Below are positions 1 to 64,000 of a DNA stretch of 64,000 nt, in pieces; position 1 is the first letter of the stretch; every line of letters starts with the position of its first letter. Origin of the DNA: an uncultured Paracoccaceae bacterium (lineage in GTDB: Bacteria > Pseudomonadota > Alphaproteobacteria > Rhodobacterales > Rhodobacteraceae). The DNA lies in assembly GCA_947498645.1 (NCBI GenBank), contig CANMKS010000001.1:2704032-2768031 (forward strand), given 5' to 3'. The notes under the pieces are model-generated. The model ran no database searches. It saw only the letters and a list, made by a program, of their open reading frames with translations, and had not been told where the DNA came from. A program made the translations under genes and the position numbers.

Positions 1-170
1 TGATCCTTACCCATGCCAACGCCCATGCCCGGCCACATCTTTGTGCCGCGCTGACGCATGATGATGTTACCGGCGATAACTTCTTCGCCGCCGAATTTTT
101 TGACGCCAAGACGACGACCGGCTGAGTCGCGTCCGTTACGGGATGAACCGCCTGCTTTTTTATGTGCCAT
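1..170 (-). CDS. rpmA: 50S ribosomal protein L27, 3' part cut by the window edge
   Basis: L27 is a structural protein of the large ribosomal subunit located near the peptidyl-transferase centre. The minus-strand reading starts with ATG at 170 and gives [20 protein letters not shown], the classic L27 N-terminus, followed by LGVKKFGGE and the [13 protein letters not shown] segment. About 56 residues are present; the rest lies beyond position 1. It follows rplU by 11 bp, the usual rplU-rpmA arrangement, so the two are co-transcribed. Identification is secure. Confidence 0.97.
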
Positions 171-181
171 CTGGTCTCTCC

Positions 182-865
182 TTAACCTTTAGCGAGTTCA
201 GCAGCTTGCTTGAGCCACTCATCGCGGTCGATACGACCCTTGAAATTCAGTTTCTCGTCCATATCAGCCACATCTTCCGGCGTCCATGCGGCGATCTGCG
301 CGAATGTTGTCACACCTTCGGCGTGCAGCTTCTTGACGATGACGGGGCCAACACCGCTGATCTTGCTCAGATCGTCAGCTGCGTCGGTTTTTGGTGCCGC
401 TTTCGCCTTTGGTGCTGCCTTTGGCTTTTCAGCTTTCGGCGCTGCGTCTGCCTTGGGTGCCGCTTTCTTTGGCGCTGCCTTTTTCGCGGCAGGCTTTGCA
501 GATGGTGCAGCAACAACGCCCGCACCGGATACCGCTGCCATCACGCCGGATTTGTCAGCGCCTTTTTCAAGGATGTCCGCAATACGCACCAATGTCAGTT
601 GCTGACGGTGGCCTTTCTTGCGCTGGCTGCCGTGCTTACGGCGACGCTTGACGAAGTTGATCGTCTTTTCGCCTTTGATCTGGTCAATCACTTCGGCCTG
701 GACGCCAGCGCCCGCAACCAAAGGTGTGCCCACTGTGGAGCCGACCATGAGAATCTCGTTGAATTGGATTTTGTCGCCAGCATTTGCTGCCAGCTTTTCG
801 ACACGCAAGACGTCGCCAGAGGCCACTTTGTACTGCTTGCCGCCGGTTTTGAGAACCGCAAACAT
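182..865 (-). CDS. rplU: 50S ribosomal protein L21 with C-terminal Ala/Lys linker and helix-hairpin-helix extension
   Basis: L21 binds 23S rRNA in the large subunit. The first ~100 residues are a normal L21 fold (start [18 protein letters not shown], then the basic [16 protein letters not shown] stretch). L21 is normally ~100 residues; here 227. Residues ~115-165 are a low-complexity Ala/Lys/Pro linker, and residues ~167-227 form a second domain ([20 protein letters not shown], then [19 protein letters not shown]) resembling the helix-hairpin-helix module found at the end of L21 in many Rhodobacterales. First gene of rplU-rpmA, transcribed from the promoter at 991-1019. Confidence 0.96.
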
Positions 866-990
866 TTGATCTTCCTTTGTTTTCCGCGTCTCTGAGGCCC
901 CGGATCGTTCCGGCGTTTGTTACCTGTGGACTGCGCGCCCTTGGGCGTAATTTCGCATATGTCCCCGCAAGACCCTTGCAGAGATGGCGC

Positions 991-1019
991 TATATCTGAC
1001 CAATGCCTTTATAAGTCAA
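991..1019 (-). promoter_or_regulatory. Sigma-70-type promoter for rplU-rpmA
   Basis: On the minus strand TTGACT (plus positions 1014-1019) is followed after exactly 17 bp by GATATA (991-996). This is a near-consensus housekeeping promoter pointing at rplU, leaving a leader of about 120 nt. It lies only ~25 bp upstream of the divergent lipoprotein gene at 1043. No transcript data; call by sequence only. Confidence 0.65.
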
Positions 1020-1042
1020 CCCAAAAGAAGGTTAGAAAACCC

Positions 1043-1390
1043 ATGCGCTGGCCCGTGACTGCTGTCCTCCTGCTCGCCGCCTGTTCCAATGAGGCCAATC
1101 ACCTTGGCAACCCGCTGATGCTGCCTGTGTCCGGGATCAGCACCGTGATCGGGAATGCCGTCTATGAAAAACGGCGCGGTCAGGTCGAACTTATCGTCAA
1201 ATCCAACTACGACACGATCCGCAAAGAGATCAGCGCCGGTGGAGGGCCCGCATTGACCAAGGCCATGGATGCCGCAGGCATTCCGCTGTCTGAGCGCCCT
1301 GCCCGCATTATCCAACTGCAATCGGACATTGGCATCTACAATGCCAGCCCCGGCGCGCTTGTGACGGCTTTGATGGTCTACGGCGGCTAG
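1043..1390 (+). CDS. Putative lipoprotein of unknown function (115 aa)
   Basis: The product begins MRWPVTAVLLLAACSNEAN: a short hydrophobic signal ending in the lipobox LLAAC, so Cys15 should be lipidated and the protein anchored in the envelope. An in-frame ATG exists further upstream at 917, but it would place the signal sequence internally, so 1043 is preferred. The mature part contains a conserved-looking IGNAVYEKRRGQVELIVK segment and is otherwise unrecognised. Its stop codon shares CTAG with the stop of the convergent lipoprotein gene at 1387-1791. Function unknown. Confidence 0.75.
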   Translation: MRWPVTAVLLLAACSNEANHLGNPLMLPVSGISTVIGNAVYEKRRGQVELIVKSNYDTIRKEISAGGGPALTKAMDAAGIPLSERPARIIQLQSDIGIYNASPGALVTALMVYGG

Positions 1391-1791
1391 AACCCTGCCA
1401 GCAGTGAATCACGCTTCGCAACCAGATCCCAGAACGCCTTGGACTTCGAGATTTCATCAGCAACATCAGCCGGAATACCGCGTGCAATCATCCGATCATA
1501 CAAAGTCTGCGGATAGCCGGGCGTCACAGGTGGCACGCTGACCATGGCATTGATGTCAGCCGGGATGCTTGCGGCCTCTGGCGGGCATCCGCGTGTGGGG
1601 CTGCCGCTCAAGGCACGCCCGTCCGCCTCTAGCTTTAGCTGGGCTGCGAAATAAATCGTGCATTCAGCGGCCAAAAGCTGGGCCTGTCGCGGATCATCCG
1701 CTGGCAAGTCAGGCTGCGGCGGGATTGCAGCTGTCTGATCACAGGCCGCGAGCAGGCCAAGGGCGAGAATAGCATGTTTGATAGAAGGCAC
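1387..1791 (-). CDS. Putative lipoprotein of unknown function (134 aa)
   Basis: Starts MPSIKHAILALGLLAACDQTAA, a typical signal with lipobox LLAAC, predicting a lipid-anchored envelope protein. The mature chain has two further Cys (AAECTIYF and RGCPPE) that could form a disulfide, and ends with an acidic/basic helix-like region (ARGIPADVADEISKSKAFWD). No family recognised. Converges tail to tail on the lipoprotein gene at 1043-1390, sharing a 4-bp CTAG over both stops. It may be functionally unrelated to that gene. Confidence 0.75.
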   Translation of the reverse strand: MPSIKHAILALGLLAACDQTAAIPPQPDLPADDPRQAQLLAAECTIYFAAQLKLEADGRALSGSPTRGCPPEAASIPADINAMVSVPPVTPGYPQTLYDRMIARGIPADVADEISKSKAFWDLVAKRDSLLAGF

Positions 1792-1862
1792 CGGGAGAAA
1801 TCCTTGTGGTCTGTAATTTCAGCGGCAGAATACCGTGCCGGTCACGCTTGCCAAGACCCGAC

Positions 1863-2696
1863 CTAAAGTTCCTGACTGATCATGAAACGTGATGCAGCCA
1901 GACCAAGCGCGCGCGAGATATCATCAAACATCCCGTTGAACGCAATAAACAGGGCATCCGTCATCTCTTTGCCTGCCTCAGACTTTGAAAACGCGATGTA
2001 TGTCTGAAGATCCGCGTCAGACAGCGGCTGATAGGCCAGCAGCAAGAACGAATAGGCCCATTCGGTTGTCGAATTGCGGATATCGGCCTCTTGCGCCCAG
2101 ACATCCTGCAATGCGGTTTCTGCTGTGACACCCGCCGGCATCGCCCCACCGTCGATCAGGCCAACATAAAAGGCATAGCTGGAGTTCAGCGCGCCAACGA
2201 CATTGCCGTCGATCAGGTCATTGACCGCGATGAACTCGGTCACCATGGCATACCGGGGCGTTTCATCCATCGCAGCAAGGGCAGCATAGTCATTGCTTGC
2301 CTGCTCAACCGCGTCATCCAACATCGCGCGGCGTGCGCTGACCTCAAGGTTGATGATGGTCCGCCCCGGCTCTGACGTAAAAAACGCCAGCATCGCATCC
2401 ACGTCAGCACCATCAAGCGCTTCGCCCAACGCACCGCGCACTTCTTCGTGCATCATCTCGGTGTCATAGATCTGGGACACGGCCGCTGCCCATTCAGGGG
2501 ATGCCCCACCCGGCAGCATATCAGCGGCCAGCGTGTCGCCGTAATCCAGCCCTTCCTCGCGCATAATATGAAGCGTCTCTGCCAGAGCCAGCGCATCAAA
2601 AAGTGCGTCGACACGTTCATCACCCGCCCCTTGCGCCCAAAGCGGGGTGGACGACATCAGAAACGTTGCCGTGATAGCGGTCAGAGTGCGTAACAT
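1863..2696 (-). CDS. Secreted DUF2059-family protein
   Basis: 277 residues with a cleavable signal peptide (MLRTLTAITATFLMSSTPLWAQG, cleavage near residue 21), so periplasmic or exported. The mature protein is an all-helical sequence with two similar halves: each contains an 'F-x-S-x-x-G' type segment (AFFTSEPGRTI near residue 110; AFSKSEAGKEM near 245), as seen in DUF2059 proteins. The role of this family is not established. Isolated gene: the lipoprotein gene downstream is 71 bp away and tRNA-Ser lies upstream on the other strand. Confidence 0.72.
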   Translation of the reverse strand: MLRTLTAITATFLMSSTPLWAQGAGDERVDALFDALALAETLHIMREEGLDYGDTLAADMLPGGASPEWAAAVSQIYDTEMMHEEVRGALGEALDGADVDAMLAFFTSEPGRTIINLEVSARRAMLDDAVEQASNDYAALAAMDETPRYAMVTEFIAVNDLIDGNVVGALNSSYAFYVGLIDGGAMPAGVTAETALQDVWAQEADIRNSTTEWAYSFLLLAYQPLSDADLQTYIAFSKSEAGKEMTDALFIAFNGMFDDISRALGLAASRFMISQEL

Positions 2697-2832
2697 CGGG
2701 GCTGCCTTGCGATCATCTACCTTACAAAGCTAAGTTGCCGCCGCCCCAATGCCAAGGCCAGTCACACGATTGGCAGACCGGATGATTTTGCCTTGCGCCG
2801 CGGATCACAGCACAGTACCACGCGCGCACCGC

Positions 2833-2922
2833 GGAGAGGTGCCGGAGTGGTCGAACGGGGCGGTCTCGAAAACCGTTGTGGGTGCAAGCCTACCCAGGGT
2901 TCGAATCCCTGTCTCTCCGCCA
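2833..2922 (+). tRNA. tRNA-Ser (anticodon CGA)
   Basis: A 90-nt class II tRNA with encoded CCA (2920-2922). The acceptor stem GGAGAGG pairs with TCTCTCC, the anticodon stem GCGGT/ACCGT encloses the loop CTCGAAA giving anticodon CGA (reads UCG), and there is a long variable arm followed by GGTTCGAATCC in the T arm. All arms expected of tRNA-Ser are present. Confidence 0.95.
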
Positions 2923-2996
2923 TGATCCCGATAGGCTGCTACCTCTGACTTGCACCCAGGTCCAAAACCGACATCTTGCGTCGTGAATTCGGTCTA

Positions 2997-3045
2997 GACA
3001 GACCTGTCCCAATAAAAGCAACCTTCTGGACAATACTGTACAGAA
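2997..3045. promoter_or_regulatory. Two tandem dyad operators upstream of the GcvT/MttB/TetR operon
   Basis: Site 1 (2997-3008) reads GACA-GACC-TGTC. Site 2 (core 3029-3040) reads GACA-ATAC-TGTA and sits inside a 22-bp imperfect palindrome (3024-3045, arms starting TTCTG and ending CAGAA, 18 of 22 positions symmetric). The two centres are 32 bp apart, about three helical turns, so a dimer on each would lie on the same DNA face. Site 2 ends 21 bp before the preferred start codon. The obvious candidate binder is the TetR-family protein encoded at the end of this operon (7009-7677); that link is inference. Confidence 0.6.
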
Positions 3046-3066
3046 TGGCGGATGAAGGAACAGGAC

Positions 3067-5481
3067 ATGAAGTCACATTATCAGGCTGTGGTGATTGGTG
3101 GTGGTGTGGTGGGCACGTCTGTTCTCTATCACCTTGCGAAATTCGGCTGGAAAGATGTCTGCCTGATTGAACGCTCGGTCCTGACGGCGGGGTCCAGTTG
3201 GCACGCAGCTGGTGGCATACACGCGCTGAACGCGGACCCGAATATCGCCAGCCTACAGGCCTATACCATTGATCTGCTCAGCCAGATTGAGGAAGAATCG
3301 GGCCAGAACATCGGCCTGCATATGACCGGGGGCATCACCTTGGCTGGCACGCCTGACCGCTGGGAATGGCTGCAATCGGCCTATCGCACCTTCCAATCAA
3401 TCGGGATTGACGATTGCCGCCTGATCACCCCCGCGGAAGCCAAAGAGCTGTGCCCGATCATGTCAACGGACGGCATTCTGGGCGGCATGTGGGCGGACCG
3501 CGAAGGCTATATCGACACCACGGGCACTGTGCACGCCTATGCCGGTGCGGCCAAGAAACGCGGGGCCGAGATTATCGAGCATAATCGCGTATTGGAACTG
3601 CGCCAGACGGCGGGTGGCTGGGACGTTGTTACCGAAAAGGGCACGATCCATACCGAACATGTTGTCAACGCGGCAGGCCTTTGGGCCAAGCAGGTCGGTC
3701 GCATGGCAGGCATCGAGTTGCCGGTCAGCCCGCTCAACCACCATTACCTTATTTCCGATACCATCCCTGAGCTGGAAGAGTTGGATTTTGAAGTGCCGAT
3801 GACCGTGGACCTCGAAGGGTTCACCTACATGCGGCAGGATCAGAAAGGTATCCTGCTTGGGATCTATGAGATTGATCACCAGCATTGGAACATGGACGGC
3901 GCGCCGTGGGATTATGGGTTTGAGTTGCAACAGGAAGACCCTGACAGGATCGAAAAGGAACTGATCCTGGGGTTCGAACGCTACCCTGCCCTGCAAGAGG
4001 TCGGCGTCAAGACATGGGTGAATGGTGCCTTCACATTCTCACCTGATGGCAACCCATTGGTTGGCCCGGTACGCGGCAAGCCCGGTTACTGGTGCGCCTG
4101 CGCTGTCATGGCGGGTTTCCTTCAGGGGGGCGGTGTAGGCAAATCGCTGGCCGAATGGATGATCCATGGTGAGCCCGAGGCCGATGTTTTTGGCATGGAT
4201 GTTGCCCGCTACGGCGATTTTGCCGAAAACAAGCAGTTCATCAAGGAAACCACTGGCCAGTTCTACACCCGCCGTTTCGTAATGACCTATCCCAACGAAC
4301 AGCTTCCCGCAGGCCGTCCGATGAAGATGGCGCCGGCCTATGCTGACATGACGGCGGCAGGGTGTCAGTGGGGGGCAAGCTGGGGGCTGGAAGTGCCGCT
4401 CTACTTTGCGCCAACGCCTGACTTTGAGGAAAAACCATCGCTCAAACGCTCCAATGCGCACGAGTTTGTCGCGGCAGAATGCAAGAATGTCCGCGAAAAT
4501 GTAGGGCTTTTGGACATCTCCGGTTTTTCCAGATTTGAGGTATCCGGCGCCGGAGCAGAGGCGTGGTTGGATCGCGTCATGGCCTCTGCGCTGCCAAAGC
4601 CGGGGCGTGCAAAACTGGCGCCGATGCTGTCGCCAGAGGGCCGCCTGAAAGGCGATCTGACCCTGTTCAACTGGGGGAACGGAACTTATTGGATCATGGG
4701 GTCGTATTACCTGCGCGAGTGGCACATGCGCTGGTTCCACGACGACATCGGCGATGACGTGCAGGTGCAGGACATCTCTGACGCGATTGTGGGTTTCTCG
4801 CTTGCCGGGCCGAACAGCCGCAAGGTGCTGGAAAAGCTGACAGATGGGGATATCGGCGCCCTGCCCTTCATGGGGTGTGGTGATTTTGATATTGGTCTGC
4901 ACAAGGTCAAGATCGGGCGCCTGTCTGTGGCCGGTGAATTGGGCTACGAAATCCATTGCCCGGCGGTCCATCACATCGCCCTGCGCAAGTTGCTGCTTGA
5001 GGCCGGTGCAGACCTTGGCATTGGCGAATATGGCTTTAACGCATTGCTGTCGCTGCGCCTTGAAAAGAGCTTTGGCATCTGGAGCGCGGAATTCACACAA
5101 GCCTATACTGCCGCACAAACCGGCATGGACCGCTGGATTGCCTGGGACAAGGGCGATTTCGTCGGGAAAGACGCGGCCATGAAAGAGCGCGACGGCAATG
5201 GTCCCGCACAGCAACTTGTCACACTCCATGTGGCGGCAGAAGACGCGGATGCAAGCGGGTACGAGCCGATCTGGAAAGACGGCAAGCGCGTTGGATTTGT
5301 GACCTCTGGCGGCTACGGGCACACGACAGATATGTCACTGGCCATGGCGATGGTCGATCGTGACCTGGCCAGGGAAGGCACCGAACTGACCGTCCATATC
5401 GTCGGTGTCGCGCGTCAATGCACGGTCATTGCCCCCTCACCCTATGACCCGCAAGGTCTGGCGATGCGGGGCCGGGCGTGA
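3067..5481 (+). CDS. FAD-dependent dehydrogenase fused to GcvT domain (dimethylglycine/sarcosine dehydrogenase type)
   Basis: Predicted to oxidatively demethylate an N-methylated amine and pass the methyl carbon to tetrahydrofolate. Residues ~1-370 are a DAO-type FAD domain with dinucleotide motif VVIGGGVVGTSV near the N-terminus and LTAGSSWHAAG, whose His is the covalent FAD attachment site in dimethylglycine dehydrogenases. A linker follows, then a GcvT aminomethyltransferase domain (~430-700) and GcvT C-terminal domain (~715-800). The ATG at 3067 has a GAAGGA Shine-Dalgarno 8 bp upstream and is preferred to an ATG at 3052, which lacks one. The stop overlaps the start of the MttB-like gene by 4 bp. 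The substrate (dimethylglycine, sarcosine or another N-methyl compound) is not decidable from sequence. Confidence 0.85.
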   Translation: MKSHYQAVVIGGGVVGTSVLYHLAKFGWKDVCLIERSVLTAGSSWHAAGGIHALNADPNIASLQAYTIDLLSQIEEESGQNIGLHMTGGITLAGTPDRWEWLQSAYRTFQSIGIDDCRLITPAEAKELCPIMSTDGILGGMWADREGYIDTTGTVHAYAGAAKKRGAEIIEHNRVLELRQTAGGWDVVTEKGTIHTEHVVNAAGLWAKQVGRMAGIELPVSPLNHHYLISDTIPELEELDFEVPMTVDLEGFTYMRQDQKGILLGIYEIDHQHWNMDGAPWDYGFELQQEDPDRIEKELILGFERYPALQEVGVKTWVNGAFTFSPDGNPLVGPVRGKPGYWCACAVMAGFLQGGGVGKSLAEWMIHGEPEADVFGMDVARYGDFAENKQFIKETTGQFYTRRFVMTYPNEQLPAGRPMKMAPAYADMTAAGCQWGASWGLEVPLYFAPTPDFEEKPSLKRSNAHEFVAAECKNVRENVGLLDISGFSRFEVSGAGAEAWLDRVMASALPKPGRAKLAPMLSPEGRLKGDLTLFNWGNGTYWIMGSYYLREWHMRWFHDDIGDDVQVQDISDAIVGFSLAGPNSRKVLEKLTDGDIGALPFMGCGDFDIGLHKVKIGRLSVAGELGYEIHCPAVHHIALRKLLLEAGADLGIGEYGFNALLSLRLEKSFGIWSAEFTQAYTAAQTGMDRWIAWDKGDFVGKDAAMKERDGNGPAQQLVTLHVAAEDADASGYEPIWKDGKRVGFVTSGGYGHTTDMSLAMAMVDRDLAREGTELTVHIVGVARQCTVIAPSPYDPQGLAMRGRA

Positions 5482-7007
5482 CCGAACACACCAAACGCAA
5501 AGGGCGACGCGGGCGCGGGAACGCGCCTGCCTCACACCGCGCGGTCAACTACCGGCAATTGCGCAATCCGTTTCCACCGATGAACGTGTTCTCTGCCGAT
5601 GAGATCGCGAATATGCATCAGACCGCGCTGCGGACGCTGGAAGAGCTGGGGATGAAAGTCCTGCTGCCCTCGGCACGCGCGGTCTTTGCCACGGCTGGCG
5701 CACGGGTAGACGATGAAATGGTCTATATCGGGCGCGACCTGATCGAAGCAGCACTTGCCTCTGCGCCAAAATCATTCACCTGCAAGGCCGGTGCCTCCCA
5801 TCGCGATTTTCAGATGGAATTGGGCGCGTTGACCTTTCAACCCGGCGCAGGCGCACCAAATTGCACCGACCTCAAACGCGGACGGCGGGCGGGTTCGGGC
5901 AGTGATTTCCGCGAATTGATCCAGCTGACTCATCATTTTGATGTGTTCCAGATGGTATCACCTCTTGTTGAACCGCAGGATATCGCGACCAATCTGCGCC
6001 ATTACTTCACGGTCGAGGCGCAGCTGACCCTCACTGACAAGTTCCCCTTCTTTTTCTCGCGCGGCACACCGCAGGTGATGGACAGTTTCGAAATGCTACA
6101 GGATTTCCGTGGCTTATCGGACGAAGCTTTTGCCGCTGAGCCACATAGTTATACGATCATCAACACCAACAGCCCGCGCACCTTGGACATTCCGATGGCG
6201 CAAGGCCTTATTGATTTTGCCAAGGCGCGGCAGTTGTCCATCATCACGCCGTTCACCCTCATGGGAGCGATGGCGCCTATCACAGTCGCCGGGGCCATCA
6301 CGCTGAGCCATGCCGAAGTGCTGGCCGCCCTCACCCTGACGCAACTCGTCAATCCCGGCGCACCGGTTTGCTATGGCACGTTTACATCGAATGTGGACAT
6401 GAAATCAGGCGCACCCGCCTTTGGCACGCCGGCGCATTTTCAGGCATCCTTGGCGGCAGGCCAGATGGCACGGTTTCTCGGGTTGCCATGGCGCAGCGCG
6501 GCGGGGTCGGCCTCTAATGCAAACGATGTTCAGGCGGCCAACGAAAACCAGTTCGGGTTATGGGGTTGCCTGATGGCCGGGGCGTCCGTGATCATCCACT
6601 CCGCAGGTTGGCTCGAAGGCGGTTTGTCGGTGTCCTACGAAAAGCTGATCTGCGATGCGGAAGTGCTGAACATGGTGGCCGAGTTGTGCGCAGGGCGTGC
6701 GGCAGGTGCGGACGAGATCGGCTTTGATGCCATGGCCGAAGTTGACCCAAGCGAGCATTTCTTTGCCACAACCCAGACAATGGCACGCTACAACACCGAA
6801 TTCTATGAACCGATCGTGCATGACTACGCCAACTTCGGCACATGGACGGAACGGGGCAGCATCGACACCTCGACCCGCGCCACGGCCGTCTGGGAAAAGA
6901 TACTGGAAGACGACGAGCGGCCGGACGTGGACCCCGACAAGGTTGCCGCACTTCATGCCTATATCGCCAAACGCACCGCCGCAGGTGGCGCACCGCCGGA
7001 GAGTTAG
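5478..7007 (+). CDS. MttB-like trimethylamine/betaine methyltransferase family protein, non-pyrrolysine
   Basis: The 509-residue product has the MttB superfamily pattern along its length, including GSASNANDVQAANENQFG and the following GASVIIHSAGWLEGGLSVSYEKL block. Family members move a methyl group from a quaternary amine to a corrinoid protein. No in-frame TAG interrupts the gene, so it belongs to the pyrrolysine-free branch, whose studied members act on glycine betaine-type substrates. GTG start at 5478 overlaps the previous stop as GTGA. Coupling to a GcvT-type dehydrogenase suggests stepwise demethylation of an N-methyl compound. No corrinoid-binding partner gene is in this operon, so the methyl acceptor is unclear. 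Confidence 0.85.
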   Translation: MTEHTKRKGRRGRGNAPASHRAVNYRQLRNPFPPMNVFSADEIANMHQTALRTLEELGMKVLLPSARAVFATAGARVDDEMVYIGRDLIEAALASAPKSFTCKAGASHRDFQMELGALTFQPGAGAPNCTDLKRGRRAGSGSDFRELIQLTHHFDVFQMVSPLVEPQDIATNLRHYFTVEAQLTLTDKFPFFFSRGTPQVMDSFEMLQDFRGLSDEAFAAEPHSYTIINTNSPRTLDIPMAQGLIDFAKARQLSIITPFTLMGAMAPITVAGAITLSHAEVLAALTLTQLVNPGAPVCYGTFTSNVDMKSGAPAFGTPAHFQASLAAGQMARFLGLPWRSAAGSASNANDVQAANENQFGLWGCLMAGASVIIHSAGWLEGGLSVSYEKLICDAEVLNMVAELCAGRAAGADEIGFDAMAEVDPSEHFFATTQTMARYNTEFYEPIVHDYANFGTWTERGSIDTSTRATAVWEKILEDDERPDVDPDKVAALHAYIAKRTAAGGAPPES

Positions 7008-7008
7008 G

Positions 7009-7677
7009 ATGAACCGCACCACCCCAGTTTTGGACCGGAACAACCCTGAAAAGGAACCCCTTGGCGGGCATACCAAGGTGACGCGCGATGACTGGTTGAA
7101 CATTGCACGTGATATTCTGGTCAATGATGGCGTCGCAGAGATCAAAGTCCTCAGGATGGCCGAACTTCTGGGGGTCTCGCGGTCCAGCTTTTACTGGTAT
7201 TTCAAGAACCGCAAGGATCTGCTGAACGCCCTTCTGGATGAATGGAGCAACCGAAACACGGCCCGGCTCGTGGCCCATTGCGGGCGCGATGCCAAAAACA
7301 TTTCCGCGGCGCTGTGCAACTTCTTTCAGTGCTTTGTGAACCCTGCAATCTTTGATACGCGGCTTGATTTTGCAGTGCGCGAATGGGCGCGGCGCGATCC
7401 CGGTTTGCGCGAACGGATTGACGGGGCCGATGGCACGCGGATCGCTGCGGTTGTGGCGATGTATGCACGGCACGGATTTGATCCCGTGGATGCTGATGCG
7501 CGCGGGCGCATCCTCTATTTCATGCAGTTGGGCTATCACGCGCTGGAAGCGACCGAACCGATGGCAGAGCGCATGTCACGCATGGTGCCGTATATGCGCG
7601 GTTTTTTGGGGCAGGAACCCGACCAGCAGGCTATAGACGATTTCTTTGCCTATATCGCAGAGAATGATCTGCGCTAA
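7009..7677 (+). CDS. TetR/AcrR family transcriptional regulator
   Basis: 222 residues. An N-terminal TetR helix-turn-helix is clear at ~25-70 (WLNIARDILVNDGVAEIKVL, then MAELLGVSRSSFYWYFKNRKDLLNALL), followed by a helical ligand-binding domain. The ATG at 7009 starts 1 bp after the MttB-like stop, so the gene is the third of that operon. Probable local regulator of the operon, with the two GACA-N4-TGT dyads upstream as candidate operators. Its stop shares CTAA with the stop of the convergent anbu gene. Confidence 0.88.
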   Translation: MNRTTPVLDRNNPEKEPLGGHTKVTRDDWLNIARDILVNDGVAEIKVLRMAELLGVSRSSFYWYFKNRKDLLNALLDEWSNRNTARLVAHCGRDAKNISAALCNFFQCFVNPAIFDTRLDFAVREWARRDPGLRERIDGADGTRIAAVVAMYARHGFDPVDADARGRILYFMQLGYHALEATEPMAERMSRMVPYMRGFLGQEPDQQAIDDFFAYIAENDLR

Positions 7678-8408
7678 AGCTTGTAGGCTGGCAATTGTTG
7701 AAACGCCGATTTCAACGCATCACCCCAGCCATCCGAAATGGCCTGATAAATCGGATCGTTGTCTTCGATGCGACGGGTGCGATCGGGGTCAAAACTGTCG
7801 GTCTGGTAGACTTGAAGATCAAACGGCAAGCCTACGGAAAGATTTGATTTTACCGTGGAATCAAACGATACTAAAAGCAACTTTACCGCGTCTTCAAAGC
7901 TCATGTCGGGGTCATAGGCGCGCACCAGAATGGGTTTGCCATACTTCGTCTCGCCGATCTGAAAGAACGGCGTATCCCCTGTGATCTCGATGAAGTTTCC
8001 CTGCGGGTAGATCAGGAAAATCGTGGGCTTGCCCTCGCCGATCTGGCCGCCAACGATCACAGAGGCCGAAAACTGGTCTGCGGCCTCCTGCCCGTCGTCG
8101 CCGGTGCTTTCTGCGATCACCTCTTTCAGGGTTGCACCGACCAAGCGGGCCACCTGAAACATGGTGTCTTGCCTGAGGATACTGGGATCACGGTCTTCGG
8201 CAGCTTTTGAGCGTTCCTCAAGCAGGCTGATCATTGATTGGGTGGTGGCCAGATTGCCTGCGGTCATGATCGTGATCACCCGCTCGCCCGGCACAGACCA
8301 TGTGAACATCTTCTTGCTGACTGCAAAGTTGTCTACGCCGGCGCTTGTCCGTGTGTCGGACATGAAAACAAGCCCGTTATTCAGCCGCAGGCCAATGCAA
8401 TAGGTCAT
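7674..8408 (-). CDS. Anbu, proteasome beta-subunit-like peptidase
   Basis: Ntn-hydrolase of the Anbu (ancestral beta subunit) family, related to HslV and proteasome beta subunits and cytoplasmic. It starts MTYCIGLRLNNGLVFMSDTR; removal of Met would expose Thr2 as nucleophile, with Asp18 in MSDTR and Lys32/33 in SKKMF at the expected spacings. Length 244 aa is normal for the family. It is the last gene of a four-gene operon with transglutaminase, alpha-E and circularly permuted ATP-grasp genes, the conserved Anbu neighbourhood proposed from comparative genomics to make and process a peptide or peptide tag. No AAA+ unfoldase gene is nearby. Physiological substrate unknown. Confidence 0.9.
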   Translation of the reverse strand: MTYCIGLRLNNGLVFMSDTRTSAGVDNFAVSKKMFTWSVPGERVITIMTAGNLATTQSMISLLEERSKAAEDRDPSILRQDTMFQVARLVGATLKEVIAESTGDDGQEAADQFSASVIVGGQIGEGKPTIFLIYPQGNFIEITGDTPFFQIGETKYGKPILVRAYDPDMSFEDAVKLLLVSFDSTVKSNLSVGLPFDLQVYQTDSFDPDRTRRIEDNDPIYQAISDGWGDALKSAFQQLPAYKL

Positions 8409-8439
8409 CGAATCTTACCTTAGGGGTCTTGGCGGCAAC

Positions 8440-9237
8440 CTACTGCTGAACCTGCACCGACACAATGAGATGCTCGGCCGCGTCGCCCAGACGCATCCCT
8501 TCCGTGGGCGCAGCGTCGCGTGCGTCACGGCCAACGGCGATGCGCACATATTTTTCGTCCGGTGACACCCCATTGGAGACGTCAAAGCCGATCCAGCCCA
8601 ATCCATCGACATGGGCCTCGGCCCATGCGTGGGTTGCGTCCTGGTCCACACGGTCATTCATCATCAGATAGCCACTGACATAACGGGCCGGAATCCCCTC
8701 TGACCGGGCTGCGGCCACGAAAATCTGGGCATGGTCCTGACAGACACCGGCCCCTAGGGTCAGCGCCTTTTCGGCCGCTGTGCCACTGTCGGTCGCACCA
8801 ATCCTGTACGGTGCGGCCGACAGGATACGTGCTGACAAATCATGCAATGCAGCAATTCTGTCAGATTGGGCGGCAACCCCACCGGCCATGTCAAGGATGG
8901 CGGGACCAGCAACCGTCGCCGGGGTGTCCTGCTTGAAATGCCAAAGCGGCGCGCAGCCATAGACCTTGCCCAATACCCCCGTTGCATCATGGGTCTGCAC
9001 GGTGCCTTGGGCGGTAATCTGGACCTTGGTCGCGCCGGGGTCGACGTTCACGAGGTCAACATGATTGCCGTAATGATCCTCGTAATGGGTTTCGATCTGT
9101 CCCCCACTGACAGAAATGTCCCAATCAACGATGGACTGCACGGCAACCTTTTGCGGGCGCAAGCGCACCTTTTGCAAGGCATAGTCGACGGGGCGGTCAT
9201 AGCCGTATGTCGTGGTATGGCGGATCTGTAGCTGCAT
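8440..9237 (-). CDS. Transglutaminase-like cysteine protease of the Anbu operon
   Basis: 265 residues. An N-terminal beta-rich domain (bacterial transglutaminase-like N-terminal region, ~1-110) precedes the transglutaminase core. The catalytic triad is visible: Cys166 in GAGVCQDHA, His203 in THAWAEA and Asp219 in GFDVSNG. No signal peptide, so cytoplasmic. Its start abuts the stop of the alpha-E gene with no gap, and anbu follows after 31 bp. In this neighbourhood such proteins are presumed to cleave or transfer amide bonds of the peptide product made by the ATP-grasp partner; the reaction is unproven. Confidence 0.9.
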   Translation of the reverse strand: MQLQIRHTTTYGYDRPVDYALQKVRLRPQKVAVQSIVDWDISVSGGQIETHYEDHYGNHVDLVNVDPGATKVQITAQGTVQTHDATGVLGKVYGCAPLWHFKQDTPATVAGPAILDMAGGVAAQSDRIAALHDLSARILSAAPYRIGATDSGTAAEKALTLGAGVCQDHAQIFVAAARSEGIPARYVSGYLMMNDRVDQDATHAWAEAHVDGLGWIGFDVSNGVSPDEKYVRIAVGRDARDAAPTEGMRLGDAAEHLIVSVQVQQ

Positions 9238-10179
9238 TTAACTGTTGAACCTGTAATCTTGCTCGATCTGACGGCCCAGCTCTGCGTTGTCATTGATCAG
9301 GCTCAATAAAAACTCGTGCAGGCCTTCCTCGAAAATAGAACCAATATCCCGGTTTATCAGGCGATCATTCAACTTCCGCGCCATCAGCAACGACGGTTTC
9401 GGGTCACTGTCATGCATACCGAGATAGCCCAGATTATCGACCAGCTTGCTGGCACAAAACCGCAGCGACCGGGGCATGCGCCCGTCCAGAATGAGGAACT
9501 CTGCGATGGCAGGCGCCGTAAAGTCGCTGTCAGCCGCCCAACGAAAGGACCGATGCGCCGAAACAGATCGCAGGATTGTTTCCCACTGCACATTGTCCAG
9601 CCGGCTGCCGACAAAAGATGGTGAGGGCAACAGCGCGTAATACTTCACGTCGATGATCCGTGCGGTGCTGTCCATCCGCTCAACAAAGGTGCCCAAGCGG
9701 CAGAAATCATAGATGTCATTGCGCAGCATCGTACCATGCAACGCGCCCCGCACGACCGCCGATTGATGCCGGATTGTGGTCAGGACGGCGGGCAATTCCG
9801 TCTGCAACACAGGCTCTTTGAGCACATCCGTCAGCACCATCCAGGTTTCGTTGACCGCAGCCCAGACTTCGGTTGTCAGCCCTGTGCGTGTCAGCCGCGC
9901 ATTGTCTCGCGCTGATTTGATCACCGACAAAACAGAACTGGCGTTGTCCTGATCGCGTAACAGGAAATCAACAACACGTTCCGCATCATAAGTGTCATGT
10001 TTTGCCGTATAGGCCGCTTGCGCGGCCGAGGTCGCAATCACCGATTTCCATTCCGATGCCGTCCCGCTGGAACGTGTGAGCGCAATACGAAACCCCGCTT
10101 CCAGCAGACGCGCCGTGTTTTCCGCGCGCTCCAACGACCGGAACATCCAATAAAGACCACCTGCGGTTTTTCCCAGCAT
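9238..10179 (-). CDS. Alpha-E domain protein of the Anbu operon
   Basis: 313 residues, almost wholly helical, matching the alpha-E domain: start MLGKTAGGLYWMFRSLERAENTARLLEAG, then the FCRLGTFVERMDSTARIIDVKYYALLP region and HRSFRW. The paired R-x-E-x-x-x-x-x-A-R motifs near residues 17-25 and in the FVERMDSTARI block are the family hallmark. Biochemical role unknown; it accompanies the circularly permuted ATP-grasp protein in most genomes carrying it. One base separates it from the upstream ATP-grasp gene, and it directly abuts the transglutaminase gene. Confidence 0.88.
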   Translation of the reverse strand: MLGKTAGGLYWMFRSLERAENTARLLEAGFRIALTRSSGTASEWKSVIATSAAQAAYTAKHDTYDAERVVDFLLRDQDNASSVLSVIKSARDNARLTRTGLTTEVWAAVNETWMVLTDVLKEPVLQTELPAVLTTIRHQSAVVRGALHGTMLRNDIYDFCRLGTFVERMDSTARIIDVKYYALLPSPSFVGSRLDNVQWETILRSVSAHRSFRWAADSDFTAPAIAEFLILDGRMPRSLRFCASKLVDNLGYLGMHDSDPKPSLLMARKLNDRLINRDIGSIFEEGLHEFLLSLINDNAELGRQIEQDYRFNS

Positions 10180-10180
10180 C

Positions 10181-11605
10181 CTAGTCTTCCAATATCCAAG
10201 TGTCTTTTGTGCCGCCGCCCTGGCTTGAGTTCACCACAAGACTACCTTCGGTCAGGGCCACACGGGTCAGCCCGCCCGGAGTGATATTCACCCCCTGCGG
10301 CGACATCAGCGCAAAGGGCCGCAGATCGACATGCCGTGGGGCAAGACCGCTGTCAGTGAAGATCGGAACCGTCGACAGCGCCAGCGTCGGCTGGGCAATG
10401 TAGTTGCTTGGCCGTGCTTTGAGTTTGTCGCGGAAGGCTTCGATTTCCTTCTTGCTGGAGGCAGGACCAACCAACATGCCGTAACCGCCAGAGCCATGCA
10501 CCTCTTTGACCACCAGTTCTGCCAGATGTTCGAGGACATAAGCCAATGTATCAGGTTCAGAACAGCGGAACGTCTGCACGTTCTTCAGGATTGACGCTTC
10601 GCCAGTATAGAACTCTACGATATCAGGGATATAGCTATAAATTGCCTTATCGTCAGCAATGCCCGTGCCCGGTGCGTTTGCAATGGTGATATTGCCCGCG
10701 CGGTAGACATCCATGATCCCCGGCACACCCAGCATGGAATTTGGGTTGAAGGTCAGCGGATCAAGAAATTCATCATCAACACGGCGGTAAAGCACATCAA
10801 TGCGCTTGTAGCCCGTCGTCGTGCGCATTGCGATATGGCCGTCAACAACGCGCAGATCGTGCCCTTCGACCAGTTCCACACCCATCTGATCTGCCAGAAA
10901 GCTGTGCTCAAAATAGGCTGAATTGAAAATTCCGGGCGTCAGTACCGCAACACAAGGCTTGCTGCCTGCCGACTTTGGCGCACAAGCGGCCAAAGACTGA
11001 CGCAAGCTTTTAGGGTAGTCGCTGACCGACTGTACTTTGATCTTGCTGAACAACTCCGGGAACATTTGCAGCATCGTCTCGCGGTTTTCGAGCATATAGC
11101 TCACCCCGGACGGTGTACGGGCATTGTCTTCGAGCACGTAGAACTCTTCCGGCCCGGTGCGCACGATATCGGTGCCCACAATATGGGTGTAGACATCACC
11201 CGGCGGGCTGAACCCCATCATCTGCGGCAGGAACGCCTCGTTCTGTGCAATCAGTTCTAGCGGCACAACACCCGCCCGCAGGATTTCCTGACGGTTGTAG
11301 ATATCATGCAAGAAGGAATTGATCGCCCGCACCCGTTGATCAATACCCTTGGACAGTTTGGTCCATTCGCGGGCCGACAGAATACGCGGGACCAGATCAA
11401 AGGGGATCAGCCGTTCTTCTGCATCTTCTTGGCCGTAGACATTGAAGGTAATCCCGCTGCGGCGAAAAAAGGCCTCTGCCTCCTGCGCCTTGTTGGCCAG
11501 ACGCAGGTTGTCCTGTCCGTCGAACCAAGTTTGGTAATCCTGATATGGGGGGCGTGCGCCGTCGGCTGACAGCATTTCGTCAAAGAACTTCAAAGTCTTG
11601 CTCAT
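10181..11605 (-). CDS. Circularly permuted type 2 ATP-grasp protein
   Basis: 474 residues, usual length for the family. Recognisable blocks are FEDNARTPSGVSYMLENRE-like (VLEDNARTPSGVSYMLENR), LTPGIFNSAYFEHSFLADQM, the VHGSGGYGMLVGP glycine-rich ATP-binding segment and a final HVDLRPFALMS stretch. ATP-grasp enzymes ligate carboxylates to amines through an acyl-phosphate, so this is the likely synthetic enzyme of the Anbu operon, making an amide or peptide bond. First gene of the four-gene unit; any promoter lies in 11606-11707. Cytoplasmic; substrate unknown. Confidence 0.9.
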   Translation of the reverse strand: MSKTLKFFDEMLSADGARPPYQDYQTWFDGQDNLRLANKAQEAEAFFRRSGITFNVYGQEDAEERLIPFDLVPRILSAREWTKLSKGIDQRVRAINSFLHDIYNRQEILRAGVVPLELIAQNEAFLPQMMGFSPPGDVYTHIVGTDIVRTGPEEFYVLEDNARTPSGVSYMLENRETMLQMFPELFSKIKVQSVSDYPKSLRQSLAACAPKSAGSKPCVAVLTPGIFNSAYFEHSFLADQMGVELVEGHDLRVVDGHIAMRTTTGYKRIDVLYRRVDDEFLDPLTFNPNSMLGVPGIMDVYRAGNITIANAPGTGIADDKAIYSYIPDIVEFYTGEASILKNVQTFRCSEPDTLAYVLEHLAELVVKEVHGSGGYGMLVGPASSKKEIEAFRDKLKARPSNYIAQPTLALSTVPIFTDSGLAPRHVDLRPFALMSPQGVNITPGGLTRVALTEGSLVVNSSQGGGTKDTWILED

Positions 11606-11707
11606 TTCTTAACACTACAGCAAAGCCTTGAGACCGCAACGTCTTGGCGGCCAAGGATCGGCTTTCCCGATTTTCAGCAAGGTAGCTGCCTGTTTTTGAG
11701 GCGGAAT

Positions 11708-13027
11708 TCAGCGCGCGAGAACCAGTTCAGCTTTCAGGCCACCCAGCCTGTCACTTTCGCCCAGACGCAAAACACCCCCATGGGTGCGCGCGATATCCGC
11801 CACAATTGACAGACCCAACCCAACACCGCTGCCCTTGTCCTGATTGCGTGCCGGATCAAGGCGCACAAAGGGGCTCAGCGCCTCGTCATAGCGGTCAGGC
11901 GGGATGCCCGGCCCGTCATCCTCGACCCAGAAACGGACGGCACGGTCGGTCACGCTGACCCCGATTTCCGCCTTGGTGCCATAGCGCAATGCGTTGCCAA
12001 TCAGGTTATCCAGCGCACGTCGAATAGCCATCGGGCGCAGATTGACCGGATCACGCGGGCCTTGCACATCTCCCAAGGTCACATTCTGTTTCATTCGCCG
12101 CGCATCATCATAGACCGCTTGCAGCAGATCCGCCGGGACAGTTTCCTCCAGACTGTCGCCTGCGTCGCTGCGGGCAAAATCGAGAAAGGCGTTCAGCAGA
12201 TGCTCCATGTCATCCACATCGCGCTCCAGCGGTGCGGCGTCCGCTTCGTCCAGCATCGACAGCCCCAAACGCATCCGCGTCAACGGGGTGCGCAGATCAT
12301 GGCTGACGCCAGATAGCATCATGGTCCGGCTTTGGGACTGGCGCTCGATCCGGTTGCGCATGTCCAGAAACGCCATGCCCGCGGCACGCACCTCAACAGC
12401 ACCGGTTGGCGTGAACGGCGTGATCCGCCCTTTGCCGTAATCCGCAGCCGCCCGCGCCATGCGTTTGATCGGCCGCAGCTGATTGCGCAGGAACACATAG
12501 GCAATCGCCGTCATCAGCGCCCCAAGCACAACCATAATCACCAAAAGCTGATGCGGGTTGGAGGCGGACACACGCTTGCGGCTCAGGTCCATCTTGAGGT
12601 TGCCATGGCGCGTCTCGACCCAGACAAGGACGCGGCGGCGATCGGCGAGCGAGACCGCCTGAATGCCCGACAACCCTTCGCGCAGGATTGCAATGACAGT
12701 ATCCCCGGTGAGATCCTGAAACGGGACGATATCCTCTGCGATAACGTCACCAGAGGGCAATTCGGTGCCAATTTCCAGCGGGCCACCCAGCTTTGCAATC
12801 GCCAATTGCGCCTCTTGCAAGGTTTCCGCTTCGTTGACCGTTGCTACCAAAAACCGCAGTTCGATGTTCACCGCACTTGTCATCAGCCGCGTGACCCCGT
12901 CAAAGTGGCGCTGAATGAACACCACAGAGACCAGCAATTGCAGCAGCAACACCGGCAAAACCAGAATAAGCGCGGCGCGCGCATAAATCCCGCGCGGCAT
13001 GTAGTTTTTGAGCCATCGAAACAACAT
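11708..13027 (-). CDS. Membrane sensor histidine kinase, EnvZ-like, without an adjacent response regulator
   Basis: 439 residues: TM1 ~17-38, a ~120-residue periplasmic region, TM2 ~161-182, HAMP (~180-232), phosphoacceptor region with His243 in SGVSHDLRTPLTR, and an HATPase domain with N box NLIGNALRYG, G1 box EDDGPGIP and G2 box GSGVGLGLSIV. All catalytic motifs are intact, so it should be active. No response-regulator gene is found on either side: the Anbu operon lies downstream (102 bp gap) and an MBL hydrolase gene is divergent. Its partner must be encoded elsewhere. Signal unknown. Confidence 0.9.
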   Translation of the reverse strand: MLFRWLKNYMPRGIYARAALILVLPVLLLQLLVSVVFIQRHFDGVTRLMTSAVNIELRFLVATVNEAETLQEAQLAIAKLGGPLEIGTELPSGDVIAEDIVPFQDLTGDTVIAILREGLSGIQAVSLADRRRVLVWVETRHGNLKMDLSRKRVSASNPHQLLVIMVVLGALMTAIAYVFLRNQLRPIKRMARAAADYGKGRITPFTPTGAVEVRAAGMAFLDMRNRIERQSQSRTMMLSGVSHDLRTPLTRMRLGLSMLDEADAAPLERDVDDMEHLLNAFLDFARSDAGDSLEETVPADLLQAVYDDARRMKQNVTLGDVQGPRDPVNLRPMAIRRALDNLIGNALRYGTKAEIGVSVTDRAVRFWVEDDGPGIPPDRYDEALSPFVRLDPARNQDKGSGVGLGLSIVADIARTHGGVLRLGESDRLGGLKAELVLAR

Positions 13028-13071
13028 GCCCCCACGCTATCTGCGACCGGCCCAAAGGCAAAGCACAGATC

Positions 13072-14001
13072 ATGACCCATAGGAATGAATTTGCCCCAAT
13101 CGCGGGCCAGCCGCTGGCGCTGGCCGCTGATCTGGCTGTTGTTCTGGCCCCAAACCCGTCGCCGATGACCTATCTGGGTACCAATACCTATCTGATTGGC
13201 CGCGATGCGCTGGCGGTGATTGATCCCGGCCCGGCAGATGAGAGCCATCTTGCATCGCTCTTGCAGGCAATTGATGGCCGGCCCGTGGAACATATCCTGC
13301 TGACCCACAGCCATCTGGATCATTCGCCCCTGGCCGGCCCGCTGGCCGCCGCCACCGGCGCGCCAATCCTTGCCTTTGGTGACAGCAACGCAGGGCGCAG
13401 CCCCGTCATGGCGCAACTTGCCAAGGGTGGATTGGTTGGCGGCGGCGAAGGGATCGACCATGAATTCCAACCCGATGAAACGATAGCCGATGGCGCCGTT
13501 ATTGCTGGAAACTGGGGGCAAGTGACAGCGCGTCACACGCCAGGCCACATTGGCAACCACTTATGCTTTGCTTGGGGTGACGCAATGTTCACGGGCGACC
13601 ATGTGATGGGTTGGGCCAGCTCTTTGGTGTCACCGCCGGATGGTGATCTGACCGATTTCATGGCGTCATGCGACACACTCGCAACCATTCAAAGCGAAGT
13701 TTACTACCCCGGCCATGGCGCACCAATTCACAAACCGATGGAACGGTTGCAATGGTTGATCACCCACCGCAGGGCGCGCGAGGCACAAATTATTGAGGTT
13801 CTGCAGAACGGACTGATGGGCGTCAGACAGACTACACAGGCCGTCTATTATGACGTACTACCGGCCCTGTTACCCGCCGCCGAACGCAACGTGCTGGCGC
13901 ATCTGATCGACCTGCATACCCGCGGCAAGATCACGGCACACCCTGCCCTGTCGGCACTGGCAGAATTCAGCATTCCCGCCGATAAAACCCCGCCTGCATA
14001 A
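13072..14001 (+). CDS. MBL-fold metallo-hydrolase (LACTB2-like)
   Basis: 309 residues, cytoplasmic. The metallo-beta-lactamase fold motifs are present: LLTHSHLDHSPL (His79, His81, Asp83, His84), ARHTPGHIGNHL, MFTGDHVMGW and a final YYPGHGAPI. The C-terminal ~80 residues form a winged-helix-like domain, as in LACTB2-type enzymes, which act as hydrolases or endoribonucleases rather than beta-lactamases. Divergent from the kinase gene with 44 bp between starts. Substrate not predictable. Confidence 0.85.
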   Translation: MTHRNEFAPIAGQPLALAADLAVVLAPNPSPMTYLGTNTYLIGRDALAVIDPGPADESHLASLLQAIDGRPVEHILLTHSHLDHSPLAGPLAAATGAPILAFGDSNAGRSPVMAQLAKGGLVGGGEGIDHEFQPDETIADGAVIAGNWGQVTARHTPGHIGNHLCFAWGDAMFTGDHVMGWASSLVSPPDGDLTDFMASCDTLATIQSEVYYPGHGAPIHKPMERLQWLITHRRAREAQIIEVLQNGLMGVRQTTQAVYYDVLPALLPAAERNVLAHLIDLHTRGKITAHPALSALAEFSIPADKTPPA

Positions 14002-14028
14002 GTTTCCGAAAATCTGCGCAAAACCCAC

Positions 14029-14057
14029 TAGACGTCCCTGAATCGCATTGCTATAGG
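14029..14057 (+). promoter_or_regulatory. Probable promoter of tRNA-Asn
   Basis: TAGACG (14029-14034), 17-bp spacer, TATAGG (14052-14057), followed by the tRNA 5' end at 14070. Spacing and position fit a short-leader tRNA promoter. The -35 element departs from TTGACG by one base. Confidence 0.5.
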
Positions 14058-14069
14058 GTGCCCGAGTGT

Positions 14070-14144
14070 TCCGACGTAGCTCAGCGGTAGAGCAGTTGAC
14101 TGTTAATCAATTGGTCGTAGGTTCGATCCCTACCGTCGGAGCCA
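14070..14144 (+). tRNA. tRNA-Asn (anticodon GTT)
   Basis: 75 nt including encoded CCA (14142-14144). Acceptor TCCGACG pairs with CGTCGGA, the D arm contains AGCTCAGCGGTAGAGC, the anticodon stem GTTGA/TCAAT encloses CTGTTAA (anticodon GTT), and the T arm contains GGTTCGATCCC. Its 3' 20 bases plus one further base recur exactly at 15699-15719, marking it as an integration target. Confidence 0.95.
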
Positions 14145-14145
14145 A
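14125..14145 (+). repeat. Left copy of 21-bp direct repeat (att-like, 3' end of tRNA-Asn)
   Basis: The sequence begins GATCCCTACCGTCGG and ends AGCCAA. It covers the T-arm 3' strand, acceptor 3' strand and CCA of tRNA-Asn plus one base. The identical 21 bp occur in the same orientation at 15699-15719. A duplicated tRNA 3' end is the usual trace of site-specific integration by a tyrosine recombinase. Confidence 0.85.
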
Positions 14146-14566
14146 ATTTCATTACTTGCCCACTGAAACTCTTGTTTATAGAGTTTGCTCCTCTGATAGT
14201 TGATTTGCAGGCAACATTGGGGTTACTTTTGGCAATGGCCATACTGACCAAGCTTTCAAAATTCTGGAACAAATTTGCCCCACGCGAATGCGGCGACAGT
14301 CGATGCCACATATGCGGGTGTTGAGCGAGACTGGGCCAAAGCGCGAGCGTTGGTATTTCCGACCATTCTGCCTCTGGCAGGATCTAGCGGCCTAGGGCCA
14401 ATCCACCGTGACTGACGGATAAGGGCACAGACAAGTCAATCGCTGGAACAATGTTGTGTAAGGCGATCCCTCTCAAAGCAAGAGCCAGCGGGTCAGCTGC
14501 CCGAGGCAATCAATTCGTCAGTTGCCAGTCTTTACTATGCAGCGACCTTCAATGTAGCAATTTGCC
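14146..14566. other. 421-bp stretch without a convincing gene
   Basis: Left part of the tRNA-Asn island. No reading frame on either strand resembles a known family. A short plus-strand frame near 14290-14410 looks protein-like (ATVDATYAGVERDWAKARAL) but has no credible start and hits a stop, so it may be the wreck of a gene that cannot be named. No integrase motif was found. Confidence 0.4.
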
Positions 14567-15334
14567 ATGAACGCTGCCGCCAAACACCGCAATCACCGAA
14601 GATTTCTAACGCTTCCCAGCCCCGATACGGCGCGTTTTCGTTACGCCCCCGGCACGGGCAAAGATCTCATCATTTCTTTTGCGAGCATCGGGCGCAGACG
14701 CGCGCAGATGCCACCAGATGAGTTTGTTGGTTCGGTTCTACAAAACGATCAAGCTCATTGCCTGTTTGTTAGTGACATCAACAGATCGTGGTTGAATGAT
14801 GATGCGCTGTGCCGCGGGTTGCAAACTGCGGTCAAGGGGATTCAGACCGACCGACGGATATCCCGAACGATCACATTGGGTCTCAGCATGGGCGGTTTTT
14901 CTGCCCTCGTATGTGCCGCTCTGTTTCCCGTTGATGTTGCTATAGCAATTTCTCCGCAGTTTACTGTTTCGCAACGGCTGGTGCCCGCAGAAAGACGGTG
15001 GGCTTACTGGCGCAAACAAATCCAACATCATCGCTTGGCCAATGTTGACTTGGCGACGCCAACACCGCGGCACAGCTTCATCCTTCATGGTGCCGTCGAT
15101 GACAGCCAGCATTTAAGCGCCTTTGCCAAGCGGCGAAACAGAGATCATTTTGTTTTTCCCAAGCTTGGCCACTCCGAGCTTGGCCCGATGCTCAAAGCAA
15201 ACGAGGCGATCGGGCCACTGATCAGCGCGGCACTGGAAGGCAATCGCTCAGATGCCGCACACTGCATCAAAAGATGCGGCGGCGTGTGGCGAGCCCGTTA
15301 TGAATTTGACGAAAGCGACACAAGCTTGGCTTGA
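14567..15334 (+). CDS. Alpha/beta hydrolase-like protein in the tRNA-Asn island
   Basis: 255 residues without signal peptide. A nucleophile elbow GLSMGG (Ser107) follows a hydrophobic beta strand, with Asp178/179 in HGAVDDS and His202 in KLGHSELG completing a plausible catalytic triad. The N-terminal half (LFVSDINRSWLNDD) resembles uncharacterised hydrolases rather than a named esterase. The last ~35 residues (AAHCIKRCGGVWRARYEFDE) look unrelated and may be read-through past the original end. It is the only intact gene in the island. Substrate unknown. Confidence 0.65.
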   Translation: MNAAAKHRNHRRFLTLPSPDTARFRYAPGTGKDLIISFASIGRRRAQMPPDEFVGSVLQNDQAHCLFVSDINRSWLNDDALCRGLQTAVKGIQTDRRISRTITLGLSMGGFSALVCAALFPVDVAIAISPQFTVSQRLVPAERRWAYWRKQIQHHRLANVDLATPTPRHSFILHGAVDDSQHLSAFAKRRNRDHFVFPKLGHSELGPMLKANEAIGPLISAALEGNRSDAAHCIKRCGGVWRARYEFDESDTSLA

Positions 15335-15465
15335 GCATGTCGCCATGTACCGGCTGATTGACGCCGCTTGCAAAGTTCGGCGCAGGCTTGGCACGTGGAA
15401 GAGCTGCTCAGAAAAAATAGGCAATCCCGAACGGCCACCTTTGAAATGGGTCGCATATAAGCGGC

Positions 15466-15621
15466 TTAGTCGTCGCCAGTCGCCGATGTCGCGTAGATTG
15501 AAACACCTGTGCCCATGGTTGAGTTGAGGGCATCTTCTTTGTGTATCTGCCCTTGGCACCAGTTGTCTTGACTTTGCTGACCGCATCGACAAATGCCTTC
15601 ATGTTCCCTTCGATTTGGTGT
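15466..15621 (-). pseudogene. Frameshifted 3' fragment of a ribosomal protein L1 gene
   Basis: Read on the minus strand, one frame gives QIEGNMKAFVDAVSKVK then TTGAKGRYTKK, the characteristic C-terminal L1 block. Immediately afterwards the match continues in another frame as ALNSTMGTGVSIYATSATGDD and a TAA stop (15466-15468); S-T-M-G-x-G-V is the L1 C-terminus. So a one-step frameshift separates two halves of the same domain. Only ~50 of the usual ~230 codons remain and no start is present. Upstream similarity fades before 15621. The functional rplA must lie elsewhere. Confidence 0.75.
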
Positions 15622-15698
15622 TTGAGGATACACGGTCGTTCCAAATTCACCCTAGTCGCTAATTTCAATAGGGTACAAGTTTCGAAGTGGCGGGCGAT

Positions 15699-15719
15699 GA
15701 TCCCTACCGTCGGAGCCAA
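15699..15719 (+). repeat. Right copy of 21-bp direct repeat of the tRNA-Asn 3' end
   Basis: Exact copy of 14125-14145 in the same orientation. The preceding bases do not continue the tRNA sequence, so only the 3' segment was duplicated. It lies 37 bp beyond the 3' end of the aldehyde dehydrogenase gene. Confidence 0.85.
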
Positions 15720-15755
15720 TTTCTCAAAACAGACCGAAATTGGCCGCCTTGCGCG

Positions 15756-17207
15756 CTATGACAGCCGGATCGCGATGTTTTTGGTTTGCACGTAGTTCCA
15801 CAGTGCCTCGCGCCCTTTTTCGCGTCCGTAGCCGGATTTTCCAAAGCCGCCAAAGGGGGTTTCGACCCCGCCCGCGAACCATTCGTTCACAAACACCTGC
15901 CCCGCCCTGATCTGGCGCGCAGAGCGTGTGGCCCGGTCAAGGTCACGGGTAAACACGCCACCCACCAGACCGTAAGGCGTGCCATTGGCAATGCCGATCG
16001 CTTCTGCCTCATCGCGGAACTTCATCACTGACAGGACAGGCCCGAAAATCTCATTGCTGGCAATGTCCATATCCGGGGTCACTTCTGTCATCACGGTAGG
16101 CTCCAGAAACGCGCCGGGACGGTTGAGCTTACGCCCCCCGGTGGCGATCTTGGCACCTTCACGTTGCGCATTCTGGATGATCCCAATGGCACGATCACGC
16201 TGCGCGTCAGAGACCATCGCCCCCATAGTCGCACCTGTCTCATCCCGTTCGATCCCCGGCCCGACCGAGAGTGATTTGGCGATGCCTATCGCACGTTCCA
16301 CCACTTCATCATGCCGGCTTTCATGCACGATCACCCGCGACATCGCCGAGCAGACCTGCCCGGCATTAAAGTAGATGCCCCAGCGGATATCACGCTCAAA
16401 TGCGTCAAGATCGGCATCGTCATGCACGATTGCCGCCGATTTTCCGCCCAATTCCAGCACGCAAGGCACCACGTTGCCTGCCGCCGCTTTTGCAATCGCA
16501 ATGCCGGTTGGCACAGAGCCGGTAAAGACGACCTGATTGACGTCCTGATGCTCCGCAAGGGCCGCCCCTGCCTCATGCCCCAACCCGCAGAGGATGTTCA
16601 CCGCACCAGCGGGGAAACCTGCCGCTTCGGCGGCTTTGGCCAGATAGGCATTGGTCAGCGGTGTCATTTCGGGGGATTTGATGACGCAGGCGTTGCCCGT
16701 GGTCAGACCTGCGGACAAGGATCGCGCACTCATCTCGATGGGGTAGTTCCACGGGATGATCTGGGCCGAAACACCAAAGGGCGCGTTTTCGGTAAAATCG
16801 AAGTAGCCCTTGCCCAAGGGGATCGAGCGGCCCTCGACGGTGCTGGCCTGATTGCCGTAATATTCAAAATAAAGCGCGGCACCGGCGACCTCGATATGGG
16901 CCTCCCACAGGGGTTTGCCCTGCTCGCGTGTCAGGGCTTCGGCAATCTCGTCCTTATGGTCCAGCAGATAGCGCCCCATGGCCTGCACCATGCGCCCCCG
17001 TTCAATCGGGCGCATGTCGGTCAAAACACCCGAATGATGCACCCGCCGCGCGGCCTGCACGGCGCGGTCCACGTCTGCGGCATTGGCCAATGCATGTTCG
17101 GCCAGTTTTTCACCGGTGGCCGGATCGTTCACGTCGATCCGGCCAGCCCCGCCATCGACCCAGGCACCATCAATATAGTTTTGCCAATATGGTTTGATCT
17201 GCGCCAT
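15756..17207 (-). CDS. NAD(P)-dependent aldehyde dehydrogenase
   Basis: 483 residues, full length for the ALDH superfamily. Visible are the Rossmann/cofactor segment IIPWNYP and SAGLTTGNACVIKSPE, VFTGSVPTG, catalytic Glu in LELGGKS and catalytic Cys in NAGQVCSAMSR, and C-terminal NEIFGPV and PFGGFGKSGYGRE. An AAGGGG Shine-Dalgarno precedes the ATG. Betaine-aldehyde and gamma-aminobutyraldehyde dehydrogenases are close relatives, but substrate is not resolved. It lies next to an amino-compound catabolic region, so oxidation of an amino aldehyde is plausible. Single gene, 115 bp from the PLP lyase-like gene on the same strand. Confidence 0.9.
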   Translation of the reverse strand: MAQIKPYWQNYIDGAWVDGGAGRIDVNDPATGEKLAEHALANAADVDRAVQAARRVHHSGVLTDMRPIERGRMVQAMGRYLLDHKDEIAEALTREQGKPLWEAHIEVAGAALYFEYYGNQASTVEGRSIPLGKGYFDFTENAPFGVSAQIIPWNYPIEMSARSLSAGLTTGNACVIKSPEMTPLTNAYLAKAAEAAGFPAGAVNILCGLGHEAGAALAEHQDVNQVVFTGSVPTGIAIAKAAAGNVVPCVLELGGKSAAIVHDDADLDAFERDIRWGIYFNAGQVCSAMSRVIVHESRHDEVVERAIGIAKSLSVGPGIERDETGATMGAMVSDAQRDRAIGIIQNAQREGAKIATGGRKLNRPGAFLEPTVMTEVTPDMDIASNEIFGPVLSVMKFRDEAEAIGIANGTPYGLVGGVFTRDLDRATRSARQIRAGQVFVNEWFAGGVETPFGGFGKSGYGREKGREALWNYVQTKNIAIRLS

Positions 17208-17322
17208 GTGCTGCCCCTTTTGAACTGAACCGTCTTGATCCGTTGCAGACTAAGCTGCCGGTCCCCTGCCGAACTGTCGGAGAGCGACATTTGACAGGCC
17301 AAATAGACAGCCGTCAATCGCG

Positions 17323-18372
17323 CTAGGCAGGTCGCTCGGAGATTACAACCAAGGGGCGGAACGCTTTGTCCTGCGACCGATTTGCGTCGTCCTGCAAAAG
17401 CGCACCAAAGCCTGCCGCCCCTGACGGGGTTGTGGGGATGCCCAGGGCCGTCACCTGTTCAGCCGCGTCAATGCCCTCGGCCTCGGTCAGTGTTGCATAG
17501 CGCACACCGCAGCGTTCAAGAGCCCCCCACGCAACAATCGACGGCTCCTTGCAGTCAAGGCGGCCCATGATTGATTCCGGGCCTTCTCCACGGCTTGGTT
17601 TGCCCGCAAGATGGCTTGCTTGCAGACAGGCCGCTGCATCCGGCTCAACCACGATCATTTCGGGTTGTTCGGCCCAGTTCAGGCGGATCATATGCGCCAT
17701 AGCCGCAGCCAAACCGCCAACACCGGCTTGCAGGTAAACGTGAGTCGGCCATTGGCCGGACGCCTCAAACGCCTCGCGCAGTTCCTCGGGGATAACGCAA
17801 TAGCCTTCCATGACCCATTTGGGGTACGTCGTGTAGCCGGGCCACGTACCATCGGCGAGCAGGATGTCACCCGCTTCCTCCGCATCTTTGGTCGCTGCCG
17901 CAACGCAATCCTCATAGATCGCACCGGATCGCACGACGCGCGCGCCAATCGCGCGTAAACGGTCGGCAAAGCTCTCTGGTACGGTATCGGCCAGATGAAT
18001 GCGCGCCTTTGCCCCCGCCGCACGGGCACCCGAGGCCACGCCAATCCCGTGATTGCCCGCACTGGCACAGACAAAGGTTTGTGCGGCAATAAATGCCTGC
18101 GCATCCGGGGTTTGCATCGCCTCGGGCGTCAGGTTTGCGCCGGTCTTGGCATGCCATTTGTGATCAAGAATACGGGCAACCGCATAGGGTGCGCCAAGCG
18201 CCTTGAATGCGCCCAACCCCAGACGGTTGGTTTCATCCTTTGCCAGCACATCACACCCGCCCAGCCCCTTCAGCGTAACAAGAGGTGTCGATTGATAGTC
18301 CGGGCGCGTCTGAAAATAGGCGCGCGCTGCGGCGAAATCCGGGGCGAAGCTGAGGTCATCTGTATTTTCCAT
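17323..18372 (-). CDS. PLP-dependent diaminopropionate ammonia-lyase-like enzyme
   Basis: 349 residues of fold-type II PLP enzyme. The PLP lysine lies in KDETNRLGLGAFKALG, followed by SAGNHGIGVASGARAAGA and YEDCVAAATKDAEE, and the glycine loop AGVGGLAAAMAH; this pattern is that of diaminopropionate ammonia-lyase (YgeX-like) rather than threonine dehydratase. The expected reaction is elimination of ammonia from a beta-substituted amino acid to give a 2-oxo acid. Start ATG 18372 is chosen over an upstream ATG at 18486, which would overlap the divergent Lrp gene. Divergent from an Lrp regulator, its likely controller. Exact substrate uncertain. Confidence 0.78.
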   Translation of the reverse strand: MENTDDLSFAPDFAAARAYFQTRPDYQSTPLVTLKGLGGCDVLAKDETNRLGLGAFKALGAPYAVARILDHKWHAKTGANLTPEAMQTPDAQAFIAAQTFVCASAGNHGIGVASGARAAGAKARIHLADTVPESFADRLRAIGARVVRSGAIYEDCVAAATKDAEEAGDILLADGTWPGYTTYPKWVMEGYCVIPEELREAFEASGQWPTHVYLQAGVGGLAAAMAHMIRLNWAEQPEMIVVEPDAAACLQASHLAGKPSRGEGPESIMGRLDCKEPSIVAWGALERCGVRYATLTEAEGIDAAEQVTALGIPTTPSGAAGFGALLQDDANRSQDKAFRPLVVISERPA

Positions 18373-18474
18373 AGTCCTGAACACTAAAGTGCCTGTGTGA
18401 AATTTAATTGCAGCGTTTCTAGATTTGGCGATAATCTTTTGCACAGCACCCCAGTAGCAAACACGGAAATACGC

Positions 18475-18939
18475 ATGACTACACAACTTGATGACACGGA
18501 CCTGACGATTCTGCGCACGCTACAAGAAGACTGCAAGATCGGTCTGGAGCAGCTGGCCCATGAATGCGCCTTGTCGGTGCCATCGGTGCAACGTCGGCTG
18601 AAGCGGTTACGTCAGTCAAAACTGATCGAGAAGGAAATCGCGGTCCTTGACCCGACCCAGTTCGATTACAAGATGACCTTTGTTGTCATGGTCGAACTTG
18701 ACCGGGAAACCCTGCAACAGCTGGATCTTTTCCGCAAACGCGCCAAGGCCGAACCGCAGGTTCAGCAATGTTACTATGTGACCGGAGACGCGGATTTCAT
18801 TCTGGTGTGCTGTGCCAAGGATATGCAGGATTTCGAAGAGTTGACGCATCGGCTGTTCTTTGAAAACTCCAACGTGCGCCGGTTTCGGACCTCTGTGACG
18901 ATGGATCGGACCAAGGTGGGCCTCAGCATACCAATTTAG
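18475..18939 (+). CDS. Lrp/AsnC family transcriptional regulator
   Basis: 154 residues from the ATG at 18475 (GGA upstream). N-terminal winged helix-turn-helix (DDTDLTILRTLQEDCKIGLE, then ALSVPSVQRRLKRLRQ) and a C-terminal RAM ligand domain (MTFVVMVELD, QCYYVTGDADFILVC). Divergent from the PLP lyase-like gene across a ~100-bp AT-rich gap and directly upstream of the M20/M24/racemase genes, so it probably responds to an amino-acid-like effector and controls both directions. Lrp family members are also encoded beside ectoine genes, but the surrounding enzymes do not fit that pathway. Confidence 0.88.
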   Translation: MTTQLDDTDLTILRTLQEDCKIGLEQLAHECALSVPSVQRRLKRLRQSKLIEKEIAVLDPTQFDYKMTFVVMVELDRETLQQLDLFRKRAKAEPQVQQCYYVTGDADFILVCCAKDMQDFEELTHRLFFENSNVRRFRTSVTMDRTKVGLSIPI

Positions 18940-19078
18940 GACGATTGCAAGCATGTGATCGAAACTTGCACCAAACCACCCCGATACGAGAAAATTTATG
19001 CACAAACGTGACAGAGACGATATGCGCTGTCACTTTGACCGCGATAGCATCCCTCGAAAGAAGCAACCGGGATGCATA

Positions 19079-20230
19079 ATGCTGGATTTTGACGGCAGAT
19101 TGGTAGAGCTGCGCCGCGACCTGCACAGGCACCCCGAGCTTGGCTTTCAAGAAGCCCGCACCAAGACCATTGTCGCGACCCGCCTGCGCGAACTTGGGCT
19201 GGACGTCCACGAAGGCGCGGGCGTTGTTGGTGTTCTGCGGTCTGGTGACGGAAACCGGGCAATTGGCCTGCGCGCCGATATGGACGCCCTGCCAATCACC
19301 GAAACCTCGGTGCATGACCACGTTTCGCAATCCCCCGGCGTGATGCACGCCTGCGGTCACGATGGGCATACGGCAATGCTGCTGGGCGCGGCCGCGCAAT
19401 TGGCGGGCGATCCGTCCTTTCAGGGCACCGTCGTGTTCATTTTCCAACCGAATGAGGAACATGGGCTTGGCGCGCGCGCAATGCTTGATGAGGGCCTGCT
19501 GGCCCAATTCCCACTGGATGAGATTTACGCCATTCACAACCTGCCCGGCGCGCCCTTGGGCGAGGTTTCGACCCGCGCCGGGATCATCTGCAACAGCGAG
19601 ACATTGTTTGAGATTGCCGTTCACGGGCACGGTGGCCACGCCTCGATGCCGCAAACCGGTGTCGATGCGATCACCGTCGGCGCAGAGATCGTATCGGCAT
19701 TGCAAACGATTGTCGCACGCAAGCTGCCCCCTGCCTGCGGTGCCGTTGTGTCAGTGACGGAGTTTGTCACGGATGGTCAACGCAATGTCCTGCCAGGTCA
19801 TGCTGTGCTCAAAGGTGATTTTCGCGCACGCTCCCCACACGACAGGGCCGAAATTGAACGCTTCATGCACCAAATCGCGACGGGGATTGGGTCCGCGCAT
19901 AACGTCAGGACAGAGGTGTCCTTTGACACGCAATTTGTCGAGACGATCAATGCGGCTGGCCCGGCGCAGGCCGTCTATCGCGCCGCTGAGGCCGCAAACT
20001 GCCCTTTGATCCGTGATCGCCCGCCGATGAGCTTTTCAGAGGATTTCGCGCAATTCGCAGCCGAGGTTCCGGCCTGTTTTCTATTGCTTGGCAATGGCAA
20101 GGATGGTGCGCACGGCCAGCCGCTCCATGCCTCGGATTATGATTTCAATGATGCCTTGCTGCCGATAGGCCGCGCGTTTTGGGTGGCGCTGGTCAAAGAT
20201 CGTCTGCCCTTTCATGGGGGTGTCGCATGA
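19079..20230 (+). CDS. M20-family amidohydrolase/peptidase
   Basis: 383 residues from ATG 19079, where the family's normal N-terminus starts (LDFDGRLVELRRDLHRHPELGFQE). Metal-binding and catalytic motifs are seen: LRADMDALPI, MHACGHDGHTAML, FQPNEEHGLGA and the dimerisation-domain HGHGGHASMPQ. Such enzymes hydrolyse N-acyl or carbamoyl amino acids or dipeptides (hippurate hydrolase/IAA-amino acid hydrolase group). An earlier ATG at 18998 would add a non-conserved tail. Overlaps the next gene by ATGA, so translationally coupled to the M24 peptidase. Confidence 0.85.
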   Translation: MLDFDGRLVELRRDLHRHPELGFQEARTKTIVATRLRELGLDVHEGAGVVGVLRSGDGNRAIGLRADMDALPITETSVHDHVSQSPGVMHACGHDGHTAMLLGAAAQLAGDPSFQGTVVFIFQPNEEHGLGARAMLDEGLLAQFPLDEIYAIHNLPGAPLGEVSTRAGIICNSETLFEIAVHGHGGHASMPQTGVDAITVGAEIVSALQTIVARKLPPACGAVVSVTEFVTDGQRNVLPGHAVLKGDFRARSPHDRAEIERFMHQIATGIGSAHNVRTEVSFDTQFVETINAAGPAQAVYRAAEAANCPLIRDRPPMSFSEDFAQFAAEVPACFLLLGNGKDGAHGQPLHASDYDFNDALLPIGRAFWVALVKDRLPFHGGVA

Positions 20231-21393
20231 CCAACGCTCCTGCGCGCGGCTTTGCAATCGAAGAATTTGCAGCACGTACCACCAGGGCACAGGCCGCCAT
20301 GGCCAAATCCGGGCTTGCTGGCATGTTGCTGACGACCGAAGCAGAGGTGCGATACTTCACGGGTTTTCACACGCTGTTCTGGCAAAGCCCGACCCGCCCG
20401 TGGTTCGTGTTCCTGCCGGCCGATGGCAAGCCGATTGCGATTATTCCCGAGATTGGCGCCGATCTGATGGGCAAGACGTGGCTGGATGATGTCCGCACCT
20501 GGGCCGCCCCTGCCCCGCAGGACGATGGGATCAGCCTGCTGATAGACCTTCTTTCACCCTTCGCGGCGGCTGGTGCGTCCATTGGGCTGATGAAAGGGCA
20601 TGAAACGCATCTCAGGATGCCGCTGGGTGATTTTGAGCGTTTGTCTGCGGGCCTTGAGGGCCTGCGCTGGGACGACTGCACGGATATCGTGCGCGGGCTT
20701 CGTATGGTGAAATCGCAGGCCGAAATCGCAAAGCTGCGGCATATCTGTGCAATCGGCTCTGCCACTTTCGCCACAGTCCCTTCATTTGCGGATGCAGGCA
20801 CGCCGCTAGAGGATGTCTTTCGCGCGTTTCGTCGCGCAGCGCTGGCACAAGGCGCTGATGATGTGCCCTATCTTGTGGGTGGTGCCGATCAGGGCGGCTA
20901 TAGCGACGTCATTTCGCCCCCAACAGACCGCCCACTGCAATCCGGGGATATCCTGATGCTGGATACTGGTGCGATATGGGATGGGTATTTCTGTGATTTT
21001 GATCGCAACTGGGCCGTGGGGGCAGCTGATGACGCCTCACGCCGCGCGTATGATGTACTCTGGCAGGCGACGGAAGCCGGGATTGCGGCAGCAAAGCCCG
21101 GTGCCACATGCAGCGATCTTTATCATGCCATGACGAGGGTGATTTCAAGGTTTGACGATACAGGCGGCGATGTCGGGCGGCTTGGGCATGGGTTGGGCAT
21201 ACAACTGACCGAATGGCCATCGCACGCTGCCTGGGACAACACCATCATCACGGAAAACATGGTTCTGACGATTGAGCCTTCGTTGTCTTATGGTGATGGG
21301 CGGATCATGGTGCATGAGGAGAACATCCTTGTGCGGGCATCCGGCGCAGAGCTGTTGACAACGCGCGCCGCGCCAGAACTGCCGGTGATCTGA
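20227..21393 (+). CDS. M24-family metallopeptidase (Xaa-Pro peptidase-like)
   Basis: 388 residues: an N-terminal creatinase/prolidase-like domain (EVRYFTGFHTLFW) and a C-terminal pita-bread domain. All five expected metal ligands are present (Asp in LDTGAIWDG and CDFDRNW, His in LGHGLGIQLTEWPS, Glu in TIEPSL and VHEENILV), so unlike the creatinase at 27464 it should be a true metallohydrolase. The start overlaps the M20 stop by 4 bp. Ectoine hydrolase (EutD/DoeA) belongs to the same fold, but companion ectoine genes are absent. Substrate unknown. Confidence 0.85.
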   Translation: MTNAPARGFAIEEFAARTTRAQAAMAKSGLAGMLLTTEAEVRYFTGFHTLFWQSPTRPWFVFLPADGKPIAIIPEIGADLMGKTWLDDVRTWAAPAPQDDGISLLIDLLSPFAAAGASIGLMKGHETHLRMPLGDFERLSAGLEGLRWDDCTDIVRGLRMVKSQAEIAKLRHICAIGSATFATVPSFADAGTPLEDVFRAFRRAALAQGADDVPYLVGGADQGGYSDVISPPTDRPLQSGDILMLDTGAIWDGYFCDFDRNWAVGAADDASRRAYDVLWQATEAGIAAAKPGATCSDLYHAMTRVISRFDDTGGDVGRLGHGLGIQLTEWPSHAAWDNTIITENMVLTIEPSLSYGDGRIMVHEENILVRASGAELLTTRAAPELPVI

Positions 21394-21403
21394 GGGCCTT
21401 GGT

Positions 21404-22180
21404 ATGAAACTTTCTTTTCAGACGGATGATGGAATTGGGACGCGGGCCAATTTTGGCGTGATCGTGCTTGAGACCGATGAAACGATTGAACATGAATTCC
21501 GCCAGATATTTGCCGGTGACGGGATCGGACTTTACGTCAGCCGCATTCCGATGGCGGCACAGGTGCGGCCCGATACGCTTGTGCAGATGTTGAGCCATAT
21601 TCCCGGCTCTGCACGGCTGTTGCCGCCGGCACTTTCCTTTGATGCGATTGGGTTCGGTTGCACCTCAGCGGCAACGGTGATCGGGCCGGGCAAGGTTGCA
21701 GAGGCCGTCAACACGGTCTGTCCAGACGCCAAGGTGTCCAACCCGCTATCTGCAATTATTGCCGCAGGACAGGCGCTGGTTGCGCAGAAATTGGGGTTCG
21801 TAACGCCTTATGTCGCCGAAGTATCCGCGCAGATGCGCGAAAGACTTGAAGATGCGGGATTTGAAATCGCTGCATTTGGGTCTTTCGAAGAAGGCAGTGA
21901 CCCGGTTGTTGCGCGGATCACGCCAGCCTCCATTCTGGCAGGCATCGAAAGGGTTGCGGCCACCGCACCCTGTGATGCGGTTGTTGTGTCCTGCACAAAC
22001 CTGCGCTGTCTGGATATTATTGCAGAGGCGGAAGAAAAAACCGGTGTACCTGTGATCACAAGCAATCAGGCGCTGGCCTGGCACATGCTACACCTCGCCG
22101 GGGTCGAGATCATCGACCCCAAATTCGGCCTGTTATTTGGGCCATCGAAAGAGCCGGACCGCTTGGGGGTTGCGTCATGA
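21404..22180 (+). CDS. Asp/Glu racemase-superfamily protein (maleate isomerase/EutA-like)
   Basis: 258 residues. Two catalytic-type cysteines are found at symmetric positions, in IGFGCTSAATVIG and VVVSCTNLRCLD, as in maleate cis-trans isomerase, arylmalonate decarboxylase and Asp/Glu racemases. The C-terminal SNQALAWHMLHLAG is typical of the maleate isomerase/EutA branch. It starts 10 bp after the M24 gene and precedes the ABC importer, so it belongs to the same catabolic unit. Whether it racemises, isomerises or decarboxylates is not decidable here. Confidence 0.82.
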   Translation: MKLSFQTDDGIGTRANFGVIVLETDETIEHEFRQIFAGDGIGLYVSRIPMAAQVRPDTLVQMLSHIPGSARLLPPALSFDAIGFGCTSAATVIGPGKVAEAVNTVCPDAKVSNPLSAIIAAGQALVAQKLGFVTPYVAEVSAQMRERLEDAGFEIAAFGSFEEGSDPVVARITPASILAGIERVAATAPCDAVVVSCTNLRCLDIIAEAEEKTGVPVITSNQALAWHMLHLAGVEIIDPKFGLLFGPSKEPDRLGVAS

Positions 22181-22249
22181 ACCTCAGGTCGTTTTAGTGT
22201 GTTAAGCAAAATAGCGGTTACGCAGCCGCGCCGTCAAGGAGATGCCGAT

Positions 22250-23350
22250 TTGGCCACCGCCAGTGATGAGAGAGCATTTGTCGAGTTCGAACGTGTGCAA
22301 AAAAGTTATGACGGCGAGACGCTTGTTGTAAAAGATCTTAACCTTTCCATGCCCAAAGGCGAGTTTCTGACAATGCTCGGGCCGTCGGGTTCTGGCAAAA
22401 CCACCTGCCTGATGATGCTGGCCGGGTTTGAGACCGCCACCCATGGCGATATCCGCCTTGATGGCAACCCGATCAATAATATCCCGCCCCATAAACGTGG
22501 CATTGGCATGGTCTTTCAGAACTACGCCCTGTTCCCGCACATGACGGTGGCCGAAAACCTGTCCTTCCCGCTTGAAGTGCGCAAAATGGGTAAGTCGGAC
22601 CGCGAGGCAAAGGTCAAGCGCGCGCTTGATATGGTGCAGATGGGCGCATTTGGTGGCAGGCGTCCGGCGCAGCTATCGGGCGGCCAGCAGCAGCGGATCG
22701 CACTGGCCCGCGCATTGGTGTTTGAACCCGAACTGGTGTTGATGGACGAACCTTTGGGCGCGCTTGACAAGCAACTGCGTGAAACGCTCCAGTTTGAGAT
22801 CACGCGCCTTGCACATGATCTGGGGATTACCGTTGTCTACGTGACCCACGATCAGACCGAAGCCCTGACAATGAGCGACCGCGTTGCCGTCTTCGAGGCT
22901 GGCCGTATTCAGCAATTGGCCCCACCGGATGAGCTTTATGAGGCGCCCATCAATAGCTTTGTTGCGCAATTTATAGGTGAAAACAATACGTTGGAAGGCG
23001 TTATTACAGCAATCCAGGGTGACACCTGCACGGTGAAACTTGACAGTGGTGATATCATTGACGCCAAGCCGGTGAATGTCTCAAGCGTCGGAGAGCGGAC
23101 CAAAGTTTCGATCCGGCCAGAGCGTGTTGAGTTCAACCGCGAGCGCCTGCACGCAGATGCGCATACGCTGAAGGCGGAAGTGCTCGAATTCATCTATATG
23201 GGCGATATTTTCCGCACCCGCCTGCGGGTTGCCGGAACTGATGATTTTATCGTCAAGACACGCAACGCACCCGATCAACGCCGCCTGACACCGGGTGAGC
23301 AGATCGAGATCGGTTGGTTGCCAGAGGATTGCCGCGCCTTGGACGCCTAA
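22250..23350 (+). CDS. ABC transporter ATP-binding protein, spermidine/putrescine (PotA) type
   Basis: ATPase of the importer encoded by this and the next three genes. Walker A GPSGSGKT, Q-loop VFQNYALFPHMTVAEN, signature LSGGQQQR, Walker B LVLMDEPLGALD, H-loop VTHDQTEA and a C-terminal TOBE domain (~280-365) are all intact. A TTG at 22250 has AAGGAG eight bases upstream and is the preferred start (366 aa); an in-frame GTG at 22199 without a good ribosome site would add 17 residues. Membrane-associated on the cytoplasmic face. Confidence 0.9.
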   Translation: MATASDERAFVEFERVQKSYDGETLVVKDLNLSMPKGEFLTMLGPSGSGKTTCLMMLAGFETATHGDIRLDGNPINNIPPHKRGIGMVFQNYALFPHMTVAENLSFPLEVRKMGKSDREAKVKRALDMVQMGAFGGRRPAQLSGGQQQRIALARALVFEPELVLMDEPLGALDKQLRETLQFEITRLAHDLGITVVYVTHDQTEALTMSDRVAVFEAGRIQQLAPPDELYEAPINSFVAQFIGENNTLEGVITAIQGDTCTVKLDSGDIIDAKPVNVSSVGERTKVSIRPERVEFNRERLHADAHTLKAEVLEFIYMGDIFRTRLRVAGTDDFIVKTRNAPDQRRLTPGEQIEIGWLPEDCRALDA

Positions 23351-23432
23351 GGCGCGATTGCAAAGTGTTGGCTGCTGCGCCTGGCAGTCACCATTCTGAC
23401 AGAAAATCAGGCGCATCTAACGGGAGAAACAA

Positions 23433-24539
23433 ATGAAAAAATCAATAATTCTAGGCACATCAGCGATTGTTGCAGTTGCTGGCATCGCCTATGCGGATGG
23501 CCACATGGCCAGTGACATGACACTGGTCAGCTGGGGTGGCGCCTATCAAGCCAGCCAGCAAAACGCCTATGTGGCACCATATATCGCCAACAACGAAGGT
23601 GTGACCGCCGTTTGGGACGAAAGCTCGTCCGAGGCTGTGGCAAAGCTGCGCGCAATGAACGAAGCGGGCAATGTCACATGGGATGTTGTGGACGTTGTTG
23701 CGGCTGATGCGATCCGCCTGTGCGATGAAGGTCTGGCACTTGAAATCGACCATGACGAGATGCTGGCAGACGGCGATGACGGATCATCCGCCTCTGATGA
23801 TTTTGGTGATCTGATCGTATCAGACTGCTTTATCCCACAGATCGTGTACTCGACCACGTTCGGCTATCGCGACGATCTGGTTGGCGACACACCACCCACA
23901 AGCGTCTGTGACGTCTACGACCTGGAAGCCTACCCCGGCATGCGGTCGCTTGAGCGTAATCCAATTGCCAACCTTGAGTGGGCTTTGATCTGTGACGGTG
24001 TTGATATTGCAGATGTCTACGACGTGCTTGAGACCGAAGAAGGTCAAGACCGCGCTTTCGCCAAGATGGACACCATCAAAGACAACGTGATCTGGTGGTC
24101 TGCCGGTGCGGATACACCGCAGTTGCTTGCTGATGGTGAAATCGTCATGGGCTCTACCTACAACGGCCGCCTGTTCAGCCTGATCGAAGAGCAGGATCAG
24201 CCTGTGTCGATGTTGTGGGACTGGCAGATGTTTGACCTTGACGGCTGGATCATCCCGGCCGGCCTGAGCCCGGAGCGTGAAGCACGCGCGCTGGACTTTG
24301 TCCGCTTTGCCACAGACACGCAGCGTCTGGCAGATCAGGCCAAATACATCAGCTACGGCCCTGCCCGTCAGTCGTCTGCACCGCTGGTCAGCACACATGA
24401 AACACTGGGCATCGAAATGGCACCACATATGCCAACCGATCCTGCCAACTCGGTGAATACCTTCCTGTTCAACTACGAATGGTGGGCAGACTACCGTGAT
24501 GATCTGGATGCAAAATTCCAGGCATGGCTCGCGCAGTAA
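23433..24539 (+). CDS. Periplasmic substrate-binding protein, spermidine/putrescine (PotD) type
   Basis: 368 residues with signal peptide (MKKSIILGTSAIVAVAGIAYADG). The mature chain has the PotD-like pattern: LVSWGGAYQ near the N-terminus, WDVVDVVAADA, IWWSAGADTPQLLADGE and DGWIIPAGLSPE. Acidic overall, as usual for marine binding proteins. Captures the ligand for the permeases downstream; the ligand may be a polyamine, a guanidino compound or another cationic amino-acid derivative. Good GGGAGA ribosome site. A GC-rich hairpin follows the gene, probably raising its mRNA relative to the permeases. Confidence 0.88.
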   Translation: MKKSIILGTSAIVAVAGIAYADGHMASDMTLVSWGGAYQASQQNAYVAPYIANNEGVTAVWDESSSEAVAKLRAMNEAGNVTWDVVDVVAADAIRLCDEGLALEIDHDEMLADGDDGSSASDDFGDLIVSDCFIPQIVYSTTFGYRDDLVGDTPPTSVCDVYDLEAYPGMRSLERNPIANLEWALICDGVDIADVYDVLETEEGQDRAFAKMDTIKDNVIWWSAGADTPQLLADGEIVMGSTYNGRLFSLIEEQDQPVSMLWDWQMFDLDGWIIPAGLSPEREARALDFVRFATDTQRLADQAKYISYGPARQSSAPLVSTHETLGIEMAPHMPTDPANSVNTFLFNYEWWADYRDDLDAKFQAWLAQ

Positions 24540-24551
24540 GTTCTTGACCGG

Positions 24552-24571
24552 GGGCGCGCTGCGGCGCGCCC
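24552..24571 (+). terminator. Intercistronic GC hairpin after the binding-protein gene
   Basis: Perfect inverted repeat GGGCGCGC-TGCG-GCGCGCCC, 8-bp stem and 4-nt loop, starting 12 bp after the binding-protein stop. No T-tract follows, so it more likely protects the upstream mRNA 3' end or partly attenuates than fully terminates, a common device for excess binding protein in ABC operons. Confidence 0.6.
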
Positions 24572-24595
24572 TCGACATTTAGGATACGTTTTATC

Positions 24596-26251
24596 ATGAC
24601 AGATGCCACAGGCCCGATTGTTGCTGCGGATGGCCGCCCCCTCAAGGCAAGCCTCAGCCGCGCCCTGCGCCGCGAAAAACTGCGCGCATTCCTTTTGATC
24701 CTGCCGTTGCTGGCATTTGTTGTGATCTCTTTTATCGCACCCATTTTTGATATGCTGTTCCGCTCGGTGCAGGATGACATCACCTCGCGCACCCTGCCCC
24801 AAACCGTCGTGGCCTTGAACGATTGGGATTACACAGGCGACGCGCGCCCGTCCGAGCAGACTTACGAGGCGCTTTATTTCGATATGTTCATGGCGGCCGA
24901 GGCCAAAAAGCACACTGCCTTGGGCAGCCGCCTCAACTATGAAACCACAGGGATTTCATCGCTTTTCCGCCAAACGGGTCGCGGGTTGGATGACGTTGGT
25001 GAAGACGTGATCGAGGCCATGGAAGATGCCAGCGCCGCATTGGACGATAGCGCCTTTTGGGCCGGTCTGTTCCTGACCGATGATCGCAGCGCTGGTGACA
25101 AGGCTGCATCCGCGCGCGCCTGGGCGTCAACCGTTTCCGATCAGGCCCTTAGCCTGCCTGCGGACGTCTACCTTGCAAACGCTGCTGAAGCGGCACTGCC
25201 CAATGCAGCCCGCCAATATGCGGCATTCGCGATGTTCACCCATACGGTCGACGAAGACGTCCCCGCCGAAGAAGACCCTTGGGAGGCTGTCTGGATCGCA
25301 TTGGCGCAAGACCTTACAGCAGGCGAACTGGCCTATGACGGCCCGGAGGCGGCAGAACTGCGCGCCGTGCAGGCTGCTGTGGCCGGACCGATGGCTGATT
25401 TCACCTTTACCGATGCTTTCCTTGCACAGGATGACGATTGGGGCGAGGCAAGTGTCTGGGGCACGATCCAGACATTCTCATCCCCCTATACGGCAGGTTA
25501 TTTCCTGACGGCGATTGACCTTGAACTGACGCCCGATGGTGCGCAGGCCGTTGAGGACGATGTGGCCATCTACATCACCCTGTTCTGGCGCACGCTGTGG
25601 ATGTCGATGACGATCACATTCTCCTGCATCCTGCTTGGCTATCCCATTGCGTGGCTGATGGCGAACCTACCCGATCGCAGCGCGAACCTGATCATGATCC
25701 TTGTCCTGCTGCCCTTCTGGACATCACTGCTGGTGCGGACATCCGCCTGGAAAGTGCTGTTGCAACAACAAGGGGTTATCAATGATACGCTGGTCTGGAT
25801 CGGCCTTGTCGGCGACGGGTCACGACTGGCGCTGATCAACAACGCGACAGGCACGATCATTGCAATGACGCATATCCTGCTGCCCTTCATGATTCTGCCG
25901 CTCTATTCGGTGATGAAAGGCATCCCCCCCAGCTATCTGCGTGCTGCCAAATCACTTGGGGCCACCAATTGGACAGCCTTCTGGCGGGTCTATTTCCCGC
26001 AGTCAGTGCCGGGTATCGGCGCGGGGTCGATCCTCGTCTTTATCCTGTCGATTGGTTACTACATCACGCCCGAGATTGTCGGCGGCACCAAGGGTGTCTT
26101 TATCTCTAACCGAATTGCCTATCACATCTCCAGTTCCTTGAACTGGGGTCTGGCGGCGGCGCTGGGCACCATATTGCTGGTCGTGGTTCTCGCACTTTAT
26201 TGGGCGTATGACCGGATCGTCGGCATCGATAACGTCAAGTTGGGGGGCTAG
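24596..26251 (+). CDS. ABC transporter permease, PotB type, with a large insert after TM1
   Basis: Inner-membrane permease of the importer. TM1 is at ~31-53; the remaining segments begin at ~330 (LFWRTLWMSMTITFSCILLGYPIAWLM), with the EAA-like coupling loop YLRAAKSLGATNWTAFWRVYFP near 450. Typical PotB proteins are ~280-300 residues; this one is 551 because residues ~60-325 form a soluble, helical, acidic region between TM1 and TM2, expected to be periplasmic. The insert does not resemble a known domain. The second permease follows after 4 bp. Confidence 0.87.
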   Translation: MTDATGPIVAADGRPLKASLSRALRREKLRAFLLILPLLAFVVISFIAPIFDMLFRSVQDDITSRTLPQTVVALNDWDYTGDARPSEQTYEALYFDMFMAAEAKKHTALGSRLNYETTGISSLFRQTGRGLDDVGEDVIEAMEDASAALDDSAFWAGLFLTDDRSAGDKAASARAWASTVSDQALSLPADVYLANAAEAALPNAARQYAAFAMFTHTVDEDVPAEEDPWEAVWIALAQDLTAGELAYDGPEAAELRAVQAAVAGPMADFTFTDAFLAQDDDWGEASVWGTIQTFSSPYTAGYFLTAIDLELTPDGAQAVEDDVAIYITLFWRTLWMSMTITFSCILLGYPIAWLMANLPDRSANLIMILVLLPFWTSLLVRTSAWKVLLQQQGVINDTLVWIGLVGDGSRLALINNATGTIIAMTHILLPFMILPLYSVMKGIPPSYLRAAKSLGATNWTAFWRVYFPQSVPGIGAGSILVFILSIGYYITPEIVGGTKGVFISNRIAYHISSSLNWGLAAALGTILLVVVLALYWAYDRIVGIDNVKLGG

Positions 26252-26255
26252 GATC

Positions 26256-27263
26256 ATGGGATTGCCACCATATGCAACAACCGGTCAGCGGATCTGGTAC
26301 TACAGCTTTCGCGTGATCTGCGGATTGATCCTTTTCTTTCTGATCGCGCCGATCATCACGATCATCCCGCTCAGTTTCAACGCGCAGGACTTCTTTACCT
26401 TCACGCCAGAGATGCTGCGGCTTGATCCGGCGGGATATTCGCTCAAACACTACCGCGCATTCTTTGGCACCGAAGGGTCGCCCGGCACCGGGCTGATTGT
26501 GGGGGCGTTGCTTGGTCTTGCTGTGTTTGCCGCACTCTATTTCTGGCGCGGCTCCAGGAACGTGCTGCCAATCATCGTGGGTGCGGCGCTTGGTTTGGTT
26601 ATCGGCAAGATGTGGGGGATTGAGGGGACAGAGTGGATGACACCGCTCAAGAACTCACTCAAGATCGCGCCTGTTGCGACGCTTATTTCTGTGTCACTGG
26701 GCACGTTGGCGGCCATCGGGCTAAGTCAGGCGCATGTGCCATTTCGCAGGGCGATCATGGCAATCCTGATCTCGCCCATGATTGTGCCGCTGATTATCTC
26801 TGCGGCAGGCATGTATTTCTTTTATTCGCGGATCGGATTGCAAGGCACCTATTGGGGCGTTGTGCTCTCGCACGCGGCCTTGGGCGTGCCTTTTGTAATT
26901 ATCACCGTGACGGCAACGCTGGTGGGCTTTGACAAGTCACTGACGCGCGCGGCGGCCAATCTGGGCGCAAACCCGGTGACCACCTTCTTTCGGGTGCAAA
27001 TGCCGCTGATCCTGCCGGGCGTGATTTCTGGCGGACTTTTCGCCTTTATCACCTCTTTTGATGAGGTTGTTGTTGTGCTCTTTGTCGGCTCGGTCGGCCA
27101 GCAAACCCTGCCTTGGCAGATGTTCACCGGCCTGCGCGAACAGATCAGCCCAACCATTCTGGCAGCGGCGACCGTGCTGATCTCTATCTCGGTTGTGCTC
27201 TTGGTCACGCTGGAGTTGCTGCGACGCCGGTCCGAGCGTTTGCGGGGCATGACCCCCGGCTAA
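26256..27263 (+). CDS. ABC transporter permease, PotC type
   Basis: 335 residues from ATG 26256. After TM1 (~15-38, ICGLILFFLIAPIITIIPLS) there is an additional hydrophobic pair (~82-118, TGLIVGALLGLAVFAALYFW and NVLPIIVGAALGLVIG) not usual in PotC, then the normal core with ALAR-type loop LTRAAANLGANPVTTFFRVQMPLI as the ATPase contact. Closes the importer unit with PotA-, PotD- and PotB-like partners. Both permeases thus depart from standard size in the region after TM1. Confidence 0.87.
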   Translation: MGLPPYATTGQRIWYYSFRVICGLILFFLIAPIITIIPLSFNAQDFFTFTPEMLRLDPAGYSLKHYRAFFGTEGSPGTGLIVGALLGLAVFAALYFWRGSRNVLPIIVGAALGLVIGKMWGIEGTEWMTPLKNSLKIAPVATLISVSLGTLAAIGLSQAHVPFRRAIMAILISPMIVPLIISAAGMYFFYSRIGLQGTYWGVVLSHAALGVPFVIITVTATLVGFDKSLTRAAANLGANPVTTFFRVQMPLILPGVISGGLFAFITSFDEVVVVLFVGSVGQQTLPWQMFTGLREQISPTILAAATVLISISVVLLVTLELLRRRSERLRGMTPG

Positions 27264-27463
27264 ACCTGCCCAATATTTGTCTTGATCTGTGCCCCGGTTC
27301 TTTTAGAACATGGGGCACAGGACAGGCGATGGCGTCGCCAGCATATGACATGCACCTCCTGACATCATCTTCCTGAACGCCGGGACTTTTCTTTGCCGCT
27401 TTCGCGGTTCTGAGGAGCCTTACGCCTCAGACCGATGCGGCTTCGGACCAAAGGAGCCATTCG
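27264..27463 (+). promoter_or_regulatory. Structured 200-nt region between the importer and creatinase genes
   Basis: Several inverted repeats occur in series: CTGTGCCCC paired with GGGGCACAG, enclosing GTTCT/AGAAC (27283-27318 area); GGCGA-N5-TCGCC; CCGC-TTTC-GCGG (27393-27405 area); and TCTGAGG-N9-CCTCAGA (27410-27432 area) shortly before the AAAGGAG ribosome site of creatinase. The first could end the importer transcript although it lacks a T-tract. The last two could be an RNA leader controlling creatinase. No match to a riboswitch class I know was found. Confidence 0.45.
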
Positions 27464-28666
27464 ATGGATCGTCCAGAGTTTTACCGCTTTCATCAGGGGC
27501 AAAAGACCCTGCCCTTCGCAAATGCCGAATACGAGGCGCGCCTTGCCAAGCTGCGCGCGCATATGGCCGCTGAGGGGATCGACGCTTGCGTTTTCACGTC
27601 GATGCATTGCGTCGCCTACTACAGCGGCTTCTTGTACTGCTCATTCGGCAGACCCTATGCGCTTGTGGTCACCACATCCGAGAATGTCACCTTCAGCGCG
27701 GGCATTGATGCCGCACAGCCGTGGCGGCGCTGCTATGGCGACAACATCACATATACCGACTGGGCGCGGAACAACTACTGGCGGGCCATCCGTTCTGTTA
27801 CTGGCACGGGCAAGACCATCGGCTATGAAGGTGATCACCTGACATTGGCGCAAAAGGCGCTGCTGGACGACTTCCTGTCGCCCAAGGCGACCATTGATGT
27901 GGCCCCGGCATCCATGCGCCAACGGATGCATAAATCAGCCGCGGAGATTGATCTGATCAAGGCAGGCGCGCAGGTGGCCGATGTCGGCGGTTATGCCGTC
28001 AAGGACGCAATCAAGGCCGGTACGCGCGAGATTGACGTGGCCATGGCAGGCCGTGACGCGATGGAGCTGGAGATTGCCAAGCGTTTCCCAGATGCCGAAT
28101 ATCGTGACACCTGGGTCTGGTTCCAGTCCGGCATCAACACAGATGGCGCCCACAACCCTGTCACCGCGCGCAAGCTGGAGGTCGGGGATATTCTCAGCCT
28201 TAACACTTTCCCGATGATCAGTGGCTATTACACAGCGCTGGAGCGCACCTTGTTTGTGGAAACGGTAGCCCCTGACAGCCTCAATATCTGGAAGGCCAAT
28301 GTCGCAGCACATGAATACGGGATGAGCCTGCTGCAACCCGGTGCAAGCTGTGCGGAGGTGACCGAAAAAATCAACACCTTCTTCGCCGAGCGTGACCTGC
28401 TGCAATACCGGACCTTCGGCTATGGCCACTCTTTTGGTGTGCTGTCGCATTACTATGGCCGTGAAGCGGGGCTGGAACTGCGCGAAGACATCGACACGGT
28501 ACTTGAGCCGGGCATGGTCATCTCGATGGAGCCGATGCTGACGATCCCAGAGGGTACACCCGGTGCGGGTGGCTACCGCGAGCATGACATTCTGGTCATC
28601 ACTGATGATGGGAATGAAAACATCACGGGCTATCCCTATGGGCCGGACTTCAACGTGGTTGGCTAG
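27464..28666 (+). CDS. Creatinase (creatine amidinohydrolase)
   Basis: Hydrolyses creatine to sarcosine and urea, in the cytoplasm. The 400-residue product aligns with Pseudomonas creatinase throughout as I remember it: DFLYCSFGRPYALVV-like block (GFLYCSFGRPYALVV), WFQSGINTDGAHNPVT with catalytic His at 230 (232 in the P. putida enzyme), FPMI-GYYTALERTLF and RTFGYGHSFGVLSHYYGRE. It has the M24 pita-bread fold but without the metal ligands, as expected for creatinase. AAAGGAG ribosome site. The importer immediately upstream is a candidate creatine transporter, and the GcvT-type dehydrogenase at 3067 could be a sarcosine-using enzyme; both links are inference. Confidence 0.93.
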   Translation: MDRPEFYRFHQGQKTLPFANAEYEARLAKLRAHMAAEGIDACVFTSMHCVAYYSGFLYCSFGRPYALVVTTSENVTFSAGIDAAQPWRRCYGDNITYTDWARNNYWRAIRSVTGTGKTIGYEGDHLTLAQKALLDDFLSPKATIDVAPASMRQRMHKSAAEIDLIKAGAQVADVGGYAVKDAIKAGTREIDVAMAGRDAMELEIAKRFPDAEYRDTWVWFQSGINTDGAHNPVTARKLEVGDILSLNTFPMISGYYTALERTLFVETVAPDSLNIWKANVAAHEYGMSLLQPGASCAEVTEKINTFFAERDLLQYRTFGYGHSFGVLSHYYGREAGLELREDIDTVLEPGMVISMEPMLTIPEGTPGAGGYREHDILVITDDGNENITGYPYGPDFNVVG

Positions 28667-28677
28667 CAAAATTTAGG

Positions 28678-28697
28678 CGCAGCACACCCATGCTGCG
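28678..28697. terminator. Inverted repeat between creatinase and the DUF1127 gene, possible terminator
   Basis: CGCAGCA-CACCCA-TGCTGCG, a perfect 7-bp stem with a 6-nt loop, 11 bp after the creatinase stop and between convergent genes. On the minus strand it is followed by CCTAAATTTT, so it may serve the DUF1127 transcript better than the creatinase one. Confidence 0.4.
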
Positions 28698-28728
28698 GCT
28701 GATCAAACCCCTTGAGGGGGGGGACGCC

Positions 28729-28881
28729 TCATTCCTTCCAATCCTGCAACAACCTGCGCAACTCGTGCCGCGTCACCCCGATGTCCCTTAGCCACCGGTC
28801 GTCTTTGCGCAACAGCATCCAGCCTGTCGCGCGCCGTTGATCATGCAGGGTCTTCCAGTTCTTCAATAATTTCCAAATCAT
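28729..28881 (-). CDS. Small DUF1127-type protein (50 aa)
   Basis: A minus-strand frame from ATG 28881 to TGA 28729-28731 encodes MIWKLLKNWKTLHDQRRATG, then DDRWLRDIGVTRHELRRLLQ. The arginine-rich R-x-L-x-D-I-G-[VL]-x-R-x-[ED]-L core is the DUF1127 signature; family members in alphaproteobacteria bind RNA or influence small-molecule homeostasis. A GGAGGG ribosome site precedes the ATG. Divergent from the LysR gene at 28988. Confidence 0.75.
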   Translation of the reverse strand: MIWKLLKNWKTLHDQRRATGWMLLRKDDRWLRDIGVTRHELRRLLQDWKE

Positions 28882-28925
28882 CTCTGCCCTCCAGTCCAAT
28901 ACTGGCAGCAGGATTCACCGTATTG

Positions 28926-28954
28926 TTGACATCAATCAAACAAATAGTAATGAT
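28926..28954 (+). promoter_or_regulatory. Promoter for the LysR gene at 28988
   Basis: Consensus -35 TTGACA (28926-28931), exactly 17 bp, then AATGAT (28949-28954). The LysR start codon follows 34 bp later. A dyad CCAGT-N5-ACTGG just upstream (about 28901-28915) could be a regulator site between this gene and the divergent DUF1127 gene. Confidence 0.5.
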
Positions 28955-28987
28955 GCATGACATCTGTCTTGCGAATGGATAAATGAC

Positions 28988-29872
28988 ATGCGGCCACCTC
29001 TTGATAGCGACCTGATGCGCAGCTTTCTGGCAGTTGTTGACGCAGGTTCCGTGACCCGCGCGGCGGATCAGATCGGCCGGACGCAATCGGCGGTGTCCAT
29101 GCAAATCCGCAAACTCGAAGAAAGCCTTGGTCAGGGTATCTTTGTGCGCGAACCGCGCGGTGTCAGCCTGACCGACCGCGGCAGGCAACTGCTGCCCTAT
29201 GCCCGCCGTGTCGTCGGACTACTGGACGAAACGGCAACAGCACTCCGTGAAAAGCCTTTGTCAGGGCCGGTGCGCGTCGGGATTCCTGATGAGTATGTGC
29301 AAAGCATCTTACCCTCTGTTCTGGCCTCCTTTTCGCAACGGCACCCGGACACCCAGGTGACCGCGCGCTGCGACTTTAGCGCGCCACAACTGGCCGCGCT
29401 GAAGGCTGATAAGATTGATCTTGCCGTGGTCTATGAAGGCTACAGCGAGGATGAGGTCGAGGTGCTGGCGGTTGATCCCACTGTCTGGGTCACCTCCATC
29501 TCTCATGCGCAGCATTTGCAGCGCCCCTTGCCCATATCGATCTATTTCAGCTCTGACTGGTGCCGCGACTATGCCCTTCATTCGTTAGAGCAGATCGGAA
29601 TGGACTATTACCCCGCCTTCGAATGCGACACATCAGCCAGCATGCGCAGCGCGGTTATCAATGGCATCGCCGTTGCACCCCTGGCCCGCAGTTCCATCCC
29701 GGCTGGGTGCCGGGAATTGACGGCTGAGGACGGCTTTATCACAATTGATAATGCCCGCGTCGTGTTGCACCGCAATCCCGGCGGCACGTCCCCCGCGATT
29801 GAAGCGATGGTTACCACCCTGCGCGACGCCTTCTGCCCAATTGCCGATCACAGACAGGACATGCAGTCATAG
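28988..29872 (+). CDS. LysR family transcriptional regulator
   Basis: 294 residues. N-terminal winged HTH (LMRSFLAVVDAGSVTRAADQ, then SAVSMQIRKLEESLGQGIFVR) and a C-terminal periplasmic-binding-like effector domain starting near residue 90 (PVRVGIPDEYVQSILP). No operon partner: creatinase ends upstream with a DUF1127 gene between, and a second LysR gene converges from the right with a 27-bp gap. Target unknown; the creatinase leader is one candidate. Confidence 0.88.
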   Translation: MRPPLDSDLMRSFLAVVDAGSVTRAADQIGRTQSAVSMQIRKLEESLGQGIFVREPRGVSLTDRGRQLLPYARRVVGLLDETATALREKPLSGPVRVGIPDEYVQSILPSVLASFSQRHPDTQVTARCDFSAPQLAALKADKIDLAVVYEGYSEDEVEVLAVDPTVWVTSISHAQHLQRPLPISIYFSSDWCRDYALHSLEQIGMDYYPAFECDTSASMRSAVINGIAVAPLARSSIPAGCRELTAEDGFITIDNARVVLHRNPGGTSPAIEAMVTTLRDAFCPIADHRQDMQS

Positions 29873-29899
29873 CGCCTTAAGCTAACATGCGTCCGGCGC

Positions 29900-30742
29900 T
29901 TACGCTGACGGCAGAAACTGCGCCAAAGCATCGTCAAACCACGACCACCCGTCTAACCTGCCCTTGTCAAACATCACATAGATCGCGCGGTCAAACTGTG
30001 GAGCGTCTGTCAGGTGAAACAAATCACCAGCGGCAAGCGCTTGGTCCGCCACACGCGCAGGCAGATAGGCGCTGCCCCCATAGCGCAGCAGATGGTCCAA
30101 CCCGATTGCGGCGTTGCCGATACTGACGCGCGCCGTGCCTGCATCGGCAAACGCAAGGGTGTGGTCCCTCTCAAACCGTTCGCCGGCCTCGACAAACACA
30201 TAGTCAGGATCAAAGCGGATCGGACCATCGGCTGAGGTCGACACCAGCAACAATTGATCCGGCTGCAACGCAATCTGCCCGTGTTGCGGCGATTGTGCCG
30301 GGCGATAGGTAAAGGCCAGATCGGACTTGCCTTCATCCAGCCAACGCATGACCTCTGACTGGTTACCGAGCCAGATGGACAGGTGAATCTCTGGACAAAG
30401 TTCCATCAACCGCTGCACGAAATGCTCGCCCAAGCCGCCCCAAAGATCATATTCGCAGGCAAGATTGCAGAAACCAGCGGTGCTCTGAGCCAACGCAACG
30501 TCCTGGCGGGCCTGCCGCCACAGGCTGCTGATGGAATTGGCGTAGCGGCGCAGCTTGACCCCTGCCGCAGTCAGCGTGGCGCCGGATTTGTTGCGGATCA
30601 GCAGGGTTTGACCCAGCTCATCCTCCAGCGATTTCAACCGGGCCGTGACGGTGGATTGGGTGACGTTCAATATCTCTGAGGCGCGCACAAGGCTGCCGGT
30701 TTCAATGATCGTCAGAAAGGTACTGAGTTCTTGCAGGTTCAT
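29900..30742 (-). CDS. LysR family regulator divergent from the flavin-monooxygenase operon
   Basis: 280 residues from ATG 30742 (MNLQELSTFLTIIETGSLVR), the normal LysR N-terminus; an upstream ATG at 30865 would run into the divergent operon. HTH at ~18-38 (ASEILNVTQSTVTARLKSLE) and an effector domain from ~90. The 98-bp gap to the flavin reductase gene is very AT-rich, typical of a LysR-controlled divergent promoter, so it is the probable regulator of the 30841-37239 operon. Confidence 0.88.
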   Translation of the reverse strand: MNLQELSTFLTIIETGSLVRASEILNVTQSTVTARLKSLEDELGQTLLIRNKSGATLTAAGVKLRRYANSISSLWRQARQDVALAQSTAGFCNLACEYDLWGGLGEHFVQRLMELCPEIHLSIWLGNQSEVMRWLDEGKSDLAFTYRPAQSPQHGQIALQPDQLLLVSTSADGPIRFDPDYVFVEAGERFERDHTLAFADAGTARVSIGNAAIGLDHLLRYGGSAYLPARVADQALAAGDLFHLTDAPQFDRAIYVMFDKGRLDGWSWFDDALAQFLPSA

Positions 30743-30840
30743 TTCTTTAAATTCGAGTAAACCGCATTTAATGTCCATTATTATTTGATTTGTTGGTTTC
30801 ATTTCTTGGCGTATCGTAACAACAAGAAAAGAGGCCCAAC

Positions 30841-31332
30841 ATGGAATCCATTGACCGTGAAACATTCATTGCCGCGATGCGCCGGGTTGCCAGCAGCGTG
30901 AGCGTTGTCACAACCGATGGCCCTGCGGGACGTCACGGAACCACGGTTTCTGCCTTCTGCTCTGTCTCCGCTGATCCGCCCACGGTGCTGGTGTGCCTGC
31001 ATGGCGGGTCGCGGATTGCCGCGCTTGTGGGCGACAATGGTATCTTTCGGGTGAACATCCTGCCCGCGGAAGCCGCAGAGATCGCTGACCGCTTTGCTGG
31101 CAAGGATGATGCCGACGTCACGGACCGGTTTGACGGGATCGCAGCCTCGGGCGATGTCCCCGAGATTACCGGGGCCACGTCGCTGAAATGCACGGTCACG
31201 CAAACGGTGACCGAGGGCAGCCATCTGATCTGCTTTGGCCGGGTGACGGATGTGACCTTGGGCCAGGACATCCCGCTGACCTATTTGGCAGGCCAATACT
31301 GCCCCACACCCAGATTGGACGTGCCACAATGA
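30841..31332 (+). CDS. NAD(P)H:flavin reductase, HpaC/RutF-like
   Basis: 163 residues of the flavin reductase-like domain: FIAAMRRVASSVSVVTT at the N-terminus, TVSAFCSVSADPPTVLVCLH and FRVNILPAEAAEIADRFAGK are the family's flavin-contact blocks. It supplies reduced FMN or FAD to a partner oxygenase, evidently the LLM-type monooxygenase three genes down. First gene of the operon. Its stop overlaps the ALDH start as ATGA. Confidence 0.88.
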   Translation: MESIDRETFIAAMRRVASSVSVVTTDGPAGRHGTTVSAFCSVSADPPTVLVCLHGGSRIAALVGDNGIFRVNILPAEAAEIADRFAGKDDADVTDRFDGIAASGDVPEITGATSLKCTVTQTVTEGSHLICFGRVTDVTLGQDIPLTYLAGQYCPTPRLDVPQ

Positions 31333-32801
31333 GTACCGAAACCTATCAAATGCTGATTGACGGGGCCTGGGTTGATGCCGCCGATGGTGGAAGGTTTGAC
31401 AGCGTCAATCCTGCAACGAACAAGGTATGGGCGACCGTCCCCGAAGCCACAGCCACAGATGTGGATCGCGCAGTGAAAGCGGCCGACGCCGCCTTGGACG
31501 GGCCGTGGGGCCAGATGACGCCTACCGCGCGGGGCAAATGCCTGCGTGCCTTGGGTGATCTGCTGGCCGCAAACTCTGAAGCGATTGGCCGGATCGAGAC
31601 AACCGACACTGGCAAGATGTTCAAGGAAACCGCATGGCAGGCCACATACATCGCCGAGTATCTGCATTTCTATGCCGGGGCCGCCGACAAAATCCACGGT
31701 GAGACCCTGCCAATCGACAAGCCCGACATGTTTGTCTTTACCGACCGCGAACCGGTTGGCGTTGTTGCCGCCGTGATTCCGTGGAACAGCCAGATGTTCC
31801 TGAGCGCCGTCAAGATCGGCCCGGCTTTGGCCGCAGGCAACACGATTGTACTGAAGGCCTCTGAACATGCCTCTGCCCCGCTGCTGGAATTTGGCAAACT
31901 GATCGCTGATGCGGGCATCCCGGACGGCGTTGTGAATATCGTCACCGGACATGCAGACCCTTGCGGTAAGACACTGACAACCCATCCACTGGTGGCCAAG
32001 ATCGCATTTACCGGCGGTCCGGCGACGGCGCGGCATATCGTGCGCAACTCAGCCGAGAACTTTGCCGAAGTTTCACTGGAATTAGGCGGCAAGTCCCCCT
32101 TCATCGTCTTTGATGACGCGGATCTGGACAGTGCGGTCAATGGATCAGTCGCAGGAATTTTCGCGGCCACCGGGCAAAGCTGCGTGGCGGGATCGCGGCT
32201 TTACCTGCACGACGACATCGCCGATGCGTTTTTGGAAAAGATGGTCGCGATTGCCAAAAACATCCGCATTGGCGACCCGCAAGCGGATGAGACCGAAATG
32301 GGGCCGCTTTGCACCCAAGGCCAACTGGATCATATCGCACAGCAGGTCGCACGCGCGCGCGAGGAAGGCGGCGAGGTGCTTTGCGGTGGTGGGCGCCCTG
32401 CCCTTGGTGGACTGTATTATGAGCCCACAATCATCACCTGCCCGCGTCAGGACATGACGATTGTCGATACCGAACTGTTTGGCCCCGTTCTGGCCGTTCA
32501 GCGTTTCCGCACCGAAGATGAGGTCGTGGCCATGGCCAATGACAGCAAACACGGGCTGGCGGCAGGTATCTTTACCCGCGACAGCGCGCGCTCGGTGCGA
32601 ATGTCCAAGCGGGTCAAGGCCGGGATCATCTGGGTCAACACCTACCGCGCCATCAGCCCTGTTGCAGCCTTCGGCGGTATGAAATCCAGCGGCTATGGGC
32701 GCGAGGCCGGGATGCAGGCCGTTTATGACTACACCCGCCCCAAAACCGTCTGGATGAACCTGTCCGACGATCCTATCGCGAACCCTTTCAAGCCGAGGTA
32801 A
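31329..32801 (+). CDS. Aldehyde dehydrogenase (NAD(P)-dependent)
   Basis: 490 residues from ATG 31329. Family motifs include AAVIPWNSQM, AAGNTIVLKASEHAS, FTGGPATARH, catalytic Glu in LELGGKSPF, catalytic Cys in ATGQSCVAGSR and the C-terminal ELFGPV and FGGMKSSGYGRE. Begins inside the stop codon of the flavin reductase and is followed 4 bp later by the LLM gene. Likely oxidises an aldehyde released by the flavin monooxygenase. Substrate not resolved. Confidence 0.9.
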   Translation: MSTETYQMLIDGAWVDAADGGRFDSVNPATNKVWATVPEATATDVDRAVKAADAALDGPWGQMTPTARGKCLRALGDLLAANSEAIGRIETTDTGKMFKETAWQATYIAEYLHFYAGAADKIHGETLPIDKPDMFVFTDREPVGVVAAVIPWNSQMFLSAVKIGPALAAGNTIVLKASEHASAPLLEFGKLIADAGIPDGVVNIVTGHADPCGKTLTTHPLVAKIAFTGGPATARHIVRNSAENFAEVSLELGGKSPFIVFDDADLDSAVNGSVAGIFAATGQSCVAGSRLYLHDDIADAFLEKMVAIAKNIRIGDPQADETEMGPLCTQGQLDHIAQQVARAREEGGEVLCGGGRPALGGLYYEPTIITCPRQDMTIVDTELFGPVLAVQRFRTEDEVVAMANDSKHGLAAGIFTRDSARSVRMSKRVKAGIIWVNTYRAISPVAAFGGMKSSGYGREAGMQAVYDYTRPKTVWMNLSDDPIANPFKPR

Positions 32802-32805
32802 CCCC

Positions 32806-33837
32806 ATGAAATTCCACCTTGCCATCAACCTGGAGCGCATGGACGACACAACGTCGATGACCGACGTTCGCGACCATACAATTGAGATGGTCAAAAAGGC
32901 CGATCGCGCCGGGTTCGAGATTGTCTGGGCCGCCGAACATCACGCGCTGGAAATGACAATCGCCCCCAATCCGTTTCAGTTGCTGACATGGTGGGCCGAT
33001 CATACTGAAAACATCCGTATGGGATGCGGTGTGGCAAATGCGGCCTATTGGCACCCGATCAACCTGGCAGGCGAAGCGGCCTTGGTTGATGTCTTGTCAG
33101 GGGGGCGTCTGGAATTGGGTTTGGGATCAGGCGCTTATCAGCGGGAGTTTGACCGAATGCACCCCGGTTTGGCACAAAAAGACAGCCATCATTTCATGCA
33201 GGAGATGCTGCCACTGGTGCGCGAGCTTTGGAAAGGCGACGTGGAACATAACGGCGCAAAATGGCAATTTCCCAAGTCCACCTCTTGCCCCAAACCTTTG
33301 CAAGAAGAGGTGCCCATGTGGGTTGCTGCCCGCTCGCCCATTACCTTTGACTACGCCGTTGCCAACGGCTGCAATGTCATGTGCTGGCCACTCACCATGC
33401 CCATGTCCGAGGCTGAAAAGTACAAGGGGCAGTTGGATGAAAGCATCGCCAAGGCAGGCGGCTGGAACGGCACATTTGCCCTGATGCGGCATACGGCAGT
33501 CTACGACAATGAGGACGACCGCGCCCGCGTGTTGAATGCTGTGCGCAGCGCCTTGGGCCGTTTCGGCAATCTGATGATGCAAAAAGGCGATGTTATCAAC
33601 GGCTTTCCCGAGGTGGTGCCGCTAGAAGAACTGGAAGGCAACGTGCGCGTTGACCCTGCCATGCTGGAAGAGAACCTTGCCCTGGGATCACCCGAGCAGG
33701 TGATCGGCAAGCTGAAAGCCTATGAAGCCTTGGGCGTTGATGCCTTTATCTATTACGCCTCCATGGGGTTGGATATGGCGACGCAGCAACGCTCCATGGA
33801 CCTGTTTATCAATGAAGTCATGCCGGAGTTTGCCTGA
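32806..33837 (+). CDS. LLM-class flavin-dependent monooxygenase
   Basis: 343 residues of the bacterial luciferase-like family: MKFHLAINLERMD at the start, EIVWAAEHHALEM and the LVDVLSGGRLELGLGSGAYQREFDRM flavin-site block. Two-component oxygenase requiring reduced flavin, presumably from the reductase encoded first in the operon. Relatives cleave C-S bonds in sulfonates or dimethyl sulfide, or open heterocycles. The downstream TPP enzyme hints at a C2 or keto-acid product. Stop and the next start overlap by 1 bp. Confidence 0.87.
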   Translation: MKFHLAINLERMDDTTSMTDVRDHTIEMVKKADRAGFEIVWAAEHHALEMTIAPNPFQLLTWWADHTENIRMGCGVANAAYWHPINLAGEAALVDVLSGGRLELGLGSGAYQREFDRMHPGLAQKDSHHFMQEMLPLVRELWKGDVEHNGAKWQFPKSTSCPKPLQEEVPMWVAARSPITFDYAVANGCNVMCWPLTMPMSEAEKYKGQLDESIAKAGGWNGTFALMRHTAVYDNEDDRARVLNAVRSALGRFGNLMMQKGDVINGFPEVVPLEELEGNVRVDPAMLEENLALGSPEQVIGKLKAYEALGVDAFIYYASMGLDMATQQRSMDLFINEVMPEFA

Positions 33838-34433
33838 TGCCTGCCGAAATTCGCCGCACCATCCTGAATATACAGGACACACATATCGAAGGCTGGAAGA
33901 AGGTTGAGACGCCGACACGGCTGATCAGTGCCATGGCCATCATCAAGAACCCTTGGTTCGGGCGCGGCCATGTAGAGAACCTGCGGCCTGAAATCCGCGA
34001 TGTCGGCCCGGAGATCGGCGCGCTGCTGACCAAGATGATCCTTGATGTCACCGGCGACAAACTCGAAGGTTACGGCAAGGCCTCTGTTGTCGGCATGGGC
34101 GGCGAGATTGAACACGCGCAGGCCCTGACCCACACATTGTGGTTCGGCAACAAATACCGCGAGGCGGTTAACGCGCAATCCTATCTGGTCTTTGCCAATA
34201 CACGTGGTGCTGCGGGCACGTCACTGATGATCCCGCTGATGCACAAGGACGATGGCGGGCTGCGCTCGCACTACCAGACGATCCACACGTCTGTGCAGGA
34301 CGCCCCGGCAGAGGATGAGATCATCATCGCCCTTGGGGCTTCGATCGGTGGCCACCCCAACCACCGCATCGGCAACCGCTATGAGGACCTGCGCGAAATG
34401 GGGCATGACGTGGATAACCCCGCCGGTGTCTAA
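33837..34433 (+). CDS. Amino acid synthesis family protein (DUF1185)
   Basis: 198 residues matching the DUF1185 family: NPWFGRGHVENLRPEI, GEIEHAQALTHTLWFG, HKDDGGLRSHYQT and ASIGGHPNHRIGNRYEDL are its conserved blocks. The name is historical and the activity is unknown; members often sit in operons with LLM monooxygenases and flavin reductases, as here. Starts on the last base of the LLM stop and overlaps the alpha/beta hydrolase gene by 8 bp. Confidence 0.82.
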   Translation: MPAEIRRTILNIQDTHIEGWKKVETPTRLISAMAIIKNPWFGRGHVENLRPEIRDVGPEIGALLTKMILDVTGDKLEGYGKASVVGMGGEIEHAQALTHTLWFGNKYREAVNAQSYLVFANTRGAAGTSLMIPLMHKDDGGLRSHYQTIHTSVQDAPAEDEIIIALGASIGGHPNHRIGNRYEDLREMGHDVDNPAGV

Positions 34434-35217
34434 GATCGCGCCAGATGGCACAGCCTACGATCTGTGCGGCCCAGATGACGCACCCTGCGTGGTGTTGATC
34501 CATGGGCTGGGCCTGTCGCGGCGGTTGTGGGATCAGCACCTAACAGCGCTCACCAACTACCGGGTGCTGCGCTATGACCTTTATGGTCACGGTGACAGCG
34601 CCCCTGCCCCTGCCGAGGCGACACTCACGCTTTTTGCCCGTCAGATTGCGGGGCTTTTGGCCCAAGAGGATATCGCGCGGGCGCATATTGTAGGGTTTTC
34701 CATTGGTGGGATGATCAACCGCCGGTTTGCGATGGATTACCCGGAAAAAGTTGCGTCGCTGGCCATCCTCAATTCCCCCCATGATCGCGGTGAGGCGGCC
34801 CAACTGGCCGTGGAAGAACGGGCCAGATCCGTGCGTGATCAAGGTGCTTTTGCAACCTTTGATGCCGCACTGCAACGGTGGTTCACGCCGGGCCATCTGG
34901 CCAGCGGTGACGGCCCCGCCCTGGTGCGCGCATGGCGCGAAATAGTAGATGCGGATACCTACGCCCAAACGGCTTGGGTCTTGGCGCATGGGGTGCGTGA
35001 ACTGATCGCGCCCGATCCCCCCATCACCCTGCCAACCCTCGTGGTGACCTGCGAGAACGACAGCGGATCAACCCCGCGGATGAGCCATGACATAGCCTCT
35101 GAGATTGCCGGGGCCGAGACAATCATCGTCCCGCGCCTAAAGCATCTGGGTCTCATGGAAGACCCCGCTGCCTTCACAAACCCAATTCTGAACTTCCTGC
35201 AAAAGGTGCCGACATGA
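34426..35217 (+). CDS. Alpha/beta hydrolase
   Basis: 263 residues with the GTG start at 34426 (SKIAPDGTAYDLCGPDDAPC follows). Oxyanion strand VVLIHGLGLSRRLWD, nucleophile elbow VGFSIGGM, Asp in VVTCENDSGST and His in RLKHLGLME form the triad pattern of 3-oxoadipate enol-lactonase-like hydrolases. An ATG at 34405 would add seven residues read from the overlap and is less family-like, but cannot be excluded. Sits between DUF1185 and the TPP enzyme, overlapping both, so fully coupled. Confidence 0.85.
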   Translation: MSKIAPDGTAYDLCGPDDAPCVVLIHGLGLSRRLWDQHLTALTNYRVLRYDLYGHGDSAPAPAEATLTLFARQIAGLLAQEDIARAHIVGFSIGGMINRRFAMDYPEKVASLAILNSPHDRGEAAQLAVEERARSVRDQGAFATFDAALQRWFTPGHLASGDGPALVRAWREIVDADTYAQTAWVLAHGVRELIAPDPPITLPTLVVTCENDSGSTPRMSHDIASEIAGAETIIVPRLKHLGLMEDPAAFTNPILNFLQKVPT

Positions 35218-36902
35218 CAACCCCGATGAGCGGCGGGCAAGCCGCCATTGAAGCGCTGAAAGCCGAAAAGACAAGCCACGTCTTTGGCCTGATCGGATCA
35301 GCCACGATGGAGATGTTCGACGCGCTTTATGACGCCAAGGATATCAATTTCATCGGCGTGCATGATGAACGCACCGGCACCCATATGGCGGACGGGTTTG
35401 CGCGTGCCTCGGGCAAGGCGGGCGTTGTGCTGGCCGGGCAAAACGGGCCCGGTGCAACCAATCTGGTGACGGGCTTGTCGCAGGCGAAAGCCGCGTTTTC
35501 GCCCGTCGTCTCAATCGCTGGGATGCTGGCGCAAGGGCACATCTACCGCGATGCGTTCCAGGAGGTCGATCAACAATCCCTCTTTACACCTGTAACCAAG
35601 AAAACATGGACCGCCCCTTCGGCAGATCGCGTGCCAGAGCTGTTTCGCGAAGCCTTTCGCACGGCCCTTTCGCCGCGCATGGGGCCTGTACAGTTGAACC
35701 TGCCGCGCGATGTGCTTTCTGGGCAGGCAGAAATCACTCCGATGCAGATGCCAGAAGGATATCGGAACATGTCGGTGCCGGCAGGGCATCCCGATCAGAT
35801 AGCGAAGGCCGCGAAACTGCTTGCAGGTGCCGCCCAGCCCGTGATCATCGCAGGTGGCGGCATCAAAAACACCCGCGGGCATGAGGCAGCATTGGGGCTG
35901 GCTGAAGCGCTGAACTGCCCCGTCGTTACCTCGCCGGGGCATGGCGATGCCATCCCCTTTGGTCATCCGCTGAATGCGGGCCAAATGGGGCCGCGCGGCA
36001 ATGCTGTCGCCTCGCGTTTGGTGAAAGAGGCGGATGTGATCCTCGCCTTGGGCACGCGGCTGGGCTTTAACGCGACGTTCTATACCTATGACAACATCAA
36101 CAAGGACGCGCAGATCATCCAGGTTGAACTTGAACCCACGGCCATCGGGCGGTTCTTTCCGGTGACACTTGGTATCTGGGCCGACGCCCCGACAACCGCA
36201 AAGCAACTGACTGCTACTCTTGCCGGTTTGCAGGACCGGCAACGCGCTAACGCATGGACCGCTGCGTTTCAAGCAGAGCGCGCTGCTTTCCTTGCCAAGC
36301 GCGACAAGGACGCTATTAAGACCAACCCGACCCAGCCATCGGGGCTTTTCAAAGCGTTGCGCGCTGTGCTGCCACACGATGCGGCGATCACGATGGACGC
36401 AGGCACGCTTTGCCTGCAAGCAACCGATGCGCTGAACTACTGGACGCCGGGCAGCCTGTTCACACCGCTTGATTTTGGCCTTGTCGGGTTTTCATTTGCC
36501 TGCGGACTTGGCGTGAAATGCGCGCAGCCGGACCGCCCTGTTGTCAGCCTGATGGGCGACGGCGGCTTTGGCATGACAGTCAGCGAATTGAGCACTGCCG
36601 TTGATCACGGCATCAATACTGTGACGGTGGTGATGAACAACCAGTGTTGGGGTGCCGAGAAGGCCTATCAACGGGATTTCTTCAACGGGCGCTATATCGG
36701 CGCGGATATCTCAAGCCCGCGCTTTGATGAACTGGCCCGGCTCTATGGCGCAAAAGGGTATCGCGCGGATACGTTGGCCGAGGTCGCCCCGGCCATCGAA
36801 GCGGCCCTTGCCTGCGGCAAACCAGCGGTTGTTGATGTCGCCGTCGATCCCGACGCGCTTTATTCTTTCCGGCGCGACAGCTTCAAACACAGGGGTGGCT
36901 AA
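35214..36902 (+). CDS. Thiamine-pyrophosphate enzyme, acetolactate synthase/sulfoacetaldehyde acetyltransferase-like
   Basis: 562 residues, three-domain TPP enzyme. N-terminal PYR domain has the catalytic Glu52 in HDERTGTHMADGFARASG and QNGPGATNLVTG; the middle domain starts near 190; the PP domain has MGDGGFGMTVSELS followed by VVMNNQCWGAE, the GDG-N(x)NN ThDP motif. The start (HVFGLIGSATMEMFDAL) and FQEVDQQ resemble sulfoacetaldehyde acetyltransferase (Xsc), but assignment as Xsc is not certain. Fits an operon that ends with a 2-carbon or keto intermediate. ATGA overlap with the hydrolase. Confidence 0.85.
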   Translation: MTTPMSGGQAAIEALKAEKTSHVFGLIGSATMEMFDALYDAKDINFIGVHDERTGTHMADGFARASGKAGVVLAGQNGPGATNLVTGLSQAKAAFSPVVSIAGMLAQGHIYRDAFQEVDQQSLFTPVTKKTWTAPSADRVPELFREAFRTALSPRMGPVQLNLPRDVLSGQAEITPMQMPEGYRNMSVPAGHPDQIAKAAKLLAGAAQPVIIAGGGIKNTRGHEAALGLAEALNCPVVTSPGHGDAIPFGHPLNAGQMGPRGNAVASRLVKEADVILALGTRLGFNATFYTYDNINKDAQIIQVELEPTAIGRFFPVTLGIWADAPTTAKQLTATLAGLQDRQRANAWTAAFQAERAAFLAKRDKDAIKTNPTQPSGLFKALRAVLPHDAAITMDAGTLCLQATDALNYWTPGSLFTPLDFGLVGFSFACGLGVKCAQPDRPVVSLMGDGGFGMTVSELSTAVDHGINTVTVVMNNQCWGAEKAYQRDFFNGRYIGADISSPRFDELARLYGAKGYRADTLAEVAPAIEAALACGKPAVVDVAVDPDALYSFRRDSFKHRGG

Positions 36903-36903
36903 G

Positions 36904-37239
36904 ATGATCACACGTTACGCACTGTTTGGCGGCAAGTTAAAAGAGGGCAAAGAGGCCGAGATGCGCGCATGGGTCAGCGAAAACCTGACCCCGCTATGGC
37001 GCAAGTTTGCCTGTGCTGAAGAGGTCCGCGTGCTTTATGGCATTGATCAAGACCCCGACGGGCCGGTTATACCGCTGATCCTGGCCATCACTTATGCCGA
37101 CAGGGCCGCGATGGAAATTGGTGTGAACAGCCCCGCACGGCATGCGGCCAAGGCACGATTGCCCGAACTTTACGAGCAGTTCTACGACAAGGTTGACCTG
37201 TGGCATTACCTGATGGACCGCGAACAATACTTCGACTGA
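36904..37239 (+). CDS. Small protein of unknown function, last gene of the monooxygenase operon
   Basis: 111 residues from ATG 36904, one base after the TPP enzyme stop. Sequence starts MITRYALFGGKLKEGKEAEM and is consistent with a ferredoxin-like dimeric alpha/beta barrel (EthD/Dabb-type), with WRKFACAEEVRVLYG and a Trp/Tyr-rich end LWHYLMDREQYFD. No family can be named firmly. Position implies a role in the pathway, perhaps as isomerase or decyclase. Confidence 0.7.
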   Translation: MITRYALFGGKLKEGKEAEMRAWVSENLTPLWRKFACAEEVRVLYGIDQDPDGPVIPLILAITYADRAAMEIGVNSPARHAAKARLPELYEQFYDKVDLWHYLMDREQYFD

Positions 37240-37295
37240 AGCGTGTCATTTGAACGGGCAGATCAATCCCTGACACAAGTGGGCGGCGGATGCAG

Positions 37296-39320
37296 CTAGC
37301 CGCCGTTGTGATACATCGCGACCGGGCCAAAGAGGTCAGATATCCGCCGGACCATTGCAGCAGCCATATGGTTATTGTCGAAAAACAGCGGCACACCATC
37401 CAGCATCAGCGAACAGGCATCCGCATCACAAAGCCGGTCATGCGTGCGCAAAAGCGTGATCGCACCCTCCTGCTCAAGCCGATCAAGCAGCGCGATCATC
37501 GGACCTTGGCGGGCCTCCAGCACGTCCTTCTCAATTGTCCCGATCTGGGCCAACACATCATCAGACAATCGGCCCGTCAGTTGGTTCATCACAAAGATAC
37601 GCGCGTTGAACTCCGGGAACTCGGGCGGTTGTTCGATCACAAAGACCTTGAGGCCCTTGCCGCGCAATGCGGCAACGGTGCTCTCAAACCGCTCCATATA
37701 GATGGCATATTGGTCAGCCGCCGGATCATAATCGCCGCCCACCGGCCAGACTTTGATTTCATTCTGGATATCCACGCCGGTGCCCGTGCCACGCCCATAG
37801 TAGGACCAGCGGCCAAGGATGATCACCGCGTCAATGCGATCATCGTCAGCAACCAGACGTTTGACCGCCGCGTTCCTGCGCTCACAGGCCAGATCGGTCG
37901 CGGCAGTGGCGACATATTCATCCACCCGCGCGTCGAATAGCGCAGGGCAGCCACCGCTCCAGACCATGAGGGCGTCAGCATCTGGCAGCGCATCCTGAAA
38001 GGCAAAGCGATAGGTCGGCGAATGGGAGTCGCCCCAGATCAGCGTGTAGCTGTCCGCCTCAAACGGTGCGCCGATCTCGCAATATTCGATGTCTGCCAGC
38101 CGCGAGTTGGCCGCGTCGAGCACACAATCCTGCGCAATATCCCCAAATAGATCCGTCGCCGAAATGGCCGCCTGCGTGCGTTCGTCAAAGCGGTTCGGCA
38201 TCCCGTTTTGCAGGAAGATCGCAACGCCAGCCGCCATCAACACGGCCGACAGCGCAGCAGTTGACCCAAACACCGCCCATTTGGTGGTGTAGAACCCTAT
38301 CGCGCCGGTTCGGAAGGGTGTTTCGACAAAGCGATAGGTGAGATGGGAAATCACCAAAGTGACCGTCAGGATCACGGTGACTTCAAACGCACCTGTCCCG
38401 TTGGTGTCTGTATAACTGTAGATCACGTAAAGCGGCCAGTGCCACAGGTAGAGCGCGTAAGAGAGGGTGCCGATATAGACCATCGGTTTAAGGGCCAGCA
38501 ATTTCTGAGCAGAGGTCATGCGATCGCCATCAAGCTGGATAATCAACCATGTGCCGACACAAGCAGGAACGGCTGCAATACCTGGGAACTTCATAGATGG
38601 TTCATAGATGAACATCGGCACAAGGATCAGCAGGATACCCGCCCAGGCCAGCACTTCGCGTGGCAAGGTCGCCTTGAACTTGGGCATGTTGTAGCAGCCC
38701 GTCGCGATCATGATGCCAAGACCCAATTCCCAGATACGCAGCGGGAACATGTAGAAGGCAAAGCTCTTGTCGAACTCAATCCAGATGACCGCGGCCACAA
38801 AGGACGCAATGCTCATCATAAGGAAGGTAAAGAAGAACTGGCGCCTGCTCATCCATGCCAATAAGCCCACGACCACCGGAAAGAAGAGATAGAACTGCTC
38901 TTCCACAGACAGCGACCATGTGTGCAGCAGCGGTTTGAAATGTGCGGCCGTGTCGAAGTAACCGGTTTCACGGTAGAACTGCACATTGGACAGATAGACG
39001 GTCGCCGACGCAAAGCTCTTGGCGAATTCCCGAAAATCGGCGGGCAGCAGGAACATATACGACAGGATCAACGATACGATCAGCATCAGGAAATACGCCG
39101 GGAACAGGCGGCGCACACGGCGATAGTAGAACTCTGAAAAGACAAACTTGCCCTTTTCCACCTGATCGAAAATCCGAGATGCGATCAGGAAACCAGAGAG
39201 GACAAAAAACACCTCTGGCCCTGTGAATGCCCCACCAAAACCCGGAATACCGAGGTGAAAGAAGATGATCGTGATCACGGCAACGGCGCGCAATCCGTCA
39301 ATATCCGGACGATACTTCAT
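37296..39320 (-). CDS. Membrane acyltransferase (OafA/YrhL type) with C-terminal SGNH domain
   Basis: 674 residues. The first ~360 residues are an acyltransferase-3 domain of about ten membrane segments, starting YRPDIDGLRAVAVITIIFFHLG (catalytic-site His) and FFVLSGFLI. The C-terminal ~280 residues are an SGNH-hydrolase-like domain with LIWGDSHSPTYR. This architecture O-acetylates polysaccharide, LPS or peptidoglycan-type glycans from the inner membrane. Stands alone; converges with the monooxygenase operon with a 56-bp gap. Target glycan unknown. Confidence 0.9.
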   Translation of the reverse strand: MKYRPDIDGLRAVAVITIIFFHLGIPGFGGAFTGPEVFFVLSGFLIASRIFDQVEKGKFVFSEFYYRRVRRLFPAYFLMLIVSLILSYMFLLPADFREFAKSFASATVYLSNVQFYRETGYFDTAAHFKPLLHTWSLSVEEQFYLFFPVVVGLLAWMSRRQFFFTFLMMSIASFVAAVIWIEFDKSFAFYMFPLRIWELGLGIMIATGCYNMPKFKATLPREVLAWAGILLILVPMFIYEPSMKFPGIAAVPACVGTWLIIQLDGDRMTSAQKLLALKPMVYIGTLSYALYLWHWPLYVIYSYTDTNGTGAFEVTVILTVTLVISHLTYRFVETPFRTGAIGFYTTKWAVFGSTAALSAVLMAAGVAIFLQNGMPNRFDERTQAAISATDLFGDIAQDCVLDAANSRLADIEYCEIGAPFEADSYTLIWGDSHSPTYRFAFQDALPDADALMVWSGGCPALFDARVDEYVATAATDLACERRNAAVKRLVADDDRIDAVIILGRWSYYGRGTGTGVDIQNEIKVWPVGGDYDPAADQYAIYMERFESTVAALRGKGLKVFVIEQPPEFPEFNARIFVMNQLTGRLSDDVLAQIGTIEKDVLEARQGPMIALLDRLEQEGAITLLRTHDRLCDADACSLMLDGVPLFFDNNHMAAAMVRRISDLFGPVAMYHNGG

Positions 39321-39664
39321 AGAATGGCATCCTTTGTCACACGAGCGGGGTATGCGGTCTCGCGCGCTCTTGGGTCAGGATAAATCATCTTTGCAGGGGT
39401 GCCGTGCAACATGGGTAATCAAAACAACAATAAACAAACACTTCAGGGCTCCAACCGGCGTTGCGGGCGACACGGTGCAAGACATGCCCCTAGATGCCTC
39501 ACTATGGATGCACAGATTGCCCGATTTCGCGACACGATCAAGTCTTTCTTCCAAGACTTGACACGACCACGCACCAATATCGTGCAAATGCCATCATTGT
39601 CGATTTTTCTGGACTCGCGCGGCCCACTGGCTGGTGTGGTTTGTGCGCGATCAGTGAGGGAATG
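39321..39664. other. 344-bp intergenic region with a 9-bp inverted repeat
   Basis: No convincing gene. TCAAGTCTT (39538-39546) and AAGACTTGA (39553-39561) form a perfect 9-bp inverted repeat with a 6-bp spacer, ~100 bp beyond the 3' end of tRNA-Ser on its strand. It could terminate the tRNA transcript, fold in a small RNA or bind a dimeric regulator. The remaining sequence (AT-rich around 39420-39440) shows nothing nameable. Confidence 0.45.
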
Positions 39665-39754
39665 TGGCGGACAGACAGGGATTCGAACCCTGGAGACGGT
39701 CTCCCGCCTACACACTTTCCAGGCGTGCGCCTTCGACCACTCGGCCACCTGTCC
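39665..39754 (-). tRNA. tRNA-Ser (anticodon GGA)
   Basis: 90 nt including CCA (39665-39667, read in reverse). The acceptor stem begins GGACAGG, the D arm contains GGCCGAGTGG, the anticodon loop is CTGGAAA (anticodon GGA, reads UCC/UCU), there is a long variable arm and T arm GGTTCGAATCC. Class II structure as expected for serine. Confidence 0.95.
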
Positions 39755-39762
39755 GTGGCGGC

Positions 39763-39792
39763 GGTTTAGCCCCATCCGGGCATTGATTGCAA
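39763..39792 (-). promoter_or_regulatory. Possible promoter of tRNA-Ser(GGA)
   Basis: On the minus strand TTGCAA (39787-39792), 18-bp spacer, TAAACC (39763-39768), with the tRNA starting 9 bp further on. Plausible but not close to consensus. Confidence 0.38.
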
Positions 39793-39868
39793 GACCCCAC
39801 GGTTATGTTTGTGCGCCGGGCTCTTGCGGCCTATACATCAGGCTTCCAGATCACGAGATTCCACATTG

Positions 39869-41014
39869 ATGCGACACGATCCGCCCAAGACGACCTCCGC
39901 CGAAAGGTCCAATGACACCACACGTCTGCAAACCGGTGCGCTACTGATCATTGCCTTTGCGGTGGTGCTGTTTTTGTTGGTACAGGCGCGGTTTGTGCTG
40001 ATCTCACTGGCCACGGCCATTATTCTGTTCAGCCTGACCAGCGATGTGATCAACTTTATCGCGCGCCAGCGCATCGGGATGATCCGTATTCCCAATGCCG
40101 TCGCCAGTATTGCCGCACTTGTGCTGATCTCGGCGGCTTTGCTGACGCTTACCTCGATCTTGCTGGCGCAGGTGAATACCGTGCTGGTGACAACGCTGTC
40201 CTATACTGAACGCGCACCTTCTGCTGTGGCATCGCTGTTCAGCTGGGCCGGCGATGACAGCCAGCTTGCCATTTCAAACGCGCTGCGGTCGGTTGATGTG
40301 TCCAGCTACCTGCGATCTGCCGCAGGACAGGCCAGCGGTATCACACAGGCCACCGTTCTGATCATCCTGTTTGTGGGTTTCCTATTTGTTGAGCGGATCT
40401 GGTTCGAAACCAAGTTGCTGAGCTTTCTGGGCGATGAGGAACAGGCCGAACGGGTCGGCAAAATCATTCAGTCGATCATTCACCGGGTGAACTATTACCT
40501 GCTGGTCAAGACGCTGATCAGCGCGATCACTGGCGCGATGATCTATGTGCTGGCCCGCGCCTTTGATCTGGAGCTTGCCACATCAATTGGGATCATCACA
40601 TTTGTGCTGAACTTCATCCCCAATATCGGGTCGATTGTCGCCACCGCACTGATTGCCCTGATCGCCCATGTCCAGATTGGTGATCCGACAACGACGGGTC
40701 TGATCTTTGTCATTGCGGGGGTCATTCAGTTCGTCAACGGCAGTATCATTGATCCGATGCTGATGGGCCGCGCGCTGCGCCTGTCGTCCTTTGGGATCAT
40801 CCTGTTTCTGGCCTTCTGGGGCGCCGTCTGGGGCGTGCCGGGCATGTTCCTGTCCGTCCCCATCATGGTGATGATGCTGGTTGTATGCAGCTACGTGCCC
40901 CAACTGCGTCCGTTTGCGGTCTTGTTGTCGCGCGAAGGGCTACCGGAAACCGAAAAGATGCTGAGCCAACCGCTCGAGCGCGATCTGTTCGGCCAGGACA
41001 TCAAGCCGGATTAA
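39869..41014 (+). CDS. AI-2E family transporter (permease)
   Basis: 381 residues from ATG 39869; an upstream ATG at 39809 would add a tail running toward the tRNA promoter region. About eight membrane segments; the family's C-terminal block is seen in FIPNIGSIVATALIALIAH and GSIIDPMLMGRALRLSSFGIILFLAFWGAVWGVPG. The family includes TqsA-like exporters and Na+/H+ antiporters, so the autoinducer-2 name should not be taken literally. Stops in a TTAA shared with the convergent M35 peptidase gene. Confidence 0.87.
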   Translation: MRHDPPKTTSAERSNDTTRLQTGALLIIAFAVVLFLLVQARFVLISLATAIILFSLTSDVINFIARQRIGMIRIPNAVASIAALVLISAALLTLTSILLAQVNTVLVTTLSYTERAPSAVASLFSWAGDDSQLAISNALRSVDVSSYLRSAAGQASGITQATVLIILFVGFLFVERIWFETKLLSFLGDEEQAERVGKIIQSIIHRVNYYLLVKTLISAITGAMIYVLARAFDLELATSIGIITFVLNFIPNIGSIVATALIALIAHVQIGDPTTTGLIFVIAGVIQFVNGSIIDPMLMGRALRLSSFGIILFLAFWGAVWGVPGMFLSVPIMVMMLVVCSYVPQLRPFAVLLSREGLPETEKMLSQPLERDLFGQDIKPD

Positions 41015-41661
41015 CGATCAGCACGCGGCGCAGGCGGTGGTTTATTTGTCAGCGGCTGACGGGCAAAATAGGTCACATCTTCGGTGAAGTACTGGTAACT
41101 GTCCGCGTTATCGATGGCGCGCACAGCGTCCTCGCGCGCCATTTGCTGACAGGCCGGGCGCGAATAGCAGTGATCGTCGGTCCGGGCGACACGTAGGAAA
41201 TGTGAAATCTCGTGCACAAGGGTGCCTTCGCGGGTGCCGTTTTCGCTACGGCGGGAACCGGGTTGCAGCCGCTCCAGCGGTGGCAAGGCAAAAAACGGCG
41301 GGCAAAGATGCATCAGATAGGGTTCATCCGAGTAAACCCAAGCATATTCCCCCGCTGAGCAACCGTCCTGGGCCACCTCATCACATTGGGCTGTCACGCC
41401 GCCGCCTCTGATCGCGGTCACGATGGCCTTGAGGTTCGCACGCACCTCTTCTGCGTTGGCTTGTGAATAGGCGCCGAACCAGCGGCGATAATCGGGGGTG
41501 TCTCCGACGACTGCTGCGGCCTTGAGGGTCAGGTCTTTGGCCGAGCGAAGTGACTGCGCAATGATCCGGGTCTCGCCTGCGCTGCATCCTTGAAATGATT
41601 GCGCCGTAGCTGGCGCAGCCAATCCCCAAAGCAGCAATAGTGACAACGCAAGTGACCGCAA
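41011..41661 (-). CDS. Secreted M35/aspzincin-type metallo-endopeptidase
   Basis: 216 residues from a TTG start at 41661 with GGAG eight bases upstream, which places a signal peptide exactly at the N-terminus (MRSLALSLLLLWGLAAPATA). Longer in-frame starts would put that signal internal and overlap alaX heavily. Zinc site: HEISH at 150-154 with Asp162 in ARTDDHC as third ligand, the aspzincin arrangement. Multiple Cys suggest disulfides in the periplasm. Last gene of the trg unit, 4 bp after alaX. Likely periplasmic or secreted protease, substrate unknown. Confidence 0.78.
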   Translation of the reverse strand: MRSLALSLLLLWGLAAPATAQSFQGCSAGETRIIAQSLRSAKDLTLKAAAVVGDTPDYRRWFGAYSQANAEEVRANLKAIVTAIRGGGVTAQCDEVAQDGCSAGEYAWVYSDEPYLMHLCPPFFALPPLERLQPGSRRSENGTREGTLVHEISHFLRVARTDDHCYSRPACQQMAREDAVRAIDNADSYQYFTEDVTYFARQPLTNKPPPAPRADR

Positions 41662-41665
41662 GATC

Positions 41666-42382
41666 CTACTCCAAATGAAGATAGACACGCCGGTTCTGGC
41701 GGCCTTTCTTTTCGACTTTCCCAAGACGGACACGGCCGATCTCTTCGGTATTGGCCACATGGGTTCCACCACATGGCTGCAGATCGGCGGTTTCATCGCC
41801 AACACCAATGCGGATCAGGCGGATTTGCCCGCTGCCGCGCGGTGGCTGCACGGACGTAGTTTTCACTAAATCCGGCTGCGCGTCCAGTTCGGCATCGGTA
41901 ATCCATTCTTCGGTTACGCCCATGTTGCAGGCAATCAGACGATTCAGGTCATCTTCGAGGGCGGCTTTATCCTCTGGCGCGTCGGGCATGTCGAAATCCA
42001 ACCGCCCCTTCTCGGCACTGATAGAGCCGCCAGAGACCGGCAGCGGGATCACGACCGACAGCAGGTGCAGCGCTGTATGCACGCGCATGTGTCGGTAGCG
42101 GCGGTCCCAATTGATCAGTTGCACGACATCGTCACCGACAGCTGGCATACCCGCAGGTTCCGCACAGAGCAGCACCACATCATCGCCCTCACCTTTCTGG
42201 GCCGTCGCAATTTCAACCTCTTTGTTGCCCCAGCGCAACCAGCCACTATCGCCGGGCTGGCCGCCGGATGTAGGATAGAAAATCGTCCGATCCAGCACGA
42301 TCCCCCCTTCCGAGGTGATGGCCGTCACTGTTGCCGTGGCCTCGCGCAGATAGGCATCATCGCGGAACAAAAGTACACTCAT
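41666..42382 (-). CDS. Alanyl-tRNA editing protein AlaX
   Basis: 238 residues, cytoplasmic. Free-standing editing domain related to the AlaRS editing domain; hydrolyses mischarged Ser- or Gly-tRNA(Ala). Zinc ligands are seen as His102/His106 in HTALH and Cys204/His208 in CGGTH, with the family opening YPTSGGQPGDSG at ~36-47. Starts inside the stop of the MscS gene (4-bp overlap). Length and motifs fit the mid-length AlaX group. Confidence 0.9.
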   Translation of the reverse strand: MSVLLFRDDAYLREATATVTAITSEGGIVLDRTIFYPTSGGQPGDSGWLRWGNKEVEIATAQKGEGDDVVLLCAEPAGMPAVGDDVVQLINWDRRYRHMRVHTALHLLSVVIPLPVSGGSISAEKGRLDFDMPDAPEDKAALEDDLNRLIACNMGVTEEWITDAELDAQPDLVKTTSVQPPRGSGQIRLIRIGVGDETADLQPCGGTHVANTEEIGRVRLGKVEKKGRQNRRVYLHLE

Positions 42383-44691
42383 TCAGGTTGCTCCTTGAGA
42401 ACTTCGGGATTGCGCAACCAGATGTCGCGCTGGGCAAATGGGATTTCGATCCCGGCTTCGGCAAATTGTTTGGCAATCTCGACATTCATTTCCGAATGGG
42501 TGACCAGAACATAATTCACATCCCGCAGGATCGCCCGAATTTCGAAATCAAGTGAATCCGCACCGAACCCACGGAACAAGACCGATGGCGGCGGCGTCAT
42601 GATCACCAGCGGATGCGCTTCGGCAATGCCGCGCAGGATTTCGGTGACTTTCTCAATATCACTGCCATAAGCCACACCAACCGGCACAATCACCCGGCCC
42701 ACAAGGTTGCCACGGGTCCAGTTCGTGACCTGCCCGCTGACCAGATCAGCATTGGGAATAATCACATCGGTGCGGTCAAATGTTTCGATCCGCGTGGAAC
42801 GCACCGAGATTGACTTGACGTAGCCCATCTGACTGCCGACCTCGATCCAGTCACCTTCGCTGACCGGCCGTTCGATCAGCAGGATGATCCCGGACACGAA
42901 ATTCGAGACGATGTTTTGCAGACCAAAACCGATACCAACCGATAGCGCACCCGCTACAATCGCCAGATTGGACAGATCAATGCCCGCGCTGGTGATGGCC
43001 ACGATGGCCGCCAGAATAATACCGACATAGCCGAAACCTGCGACAATGGCGTTTTGCCCACCCAGATCAAGCCGGGTACGTGGCAGGACCGATTTTCGCA
43101 ACGTGCCTTGAATGAAGCGTGTCAGAAGATAGCCCAGAGCAAAGACGAGGGCGAAGGTCAGGAAATCCGTGGGTGATATCTGTGTATCACCAATCGAAAA
43201 TCCTTCGCGGAATTGCGTCCAAACCTCGCGCAGGTCATCAATGCGGGCACCCCAAATCAGGGCAAAGACCGGCAGGCTTAGCAGGTAAATCACAAAGCTG
43301 GCAAAGACAGGAAGCAAGGCGCGCAGGCCCTGCGCCTTTTCTGTATCCTCTGACCGGCTGAGGTCGTGCACGATATGCTGTAGCAGCAAAATCACCCCAA
43401 CCAGCGTCAACGACAGAATAAACGCGAGCATCAACGTCTGACCCGCGACTGAATACCCCATCGCCGCCAGCACAGGGCCAGCAATTGCAACAATCGTACA
43501 AGAGCGCCCAACCAGGTTACGCATCCGGCCAGCAGAGACGGTCTTGCCTTCAATCTCCTCTGGCTTTGTCTTGACAGCACGTCCCAACCGCCAAAGCAAA
43601 ATGCCAAGCAGCAACATGATGGGCCACCTGATCGCTGCCATGGTGGCCTCAGCCACATCCATTGTCGTCAACACCACCTCAAGCAGCGCAATGATGGCCA
43701 TGACCCAGGCAAGTGCCAGCGCATAGCGGCGGCCCGACGCCCGAACCGTGGCGTCATAGCCCAGATATCCGTTGGCCGCGCCAATCGGGAAAAGATACCT
43801 TGCCAGCCACCAGCCAAAGATCACCGTCAGGCCAGCAACCGGAATGGCGTCAACCACGAGGGTTCCGCGCAATCCGAAAATATCCAGCCGCTGCAAACCA
43901 GCGGTCAGCAGGATCAACCCCAAAAGCGGGACCACGATCTGCACCAAGGACAGCACAAAAAGCCGCAAGGTCAGCCAACGGCCCCCGCGCTCTGCCAGAT
44001 TGGCGCGCAAGCCGGTCACATAACGGCGCCCACCCCAAATCAGAGCAACGCCCAAAACAAACAGGGCCAAGGCGCGTGGCAACACCGACAGCAACGCACC
44101 GGACCCAAAGCGAACACCAACCTCGGACATTGTTTCGGCCCCAATGAACCCGATGATCTGCCACAGGGCTGCTGCCGCGGCTGCAAGATGCGTCGGGTTC
44201 AGCGGCGATGGTCCGCGCTGGCCAAGCTGGGCTGTCTGCTCACGCAGAACCAAGGCGTCAAACTCTGCGATGATCCCATCGGCCCGCGCATAGGATTCCT
44301 GCGCAAGCAGGCGCGGCGCGATCAGGTCGGCAAGTTGCGTTTGCAGTGCGGCACGACGCGCGGCAACGGCCTGAGGCTCTTCACCGCTTTCTGGTACGTC
44401 ACCCAAAGCAGCAATCTGCGCCCGAACCGTTTGAATGCGGCCCGCATTCACGGAAGTATCCGCCAGAAACCGATCGCGCCAACTGGCAAGCTCTGCCCGC
44501 AACCGTTGGATAGTGAACAGTGACGGGTCGTCTGAGCCAGCCAATGCCTCTGCCCGACGGGCAAGTCTTTCCCAGCCGTCTTGTTCGGCGACGACCTCAG
44601 CCGGGCCGTCGGCCCCTTGTGCCAACACGCCAAAAGGCAACAACATCGCAAAAACAGCGATGAGCAGACAGGCGTTGACGCGTTGAATCAT
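42379..44691 (-). CDS. Large MscS-family mechanosensitive channel with DUF3772 N-terminus
   Basis: 770 residues: signal peptide (~1-24), a periplasmic coiled region to ~165 (DUF3772-like), about ten membrane segments, and a C-terminal MscS core with the pore helix and beta domain (LSVGIGFGLQNIVSNFVSGIIL, then ERPVSEGDWIEVG and STRIETFDRTDVIIPNADL). Inner-membrane channel relieving turgor on osmotic down-shock. Overlaps cysK by 4 bp upstream and alaX by 4 bp downstream, so in the same transcription unit. Confidence 0.9.
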   Translation of the reverse strand: MIQRVNACLLIAVFAMLLPFGVLAQGADGPAEVVAEQDGWERLARRAEALAGSDDPSLFTIQRLRAELASWRDRFLADTSVNAGRIQTVRAQIAALGDVPESGEEPQAVAARRAALQTQLADLIAPRLLAQESYARADGIIAEFDALVLREQTAQLGQRGPSPLNPTHLAAAAAALWQIIGFIGAETMSEVGVRFGSGALLSVLPRALALFVLGVALIWGGRRYVTGLRANLAERGGRWLTLRLFVLSLVQIVVPLLGLILLTAGLQRLDIFGLRGTLVVDAIPVAGLTVIFGWWLARYLFPIGAANGYLGYDATVRASGRRYALALAWVMAIIALLEVVLTTMDVAEATMAAIRWPIMLLLGILLWRLGRAVKTKPEEIEGKTVSAGRMRNLVGRSCTIVAIAGPVLAAMGYSVAGQTLMLAFILSLTLVGVILLLQHIVHDLSRSEDTEKAQGLRALLPVFASFVIYLLSLPVFALIWGARIDDLREVWTQFREGFSIGDTQISPTDFLTFALVFALGYLLTRFIQGTLRKSVLPRTRLDLGGQNAIVAGFGYVGIILAAIVAITSAGIDLSNLAIVAGALSVGIGFGLQNIVSNFVSGIILLIERPVSEGDWIEVGSQMGYVKSISVRSTRIETFDRTDVIIPNADLVSGQVTNWTRGNLVGRVIVPVGVAYGSDIEKVTEILRGIAEAHPLVIMTPPPSVLFRGFGADSLDFEIRAILRDVNYVLVTHSEMNVEIAKQFAEAGIEIPFAQRDIWLRNPEVLKEQPE

Positions 44692-45716
44692 GCGTCCTCA
44701 AACACTGTGGGCACGTCGATGTCAGCCTCAAGCCAGGCTGGTACTGGCAGATCCTTGCTGCGCAGGAAATCAGGGTTGAAAATCTTTGACTGATAGCGCG
44801 TGCCATAATCACACAGGATCGTCACGATGGTGTGGCCCGGCCCCATCTCGCGGGCCAACCGGATCGCACCGGCAATGTTGATGCCGGTCGACCCACCCAT
44901 ACACAGGCCCTCATGCTGCAAAAGATCAAAGATGATCGGCAGCGCCTCTGCATCGGGTATTTTATAGGCGAAATCAGGCGTGAAACCTTCGAGGTTCGCG
45001 GTGATACGCCCCTGCCCGATCCCTTCAGTGATCGAGTTCCCCGCAGGCGGCACCTGATCGGTGTATAACTTGTAAAGGCCCGAACCATCGGGGTCGGAAA
45101 TACCGACTTTCACGCCTTTGGGCTGCAAGACCTGTCCGACGCCCGCCAGCGTCCCGCCTGACCCGCAGGCACAGGTGAAACCATCCACCTTGCCATCGGT
45201 TTGTTCCCAAATCTCGGGGCCTGTCGTCTCGATATGGGCCTGCCGGTTGGCGGTGTTGTCAAACTGATTGGCCCAGATCGCACCGTGTGGCTCTGTCTTG
45301 TTCAGCGCGGCGGCCAGACGGCCAGAGTATTTCACGTAGTTGTTGGGGTTGGCGTAGGGCACCGCAGGCACCTGCACCAGATGCGCACCAGCGACGCGGA
45401 TCATCTCTTTTTTCTCTTCGCTTTGGGTCTCGGGGATCACAATCACCGTCTTGAACCCCATGGAGGCCCCCACAAGCGCCAAACCAATGCCTGTGTTACC
45501 CGCGGTGCCTTCGACAATCGTGCCGCCCGGTTTCAGATCGCCACGCGCAATTGCATCCTTGATCATGAACAACGCCGCACGGTCCTTGACCGATTGGCCG
45601 GGATTAAGGAATTCAGCCTTGCCCAGGATGGTACATCCCGTCGCCTCTGATGCGGCACGCAGCTTGATCAGCGGTGTGTTTCCAACGGCATCCGCAAGGT
45701 TCTTTTTGATGTGCAT
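44688..45716 (-). CDS. cysK: Cysteine synthase A
   Basis: O-acetylserine sulfhydrylase, making cysteine from O-acetylserine and sulfide with PLP. The Lys of AEFLNPGQSVKDRAAL is the cofactor lysine; TAGNTGIGLALVG is the substrate loop and CGSGGTLAGVGQ the phosphate-binding glycine loop. 342 residues. In Rhodobacter, cysK sits directly beside trgAB and contributes to tellurite resistance, and the same order trgA-trgB-cysK is found here. Overlaps the MscS gene by 4 bp. Confidence 0.92.
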   Translation of the reverse strand: MHIKKNLADAVGNTPLIKLRAASEATGCTILGKAEFLNPGQSVKDRAALFMIKDAIARGDLKPGGTIVEGTAGNTGIGLALVGASMGFKTVIVIPETQSEEKKEMIRVAGAHLVQVPAVPYANPNNYVKYSGRLAAALNKTEPHGAIWANQFDNTANRQAHIETTGPEIWEQTDGKVDGFTCACGSGGTLAGVGQVLQPKGVKVGISDPDGSGLYKLYTDQVPPAGNSITEGIGQGRITANLEGFTPDFAYKIPDAEALPIIFDLLQHEGLCMGGSTGINIAGAIRLAREMGPGHTIVTILCDYGTRYQSKIFNPDFLRSKDLPVPAWLEADIDVPTVFEDA

Positions 45717-45786
45717 GGCAAGGCCCCTTTATTCGTTCTTCACTGTGTAGGACTGCACCCTTCCAACATCAAGCCGTCAGCGATAA

Positions 45787-46899
45787 TCACAGGGCCGCAA
45801 GGCGCGCGCGGTGCCGCAAAAGCCAATAGAGCAGGAACAGTGCCGGACCGGTTGCGATTTCACCACTGTCGGCCAGTGCCATCGCCTCGTTCAGGGACAT
45901 CGGATGCAGCCGCAGATCTTCCGCCTCGTCAGGCAGCCCACCCAAGTAAGGGTCCGTCTGCGGCAGGTCACACAGGCCAACGTAAGTGTAGAAATAATCT
46001 GTTGATGCACCGGGCGACACATAGAACTGCCCCGCAGGCTCTAACACCCTGAACGTCAGCCCCGCTTCTTCGCGGCCCTCGCGTCTTGCGGCCTCTTCTG
46101 GTGTCTCGCGCGCATCGACGATCCCCGCAACCGGCTCAAGCATCCACGGGTTGGGATCACGCCGTAAGGCGGGGCCCATGCGGGCCTGTTCGACCAGCAA
46201 GACACGGTCGCGTTGCGGATCATAGGGCAGAACAATGGCGGCATCGATGCCAAAGAAGCCTTCGCGGCGCAGCACATCGGTCTGTGCGCCCGAGAATTTG
46301 CGGTGGCGCACGTTCATGCTCTGGAAGCTGAAAAACCGGCCCACTGGGGGATCGGCATCTGCGATCTCGAAATCACCCTTTGATGGCGCAAACCGCCGCG
46401 TGGCCGGGGCCCCGGCGGCCCGGTGTTTCGACCATGCGCGTGCTTCGATCATTGGCCACATGCGCCGCAAGGTGGCATGATCGGGCAGAGGATCGAGGGA
46501 AAACACTTCCTGCGCGCCAAGCAATGCGGGCGCAAGATGGTCGGCCTCCCAAACGTCTAGCGACCAAGCACCCGCGCCCGCACCCAGCCCCGCAGGTGGC
46601 ATGTAGCATTGCGCGGTGCGTGTGCCGTCAGATGTGCTGACGGACACGTCTTGCAATGTGTACCCAAACGCGCCCTCATAGGCGTCAAGGCGGGCAACCT
46701 GCGTTGCAGTCAGATTTTCCCAGATAAGGCCGGGTGCCATTGCACCGTCCTTGGGCTGGATGAAAGGCACCACATTGCCGGACAAGGGATAAACGGCAAA
46801 ATCGGGCAGGTTTGCCGCGACAGGAACCATCGACCCCTGCCCGGCCACCGCGGCCATCAGGGCGTGCGACCGCAACGTGCCGTAAACAAAAATATCCAT
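45787..46899 (-). CDS. trgB: TrgB-like protein: gamma-glutamylcyclotransferase-like plus NUDIX domain
   Basis: 370 residues from ATG 46899 (MDIFVYGTLRSHALMAAVAG). The N-terminal ~150 residues have the GGCT-like Y-G-T-L-R fold; the C-terminal ~200 are an ADP-ribose-pyrophosphatase-like NUDIX domain with a complete Nudix box (GIVDARETPEEAARREGREE then AGL). In Rhodobacter sphaeroides trgB lies between trgA and cysK and is needed for high-level tellurite resistance; the biochemical reason is unknown. Four bases separate it from trgA. Confidence 0.85.
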   Translation of the reverse strand: MDIFVYGTLRSHALMAAVAGQGSMVPVAANLPDFAVYPLSGNVVPFIQPKDGAMAPGLIWENLTATQVARLDAYEGAFGYTLQDVSVSTSDGTRTAQCYMPPAGLGAGAGAWSLDVWEADHLAPALLGAQEVFSLDPLPDHATLRRMWPMIEARAWSKHRAAGAPATRRFAPSKGDFEIADADPPVGRFFSFQSMNVRHRKFSGAQTDVLRREGFFGIDAAIVLPYDPQRDRVLLVEQARMGPALRRDPNPWMLEPVAGIVDARETPEEAARREGREEAGLTFRVLEPAGQFYVSPGASTDYFYTYVGLCDLPQTDPYLGGLPDEAEDLRLHPMSLNEAMALADSGEIATGPALFLLYWLLRHRARLAAL

Positions 46900-46903
46900 G
46901 AGA

Positions 46904-47344
46904 TCAGGGGAAACGCTGGCCGAAGAACTCTGTGACAAAGGCGCAGACAATCCCACCAATAAACAGCGTCGCAATCAAACCCCAGTCGTAAAAGTACAGG
47001 CCAAAGTCGAGCATCTGGCTGAAAACATCCATCACTGCTTCGATTGGACCATTGTAAAACAAGCGCATCGCGTTCGAGATCATCTGGTTGAAGGCCAAAA
47101 CAAAGATCAGACAAAAGGCCATTGATCCCGCAGCGGTAATCCCTGTTGCCACCGCCTGATTGTAACCCTGACCTGCACGTGATCCACACACACGCCACCC
47201 GATGATCAAACTGATCCCCGCGCTGGCGGGTATCCAGTAGTCTGGCGCATTCGACTCAGGAAAGAACGGGATTGTCAGCCCTGCCAAATACCACCCGAAA
47301 AGGCCGAAAATCACGGCTCCGGCAAGACGTCCGGCTGTAGGCAT
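46904..47344 (-). CDS. trgA: TrgA family membrane protein (tellurite resistance locus)
   Basis: 146 residues, four predicted membrane segments: ~5-25, ~40-58, ~70-90 and ~117-140. Starts MPTAGRLAGAVIFGLFGWYLAGL, characteristic of TrgA. Named for the tellurite-resistance locus of Rhodobacter sphaeroides; molecular role unknown. First gene of the run trgA-trgB-cysK-mscS-alaX-M35, with 36 bp to the upstream cyclopropane synthase gene. Confidence 0.85.
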   Translation of the reverse strand: MPTAGRLAGAVIFGLFGWYLAGLTIPFFPESNAPDYWIPASAGISLIIGWRVCGSRAGQGYNQAVATGITAAGSMAFCLIFVLAFNQMISNAMRLFYNGPIEAVMDVFSQMLDFGLYFYDWGLIATLFIGGIVCAFVTEFFGQRFP

Positions 47345-47380
47345 GTAACTGCGTCCTCGTATTGGCGCGCGCGATCCGAC

Positions 47381-48589
47381 CTAAGCAGAGCGCGTCACGG
47401 TAATCTGCGTTACATCACAGTTTCGGCTATCAAATGTCGCGGCACAAGAGGTCAGATAAAAATCCCACATCCGCTTGAAGCGCGCGTCAAACCCAAGGGC
47501 CGCCACTTGATCCCATTTTTCGTTGAAGGTCTCGTGCCAGCGGCGCAGTGTCAGCGCATAGCTTTTGCCAAATTCGATTGAACCAGAGACGTTTAATCCA
47601 GCCTTTTCAATCTCTTGCCGCAGTATCTTCGGGCTGGGAAGCATGCCACCGGGGAAGATGTATTTCTGGATATAGTCCACGCCGCGGCGATAACTTTCCC
47701 AGCGTTCGTCCTTTACCGTAATGATTTGAAGTGTTGCGTGTTTACCCGGTTTGAGCCGTTCGCGCACGGTTTCAAAGTATGCGGGCCAATATTGTTCGCC
47801 CACCGCTTCAAACATCTCGATGCTGGCAATCCCGTCATAGATGCCTTTTTCGTCGCGGTAATCCTGCATCTTGATTTCAACCATGTCGGAAAGACCGGCC
47901 TTGGCCATGCGCGCCACGGCATATGCGTGTTGTTCCTTGCTGATCGTCAGGCCTGTGACCTTGATCCCGCGTTCCTTGGCGGCATATTCGGCAAAACCAC
48001 CCCAGCCGCAGCCGATCTCAAGCACGTGATCGCCCGCTTTCGCCCCCATCTGATCGACCATGCTGGCGTATTTTGCCGTCTGGGCTGCTTCGGTGCTTTC
48101 CTGACCCGTCTCAAAAATCGCCGATGAATAGGTCATCGTGTCATCCAGCCAGAGGCCGTAAAATTCATTCCCCAAATCATAGTGATAGCTGATGTTCTTG
48201 CGCGCTTGTGTCTTGGAGTTGCGCTGCATCCAAAAGCGGACGCGCTCGTAAAAGCGGATCAGTTTTTGCGCGGGAAACCCATCATAGATGTGGTCCGCGT
48301 CATCATGCATGAAATCCATCACCGCCATCAGGTCAGGGGTTGTCCACCAACCGTCAAGGTAGGCTTCAGAAAAGCCCATATCCCCTTCGCGCACGGTCCG
48401 GGCAAAGGTATCATCGTTATGAATATGCACCTCGGCCACATGGCCCGGCTCTGGCCCCTCTGCCCGAAAACGGCGGCCGTCAGGGAGGATGATATCAACG
48501 CGGCCTTTGTTGAGGTTCTTAATCTGATCAAACACCCGAGCGAAGTAGCGTGGCAGACCGGTCTGGCCCTGAGTACTGGTTAAGATCAT
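47381..48589 (-). CDS. cfa: Cyclopropane-fatty-acyl-phospholipid synthase
   Basis: 402 residues from ATG 48589 (AGGAAG ribosome site); an upstream ATG at 48676 is not needed. S-adenosylmethionine-dependent methylation of unsaturated phospholipid acyl chains at the inner membrane. SAM site HVLEIGCGWGGFAEYAAKERG, then the conserved YDLGNEFYGLWLDDTMTYSSAIF block and YIQKYIFPGG. In Rhodobacter a cfa gene is near a photolyase gene and both respond to singlet oxygen; the same pairing holds here, though no matching sigma-E promoter was found. Confidence 0.92.
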   Translation of the reverse strand: MILTSTQGQTGLPRYFARVFDQIKNLNKGRVDIILPDGRRFRAEGPEPGHVAEVHIHNDDTFARTVREGDMGFSEAYLDGWWTTPDLMAVMDFMHDDADHIYDGFPAQKLIRFYERVRFWMQRNSKTQARKNISYHYDLGNEFYGLWLDDTMTYSSAIFETGQESTEAAQTAKYASMVDQMGAKAGDHVLEIGCGWGGFAEYAAKERGIKVTGLTISKEQHAYAVARMAKAGLSDMVEIKMQDYRDEKGIYDGIASIEMFEAVGEQYWPAYFETVRERLKPGKHATLQIITVKDERWESYRRGVDYIQKYIFPGGMLPSPKILRQEIEKAGLNVSGSIEFGKSYALTLRRWHETFNEKWDQVAALGFDARFKRMWDFYLTSCAATFDSRNCDVTQITVTRSA

Positions 48590-48716
48590 GCAGCTTCCTG
48601 TCGTCGTTTCTTGTATGCGGCCTGTCCACGGTCGCATTGTTAAAGGTGAAGTTAATCCGCGATACGATGAAGTCACGGAAAACGTTCAAAATTCCCCTAG
48701 GTTGATCTGACGCTAC

Positions 48717-50135
48717 CTAGAACCCACGGTTTTGATACGCATCAAGGGCGCGCTGACGCCCAACGTCTGCCGGCACAACGGGATCTGGGTAACGGTCGCC
48801 CGGCTCCATATTCCAACTGCGCGGAATCATATCATAAAACGACAATGCTGTCGTGCTGGGGGTCTTGGTGCCCTCGGCGATCCAGCGGTTGACATATGAG
48901 CGGTCCTTGTCAAATTTATCAAGCTGGGTGACCGGATTGAACACCCGGAAATAGGGTGTGGCATCCGGGCCCGACCCCGCCGACCACTGCCAGCCCATTG
49001 CATTGCTGGCCGGGTCCCAGTCGATCAGGCAGTCGGCAAACCAGTTCATCCCGATTTTCCAATGACACAGCAGATGTTTCGTCAAGTAAGAGGCGACAAT
49101 CATGCGCCCGCGGTTATGCATGGTGCCGGTGACATACATCTCGCGCATGGCGGCATCAACGAAACGTATCCCCGTGCGTCCTTGTTTCCATGCTTTCACC
49201 TCGGCCAGACGTTCATCGGTGTTCCAGGGGAAGGCATCCCAATCCTCTTTCCAGTTCTGAGAGGTGATGCGCGGTGTGTGATAGGCCAGATGGTAGGCGA
49301 ACTCGCGCCAGACCAGTTCCTTGAGGAATACTTCCGCATCCGATTTGCCATCATGCAGCGCCTTCCACCCCGCATGCCAGCATATGCGTGGGCTGATTTC
49401 ACCGTAAGTCAGGTTTTCGGACAGGCCAGAGGTGCCTTTGACACCCGGTATGTCCCGATTTTTGGCGTAAGTGCTGACGTTGTTGGCGATGAACGCGCCG
49501 AGCCTGCTTGATGCCGACACCTCGCCAACCATGCAATGGCTGGTCAGAATGTCAGCGCCGCGTTGCATCGCGGCCCCCATCTGCCAGCTATCAAGGCTTT
49601 CGGACTTTGGCCATGCGTCAGGCGCGGGGATTGTCCCCGGTGTTGGCAAGGCACTGGGTACATCAATGCCACGCACGGATTTCCACATTGGTGTGTAAAC
49701 CTTGTAAAAACCGCCGGTCTTGGTCTCGACCGTCCAGGGCTCAAACAGCAGGTGGCCTTTGAAACTCTCCGCTGTAATACCATCCTCTTTCAGTGCGGAC
49801 TTTACCGCCTTGTCGCGGGCCACACTGTCGGGATCATATTGACGCGACCAGTAAACCGCCCCTGCCCCCGTTTCCGCGATCAGCTTGCGCAGTTCAGGCA
49901 ATGCATCGCCACGGCGCAGGATCAGGCGACACCCTTTGTCTGCAAGGGATTTGGACAATTCTGCGATGGACAAGCCCAGCCGCATTTTGGGTGCAGCCCC
50001 CAAACTTGCGACCAATGGGTCGTGAATGAAGACCGGAATAACCGGGTGCCCGCTGTCGCAGGCCGCTGTCAGCGCCTCATGATCGCCAAGTCGCAGATCG
50101 CGCCGGAACCACATCAGAATTGGGGATTTGCTCAT
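48717..50135 (-). CDS. phrA: Deoxyribodipyrimidine photolyase (class I CPD type)
   Basis: Light-dependent repair of cyclobutane pyrimidine dimers using FAD and an antenna cofactor. 472 residues: photolyase N-terminal Rossmann domain (PILMWFRRDLRLGDHEAL), then FAD-binding domain with WREFAYHL, RTGIRFVDAAMREMYVTGTMHNRGRM, DWDPASNAMGWQWSAGSGPDA and PYFRVFNP. Trp residues of the electron-transfer chain are present in these blocks. Starts 30 bp after the aminotransferase gene, with a short hairpin GCAGG/CCTGC in between. Confidence 0.93.
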   Translation of the reverse strand: MSKSPILMWFRRDLRLGDHEALTAACDSGHPVIPVFIHDPLVASLGAAPKMRLGLSIAELSKSLADKGCRLILRRGDALPELRKLIAETGAGAVYWSRQYDPDSVARDKAVKSALKEDGITAESFKGHLLFEPWTVETKTGGFYKVYTPMWKSVRGIDVPSALPTPGTIPAPDAWPKSESLDSWQMGAAMQRGADILTSHCMVGEVSASSRLGAFIANNVSTYAKNRDIPGVKGTSGLSENLTYGEISPRICWHAGWKALHDGKSDAEVFLKELVWREFAYHLAYHTPRITSQNWKEDWDAFPWNTDERLAEVKAWKQGRTGIRFVDAAMREMYVTGTMHNRGRMIVASYLTKHLLCHWKIGMNWFADCLIDWDPASNAMGWQWSAGSGPDATPYFRVFNPVTQLDKFDKDRSYVNRWIAEGTKTPSTTALSFYDMIPRSWNMEPGDRYPDPVVPADVGRQRALDAYQNRGF

Positions 50136-50165
50136 CAGTTCTCCGCGCAGGGCCTTTGGGCCTGC

Positions 50166-51383
50166 TTACAAGACCTGATCTAGCGCCCCCATGGCGGCGT
50201 CAACCTCGGCCTTTGTCGTGTAATGCACAAAACTGATACGCAAGACGCCCTTGTCCGTATCAATGCCCATCGCAGACAACGGACGCTGGGCGTAGAAATC
50301 GCCACCGCCTGCCATAACACCAAGTGGTGCCAAAGCTGCTGCCGCATCCTCTGCATCTGTTTCCAAGACCAAGGCCACGGTGGGCGCCCGACGCGAAGCC
50401 TCTGCAGGGCCGACAAGCCGTACCGAGTTCTTTGCAGACACATAGTCCAATAGCGGTTGCAGAAGCGTAACCTCATGATCACGCATCAGATCATGTGACA
50501 AGCGGGCGGCAGCAGCGCCCGCCCCGCCCCCATGATGGGCCGACATATCTTCAAAATAGTCTGCCATCCCTGCGCTTGCGGCGACTTGGGCATGATCAGG
50601 CCCGGCAGGCGTAAACCGTTTGTAAAGACTGTCTCCGTTGAAATGATGTCCCTGATTGGGCAGTTCCCTGCCCCACGCCTCGCGGATCACCATGATGCCC
50701 TGATGCGGGCCAAAGGTCTTGTAAGCGCTAAACAAATACACGTCACAGCCAAGTGCGCCGACATCAGGAAACCCGTGCGGTGCATAGCTGACACCATCAA
50801 CGCAGATGCGCGCACCAGCCGATTTGGCAAGCCGCGTGATGGCGGCCACATCATTGATGGCACCCACCACATTGGAACAATGCGGAAAACAGACCAGCGC
50901 CACATCCTGTTCCAGCAATTTCGCCAGATCATCCAACTGCAACTCACCGGTTTCAGGGTCAATCCGCCATTCAAGGATAGAGACGCCTTCATCCGCCAGG
51001 CGGCGCCAGGGGCCGCTGTTCGCCTCATGGTCCTGATTCGTCACAACGATGCTTTGGCCGGGCTTGATCCATTTCCGGACGGCCTGTGCCAAGACATAGG
51101 CGTTCTGTGTGGTCGAGGGACCAAAAGACACCTCAGGGGTTTTCACACCCAGCATGGCGGCCAGCCGCCTGCGCGCCTCATCCATTTCCGCGCCACCCAG
51201 ACGTGAGGCGTCATAAGGCGCATAGGGCTGCACCTTTCGCTGCGTATAGAAGCGATGTAGCCGATCTATCACATGGCGGCAGGTGTAAGACCCGCCAGCG
51301 TTCTCGAAAAATGCCTGACCCTGCAACGCAGGCTGTTCAAAGGCGGGGAATTGGGCACGGACCCAGTCGATATCCAAAGTCAT
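50166..51383 (-). CDS. Class V aminotransferase, cysteine-desulfurase-like
   Basis: 405 residues from ATG 51383 (MTLDIDWVRAQFPAF). PLP-dependent fold type I; Lys222 in FSAYKTFGPHQG is the cofactor lysine, Asp196/Gly in CVDGVSYAPHG holds the ring, and His119 in NQDHEAN stacks on it. The SufS/NifS active-site Cys loop is not recognisable, so it may be an aminotransferase, isopenicillin-epimerase-like enzyme or desulfurase. Possibly co-transcribed with phr. Physiological role unclear. Confidence 0.82.
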   Translation of the reverse strand: MTLDIDWVRAQFPAFEQPALQGQAFFENAGGSYTCRHVIDRLHRFYTQRKVQPYAPYDASRLGGAEMDEARRRLAAMLGVKTPEVSFGPSTTQNAYVLAQAVRKWIKPGQSIVVTNQDHEANSGPWRRLADEGVSILEWRIDPETGELQLDDLAKLLEQDVALVCFPHCSNVVGAINDVAAITRLAKSAGARICVDGVSYAPHGFPDVGALGCDVYLFSAYKTFGPHQGIMVIREAWGRELPNQGHHFNGDSLYKRFTPAGPDHAQVAASAGMADYFEDMSAHHGGGAGAAAARLSHDLMRDHEVTLLQPLLDYVSAKNSVRLVGPAEASRRAPTVALVLETDAEDAAAALAPLGVMAGGGDFYAQRPLSAMGIDTDKGVLRISFVHYTTKAEVDAAMGALDQVL

Positions 51384-51701
51384 ACCGCCATGGATACGAA
51401 AAACGCCCCGATGCGCAAGCACCGGCACCGTCGTTTCTTGCGCATTTCAAAAAATGACGGCGATCGCGGTTGCGGCGCCCCCAATGAGTGAACAAACAGG
51501 GCAATTTCAGGGGCCGTGGGTGTCAAAACCACAGGCTTTTTCCCCCACCATCAGCCCGAAATGACGCATTCAACACATGAAACGTTGGTTTACGCGTCAC
51601 TTGGGGGTTTATTGTGCTAAACTAATCTGCAATCAGGCGCGCCACGCCTGATCAAATTGATGGGCGTGCCAAAAAATGCGCCTACAACAGGAGGGAAACT
51701 A
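51384..51701. other. 318-bp intergenic region, BCCT leader with hairpin
   Basis: No gene. Contains ATCAGGCG-N5-CGCCTGAT (51632-51652), a perfect 8-bp inverted repeat 49 bp before the BCCT start and upstream of the AGGAGG ribosome site. It may act as an operator or a leader hairpin. A possible weak promoter lies ~51573-51617. The rest has no visible feature. Confidence 0.45.
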
Positions 51702-53549
51702 ATGGCGGTCAAACCACCGTTCACTGACGTGGACATTAATACACAGGACAGCGGGTTCTACGAAGGGTATTCCCTTCCAATCGCGCTGATTTCAAAGATA
51801 TCGATGGTTGTCTTGGTGCTTTGGGCACTGATTTGGCCATTGGGCGCCGGAACAGCACTGTCCAGTTGGAATGCCAGTTTGTTGAATGGCTTCAACGGCT
51901 TCTATGTCATCGCCGTAGGCTGCTTTGCAGTCTTTTTGTTTGCCGTGGCGTTGATACCGGCCACAGGCAAGCGTCTGCTTGGCCAGCCGGGGGACACGCC
52001 AGAGTTTTCAAACTTCTCTTGGTTTGCGATGATGTTTGGTGCCGGTCTGGGCGTTGGTCTGATGACCTTTGCCACCGCAGAACCTGTTGGGCTTTGGGGG
52101 TCAAACCCGCTGACGGTCACAGAATCTGTTGCGCCGAATTCCGAAGAGGCGCTGACAGGTGCCTACCGCTATACCTTTGCACATTACGGCTTCCACGCTT
52201 GGGCCATCTATGTGGTGACCGGTCTTTCGCTGGCCTACTACGCTTATACACGTGGTATGCCACTGACGATCCGTACCGCCTTGACACCACTGATCGGCAA
52301 ATGGGCCAACAGCCCGCTGGGCCATCTGATTGATGTTCTGGGCGTTGTCGCGACAATCCTTGGTGTTTCGGTAACCATTGGTTTCGGCGTCGCGCAGTTT
52401 GTGGATGGTGTCTATCAGGTCACCGGCATGGAATGGTTGCAGGATACAACAGGTGACGCACCCGCCCCATCGACTGTTGGTCTTTTGGTTGCACTGGCGA
52501 TCATCATGGGGCTCTCCATCATCTCGGCGGTGTCGGGTGTGGGTCGCGGGGTGAAATACCTGTCGAACCTTAACCTTGTCCTCTCGGTCATCCTGCTGCT
52601 GACATTTATCATCTTCGGCAGCTTCCTGTTCGCGATGACGACCTATGCGACTGCTTTCGCTGACTACGTGCTCAACTTCCTCTCGCTCAGCTTTGGGGCG
52701 CAATCGCCACAAGACTTGGCGGCCTTCACAGCTGCGTTGCCAGAAGCGGCATCAGCTCTCTCAGCCGAGGATCTGTCTGCACTCTATTCATCAGCAAGCG
52801 GCAATCCATGGGGATCATTTGCAAGCTTCCGCGAAGGTGCACCAGCGGCTGCACAGGGATTGAGTGAGGAAACACTCACCGCAATCTATGCCGCAGGCAC
52901 CGAAGGGCGTTTGTTCGCATGGCAGGCAGGGTGGACAACGTTCTACTGGGCCTGGTGGATTGCATTCTCGCCATTTGTGGGTCTGTTCCTTGCGCGCATC
53001 TCGCGCGGCCGTACAGTGCGTGAATTCGTACTGGGCGCTGTGATCGCACCCAGCCTCGTCTGCTGGGCATGGATGACCATCCTTGGTGGCACCGCGATTG
53101 ATCTGGAGCTGTCAGGCGTGGCTGATGGGGCAATCATTGCTGCATCCAACTCTGCCAAGCTGTTTGTCACCATGGAGGCAATGCTGCCGGATGCGCTCTA
53201 TGGCATTCTGGTCGTGATGTGCGTGATCCTGATCATGACGTTCCTTGTGACATCCGCCGACTCCGGCATTCTGGTGATGAACACCATCATGTCCGGCGGT
53301 GCCGAGGAAACAGGCGTGTTCCACCGCATCATCTGGGGTGTGATCATGATGTTGCTGATCGGCACCTTGCTGGTCGCTGGCGGTGGCGGGCTGTCGGCCC
53401 TGCAAAACGCAATGATCATCGGCGCCTTGCCGTTCTGTATCATCATGGTTGGCATGATGCTGTCACTGGCCAAGGCGATGTGGAACGACCACCGTCGCGA
53501 CAAGGCCGGTGTTGCAGTTGATGCCGGACAGGCGCAACCAGCCGAATAA
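51702..53549 (+). CDS. BCCT-family transporter (betaine/choline/carnitine/DMSP type)
   Basis: 615 residues from ATG 51702, preceded by AGGAGG at 7 bp. Twelve membrane segments; family core WTTFYWAWWIAFSPFVGLFLARISRGRTVREF includes the Trp box of TM8 lining the quaternary-ammonium site, and FGAGLGVGLMTFATAEP is the glycine-rich TM3. A soluble loop before the Trp box is expanded (~330-405) and holds a repeated LS-x-E-x-L-x-A-x-Y unit. Na+- or H+-coupled uptake of a betaine-like osmolyte; facing dmdA-acuI, DMSP is a reasonable substrate, unproven. Confidence 0.9.
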   Translation: MAVKPPFTDVDINTQDSGFYEGYSLPIALISKISMVVLVLWALIWPLGAGTALSSWNASLLNGFNGFYVIAVGCFAVFLFAVALIPATGKRLLGQPGDTPEFSNFSWFAMMFGAGLGVGLMTFATAEPVGLWGSNPLTVTESVAPNSEEALTGAYRYTFAHYGFHAWAIYVVTGLSLAYYAYTRGMPLTIRTALTPLIGKWANSPLGHLIDVLGVVATILGVSVTIGFGVAQFVDGVYQVTGMEWLQDTTGDAPAPSTVGLLVALAIIMGLSIISAVSGVGRGVKYLSNLNLVLSVILLLTFIIFGSFLFAMTTYATAFADYVLNFLSLSFGAQSPQDLAAFTAALPEAASALSAEDLSALYSSASGNPWGSFASFREGAPAAAQGLSEETLTAIYAAGTEGRLFAWQAGWTTFYWAWWIAFSPFVGLFLARISRGRTVREFVLGAVIAPSLVCWAWMTILGGTAIDLELSGVADGAIIAASNSAKLFVTMEAMLPDALYGILVVMCVILIMTFLVTSADSGILVMNTIMSGGAEETGVFHRIIWGVIMMLLIGTLLVAGGGGLSALQNAMIIGALPFCIIMVGMMLSLAKAMWNDHRRDKAGVAVDAGQAQPAE

Positions 53550-53561
53550 ATTGTCCTCGAC

Positions 53562-53602
53562 AAAAAGAAGGGGCGCCCGGTTCGGGCGCCCCTTTTTCTT
53601 TT
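53562..53602. terminator. Bidirectional rho-independent terminator between BCCT gene and acuI
   Basis: Stem GGGGCGCCCG-GTT-CGGGCGCCCC with T5CT4 following (53591-53600 region) and AAAAAGAAG preceding it, so it has a T-tract on both strands. Sits 20 bp past the BCCT stop and 17 bp past the acuI stop, serving both convergent transcripts. Confidence 0.9.
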
Positions 53603-53618
53603 GCCGTGCAGGCCGTGG

Positions 53619-54602
53619 CTAGCTGTTCACGTCAACCACAACGCGGCCTTTCACCTGGCCCTTCAGGATACCACGCCCAAGATCAGGCAGATCGGTCAGT
53701 GTCGCGGGCTGGATCATCGCCTCAAGCTTGTCCATCGGCAGATCCTTGGCGATCCGTTCCCAGGCCCGGACCCGGTTGTCATATGGCTGCATCACACTAT
53801 CGATCCCCAGCAGGTTCACACCGCGCAGCAGGAACGGGATGACAGTCGCAGGCAAGCCCGCACCACCGGCCAGACCTACAGCAGAGACAGAGGCCCCATA
53901 TTTCATCTGTCCCAGCACACGGGCGAGCATCTCTCCACCCACCGCATCAACGCAACCACCCCATGTTTCGGCCTCAAGCGGGCGCTTTGTAGTCTCATTG
54001 ATATCTTCACGCGGCACAATCTGCGTCGCACCAAGCGATGCCAGATAGTCTGCCGTTTCGGGGCGTCCGGTCACTGCGGCAACCTCATGGCCCAGATTGG
54101 CCAGAATGGCGGTCGCAACAGAGCCAACGCCACCCGCGGCGCCTGTCACCAGCACCGGGCCGTCCTTGATGCCGTGATCTTCCAGTGCCATCACCGCCAG
54201 CATTGCGGTGAAACCGGCCGTGCCGACAGCCATCGCCTGCCGGGTATCAAGACCCGAGCGCAGCGGCACCAACCAATCGGCCTTGACCCGCGCCTTCTGG
54301 GCATAACCACCCCAATAAGCTTCACCCACGCGCCAACCGGTCAGAACAACCTTGTCACCGGGTTTATAGCGGGCGTCATCGGATGCCTCGACCGTGCCTG
54401 CAAAGTCAATGCCGGGAACATGTGGATAATTGCGCACCAAACCGCCGCCGGGACCAATGCACAGCCCATCCTTGTAATTCACTGTCGAATATTCGACGGC
54501 AACGGTCACATCACCTTCAGGCAGCCGATCAAGGCTGATCTCCTGCACGGCAGCGCTGGTCTTGCCCTCATCGTTCTTCTCAACCACCAAAGCGTTAAAC
54601 AT
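53619..54602 (-). CDS. acuI: Acryloyl-CoA reductase AcuI (MDR superfamily)
   Basis: Reduces toxic acryloyl-CoA to propionyl-CoA with NADPH, part of DMSP catabolism in roseobacters. 327 residues from ATG 54602 (MFNALVVEKNDEG), six bases after GAGAGGA; an in-frame ATG two codons earlier has poor spacing. Family blocks YSTVNYKDGLCIGPGGGLVR, HVPGIDFAGTVEAS and VTGAAGGVGSVATAILANLG (NADPH site) are conserved. No zinc ligands, as in the YhdH/AcuI branch. Follows dmdA by 88 bp in the same orientation, the usual roseobacter arrangement. Confidence 0.9.
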   Translation of the reverse strand: MFNALVVEKNDEGKTSAAVQEISLDRLPEGDVTVAVEYSTVNYKDGLCIGPGGGLVRNYPHVPGIDFAGTVEASDDARYKPGDKVVLTGWRVGEAYWGGYAQKARVKADWLVPLRSGLDTRQAMAVGTAGFTAMLAVMALEDHGIKDGPVLVTGAAGGVGSVATAILANLGHEVAAVTGRPETADYLASLGATQIVPREDINETTKRPLEAETWGGCVDAVGGEMLARVLGQMKYGASVSAVGLAGGAGLPATVIPFLLRGVNLLGIDSVMQPYDNRVRAWERIAKDLPMDKLEAMIQPATLTDLPDLGRGILKGQVKGRVVVDVNS

Positions 54603-54690
54603 CTTCATTCCTCTCCGTCCGGGCGCTGGGCCCATCTCTTTTCCATGTCCAATCAAACTTCCGCCGGAGGCTCCGACGGCGCATCACGCG

Positions 54691-55791
54691 CTATAGCCAG
54701 AAGTCTTCTTTTACCGTCGCAACGCGCGCCCCTTCCGGTGTTTCCACCTGGAGCACTGTGCCGTCGTCCCAATGGGTCATGCGGACCATGCCGATGGCCA
54801 CATTGGTTTCATAGTCAGGTGATTTCGCCGCAGATGTGACCTGCCCCACCCGTTTGCCCTTGGCCATCAGCGGCCAGGCCGCATCACATGGCGGGATATC
54901 CCCATCAATCGCAATCGCCCGGATTTGCTGGGTCGGCCCTTCCTTGGCGACACGCAACAGCGCATCACGGCCCACACAACCAATCGCCGTCTGGGTCGAG
55001 CAAAACCGGCCCAACCCACATTCATGCGGCGTGTTTTCGCGGGTCATATCGTTGCCATAGGACAAAAGCCCCGCTTCGATCCGCTCGATCAGGTTGGGGC
55101 AACCGGCATAGACATCCAGATCCTTGCCCGCCTCCATCAACGCATTCCAAAGCGGCATGCCGTTCCTGGTTCCATCAACATAGATTTCAAAGCCACCCTG
55201 TTTGGAATAGCCCGATCTGGCCACGGCCATGCTGACACCGTCAAAATCAAACCAGCCAAAGCGGAAAAACTTGATCGCACGGACCGCGTCCCCAAAGACG
55301 CGCGCCATCAAATCGTCTGCCAAGGGCCCCTGCACAGCCAGCGGCGAGATATCAGGCTCATCCACCAACACATCCAACCGATAGCCATAGGCCAACCCTT
55401 TGACCCAGAACAGCAAATCACTGTCGGCAATCGAAATCCACCAACGATCTTCGGCCAATTTCAGCGCAACGGGATCATTCAGCATCCCGCCGGTTTCATC
55501 GACGATCGGCACGTAGAAACACTGCCCCGGCATCATCCCACGCAGGTCGCGGGGCGTCAGCATCTGCATCAGGCGGGCCGCATCCGGGCCGCGCAGTTCC
55601 ACCTGCCGCTCGACCGCAACATCCCAGACCTGCACCGCAGATTTGAGATGGCGATAGTCCTCCTCAACACTGCGAAATACGGTGGGCAACAGCATGTGAT
55701 TATAGACAGTATAGCCTTTTACCCCCGCCGCTTCGACGCCGGGTGTAAAAGGGGTCCGCCGGATCCGGCGCGAGGGGGCGATGAAAGCCAT
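54691..55791 (-). CDS. dmdA: DMSP demethylase DmdA
   Basis: Transfers a methyl group from dimethylsulfoniopropionate to tetrahydrofolate, giving methylmercaptopropionate and methyl-THF; cytoplasmic. GcvT-fold protein of 366 residues, the normal DmdA length. KGYTVYNHMLLPTVFRSVEE, VWDVAVERQVELRGPDAARL, DRWWISIADSDLL and GNDMTRENTPHECGLGRFC match roseobacter DmdA as I know it, distinguishing it from glycine-cleavage GcvT. ATG 55791 is preferred over a far-upstream start at 55959 that would run across the DinB gene. DinB ends 5 bp upstream and acuI follows. Confidence 0.93.
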   Translation of the reverse strand: MAFIAPSRRIRRTPFTPGVEAAGVKGYTVYNHMLLPTVFRSVEEDYRHLKSAVQVWDVAVERQVELRGPDAARLMQMLTPRDLRGMMPGQCFYVPIVDETGGMLNDPVALKLAEDRWWISIADSDLLFWVKGLAYGYRLDVLVDEPDISPLAVQGPLADDLMARVFGDAVRAIKFFRFGWFDFDGVSMAVARSGYSKQGGFEIYVDGTRNGMPLWNALMEAGKDLDVYAGCPNLIERIEAGLLSYGNDMTRENTPHECGLGRFCSTQTAIGCVGRDALLRVAKEGPTQQIRAIAIDGDIPPCDAAWPLMAKGKRVGQVTSAAKSPDYETNVAIGMVRMTHWDDGTVLQVETPEGARVATVKEDFWL

Positions 55792-55796
55792 GGGCG

Positions 55797-56297
55797 TTAC
55801 TCCGGCATGAATGGCAAATCGGTGTCGTTGGGCTTTAGGCCCAGCGACGTCAGCATCGCGTGGATTTGGCCGCGATGGTGTGTCTGGTGATTGAACAACT
55901 GCATGACGCAAAGCGCCTTTGGTTTCGTGATCTCGCGTTGTGCGGCATCGGAAAACCACGTCAGATCGCCCACCAGATCAATGGCATTGACGCTTGCAGC
56001 CCAGAGCGTGATCCGCGCATCCATCTGAAACCTTTCAGCGGCCCAAACTGCGGGTGTCGGCGTTATTTCGCGATGCTCCACCGCCGGAACGGCGGGGCCT
56101 GCCCCGCCATCAAACCGGCTGATCCACAGCGTATCCCCCCAAAGCAAATGGTTCAGCGTCGCAAAGATCGACCCAAAGAACGCACCGCGATCCTTGGTCA
56201 GGTCTTCAAGCGGCATCTCACTCACCATCTTGCGCAGCCCATCGTTTTGCCACGCATTGTAGCGCGCCATGGTCCGGCAATACTCCGGGCTGATCAC
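55797..56297 (-). CDS. DinB family protein
   Basis: 166 residues starting at GTG 56297, which overlaps the DUF1326 stop as GTGA; an ATG at 56315 would give a 22-bp overlap. Four-helix-bundle DinB fold with His in NHLLWGD, and HQTHHRGQIHAML near 130-142; together these are the divalent metal ligands. DinB proteins are thiol-dependent S-transferases or metal-dependent hydrolases of unknown substrate. Its place immediately upstream of dmdA in a coupled run suggests expression with DMSP genes. Confidence 0.85.
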   Translation of the reverse strand: MISPEYCRTMARYNAWQNDGLRKMVSEMPLEDLTKDRGAFFGSIFATLNHLLWGDTLWISRFDGGAGPAVPAVEHREITPTPAVWAAERFQMDARITLWAASVNAIDLVGDLTWFSDAAQREITKPKALCVMQLFNHQTHHRGQIHAMLTSLGLKPNDTDLPFMPE

Positions 56298-57004
56298 GGC
56301 TTGGGGCCTTTCCAATCAATCGCGCAGACCTCTGCCGATTTGCCGCCAAAATCCCAGACGCGGCCATAATCACGCACCTTGGAGCGTGTGCCGGCGGCAG
56401 CGACAATATCAGGACCCATCCAGTATTTGGAGTTTGAGATCATGACCGGATGATCCGGGTCCGCACCCTTCATCAGCTCGATCTCACCCTGAATTTTGCG
56501 GCCGATGTAGATCCCGCGCTTGCTGCCTTCACGGACAATCTCGACTTTTTCACGCTCGGCCCCGATGATTTCGGACACCAGCATGGTGAACAGACCAGTG
56601 GTGCCACCCGCAGCACCGCTGAAGATCTTCAGGATACCGTTATAGGCTTTCTGGGTAGAGCGCTCATCCACGTAAGCCGCAACCTTCCAGTTGCCTTCGG
56701 CCATACGCCCCGGAATATCGACCAACAAACCGACATTCAGGCCGGACAAGTCCTCACCCTCAAAATGACCCTCATCAATGGCAATCGCCATCCAAGCGTG
56801 GCAATGGCCTTCGGTCGGCGGGTGTGCGCCAAGGCTGACGACGCATGGGCAGAACACCGTGCAGGAACAGTTCAGAAACAGCTCGCCCTTGATCGCCCAG
56901 TCGGTCGGTTTCATCTTGCGGCGCAGCGGGTTGCTTTCCATCCGCTGGTCAATGCGCTGCGAGATCGGCAACCGATCTGCGGGTGCGCGTTTTTTCTCAG
57001 CCAT
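56294..57004 (-). CDS. DUF1326 domain protein
   Basis: 236 residues, no signal peptide. The conserved DUF1326 core starts near residue 32: DWAIKGELFLNCSCTVFCPCVVSLGAHPPTEGHCHAW, whose Cys cluster (CSC, CPC) and His suggest metal or thiol chemistry. Activity unknown. The family is nearly always paired with DUF2182 membrane proteins, as here (12-bp gap). Overlaps the DinB start. Member of the run that continues into dmdA. Confidence 0.83.
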   Translation of the reverse strand: MAEKKRAPADRLPISQRIDQRMESNPLRRKMKPTDWAIKGELFLNCSCTVFCPCVVSLGAHPPTEGHCHAWMAIAIDEGHFEGEDLSGLNVGLLVDIPGRMAEGNWKVAAYVDERSTQKAYNGILKIFSGAAGGTTGLFTMLVSEIIGAEREKVEIVREGSKRGIYIGRKIQGEIELMKGADPDHPVMISNSKYWMGPDIVAAAGTRSKVRDYGRVWDFGGKSAEVCAIDWKGPKP

Positions 57005-57016
57005 ATCTCGTCCCTT

Positions 57017-57787
57017 CTATATGAAAAATGTCAGACCCAGGCCTGCGCCAATCAGCACAACCCCGGTTGGTTTTATGATGCGATGCCCGATATCGGGCAG
57101 TTTTTCAAAGACCATCAGCAGCGTGGCAAGGCCCATCCAGGCCAGACTCATCACACCACCAACAAACCCCAGTGCCATAAAGCCCCAGCAACAGGCCACG
57201 CAAAATGCGCCCAAACCAAGACCCATGCGCAAACCACCACCAAAACCGGTTTTCCAATGCCCCAGAAAATAGTTCATTGGCGCGTGGCAGACGCCATGGC
57301 ACACCTCTTTGGCGCGGGTGAACTGAAACGCCCCGACCACGACAAGCAGGAGGGCCGAAAGCCCCACCGGCGCAACCCCAAGCATATCAATGACACCGCC
57401 AAACAGCAGCGCCAGCTGCACAGCCGCAATCAGCGCCGCAAAGGCCACCCAAACGATGAAGTAGCCCAACAGCACGCCCAGCCACCCTGCCCTTGTGCCA
57501 TCGGCACTGACCATCAGCCGCTCGTAAGTTGTCAGCGTTGGCACCATGGTCGGCAGCATCATTGCCGCCATCATGATCGCCCACATGGCAAACAGCGGGC
57601 CAAACCGCGCCATCGGCATATCCATTGGCATACGCGGGTCCATCGCGGCCATCGCCTGGCCCATCGGCCCCGGACGGCCCAGCAGATCAAGGTCCATATT
57701 CATCGCCATTACATACATGATCCACCACGCCACAAGGATCGCCCCGAAGAACGACAGCCAGAGGGTTGACCGGATCAGATGTGGCAT
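57017..57787 (-). CDS. DUF2182 membrane protein
   Basis: 256 residues from ATG 57787 (GGGAGG six bases upstream; an ATG two codons earlier is too close to it). Seven or so membrane segments; the sequence carries repeated His/Met-rich membrane patches (AMWAIMMAAMMLPTMVPTL, VCHGVCHAP with two Cys/His, CVACCWGFMALG), consistent with metal binding. Annotated in databases as predicted metal-binding integral membrane protein. First gene of the run DUF2182-DUF1326-DinB-dmdA-acuI and divergent from the GntR gene. Confidence 0.83.
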   Translation of the reverse strand: MPHLIRSTLWLSFFGAILVAWWIMYVMAMNMDLDLLGRPGPMGQAMAAMDPRMPMDMPMARFGPLFAMWAIMMAAMMLPTMVPTLTTYERLMVSADGTRAGWLGVLLGYFIVWVAFAALIAAVQLALLFGGVIDMLGVAPVGLSALLLVVVGAFQFTRAKEVCHGVCHAPMNYFLGHWKTGFGGGLRMGLGLGAFCVACCWGFMALGFVGGVMSLAWMGLATLLMVFEKLPDIGHRIIKPTGVVLIGAGLGLTFFI

Positions 57788-57840
57788 GACCATCCTCCCA
57801 AACGATGCATGATAGGCGACTCAGGACTTGCACAATCATA

Positions 57841-57864
57841 TGTCAGACGTTTAATTGTCTGACA
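57841..57864. promoter_or_regulatory. Perfect operator dyad abutting the GntR start codon
   Basis: TGTCAGAC (57841-57848) and GTCTGACA (57857-57864) are perfect inverted copies with an 8-bp spacer. Each arm also contains its own short dyad GTC-N-GAC, the pattern typical of FadR-subfamily GntR operators, so two dimers could bind 15 bp apart. The GntR ATG begins 2 bp later, at 57866, so the operator covers the position where a ribosome site would lie. Likely autorepression plus control of the divergent dmdA run. Confidence 0.7.
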
Positions 57865-57865
57865 A

Positions 57866-58600
57866 ATGAAAATTGACCCATCCAGCCCTGCCGACCTGTC
57901 GGCACAAATCGCCAAGGCGATCCGTGATGCCATCATCTCAGGCGCTCTGCCCGTTGATGAGCGGCTCCCGTCCGAGGCTGAACTGGCCGAACACTTTGAC
58001 GTCTCGCGCCCCACGGTGAGAGAGGCGCTGAAACGACTTGCTGCGCAGTCGCTGATACGCACCCAACGCGGCGCCACCGGCGGGGCTTTTGTGAACCGGT
58101 TGAAATTCGAAGATGCCTACGGCCAGCAGATCACGACCTCCACCCTTTTGCTGTCCATGAACGCCGTCAGCTTTGCCACAGCCTGCGAGGCCCGTTATGC
58201 GCTGGAGCGCGCCTGTGCCCCGCTGTCAGCCGAACGCCGCAGCGCTGATCACCTTGCCACCATGCGGGCCGAGGCCCACCGCCAATCACAGCCCGGCCTG
58301 ACGGATGAGGCATTTTGCGCCTCTGACGTGGCATTCCACAGGGCGTTGGTGGATGCGGCCGGCAATCCGGTTCTGTCCTATCAATTGGCGGGCGCGGTTG
58401 AGGCCATGCAACCGTTGATGAATATGATTACCTTCAGCGCGCGGTCCCGCGAGAAAATCATCGGACTGCACCAGATGATCGCCGACGCGATAGAGGCCCA
58501 GGATGCCGTTGCCGCAGATGCGACGCTCGCCGCGCTGGCAACCTATACCCAAGAGCTTGCCCAAGGCGTGATCGCGGCGCGCGACAAGGCCGCGCAATAG
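57866..58600 (+). CDS. GntR family regulator, FadR/FCD subfamily
   Basis: 244 residues. N-terminal winged HTH (LSAQIAKAIRDAIISGALPV, DERLPSEAELAEHFDVSRPT, VREALKRLAAQSLIRTQRGA) and a C-terminal FCD domain with metal-ligand-like His in SDVAFHRALVDAAGN and GLHQMIADAIEA. The ATG 57866 has no Shine-Dalgarno; the operator occupies that place, so translation may be leaderless. Divergent from the DUF2182-dmdA run with a 78-bp gap and close to dmdA, as GntR regulators are in other roseobacters. Confidence 0.88.
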   Translation: MKIDPSSPADLSAQIAKAIRDAIISGALPVDERLPSEAELAEHFDVSRPTVREALKRLAAQSLIRTQRGATGGAFVNRLKFEDAYGQQITTSTLLLSMNAVSFATACEARYALERACAPLSAERRSADHLATMRAEAHRQSQPGLTDEAFCASDVAFHRALVDAAGNPVLSYQLAGAVEAMQPLMNMITFSARSREKIIGLHQMIADAIEAQDAVAADATLAALATYTQELAQGVIAARDKAAQ

Positions 58601-58683
58601 CGGCAATCCGTCACGCATCTTTGCATTGCGGCCCGTGGCAATCGGCATAAAGTGCGTCCGAATCCGATCAGCAGGAGCGCGTG

Positions 58684-59289
58684 ATGAAAGCCGTCATCTT
58701 TGGCACAACCACCCTTGCCGCAGCAGCAGCTTTGGGGCTTTACGTCTGGCAATCTCAAAACACCGCTGACGATCCCTGCGGCAACACCGCCGTTGCAGGC
58801 AGCAGCATCGGCGGCCCGTTTGAGCTGATCTCGGAGACAGGTGAGACTGTCACCGACAGGGACGTCATCACCAAACCGACATTGGTCTATTTCGGGTATA
58901 CCTTCTGCCCCGATGTCTGCCCGATCGACAGCGCACGCAATGCCTATGCCGCTGAATTGCTGGCCGAAGACGGGCAGGATATCGGCATGGTCTTTATCTC
59001 AGTCGACCCGCGGCGCGATACAGTAGAAGTTGTGCGCGACTACACCGACAACTTCCATGACGACATGATCGGGCTTACCGGCTCTCCCGAGCAGGTCAGG
59101 GCGGCGTCACAAGCCTACAAGACCTATTATCGCGCACAGGATGATGACCCAGATTATTATCTGGTGGACCATTCGACGCAGACCTATCTGATGTTCCCGG
59201 ACACTGGCCTCGCGACATTCTTCAGACGCGATTCAACGGCCGAGGAAGTGGCATCCATCTCGGCCTGCTTTATCGACCAGTTGAGTTAA
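58684..59289 (+). CDS. SCO1/SenC family protein
   Basis: 201 residues from ATG 58684 (AGGAG six bases upstream; GTG at 58681 is too close to it). An N-terminal membrane anchor (~5-22) places the domain in the periplasm. Thioredoxin-like with copper ligands Cys75/Cys79 in FCPDVCP and His163 in VDHSTQ. SCO proteins deliver copper to the CuA site of cytochrome c oxidase or act as thiol reductases. No oxidase genes adjacent. Confidence 0.9.
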   Translation: MKAVIFGTTTLAAAAALGLYVWQSQNTADDPCGNTAVAGSSIGGPFELISETGETVTDRDVITKPTLVYFGYTFCPDVCPIDSARNAYAAELLAEDGQDIGMVFISVDPRRDTVEVVRDYTDNFHDDMIGLTGSPEQVRAASQAYKTYYRAQDDDPDYYLVDHSTQTYLMFPDTGLATFFRRDSTAEEVASISACFIDQLS

Positions 59290-59353
59290 CAACACACTTG
59301 ATCCCGCCGCCCATTGGGCCACATTGCCTCTTAACAGCAATGGGGCGGGCGCA

Positions 59354-59698
59354 ATGGACATCATCAACATCATCTTTGCAGTGCTGAGCATTGGCTTGGG
59401 TTGCTTTGGCTGGCTGGCCCCGCGCTACACGCTTGGCGCGCTTGATCTGAACATGGGTCAGACAACCATGGGCATGTCCGAAATCCGCGCCTCGGTCGGG
59501 TGCCTATTTGTCGGCATGGGGCTTGGCGCACTAATCCTTGGCACACCAGAGGCCTATGTGATGCTTGGGTTTTGCTGGTGCGGGGCTGCTGCCGGGCGGC
59601 TGACCTCTGTCATCTTTGATGGGCAAAGCCAAAAAAAGTGGGTCTACTTTGTCGTCGAGGCCGCGGTGGGTGTGCCTGCGATCATCTTTAACCTATAG
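59354..59698 (+). CDS. Small membrane protein, DUF4345-like
   Basis: 114 residues from ATG 59354. Four membrane segments, ~3-21, ~48-66, ~72-90 and ~97-113. Sequence MGMSEIRASVGCLFVGMGLG resembles DUF4345 family members, which have no known function. Follows the SCO gene by 64 bp and may share its transcript. Converges on aroB. Confidence 0.68.
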   Translation: MDIINIIFAVLSIGLGCFGWLAPRYTLGALDLNMGQTTMGMSEIRASVGCLFVGMGLGALILGTPEAYVMLGFCWCGAAAGRLTSVIFDGQSQKKWVYFVVEAAVGVPAIIFNL

Positions 59699-59778
59699 AC
59701 CTATCCCGCCATGGATGTGGATTGCCGCGCCGATGCATCGGCAGTTGTCTTGCCTTTTGCACCCAAACGCGGGCGACC

Positions 59779-60885
59779 TCATTTCAACGCGTCTTCCAAC
59801 ACGCCCAGCACCGCAGCGCGGGGCACGTCGGAGGTGATAAACGCATCCCCAATCCCGCGCGCCAGAATAAAGCGCAGCTTGCCATCAAGTACTTTCTTGT
59901 CCTGCCCCATCAGGCCCAGCAGGCCGGCCGCATCAGGCAAATCGCCGGGAATATCGCGGATATCCACCTTCATGCCCATGTCGCGTAGATGCGCTCGCAC
60001 GCGGCTTGGCTCTTCCTGACTGCACAGGCCCATCCGCGCTGACAGTTCAAACGCCAACGCACAGCCAATCGCCACACCTTCGCCATGCAACAGACGATCA
60101 GAATACCCTGTTGCGGCCTCAAGCGCGTGACAAAAGGTATGGCCAAGGTTCAGCAGCGCGCGGTCACCTTGCTCTGTCTCATCCCGCTGCACGATATCGG
60201 CCTTCATCTGGCAGGATCGCGTCACGGCACGCACCCGCGCCGCCATATCGCCCGCCGCCAAGGTCGGCCCTTGGGCCTCTAGCCAGTCAAAGAATGCCGC
60301 ATCCCCCAACAGCCCGTATTTCACGACCTCTCCATAACCGGCCAGAAAATCGCGCGGCGTCAGCGTGCCCAGCAAGGCCGTGTCGGCCAACACAAGGCTG
60401 GGCTGGTGAAAGGCCCCAATCAGGTTCTTGCCCACAGGCGAGTTGATCCCGGTCTTGCCCCCGACAGAGCTATCCACCTGCGCCAGCAGCGACGTTGGAA
60501 TTTGCACAAAGCGCACACCCCGACGCAGCACCGCCGCCGCAAAACCCGCCAGATCACCGATCACGCCGCCGCCGAAGGCGACCACGATATCTCCGCGCTC
60601 GACCTTTTGCGCTAACAGCCATTCCACCGTTCGTTCCAACTGCGCCCAGCACTTCGTGGCCTCACCGGGGGGCAGCGCCAAAGCTTCGGAGGTCAATCCC
60701 GCATCAGCCAGGGCCGTTTGCAACGCCGCCAGATGCAGCCCCGCCACCGTCTCATCCGTCACAATGCAGATATGCTTGCGCCCGCCCATGCCAGAAATGC
60801 GCGCGCCAGCCGTCGCCAGAACACCGGGGCCGATCTCGATATCATAAGCCCGGCCGGGCAGGTCCACATGCACAGTCGCGTTCAT
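59779..60885 (-). CDS. aroB: 3-dehydroquinate synthase
   Basis: Second enzyme of the shikimate pathway; converts DAHP to 3-dehydroquinate with NAD and a divalent metal. 368 residues. FGGGVIGDLAGFAAAVLRRGV and QIPTSLLAQVDSSVGGKTGIN are the NAD/metal site signatures, and LLNLGHTFCHALEAATGYSDRLLHGEGVAIG contains two metal-binding His. Begins 3 bp after aroK stop, the standard aroK-aroB operon. Confidence 0.95.
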   Translation of the reverse strand: MNATVHVDLPGRAYDIEIGPGVLATAGARISGMGGRKHICIVTDETVAGLHLAALQTALADAGLTSEALALPPGEATKCWAQLERTVEWLLAQKVERGDIVVAFGGGVIGDLAGFAAAVLRRGVRFVQIPTSLLAQVDSSVGGKTGINSPVGKNLIGAFHQPSLVLADTALLGTLTPRDFLAGYGEVVKYGLLGDAAFFDWLEAQGPTLAAGDMAARVRAVTRSCQMKADIVQRDETEQGDRALLNLGHTFCHALEAATGYSDRLLHGEGVAIGCALAFELSARMGLCSQEEPSRVRAHLRDMGMKVDIRDIPGDLPDAAGLLGLMGQDKKVLDGKLRFILARGIGDAFITSDVPRAAVLGVLEDALK

Positions 60886-60888
60886 TGC

Positions 60889-61443
60889 CTAGCTCTCCAG
60901 AATATCGGGGCGGGTCGACAGGGTGTCGATCACGGTTTGGGTGGTTTGGTCAATACTTGCATCCGCGCAGACCGGGATGCGCAGCCCCGCCAAGGCGTAG
61001 ATCGGCGTGCGGTCAGCAAATATCCTGGCCAATGTTGCCTTGGGATCGGCCGTGCGGAGCAAGGGGCGTGTGTCCTTGTGGCGCACGCGGTCCCACAACG
61101 TCGAAAGATCAGCGTCCAACCACACAGCAATGCCCATCTTTGCGATCGCATCGCGATTGGCTTCTGACAGAAACGCACCGCCCCCGGTCGAGACAATGCC
61201 CGGCGGACCAGAGAGCAGCCGTTTAATCACTTCCGCCTCCCGATCCCGAAAGAAGGCCTCGCCATCGCGCTCAAAAATTTCCGCGATACTGGCCGCTGCG
61301 GCCTCTTCGATCGCGGCATCACTATCGACAAAGGGCACGTCCAGCCGCGCCGCCAAAGCACGCCCGATCGCAGTTTTGCCAGAGCCCATCATCCCCACCA
61401 AAACCACCGTGTGTTGCAACTTGTAATGCGGCCCTACAGCCAT
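60889..61443 (-). CDS. aroK: Shikimate kinase
   Basis: 184 residues. Walker A GMMGSGKTAIG at ~17-27, DSDAAIEE (shikimate-binding Asp), Arg in FRDREAEVI, STGGGAFL (Walker B-type glycine loop) and RHKDTRPLL in the lid. Phosphorylates shikimate at O3 using ATP. Cytoplasmic. First gene of aroK-aroB; the 151-bp gap on its 5' side is shared with a divergent small membrane protein gene. Confidence 0.95.
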   Translation of the reverse strand: MAVGPHYKLQHTVVLVGMMGSGKTAIGRALAARLDVPFVDSDAAIEEAAAASIAEIFERDGEAFFRDREAEVIKRLLSGPPGIVSTGGGAFLSEANRDAIAKMGIAVWLDADLSTLWDRVRHKDTRPLLRTADPKATLARIFADRTPIYALAGLRIPVCADASIDQTTQTVIDTLSTRPDILES

Positions 61444-61594
61444 TCATTTGCCCCTCAGCCATCGGCGTGTGAACGCCATGTGCAAAAATTAATGAATCAA
61501 TGCCGTGATCTTGGGCGAAAGGCCATATATAATCCCTTCAAAAGGTGGCACTCAGACCACATATCGAGGCAGAAAACACGAATTGGGGCAGGCA

Positions 61595-61747
61595 ATGTGG
61601 CGACTGATCAAGGTTCTATTCTTTCTAATTGTGCTCGGCGGCGTCGGGCTGATTGCCTATGCCTATGTTGGCCCGCTGTTTTTCCCAGGTGATTTTGCAG
61701 CCCCCACCCAAGAGGTAACCCGCCCTGTTACACTTGAAACAGAGTAA
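61595..61747 (+). CDS. Small single-pass membrane protein (50 aa)
   Basis: Starts at ATG 61595 after GGGGCAGGC: MWRLIKVLFFLIVLGGVGLI, then AYAYVGPLFFPGDFAAPTQE. One membrane helix (~6-28) and a short polar tail, a form seen upstream of a large hypothetical gene and xerD in Rhodobacterales. A TATAAT hexamer ~48 bp upstream is a possible -10 without a clear -35. Its stop overlaps the next gene's start by 14 bp. Function unknown. Confidence 0.7.
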   Translation: MWRLIKVLFFLIVLGGVGLIAYAYVGPLFFPGDFAAPTQEVTRPVTLETE

Positions 61748-63260
61748 GGCACTTGTTGCCGCCCTTTGCCTGACAGGCACTGCCCTGCCCGCCCAAAACG
61801 CGGCACAGGGCGAACCTATGTCGGCCATCGAATGGCTGTCGCGCAGCGTTGAAGAGGCCCCGCTTTACGAACCCCCCGTCACTGACAACGCACAAACGCC
61901 CGGCGTGACGGTCAGCGCCCTTGATGCCCCTTCCAAAGACCCTGTGGGCCTGTTGCCCAATGCCGTGACAGGTCTGCCACGCACGATCTGGTCGGGCAGC
62001 GATGAGGCCGTGCTGGTTGATCTTGTCCGCGCCGAAAGCGTGGAAATGTTGCCTGCGTTGCAGGACTTTCTGAAAGTCCTGCTGCTGGCCGAAGCCGATC
62101 CGCCGCAGGATGCCGGCAGCGAGGGTGCGCTGTTTCTGGCCCGCGTTGACAAGCTTCTGGATCTTGGCGCGCTGGAACCTGCCAAATCCATGATCGAACA
62201 GGCGACCCCTGATACACCGCAGTTATTTCGTCGCTGGTTTGATGTCGCCTTGCTGACCGGCACCGAAGATGACGCCTGCACCGCAATGGGCAAAACCCCG
62301 TCGATTGCGCCAACATATCCTGCCCGCATCTTCTGTCTTGCGCGCAATGGTGATTGGCCCGCTGCGGCGCTGACACTGAACACCCACCGCATTCTGGGCG
62401 ACATCACCGAACAGGAAGAGGCGCTGTTGTCGCGCTTTCTTGATCCCGAGCTTTATGAAGGTGAGCCGCCGCTGACGGCGCCCGCGCGGGTCAGCCCTCT
62501 GACTTTCCGGATGCATGAGGCGATTGGCGAGCCGCTGATCACCGCAAATCTGCCGCTGGCTTTTTCTCACGCTGATCTGCGCGCCACGACCGCCTGGAAA
62601 TCGCAACTGGAAGCGGCAGAGCGACTTGCACGTCATGGTGCGGTGTCCGAGAACGTCCTGCTGAAGCACTATACCGCGCGCACTCCCGCCGCCTCTGGCG
62701 GGATTTGGGATCGGGCAGATGCGATTCAGCGCTTTGACGTGGCCATGACGGCCCGTGATCCGCAAAGCGTGGCCCGCAATCTGCCTGCAGCATGGGACGC
62801 CGCACAAGAGGCGCGCGCCGAAGTCCAGTTCGCCAAACTCTACGGCGCAACCTTGCAGGACCTCCCTCTTAGCGGCGATGCGGCGCGCACCGCCTTTCGG
62901 ATTGGTCTGCTGTCGGCCGACTATGAAACCGTGGCCATCGCTGCCGCAGATGCCGGGTTTGACCCTTTCCTGATCAGCATCGCCCGCGGTCAGATGCAAG
63001 ATATCCGCGCCTCAACGCCCCGCGCGCGGGCTATACAGGCGGCCTTTACCGGCACGCCACCACCTGCACGCCTGCAAACCCTTGTGGATGAGGGCAAGCT
63101 GGGCGAGGCGCTGCTGCGCGCGCTGGCCCTGTTCGATGCTGGCGCGGACGGCGACCTGCGATCGGTGACAGATGCATTGGCTTTGCTGCGTGCCGTAGGG
63201 CTCGAAGATGTGGCGCGCAGGGCCGCACTGCAACTGATGATCCTGGATCGCAGCGCATGA
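61734..63260 (+). CDS. Exported protein of unknown function, conserved before xerD (508 aa)
   Basis: Starts with TTG at 61734 (KQSKALVAALCLTGTALPAQ follows), giving a signal peptide with cleavage near residue 20; the next in-frame ATG at 61818 would lose it. The mature protein is rich in Ala, Leu and acidic residues and mostly helical, resembling a solenoid of helical repeats. No enzymatic motif. The start overlaps the small membrane protein, and its stop overlaps xerD as ATGA, so the three are one unit. Confidence 0.78.
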   Translation: MKQSKALVAALCLTGTALPAQNAAQGEPMSAIEWLSRSVEEAPLYEPPVTDNAQTPGVTVSALDAPSKDPVGLLPNAVTGLPRTIWSGSDEAVLVDLVRAESVEMLPALQDFLKVLLLAEADPPQDAGSEGALFLARVDKLLDLGALEPAKSMIEQATPDTPQLFRRWFDVALLTGTEDDACTAMGKTPSIAPTYPARIFCLARNGDWPAAALTLNTHRILGDITEQEEALLSRFLDPELYEGEPPLTAPARVSPLTFRMHEAIGEPLITANLPLAFSHADLRATTAWKSQLEAAERLARHGAVSENVLLKHYTARTPAASGGIWDRADAIQRFDVAMTARDPQSVARNLPAAWDAAQEARAEVQFAKLYGATLQDLPLSGDAARTAFRIGLLSADYETVAIAAADAGFDPFLISIARGQMQDIRASTPRARAIQAAFTGTPPPARLQTLVDEGKLGEALLRALALFDAGADGDLRSVTDALALLRAVGLEDVARRAALQLMILDRSA

Positions 63261-64000
63261 CACCTGCCGACCAACCGATGGCCCGTTGGGTGCAGGTGTT
63301 TCTAGAGGCGCAAGCCGCCGAATTGGATGCCGCCACCAACACGCAACTGGCCTACGCGCGTGATTTGCAGTCTTTTGCAGAATGGTTGCAGGACAAATCA
63401 GTGCACTTCAGCACCGCAAGCCGCGACCATGTCGAAGGCTATCTGATAGATTGCGAGGCCGAGGGCCTTGCCAAATCGACCCGTGCACGCAGGCTTTCTG
63501 CCATCAAACAGCTTTACCGCTTCGCCTTTGAAGAAGGCTGGCGCGACGACAACCCCGCCATCCAGATCAAAGGCCCCGGACGCGCGCAGCGGCTGCCAAA
63601 GACGCTTGATGTTGCCGAGGTCGACCGCCTGCTGGATGCCGCACGCAACACCAAACGTGATGCGTTGCGCAACGCCTGCCTGATGGATCTGCTTTATGCC
63701 ACAGGAATGCGCGTGACCGAACTGGTCAGCCTGCCTGTTTCCGCAGCACGGGGTGATCCGCGCATGTTGCTGGTGCGCGGCAAAGGTGACAAGGAACGGC
63801 TGGTGCCACTCTCGCCCCCTGCCCGTGCGGCGTTGGCCGACTATCTGACCCACCGCGACAATCTTGAGCAAGAGGCCCGCGCGGAAGGCAAACCACCGTC
63901 CAAATTCCTGTTCCCATCGCACGGCAAGGCGGGCCACCTGACACGCCATCGGTTCTTTGGGCTGATCAAGGAATTCGCGCGCGACGGAGGGGTTTCTCCT
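63257..64000 (+). CDS. xerD: Tyrosine recombinase XerD, 3' part cut by the window edge
   Basis: 248 codons present. N-terminal SAM-like core-binding domain (~8-95: FLEAQAAELDAATNTQLAYA, then SAIKQLYRFAFEEGWRDDNPA) and the start of the catalytic domain with Arg152 in YATGMRVTELVSL and Lys176 in VRGKGDKERLVPL. The HxxR and catalytic Tyr lie past 64000. Length and motifs are those of housekeeping XerD, which resolves chromosome dimers at dif with XerC, not of a phage integrase. Confidence 0.92.
   Translation, partial: MTPADQPMARWVQVFLEAQAAELDAATNTQLAYARDLQSFAEWLQDKSVHFSTASRDHVEGYLIDCEAEGLAKSTRARRLSAIKQLYRFAFEEGWRDDNPAIQIKGPGRAQRLPKTLDVAEVDRLLDAARNTKRDALRNACLMDLLYATGMRVTELVSLPVSAARGDPRMLLVRGKGDKERLVPLSPPARAALADYLTHRDNLEQEARAEGKPPSKFLFPSHGKAGHLTRHRFFGLIKEFARDGGVSP

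Follow-up and report, generated by a model that had tools for sequence, protein, structure and literature searches.

A 1.57-kb segment between 21-bp repeats of the tRNA-Asn 3' end in a Paracoccaceae bacterium consists largely of DNA from the interval between rplJ and rplA

Integrative elements which have lost their genes for integration and transfer and have kept both attachment sites, attL and attR, are known as cis-mobilizable elements (CIMEs) according to the definition given in PMC5704250. Islands in tRNA genes (tDNAs) have been collected by the Islander search, which, as outlined in PMC4383910, drops candidates shorter than 2 kb or lacking an integrase. In Haloquadratum, a 6.7-kb remnant bounded by tRNA-Thr and devoid of an integrase has been presented (PMC3119063), and among the ssrA islands with 20-bp repeats mentioned in PMC3146451, some carry no integration module.

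The window, i.e., the whole stretch of DNA analysed here, comprises 64,000 nucleotides from an uncultured Paracoccaceae bacterium. It harbors a complete tRNA-Asn gene (anticodon gtt; 14070..14144, plus strand; ARAGORN and Rfam RF00005), the target gene of the insertion described below. The last 20 bases of this gene and one base past the CCA, together GATCCCTACCGTCGGAGCCAA, form a 21-bp repeat that is found at 14125-14145 and again, exactly and in the same orientation, at 15699-15719 (repeat comparison). Both copies lie 1574 bp apart, start to start, and represent the cores of attL and attR; over a length extended to 24 bp, they are 96% identical. Judged from the tRNA sequence, the repeat starts at the T-loop, and it belongs to the T-stem (J) class of the tDNA attachment sites distinguished in PMC4383910. 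When up to two mismatches are allowed, the 3.38-Mb genome contains the 20-mer GATCCCTACCGTCGGAGCCA exactly twice, and the same pattern read backwards gave no match in the genome at the same tolerance. The expected number of occurrences of a given 21-mer is 1.5e-8 per single strand of 64 kb, and the longest other exact copy among 60 random 30-mers of the window measured 15 nt. Based on the genome-wide count, the expectation, and this control, a chance repeat was ruled out, so that the exact repeat of the tRNA 3' end reported in the initial annotation is confirmed. The two tRNA-Ser genes also share 21 nt, as is usual for homologous tRNAs. An intact tDNA followed downstream by a displaced 3' fragment in the same orientation is the arrangement of tDNA-integrated genomic islands, as listed by Islander (PMC4383910). 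Unlike those, the unit found here is shorter than 2 kb and carries no integrase, and would hence be rejected by the search described there.

A query consisting of the upstream gene and the tRNA was matched in all 56 genomes of the genus, our own included, and longer stretches 3' of tRNA-Asn (1.8 to 19.7 kb each) were taken from 22 of the 55 congeners. Empty sites were identified by means of the downstream flank, an aldehyde dehydrogenase gene (15756..17207, minus strand; Pfam Aldedh), which among these 22 relatives follows tRNA-Asn only in G037 and G034 (88% and 79% identity over the upstream query, respectively). In both genomes, tRNA-Asn joins directly to the sequence that here resumes behind copy 2 (15720..15743, junction alignment), and our own flanks, once joined, align over this clean single junction, which represents an empty attB. 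The GCCA of copy 2 and 15720-15743 together form a hairpin, GCCAATTTC...GAAATTGGC. The remaining 20 relatives have different DNA 3' of tRNA-Asn without the aldehyde dehydrogenase flank and are thus not decisive. Since repeat anatomy and two empty sites agree, the 1.57-kb segment is inserted at the 3' end of tRNA-Asn, as had been proposed from the repeat; the opposite possibility raised at that time, namely that the second repeat is part of a conserved unrelated gene, does not apply, as copy 2 is intergenic and outside any conserved gene. Precise loss from both G037 and G034 would also yield empty sites, but a single gain is simpler. Apart from that, the aldehyde dehydrogenase gene beside tRNA-Asn is broken by deletions in G037 (L053:9670-10350) and intact in our genome and in G034.

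Concerning the content of the segment, positions 14250-15620 of the window are colinear with the interval between the ribosomal protein genes rplJ and rplA in one congener (G026) and in a Roseovarius isolate (L149). A search with the insert DNA matched 23 of the 56 genus genomes, our own included, and in 22 of these 23 the match covers the 3' end of rplA over about 150 bp. G026 revealed three ordered matches, upstream of rplJ, in a hydrolase gene, and at the rplA 3' end, and the gene order rplJ, hydrolase, rplA, with the same orientations, recurs in L149. Along the insert, the 5' leader of rplJ (L10) comes first (14250..14500, minus strand; alignment, both limits approximate) and ends about 10 bp short of the start codon. 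It is followed by an intact open reading frame of 255 aa for a putative esterase-like alpha/beta-hydrolase with a GLSMGG nucleophile motif (14567..15334, plus strand; sequence comparison), and by the decayed counterpart (15415..15445, alignment) of a hairpin-like sequence which lies 3' of rplA in G026 and, judged from its place, is probably a terminator. The last 51 codons of rplA (L1) follow as a pseudogene fragment with a 1-bp frameshift (15466..15620, minus strand; sequence comparison); the L1 identity of the full rplA gene of our genome was assigned by Pfam. The spacers 14501-14566 and 15335-15414, assigned to the slice solely by position, gave no match beyond one of 27 bp, and the slice ends sharply on the right, at 15620/15621.

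Pfam gave no match at E values up to 1 for three smaller ORFs scanned in the segment, nor did the ORF and Pfam scan reveal a recombinase, excisionase, or phage gene. The segment thus holds one ORF with a homolog and no recombinase, in agreement with the initial annotation; it lacks both the integrase gene of a typical tDNA island and the phage genes of a phage or satellite relic. Distant blastn searches (E 1e-5 and 0.01) against phage and plasmid records resulted in no match to the insert, and among RNA families, 13900-16000 revealed two matches besides the tRNA, far below the gathering scores. The whole insert was found in none of the 55 congeners. The interval between rplJ and rplA varies between species: in G026 it contains a PAS-GGDEF-EAL gene (L060:5351-7174), and ORFs of about 600 aa lie at a like position in G033 and G006. 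A lost GGDEF-EAL gene in the insert was considered and dropped, because the hydrolase match in L149 lies about 410 bp from the rplJ start, which leaves too little room.

In regard to the source of the slice, the rplA piece shares 81.3% identity with G026, G011, and G033, 78.1% with our own rplA, and 73.5% with that of G034, which is the sister of our genome and G037, and the leader shares 56.4% with G026, 54.8% with G034, and 49.4% with our own. The rplA fragment ends in GDD, which is nearer to the GND of G011, G033, G043, and G002 than to our own GNA. In a combined tree of 20 rows, the insert, marked as a long branch, pairs with G026 (support 96/91) and is separated, with G034 among others, from our own sequence by a 100/100 branch. 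Taken together, the slice most likely came from another species of the genus. The alternative without any foreign DNA, in which the host lineage would have duplicated its own rplJ-rplA interval, we regard as improbable. It would agree with AU tests, in which a grouping of our genome, G037, and the insert was not rejected (p 0.22 combined; p 0.40 for rplA alone with 27 rows), with the leader of G034, which is of the insert's type and nearly as similar to it as that of G026, and with a rearrangement separating our own rplJ and rplA, which could have freed the old interval. However, fragment and own rplA differ at 17.5 of 34.7 synonymous sites (dS 0.84), compared with a dS of 0.30-0.48 between our genome and G037 in three genes, one of which is a broken gene with 158 codons compared. 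An own copy made after the split from G037 would rarely reach 17 differences (P 0.0002, 0.015, and 0.076 at a total dS of 0.24, 0.38, and 0.48, respectively), and both the GNA end of our rplA and the other type of our present leader speak against the duplication as well. A copy made after that split appears unlikely as the source, and an older copy within our own lineage, subsequently lost from G037, possible. As to the arrangement of the locus itself, rplJ and rplA of our genome are 26 kb apart and swapped in order (G000:C1:1334242-1360833; L129, L130), the contigs of G037 are compatible with the swapped order, and in G034 both genes are neighbours. Part of the block is flanked on both sides by a repeat, read by eye as EF-Tu.

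The two coding parts of the slice differ in their decay. The rplA fragment showed a dN of 0.13-0.18 to four genomes, whereas intact rplA ends, compared four times, gave 0.02-0.04; the fragment has thus drifted. A hydrolase drifting equally long should be accelerated as well, but the counts of unique residues show otherwise: our hydrolase has 22 and the G026 copy 30 with a Roseovarius outgroup (249 sites), and 20 and 26, respectively, with L100 as outgroup (247 sites). In a simulation with substitutions only, 10-12% neutral change left 255 codons free of stops with a probability of 0.09-0.06, so that the open frame by itself is suggestive, not decisive. S107 (in GLSMGG), H194, and H202 are invariant in all 11 aligned proteins including ours, which corresponds to the GxSxG nucleophile and the conserved histidine of alpha/beta-hydrolases. 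Our protein stays below the Pfam cut-off, the G026 copy is just above that for Esterase, and a PDB sequence search with the hydrolase gave a single match at E 0.82. Judged from the rates, the rplA piece appears to decay as if neutral and the hydrolase does not, and the latter is probably functional.

At E 1e-12, the hydrolase matches six of the 55 congeners, G026 with 54% and five others with 31-35%, and none of the 55 is closer than 54% protein identity. Members of the wider superfamily were found in 184 of 394 family genomes at E 0.001, our own included (best other 48%), and no L1 or L10 match was detected in flanks of about 1.5 kb at the loci taken from this search. Single-protein queries, which reach close relatives only, led to seven pattern stretches in viral contigs, none of them confirmed, and to 36 in GTDB r220 contigs, of which one was confirmed, namely a Roseovarius isolate (52%).

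Outside the ribosomal slice, a left arm of about 104 bp (14146..14249, plus strand; right limit approximate) and a right arm of 78 bp (15621..15698) remain. Similarity of the left end to rplJ and of the right arm to rplA is not above that of shuffles. Together with the core, the non-slice DNA amounts to 78+21+104 = 203 bp, about one attP, compared with the attP-sized non-cargo DNA of about 250 bp quoted for Islander islands in PMC4383910. Among the 394 family genomes, the left arm had no match longer than 24 bp and the right arm none at E 0.001 except our own. Short left-end matches (19-24 bp) were found in four other genomes; these loci harbor no tRNA-Asn (one tRNA-Leu in L171), and one of them, L170, revealed nothing att-like when read through.

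The left arm carries GGGGTTAC (14219-14226, plus strand) 74 bp past the tRNA, near the position of GGGGTAAC in some tRNA-Asn-integrated elements. The common motif GGGGTWAC, picked post hoc after being seen, occurs in four of 35 distinct 150-bp stretches that follow the tRNA-Asn end (anticodon onward; second copies included) in the loci collected. Apart from the stretch described here (distance of 74 bp past the tRNA), these are G022 (63 and 75 bp) and the IMG/VR elements L157 and L163 (79 bp each). Elsewhere, 24 occurrences were counted in 1.36 Mb (both strands, partly overlapping loci), six of which form tandem pairs close to the distal end of L157, L160, and L163; in L157 and L163 this is the end where the integrase is located (L157's by Pfam). 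Within the window the motif appears once more (32798, minus strand), and the right 78 bp contain no copy. From their placement, the copies may be considered putative arm-type integrase sites. The idea that the left arm ends in the start of an integrase gene was dropped, since L157 and L163 have their integrase at the opposite end.

Within the stretches taken, three of the 22 relatives carry the tRNA end a second time, namely 7.9 kb downstream in G022 (17-bp core), 9.6 kb downstream in G010 (19-bp core), where a DUF6538/Phage_integrase gene adjoins the tRNA, and 12.3 kb downstream in G019 (49-bp core from the anticodon region). Thus, tRNA-Asn is used by elements with a short 3' core and by elements with a long core. 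L157 and L163, elements of 10.5-11 kb between tRNA-Asn repeats, also have second copies that begin at the anticodon region, not at the T-loop. L157 (10.5 kb) encodes an integrase, a capsid protein, and a terminase above the Pfam cut-offs and a portal protein just below, and presumably resembles capsid-forming satellites. Compared with these tRNA-Asn elements of roseobacters (L157, L163, and G022), our segment shares the target gene and GGGGTWAC, which lies 75-79 bp past the tRNA in them, but they are about 8-11 kb in size.

Based on these features, the segment is probably a relic of an integrative element without recombinase, similar to a CIME, in which attP arms were joined to a chromosome slice, most likely a foreign one, and which was kept for its hydrolase. 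As the anatomy and both empty sites show, a circular DNA with a compact attP (about 78 bp, the 21-bp core, and 104 bp) recombined with the T-loop/acceptor part of tRNA-Asn, presumably by a tyrosine recombinase, restoring the tRNA and displacing the 21-bp copy. Most or all genes of the element, among them that of the recombinase, would have been lost, and its body now consists of the slice from the rplJ-rplA interval. Judged from the rates, the hydrolase brought in by this slice has probably remained under selection, in contrast to the decaying rplA end. The slice could have joined the arms either by illegitimate capture on the element or by filling of a break in a resident one, and since the non-slice DNA of 203 bp is about one attP, two routes are favoured: a bare attP captured the slice, or a resident element was patched with it. 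As no recombinase, excisionase, or phage gene is left, the class of the element can be deduced from its ends only.

Filling of a break is, as an explanation of its own, doubtful. A phage, satellite, or island at tRNA-Asn would have suffered a break or deletion that was patched with incoming linear DNA, e.g., a gene-transfer-agent or transformation fragment with the rplJ-rplA interval, leaving the outermost arms. Neither junction is far from an att core, larger elements occur at this tRNA in the three relatives with distant second copies (7.9, 9.6, or 12.3 kb), and PMC3646047 describes gene transfer agents, which package random host DNA, as conserved across the greater part of the Roseobacter clade. 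Nevertheless, the deletion would have to end no more than about 100 bp from either att core, with a foreign insert in the same place, and an intact predecessor was not found. Rather unlikely, too, is the capture of the core-chromosome slice between ribosomal genes by a bare attP and its delivery, with a recombinase from another element, to the tRNA gene of a different species; if true, ordinary chromosomal genes would gain site-specific mobility by way of a minimal cassette that has no recombinase of its own.

A unit without recombinase would need one in trans to move, and mobility without outside help is unlikely. Both cores are intact, and the genome has nine PF00589 matches, eight of them over the cut-off, so that an active minimal cassette moving today with an integrase in trans could be imagined. 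We nevertheless consider this very improbable, as the rplA tail has decayed, which implies that the segment has resided here for long, the whole insert is found in 0 of 55 congeners, and none of the 393 other family genomes matches the left end over more than 24 bp or the right end at E 0.001. Furthermore, eight of the nine integrase matches were compared with the tRNA-Asn integrase of G010, and the best reached 34% identity over 155 aa. The strongest of the nine is a Phage_integrase-family gene running off the right end of the window (63602-64000, continuing to G000:C1:2768172). Of the two options left by the initial annotation, a larger island that decayed or a small cargo moving with help, the evidence leans to a stripped relic, and neither is proven.

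Taking the relic as the preferred reading, the segment shares with CIMEs, as characterized in PMC5704250, att-flanked DNA without a recombinase and a retained gene: attL and attR are kept and genes for integration and transfer are absent, their former presence being an assumption. CIMEs are described there as decayed ICEs or IMEs, whereas nothing of an ICE or IME remains here, with no conjugation gene left and arms that match nothing of length, and what makes up the body is core-chromosome DNA. The Haloquadratum remnant likewise consists of a partial tRNA copy with no integrase nearby and was read as a prophage or integrative-plasmid remnant (PMC3119063), but it is archaeal and larger, has an imperfect 57-nt copy, and no slice of core chromosome appears in the account of it. 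In the titles and abstract openings that were looked through, an att-flanked slice of a ribosomal locus was not found, by which we do not claim its absence from print. The earlier statement that such units are rarely described therefore has to be qualified: integrase-less, att-flanked remnants are a named kind (PMC5704250), a tRNA-bounded remnant without integrase is documented (PMC3119063), and the statement holds insofar as such units go uncounted by Islander, because candidates below 2 kb or without an integrase are rejected in the procedure given in PMC4383910. The unit is ordinary in kind and odd in content, and this content, core-chromosome DNA of the rplJ-rplA interval, is what is new here and was unforeseen in the initial annotation. 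Altogether, the case shows that units bounded by tRNA repeats and falling short of Islander's thresholds for size and content do exist, that they can house core-chromosome DNA, and that a single gene in them can be maintained by selection. Should they prove common, tRNA attachment sites would serve as a so far uncounted route for some of the slow exchange of chromosomal genes among marine roseobacters.
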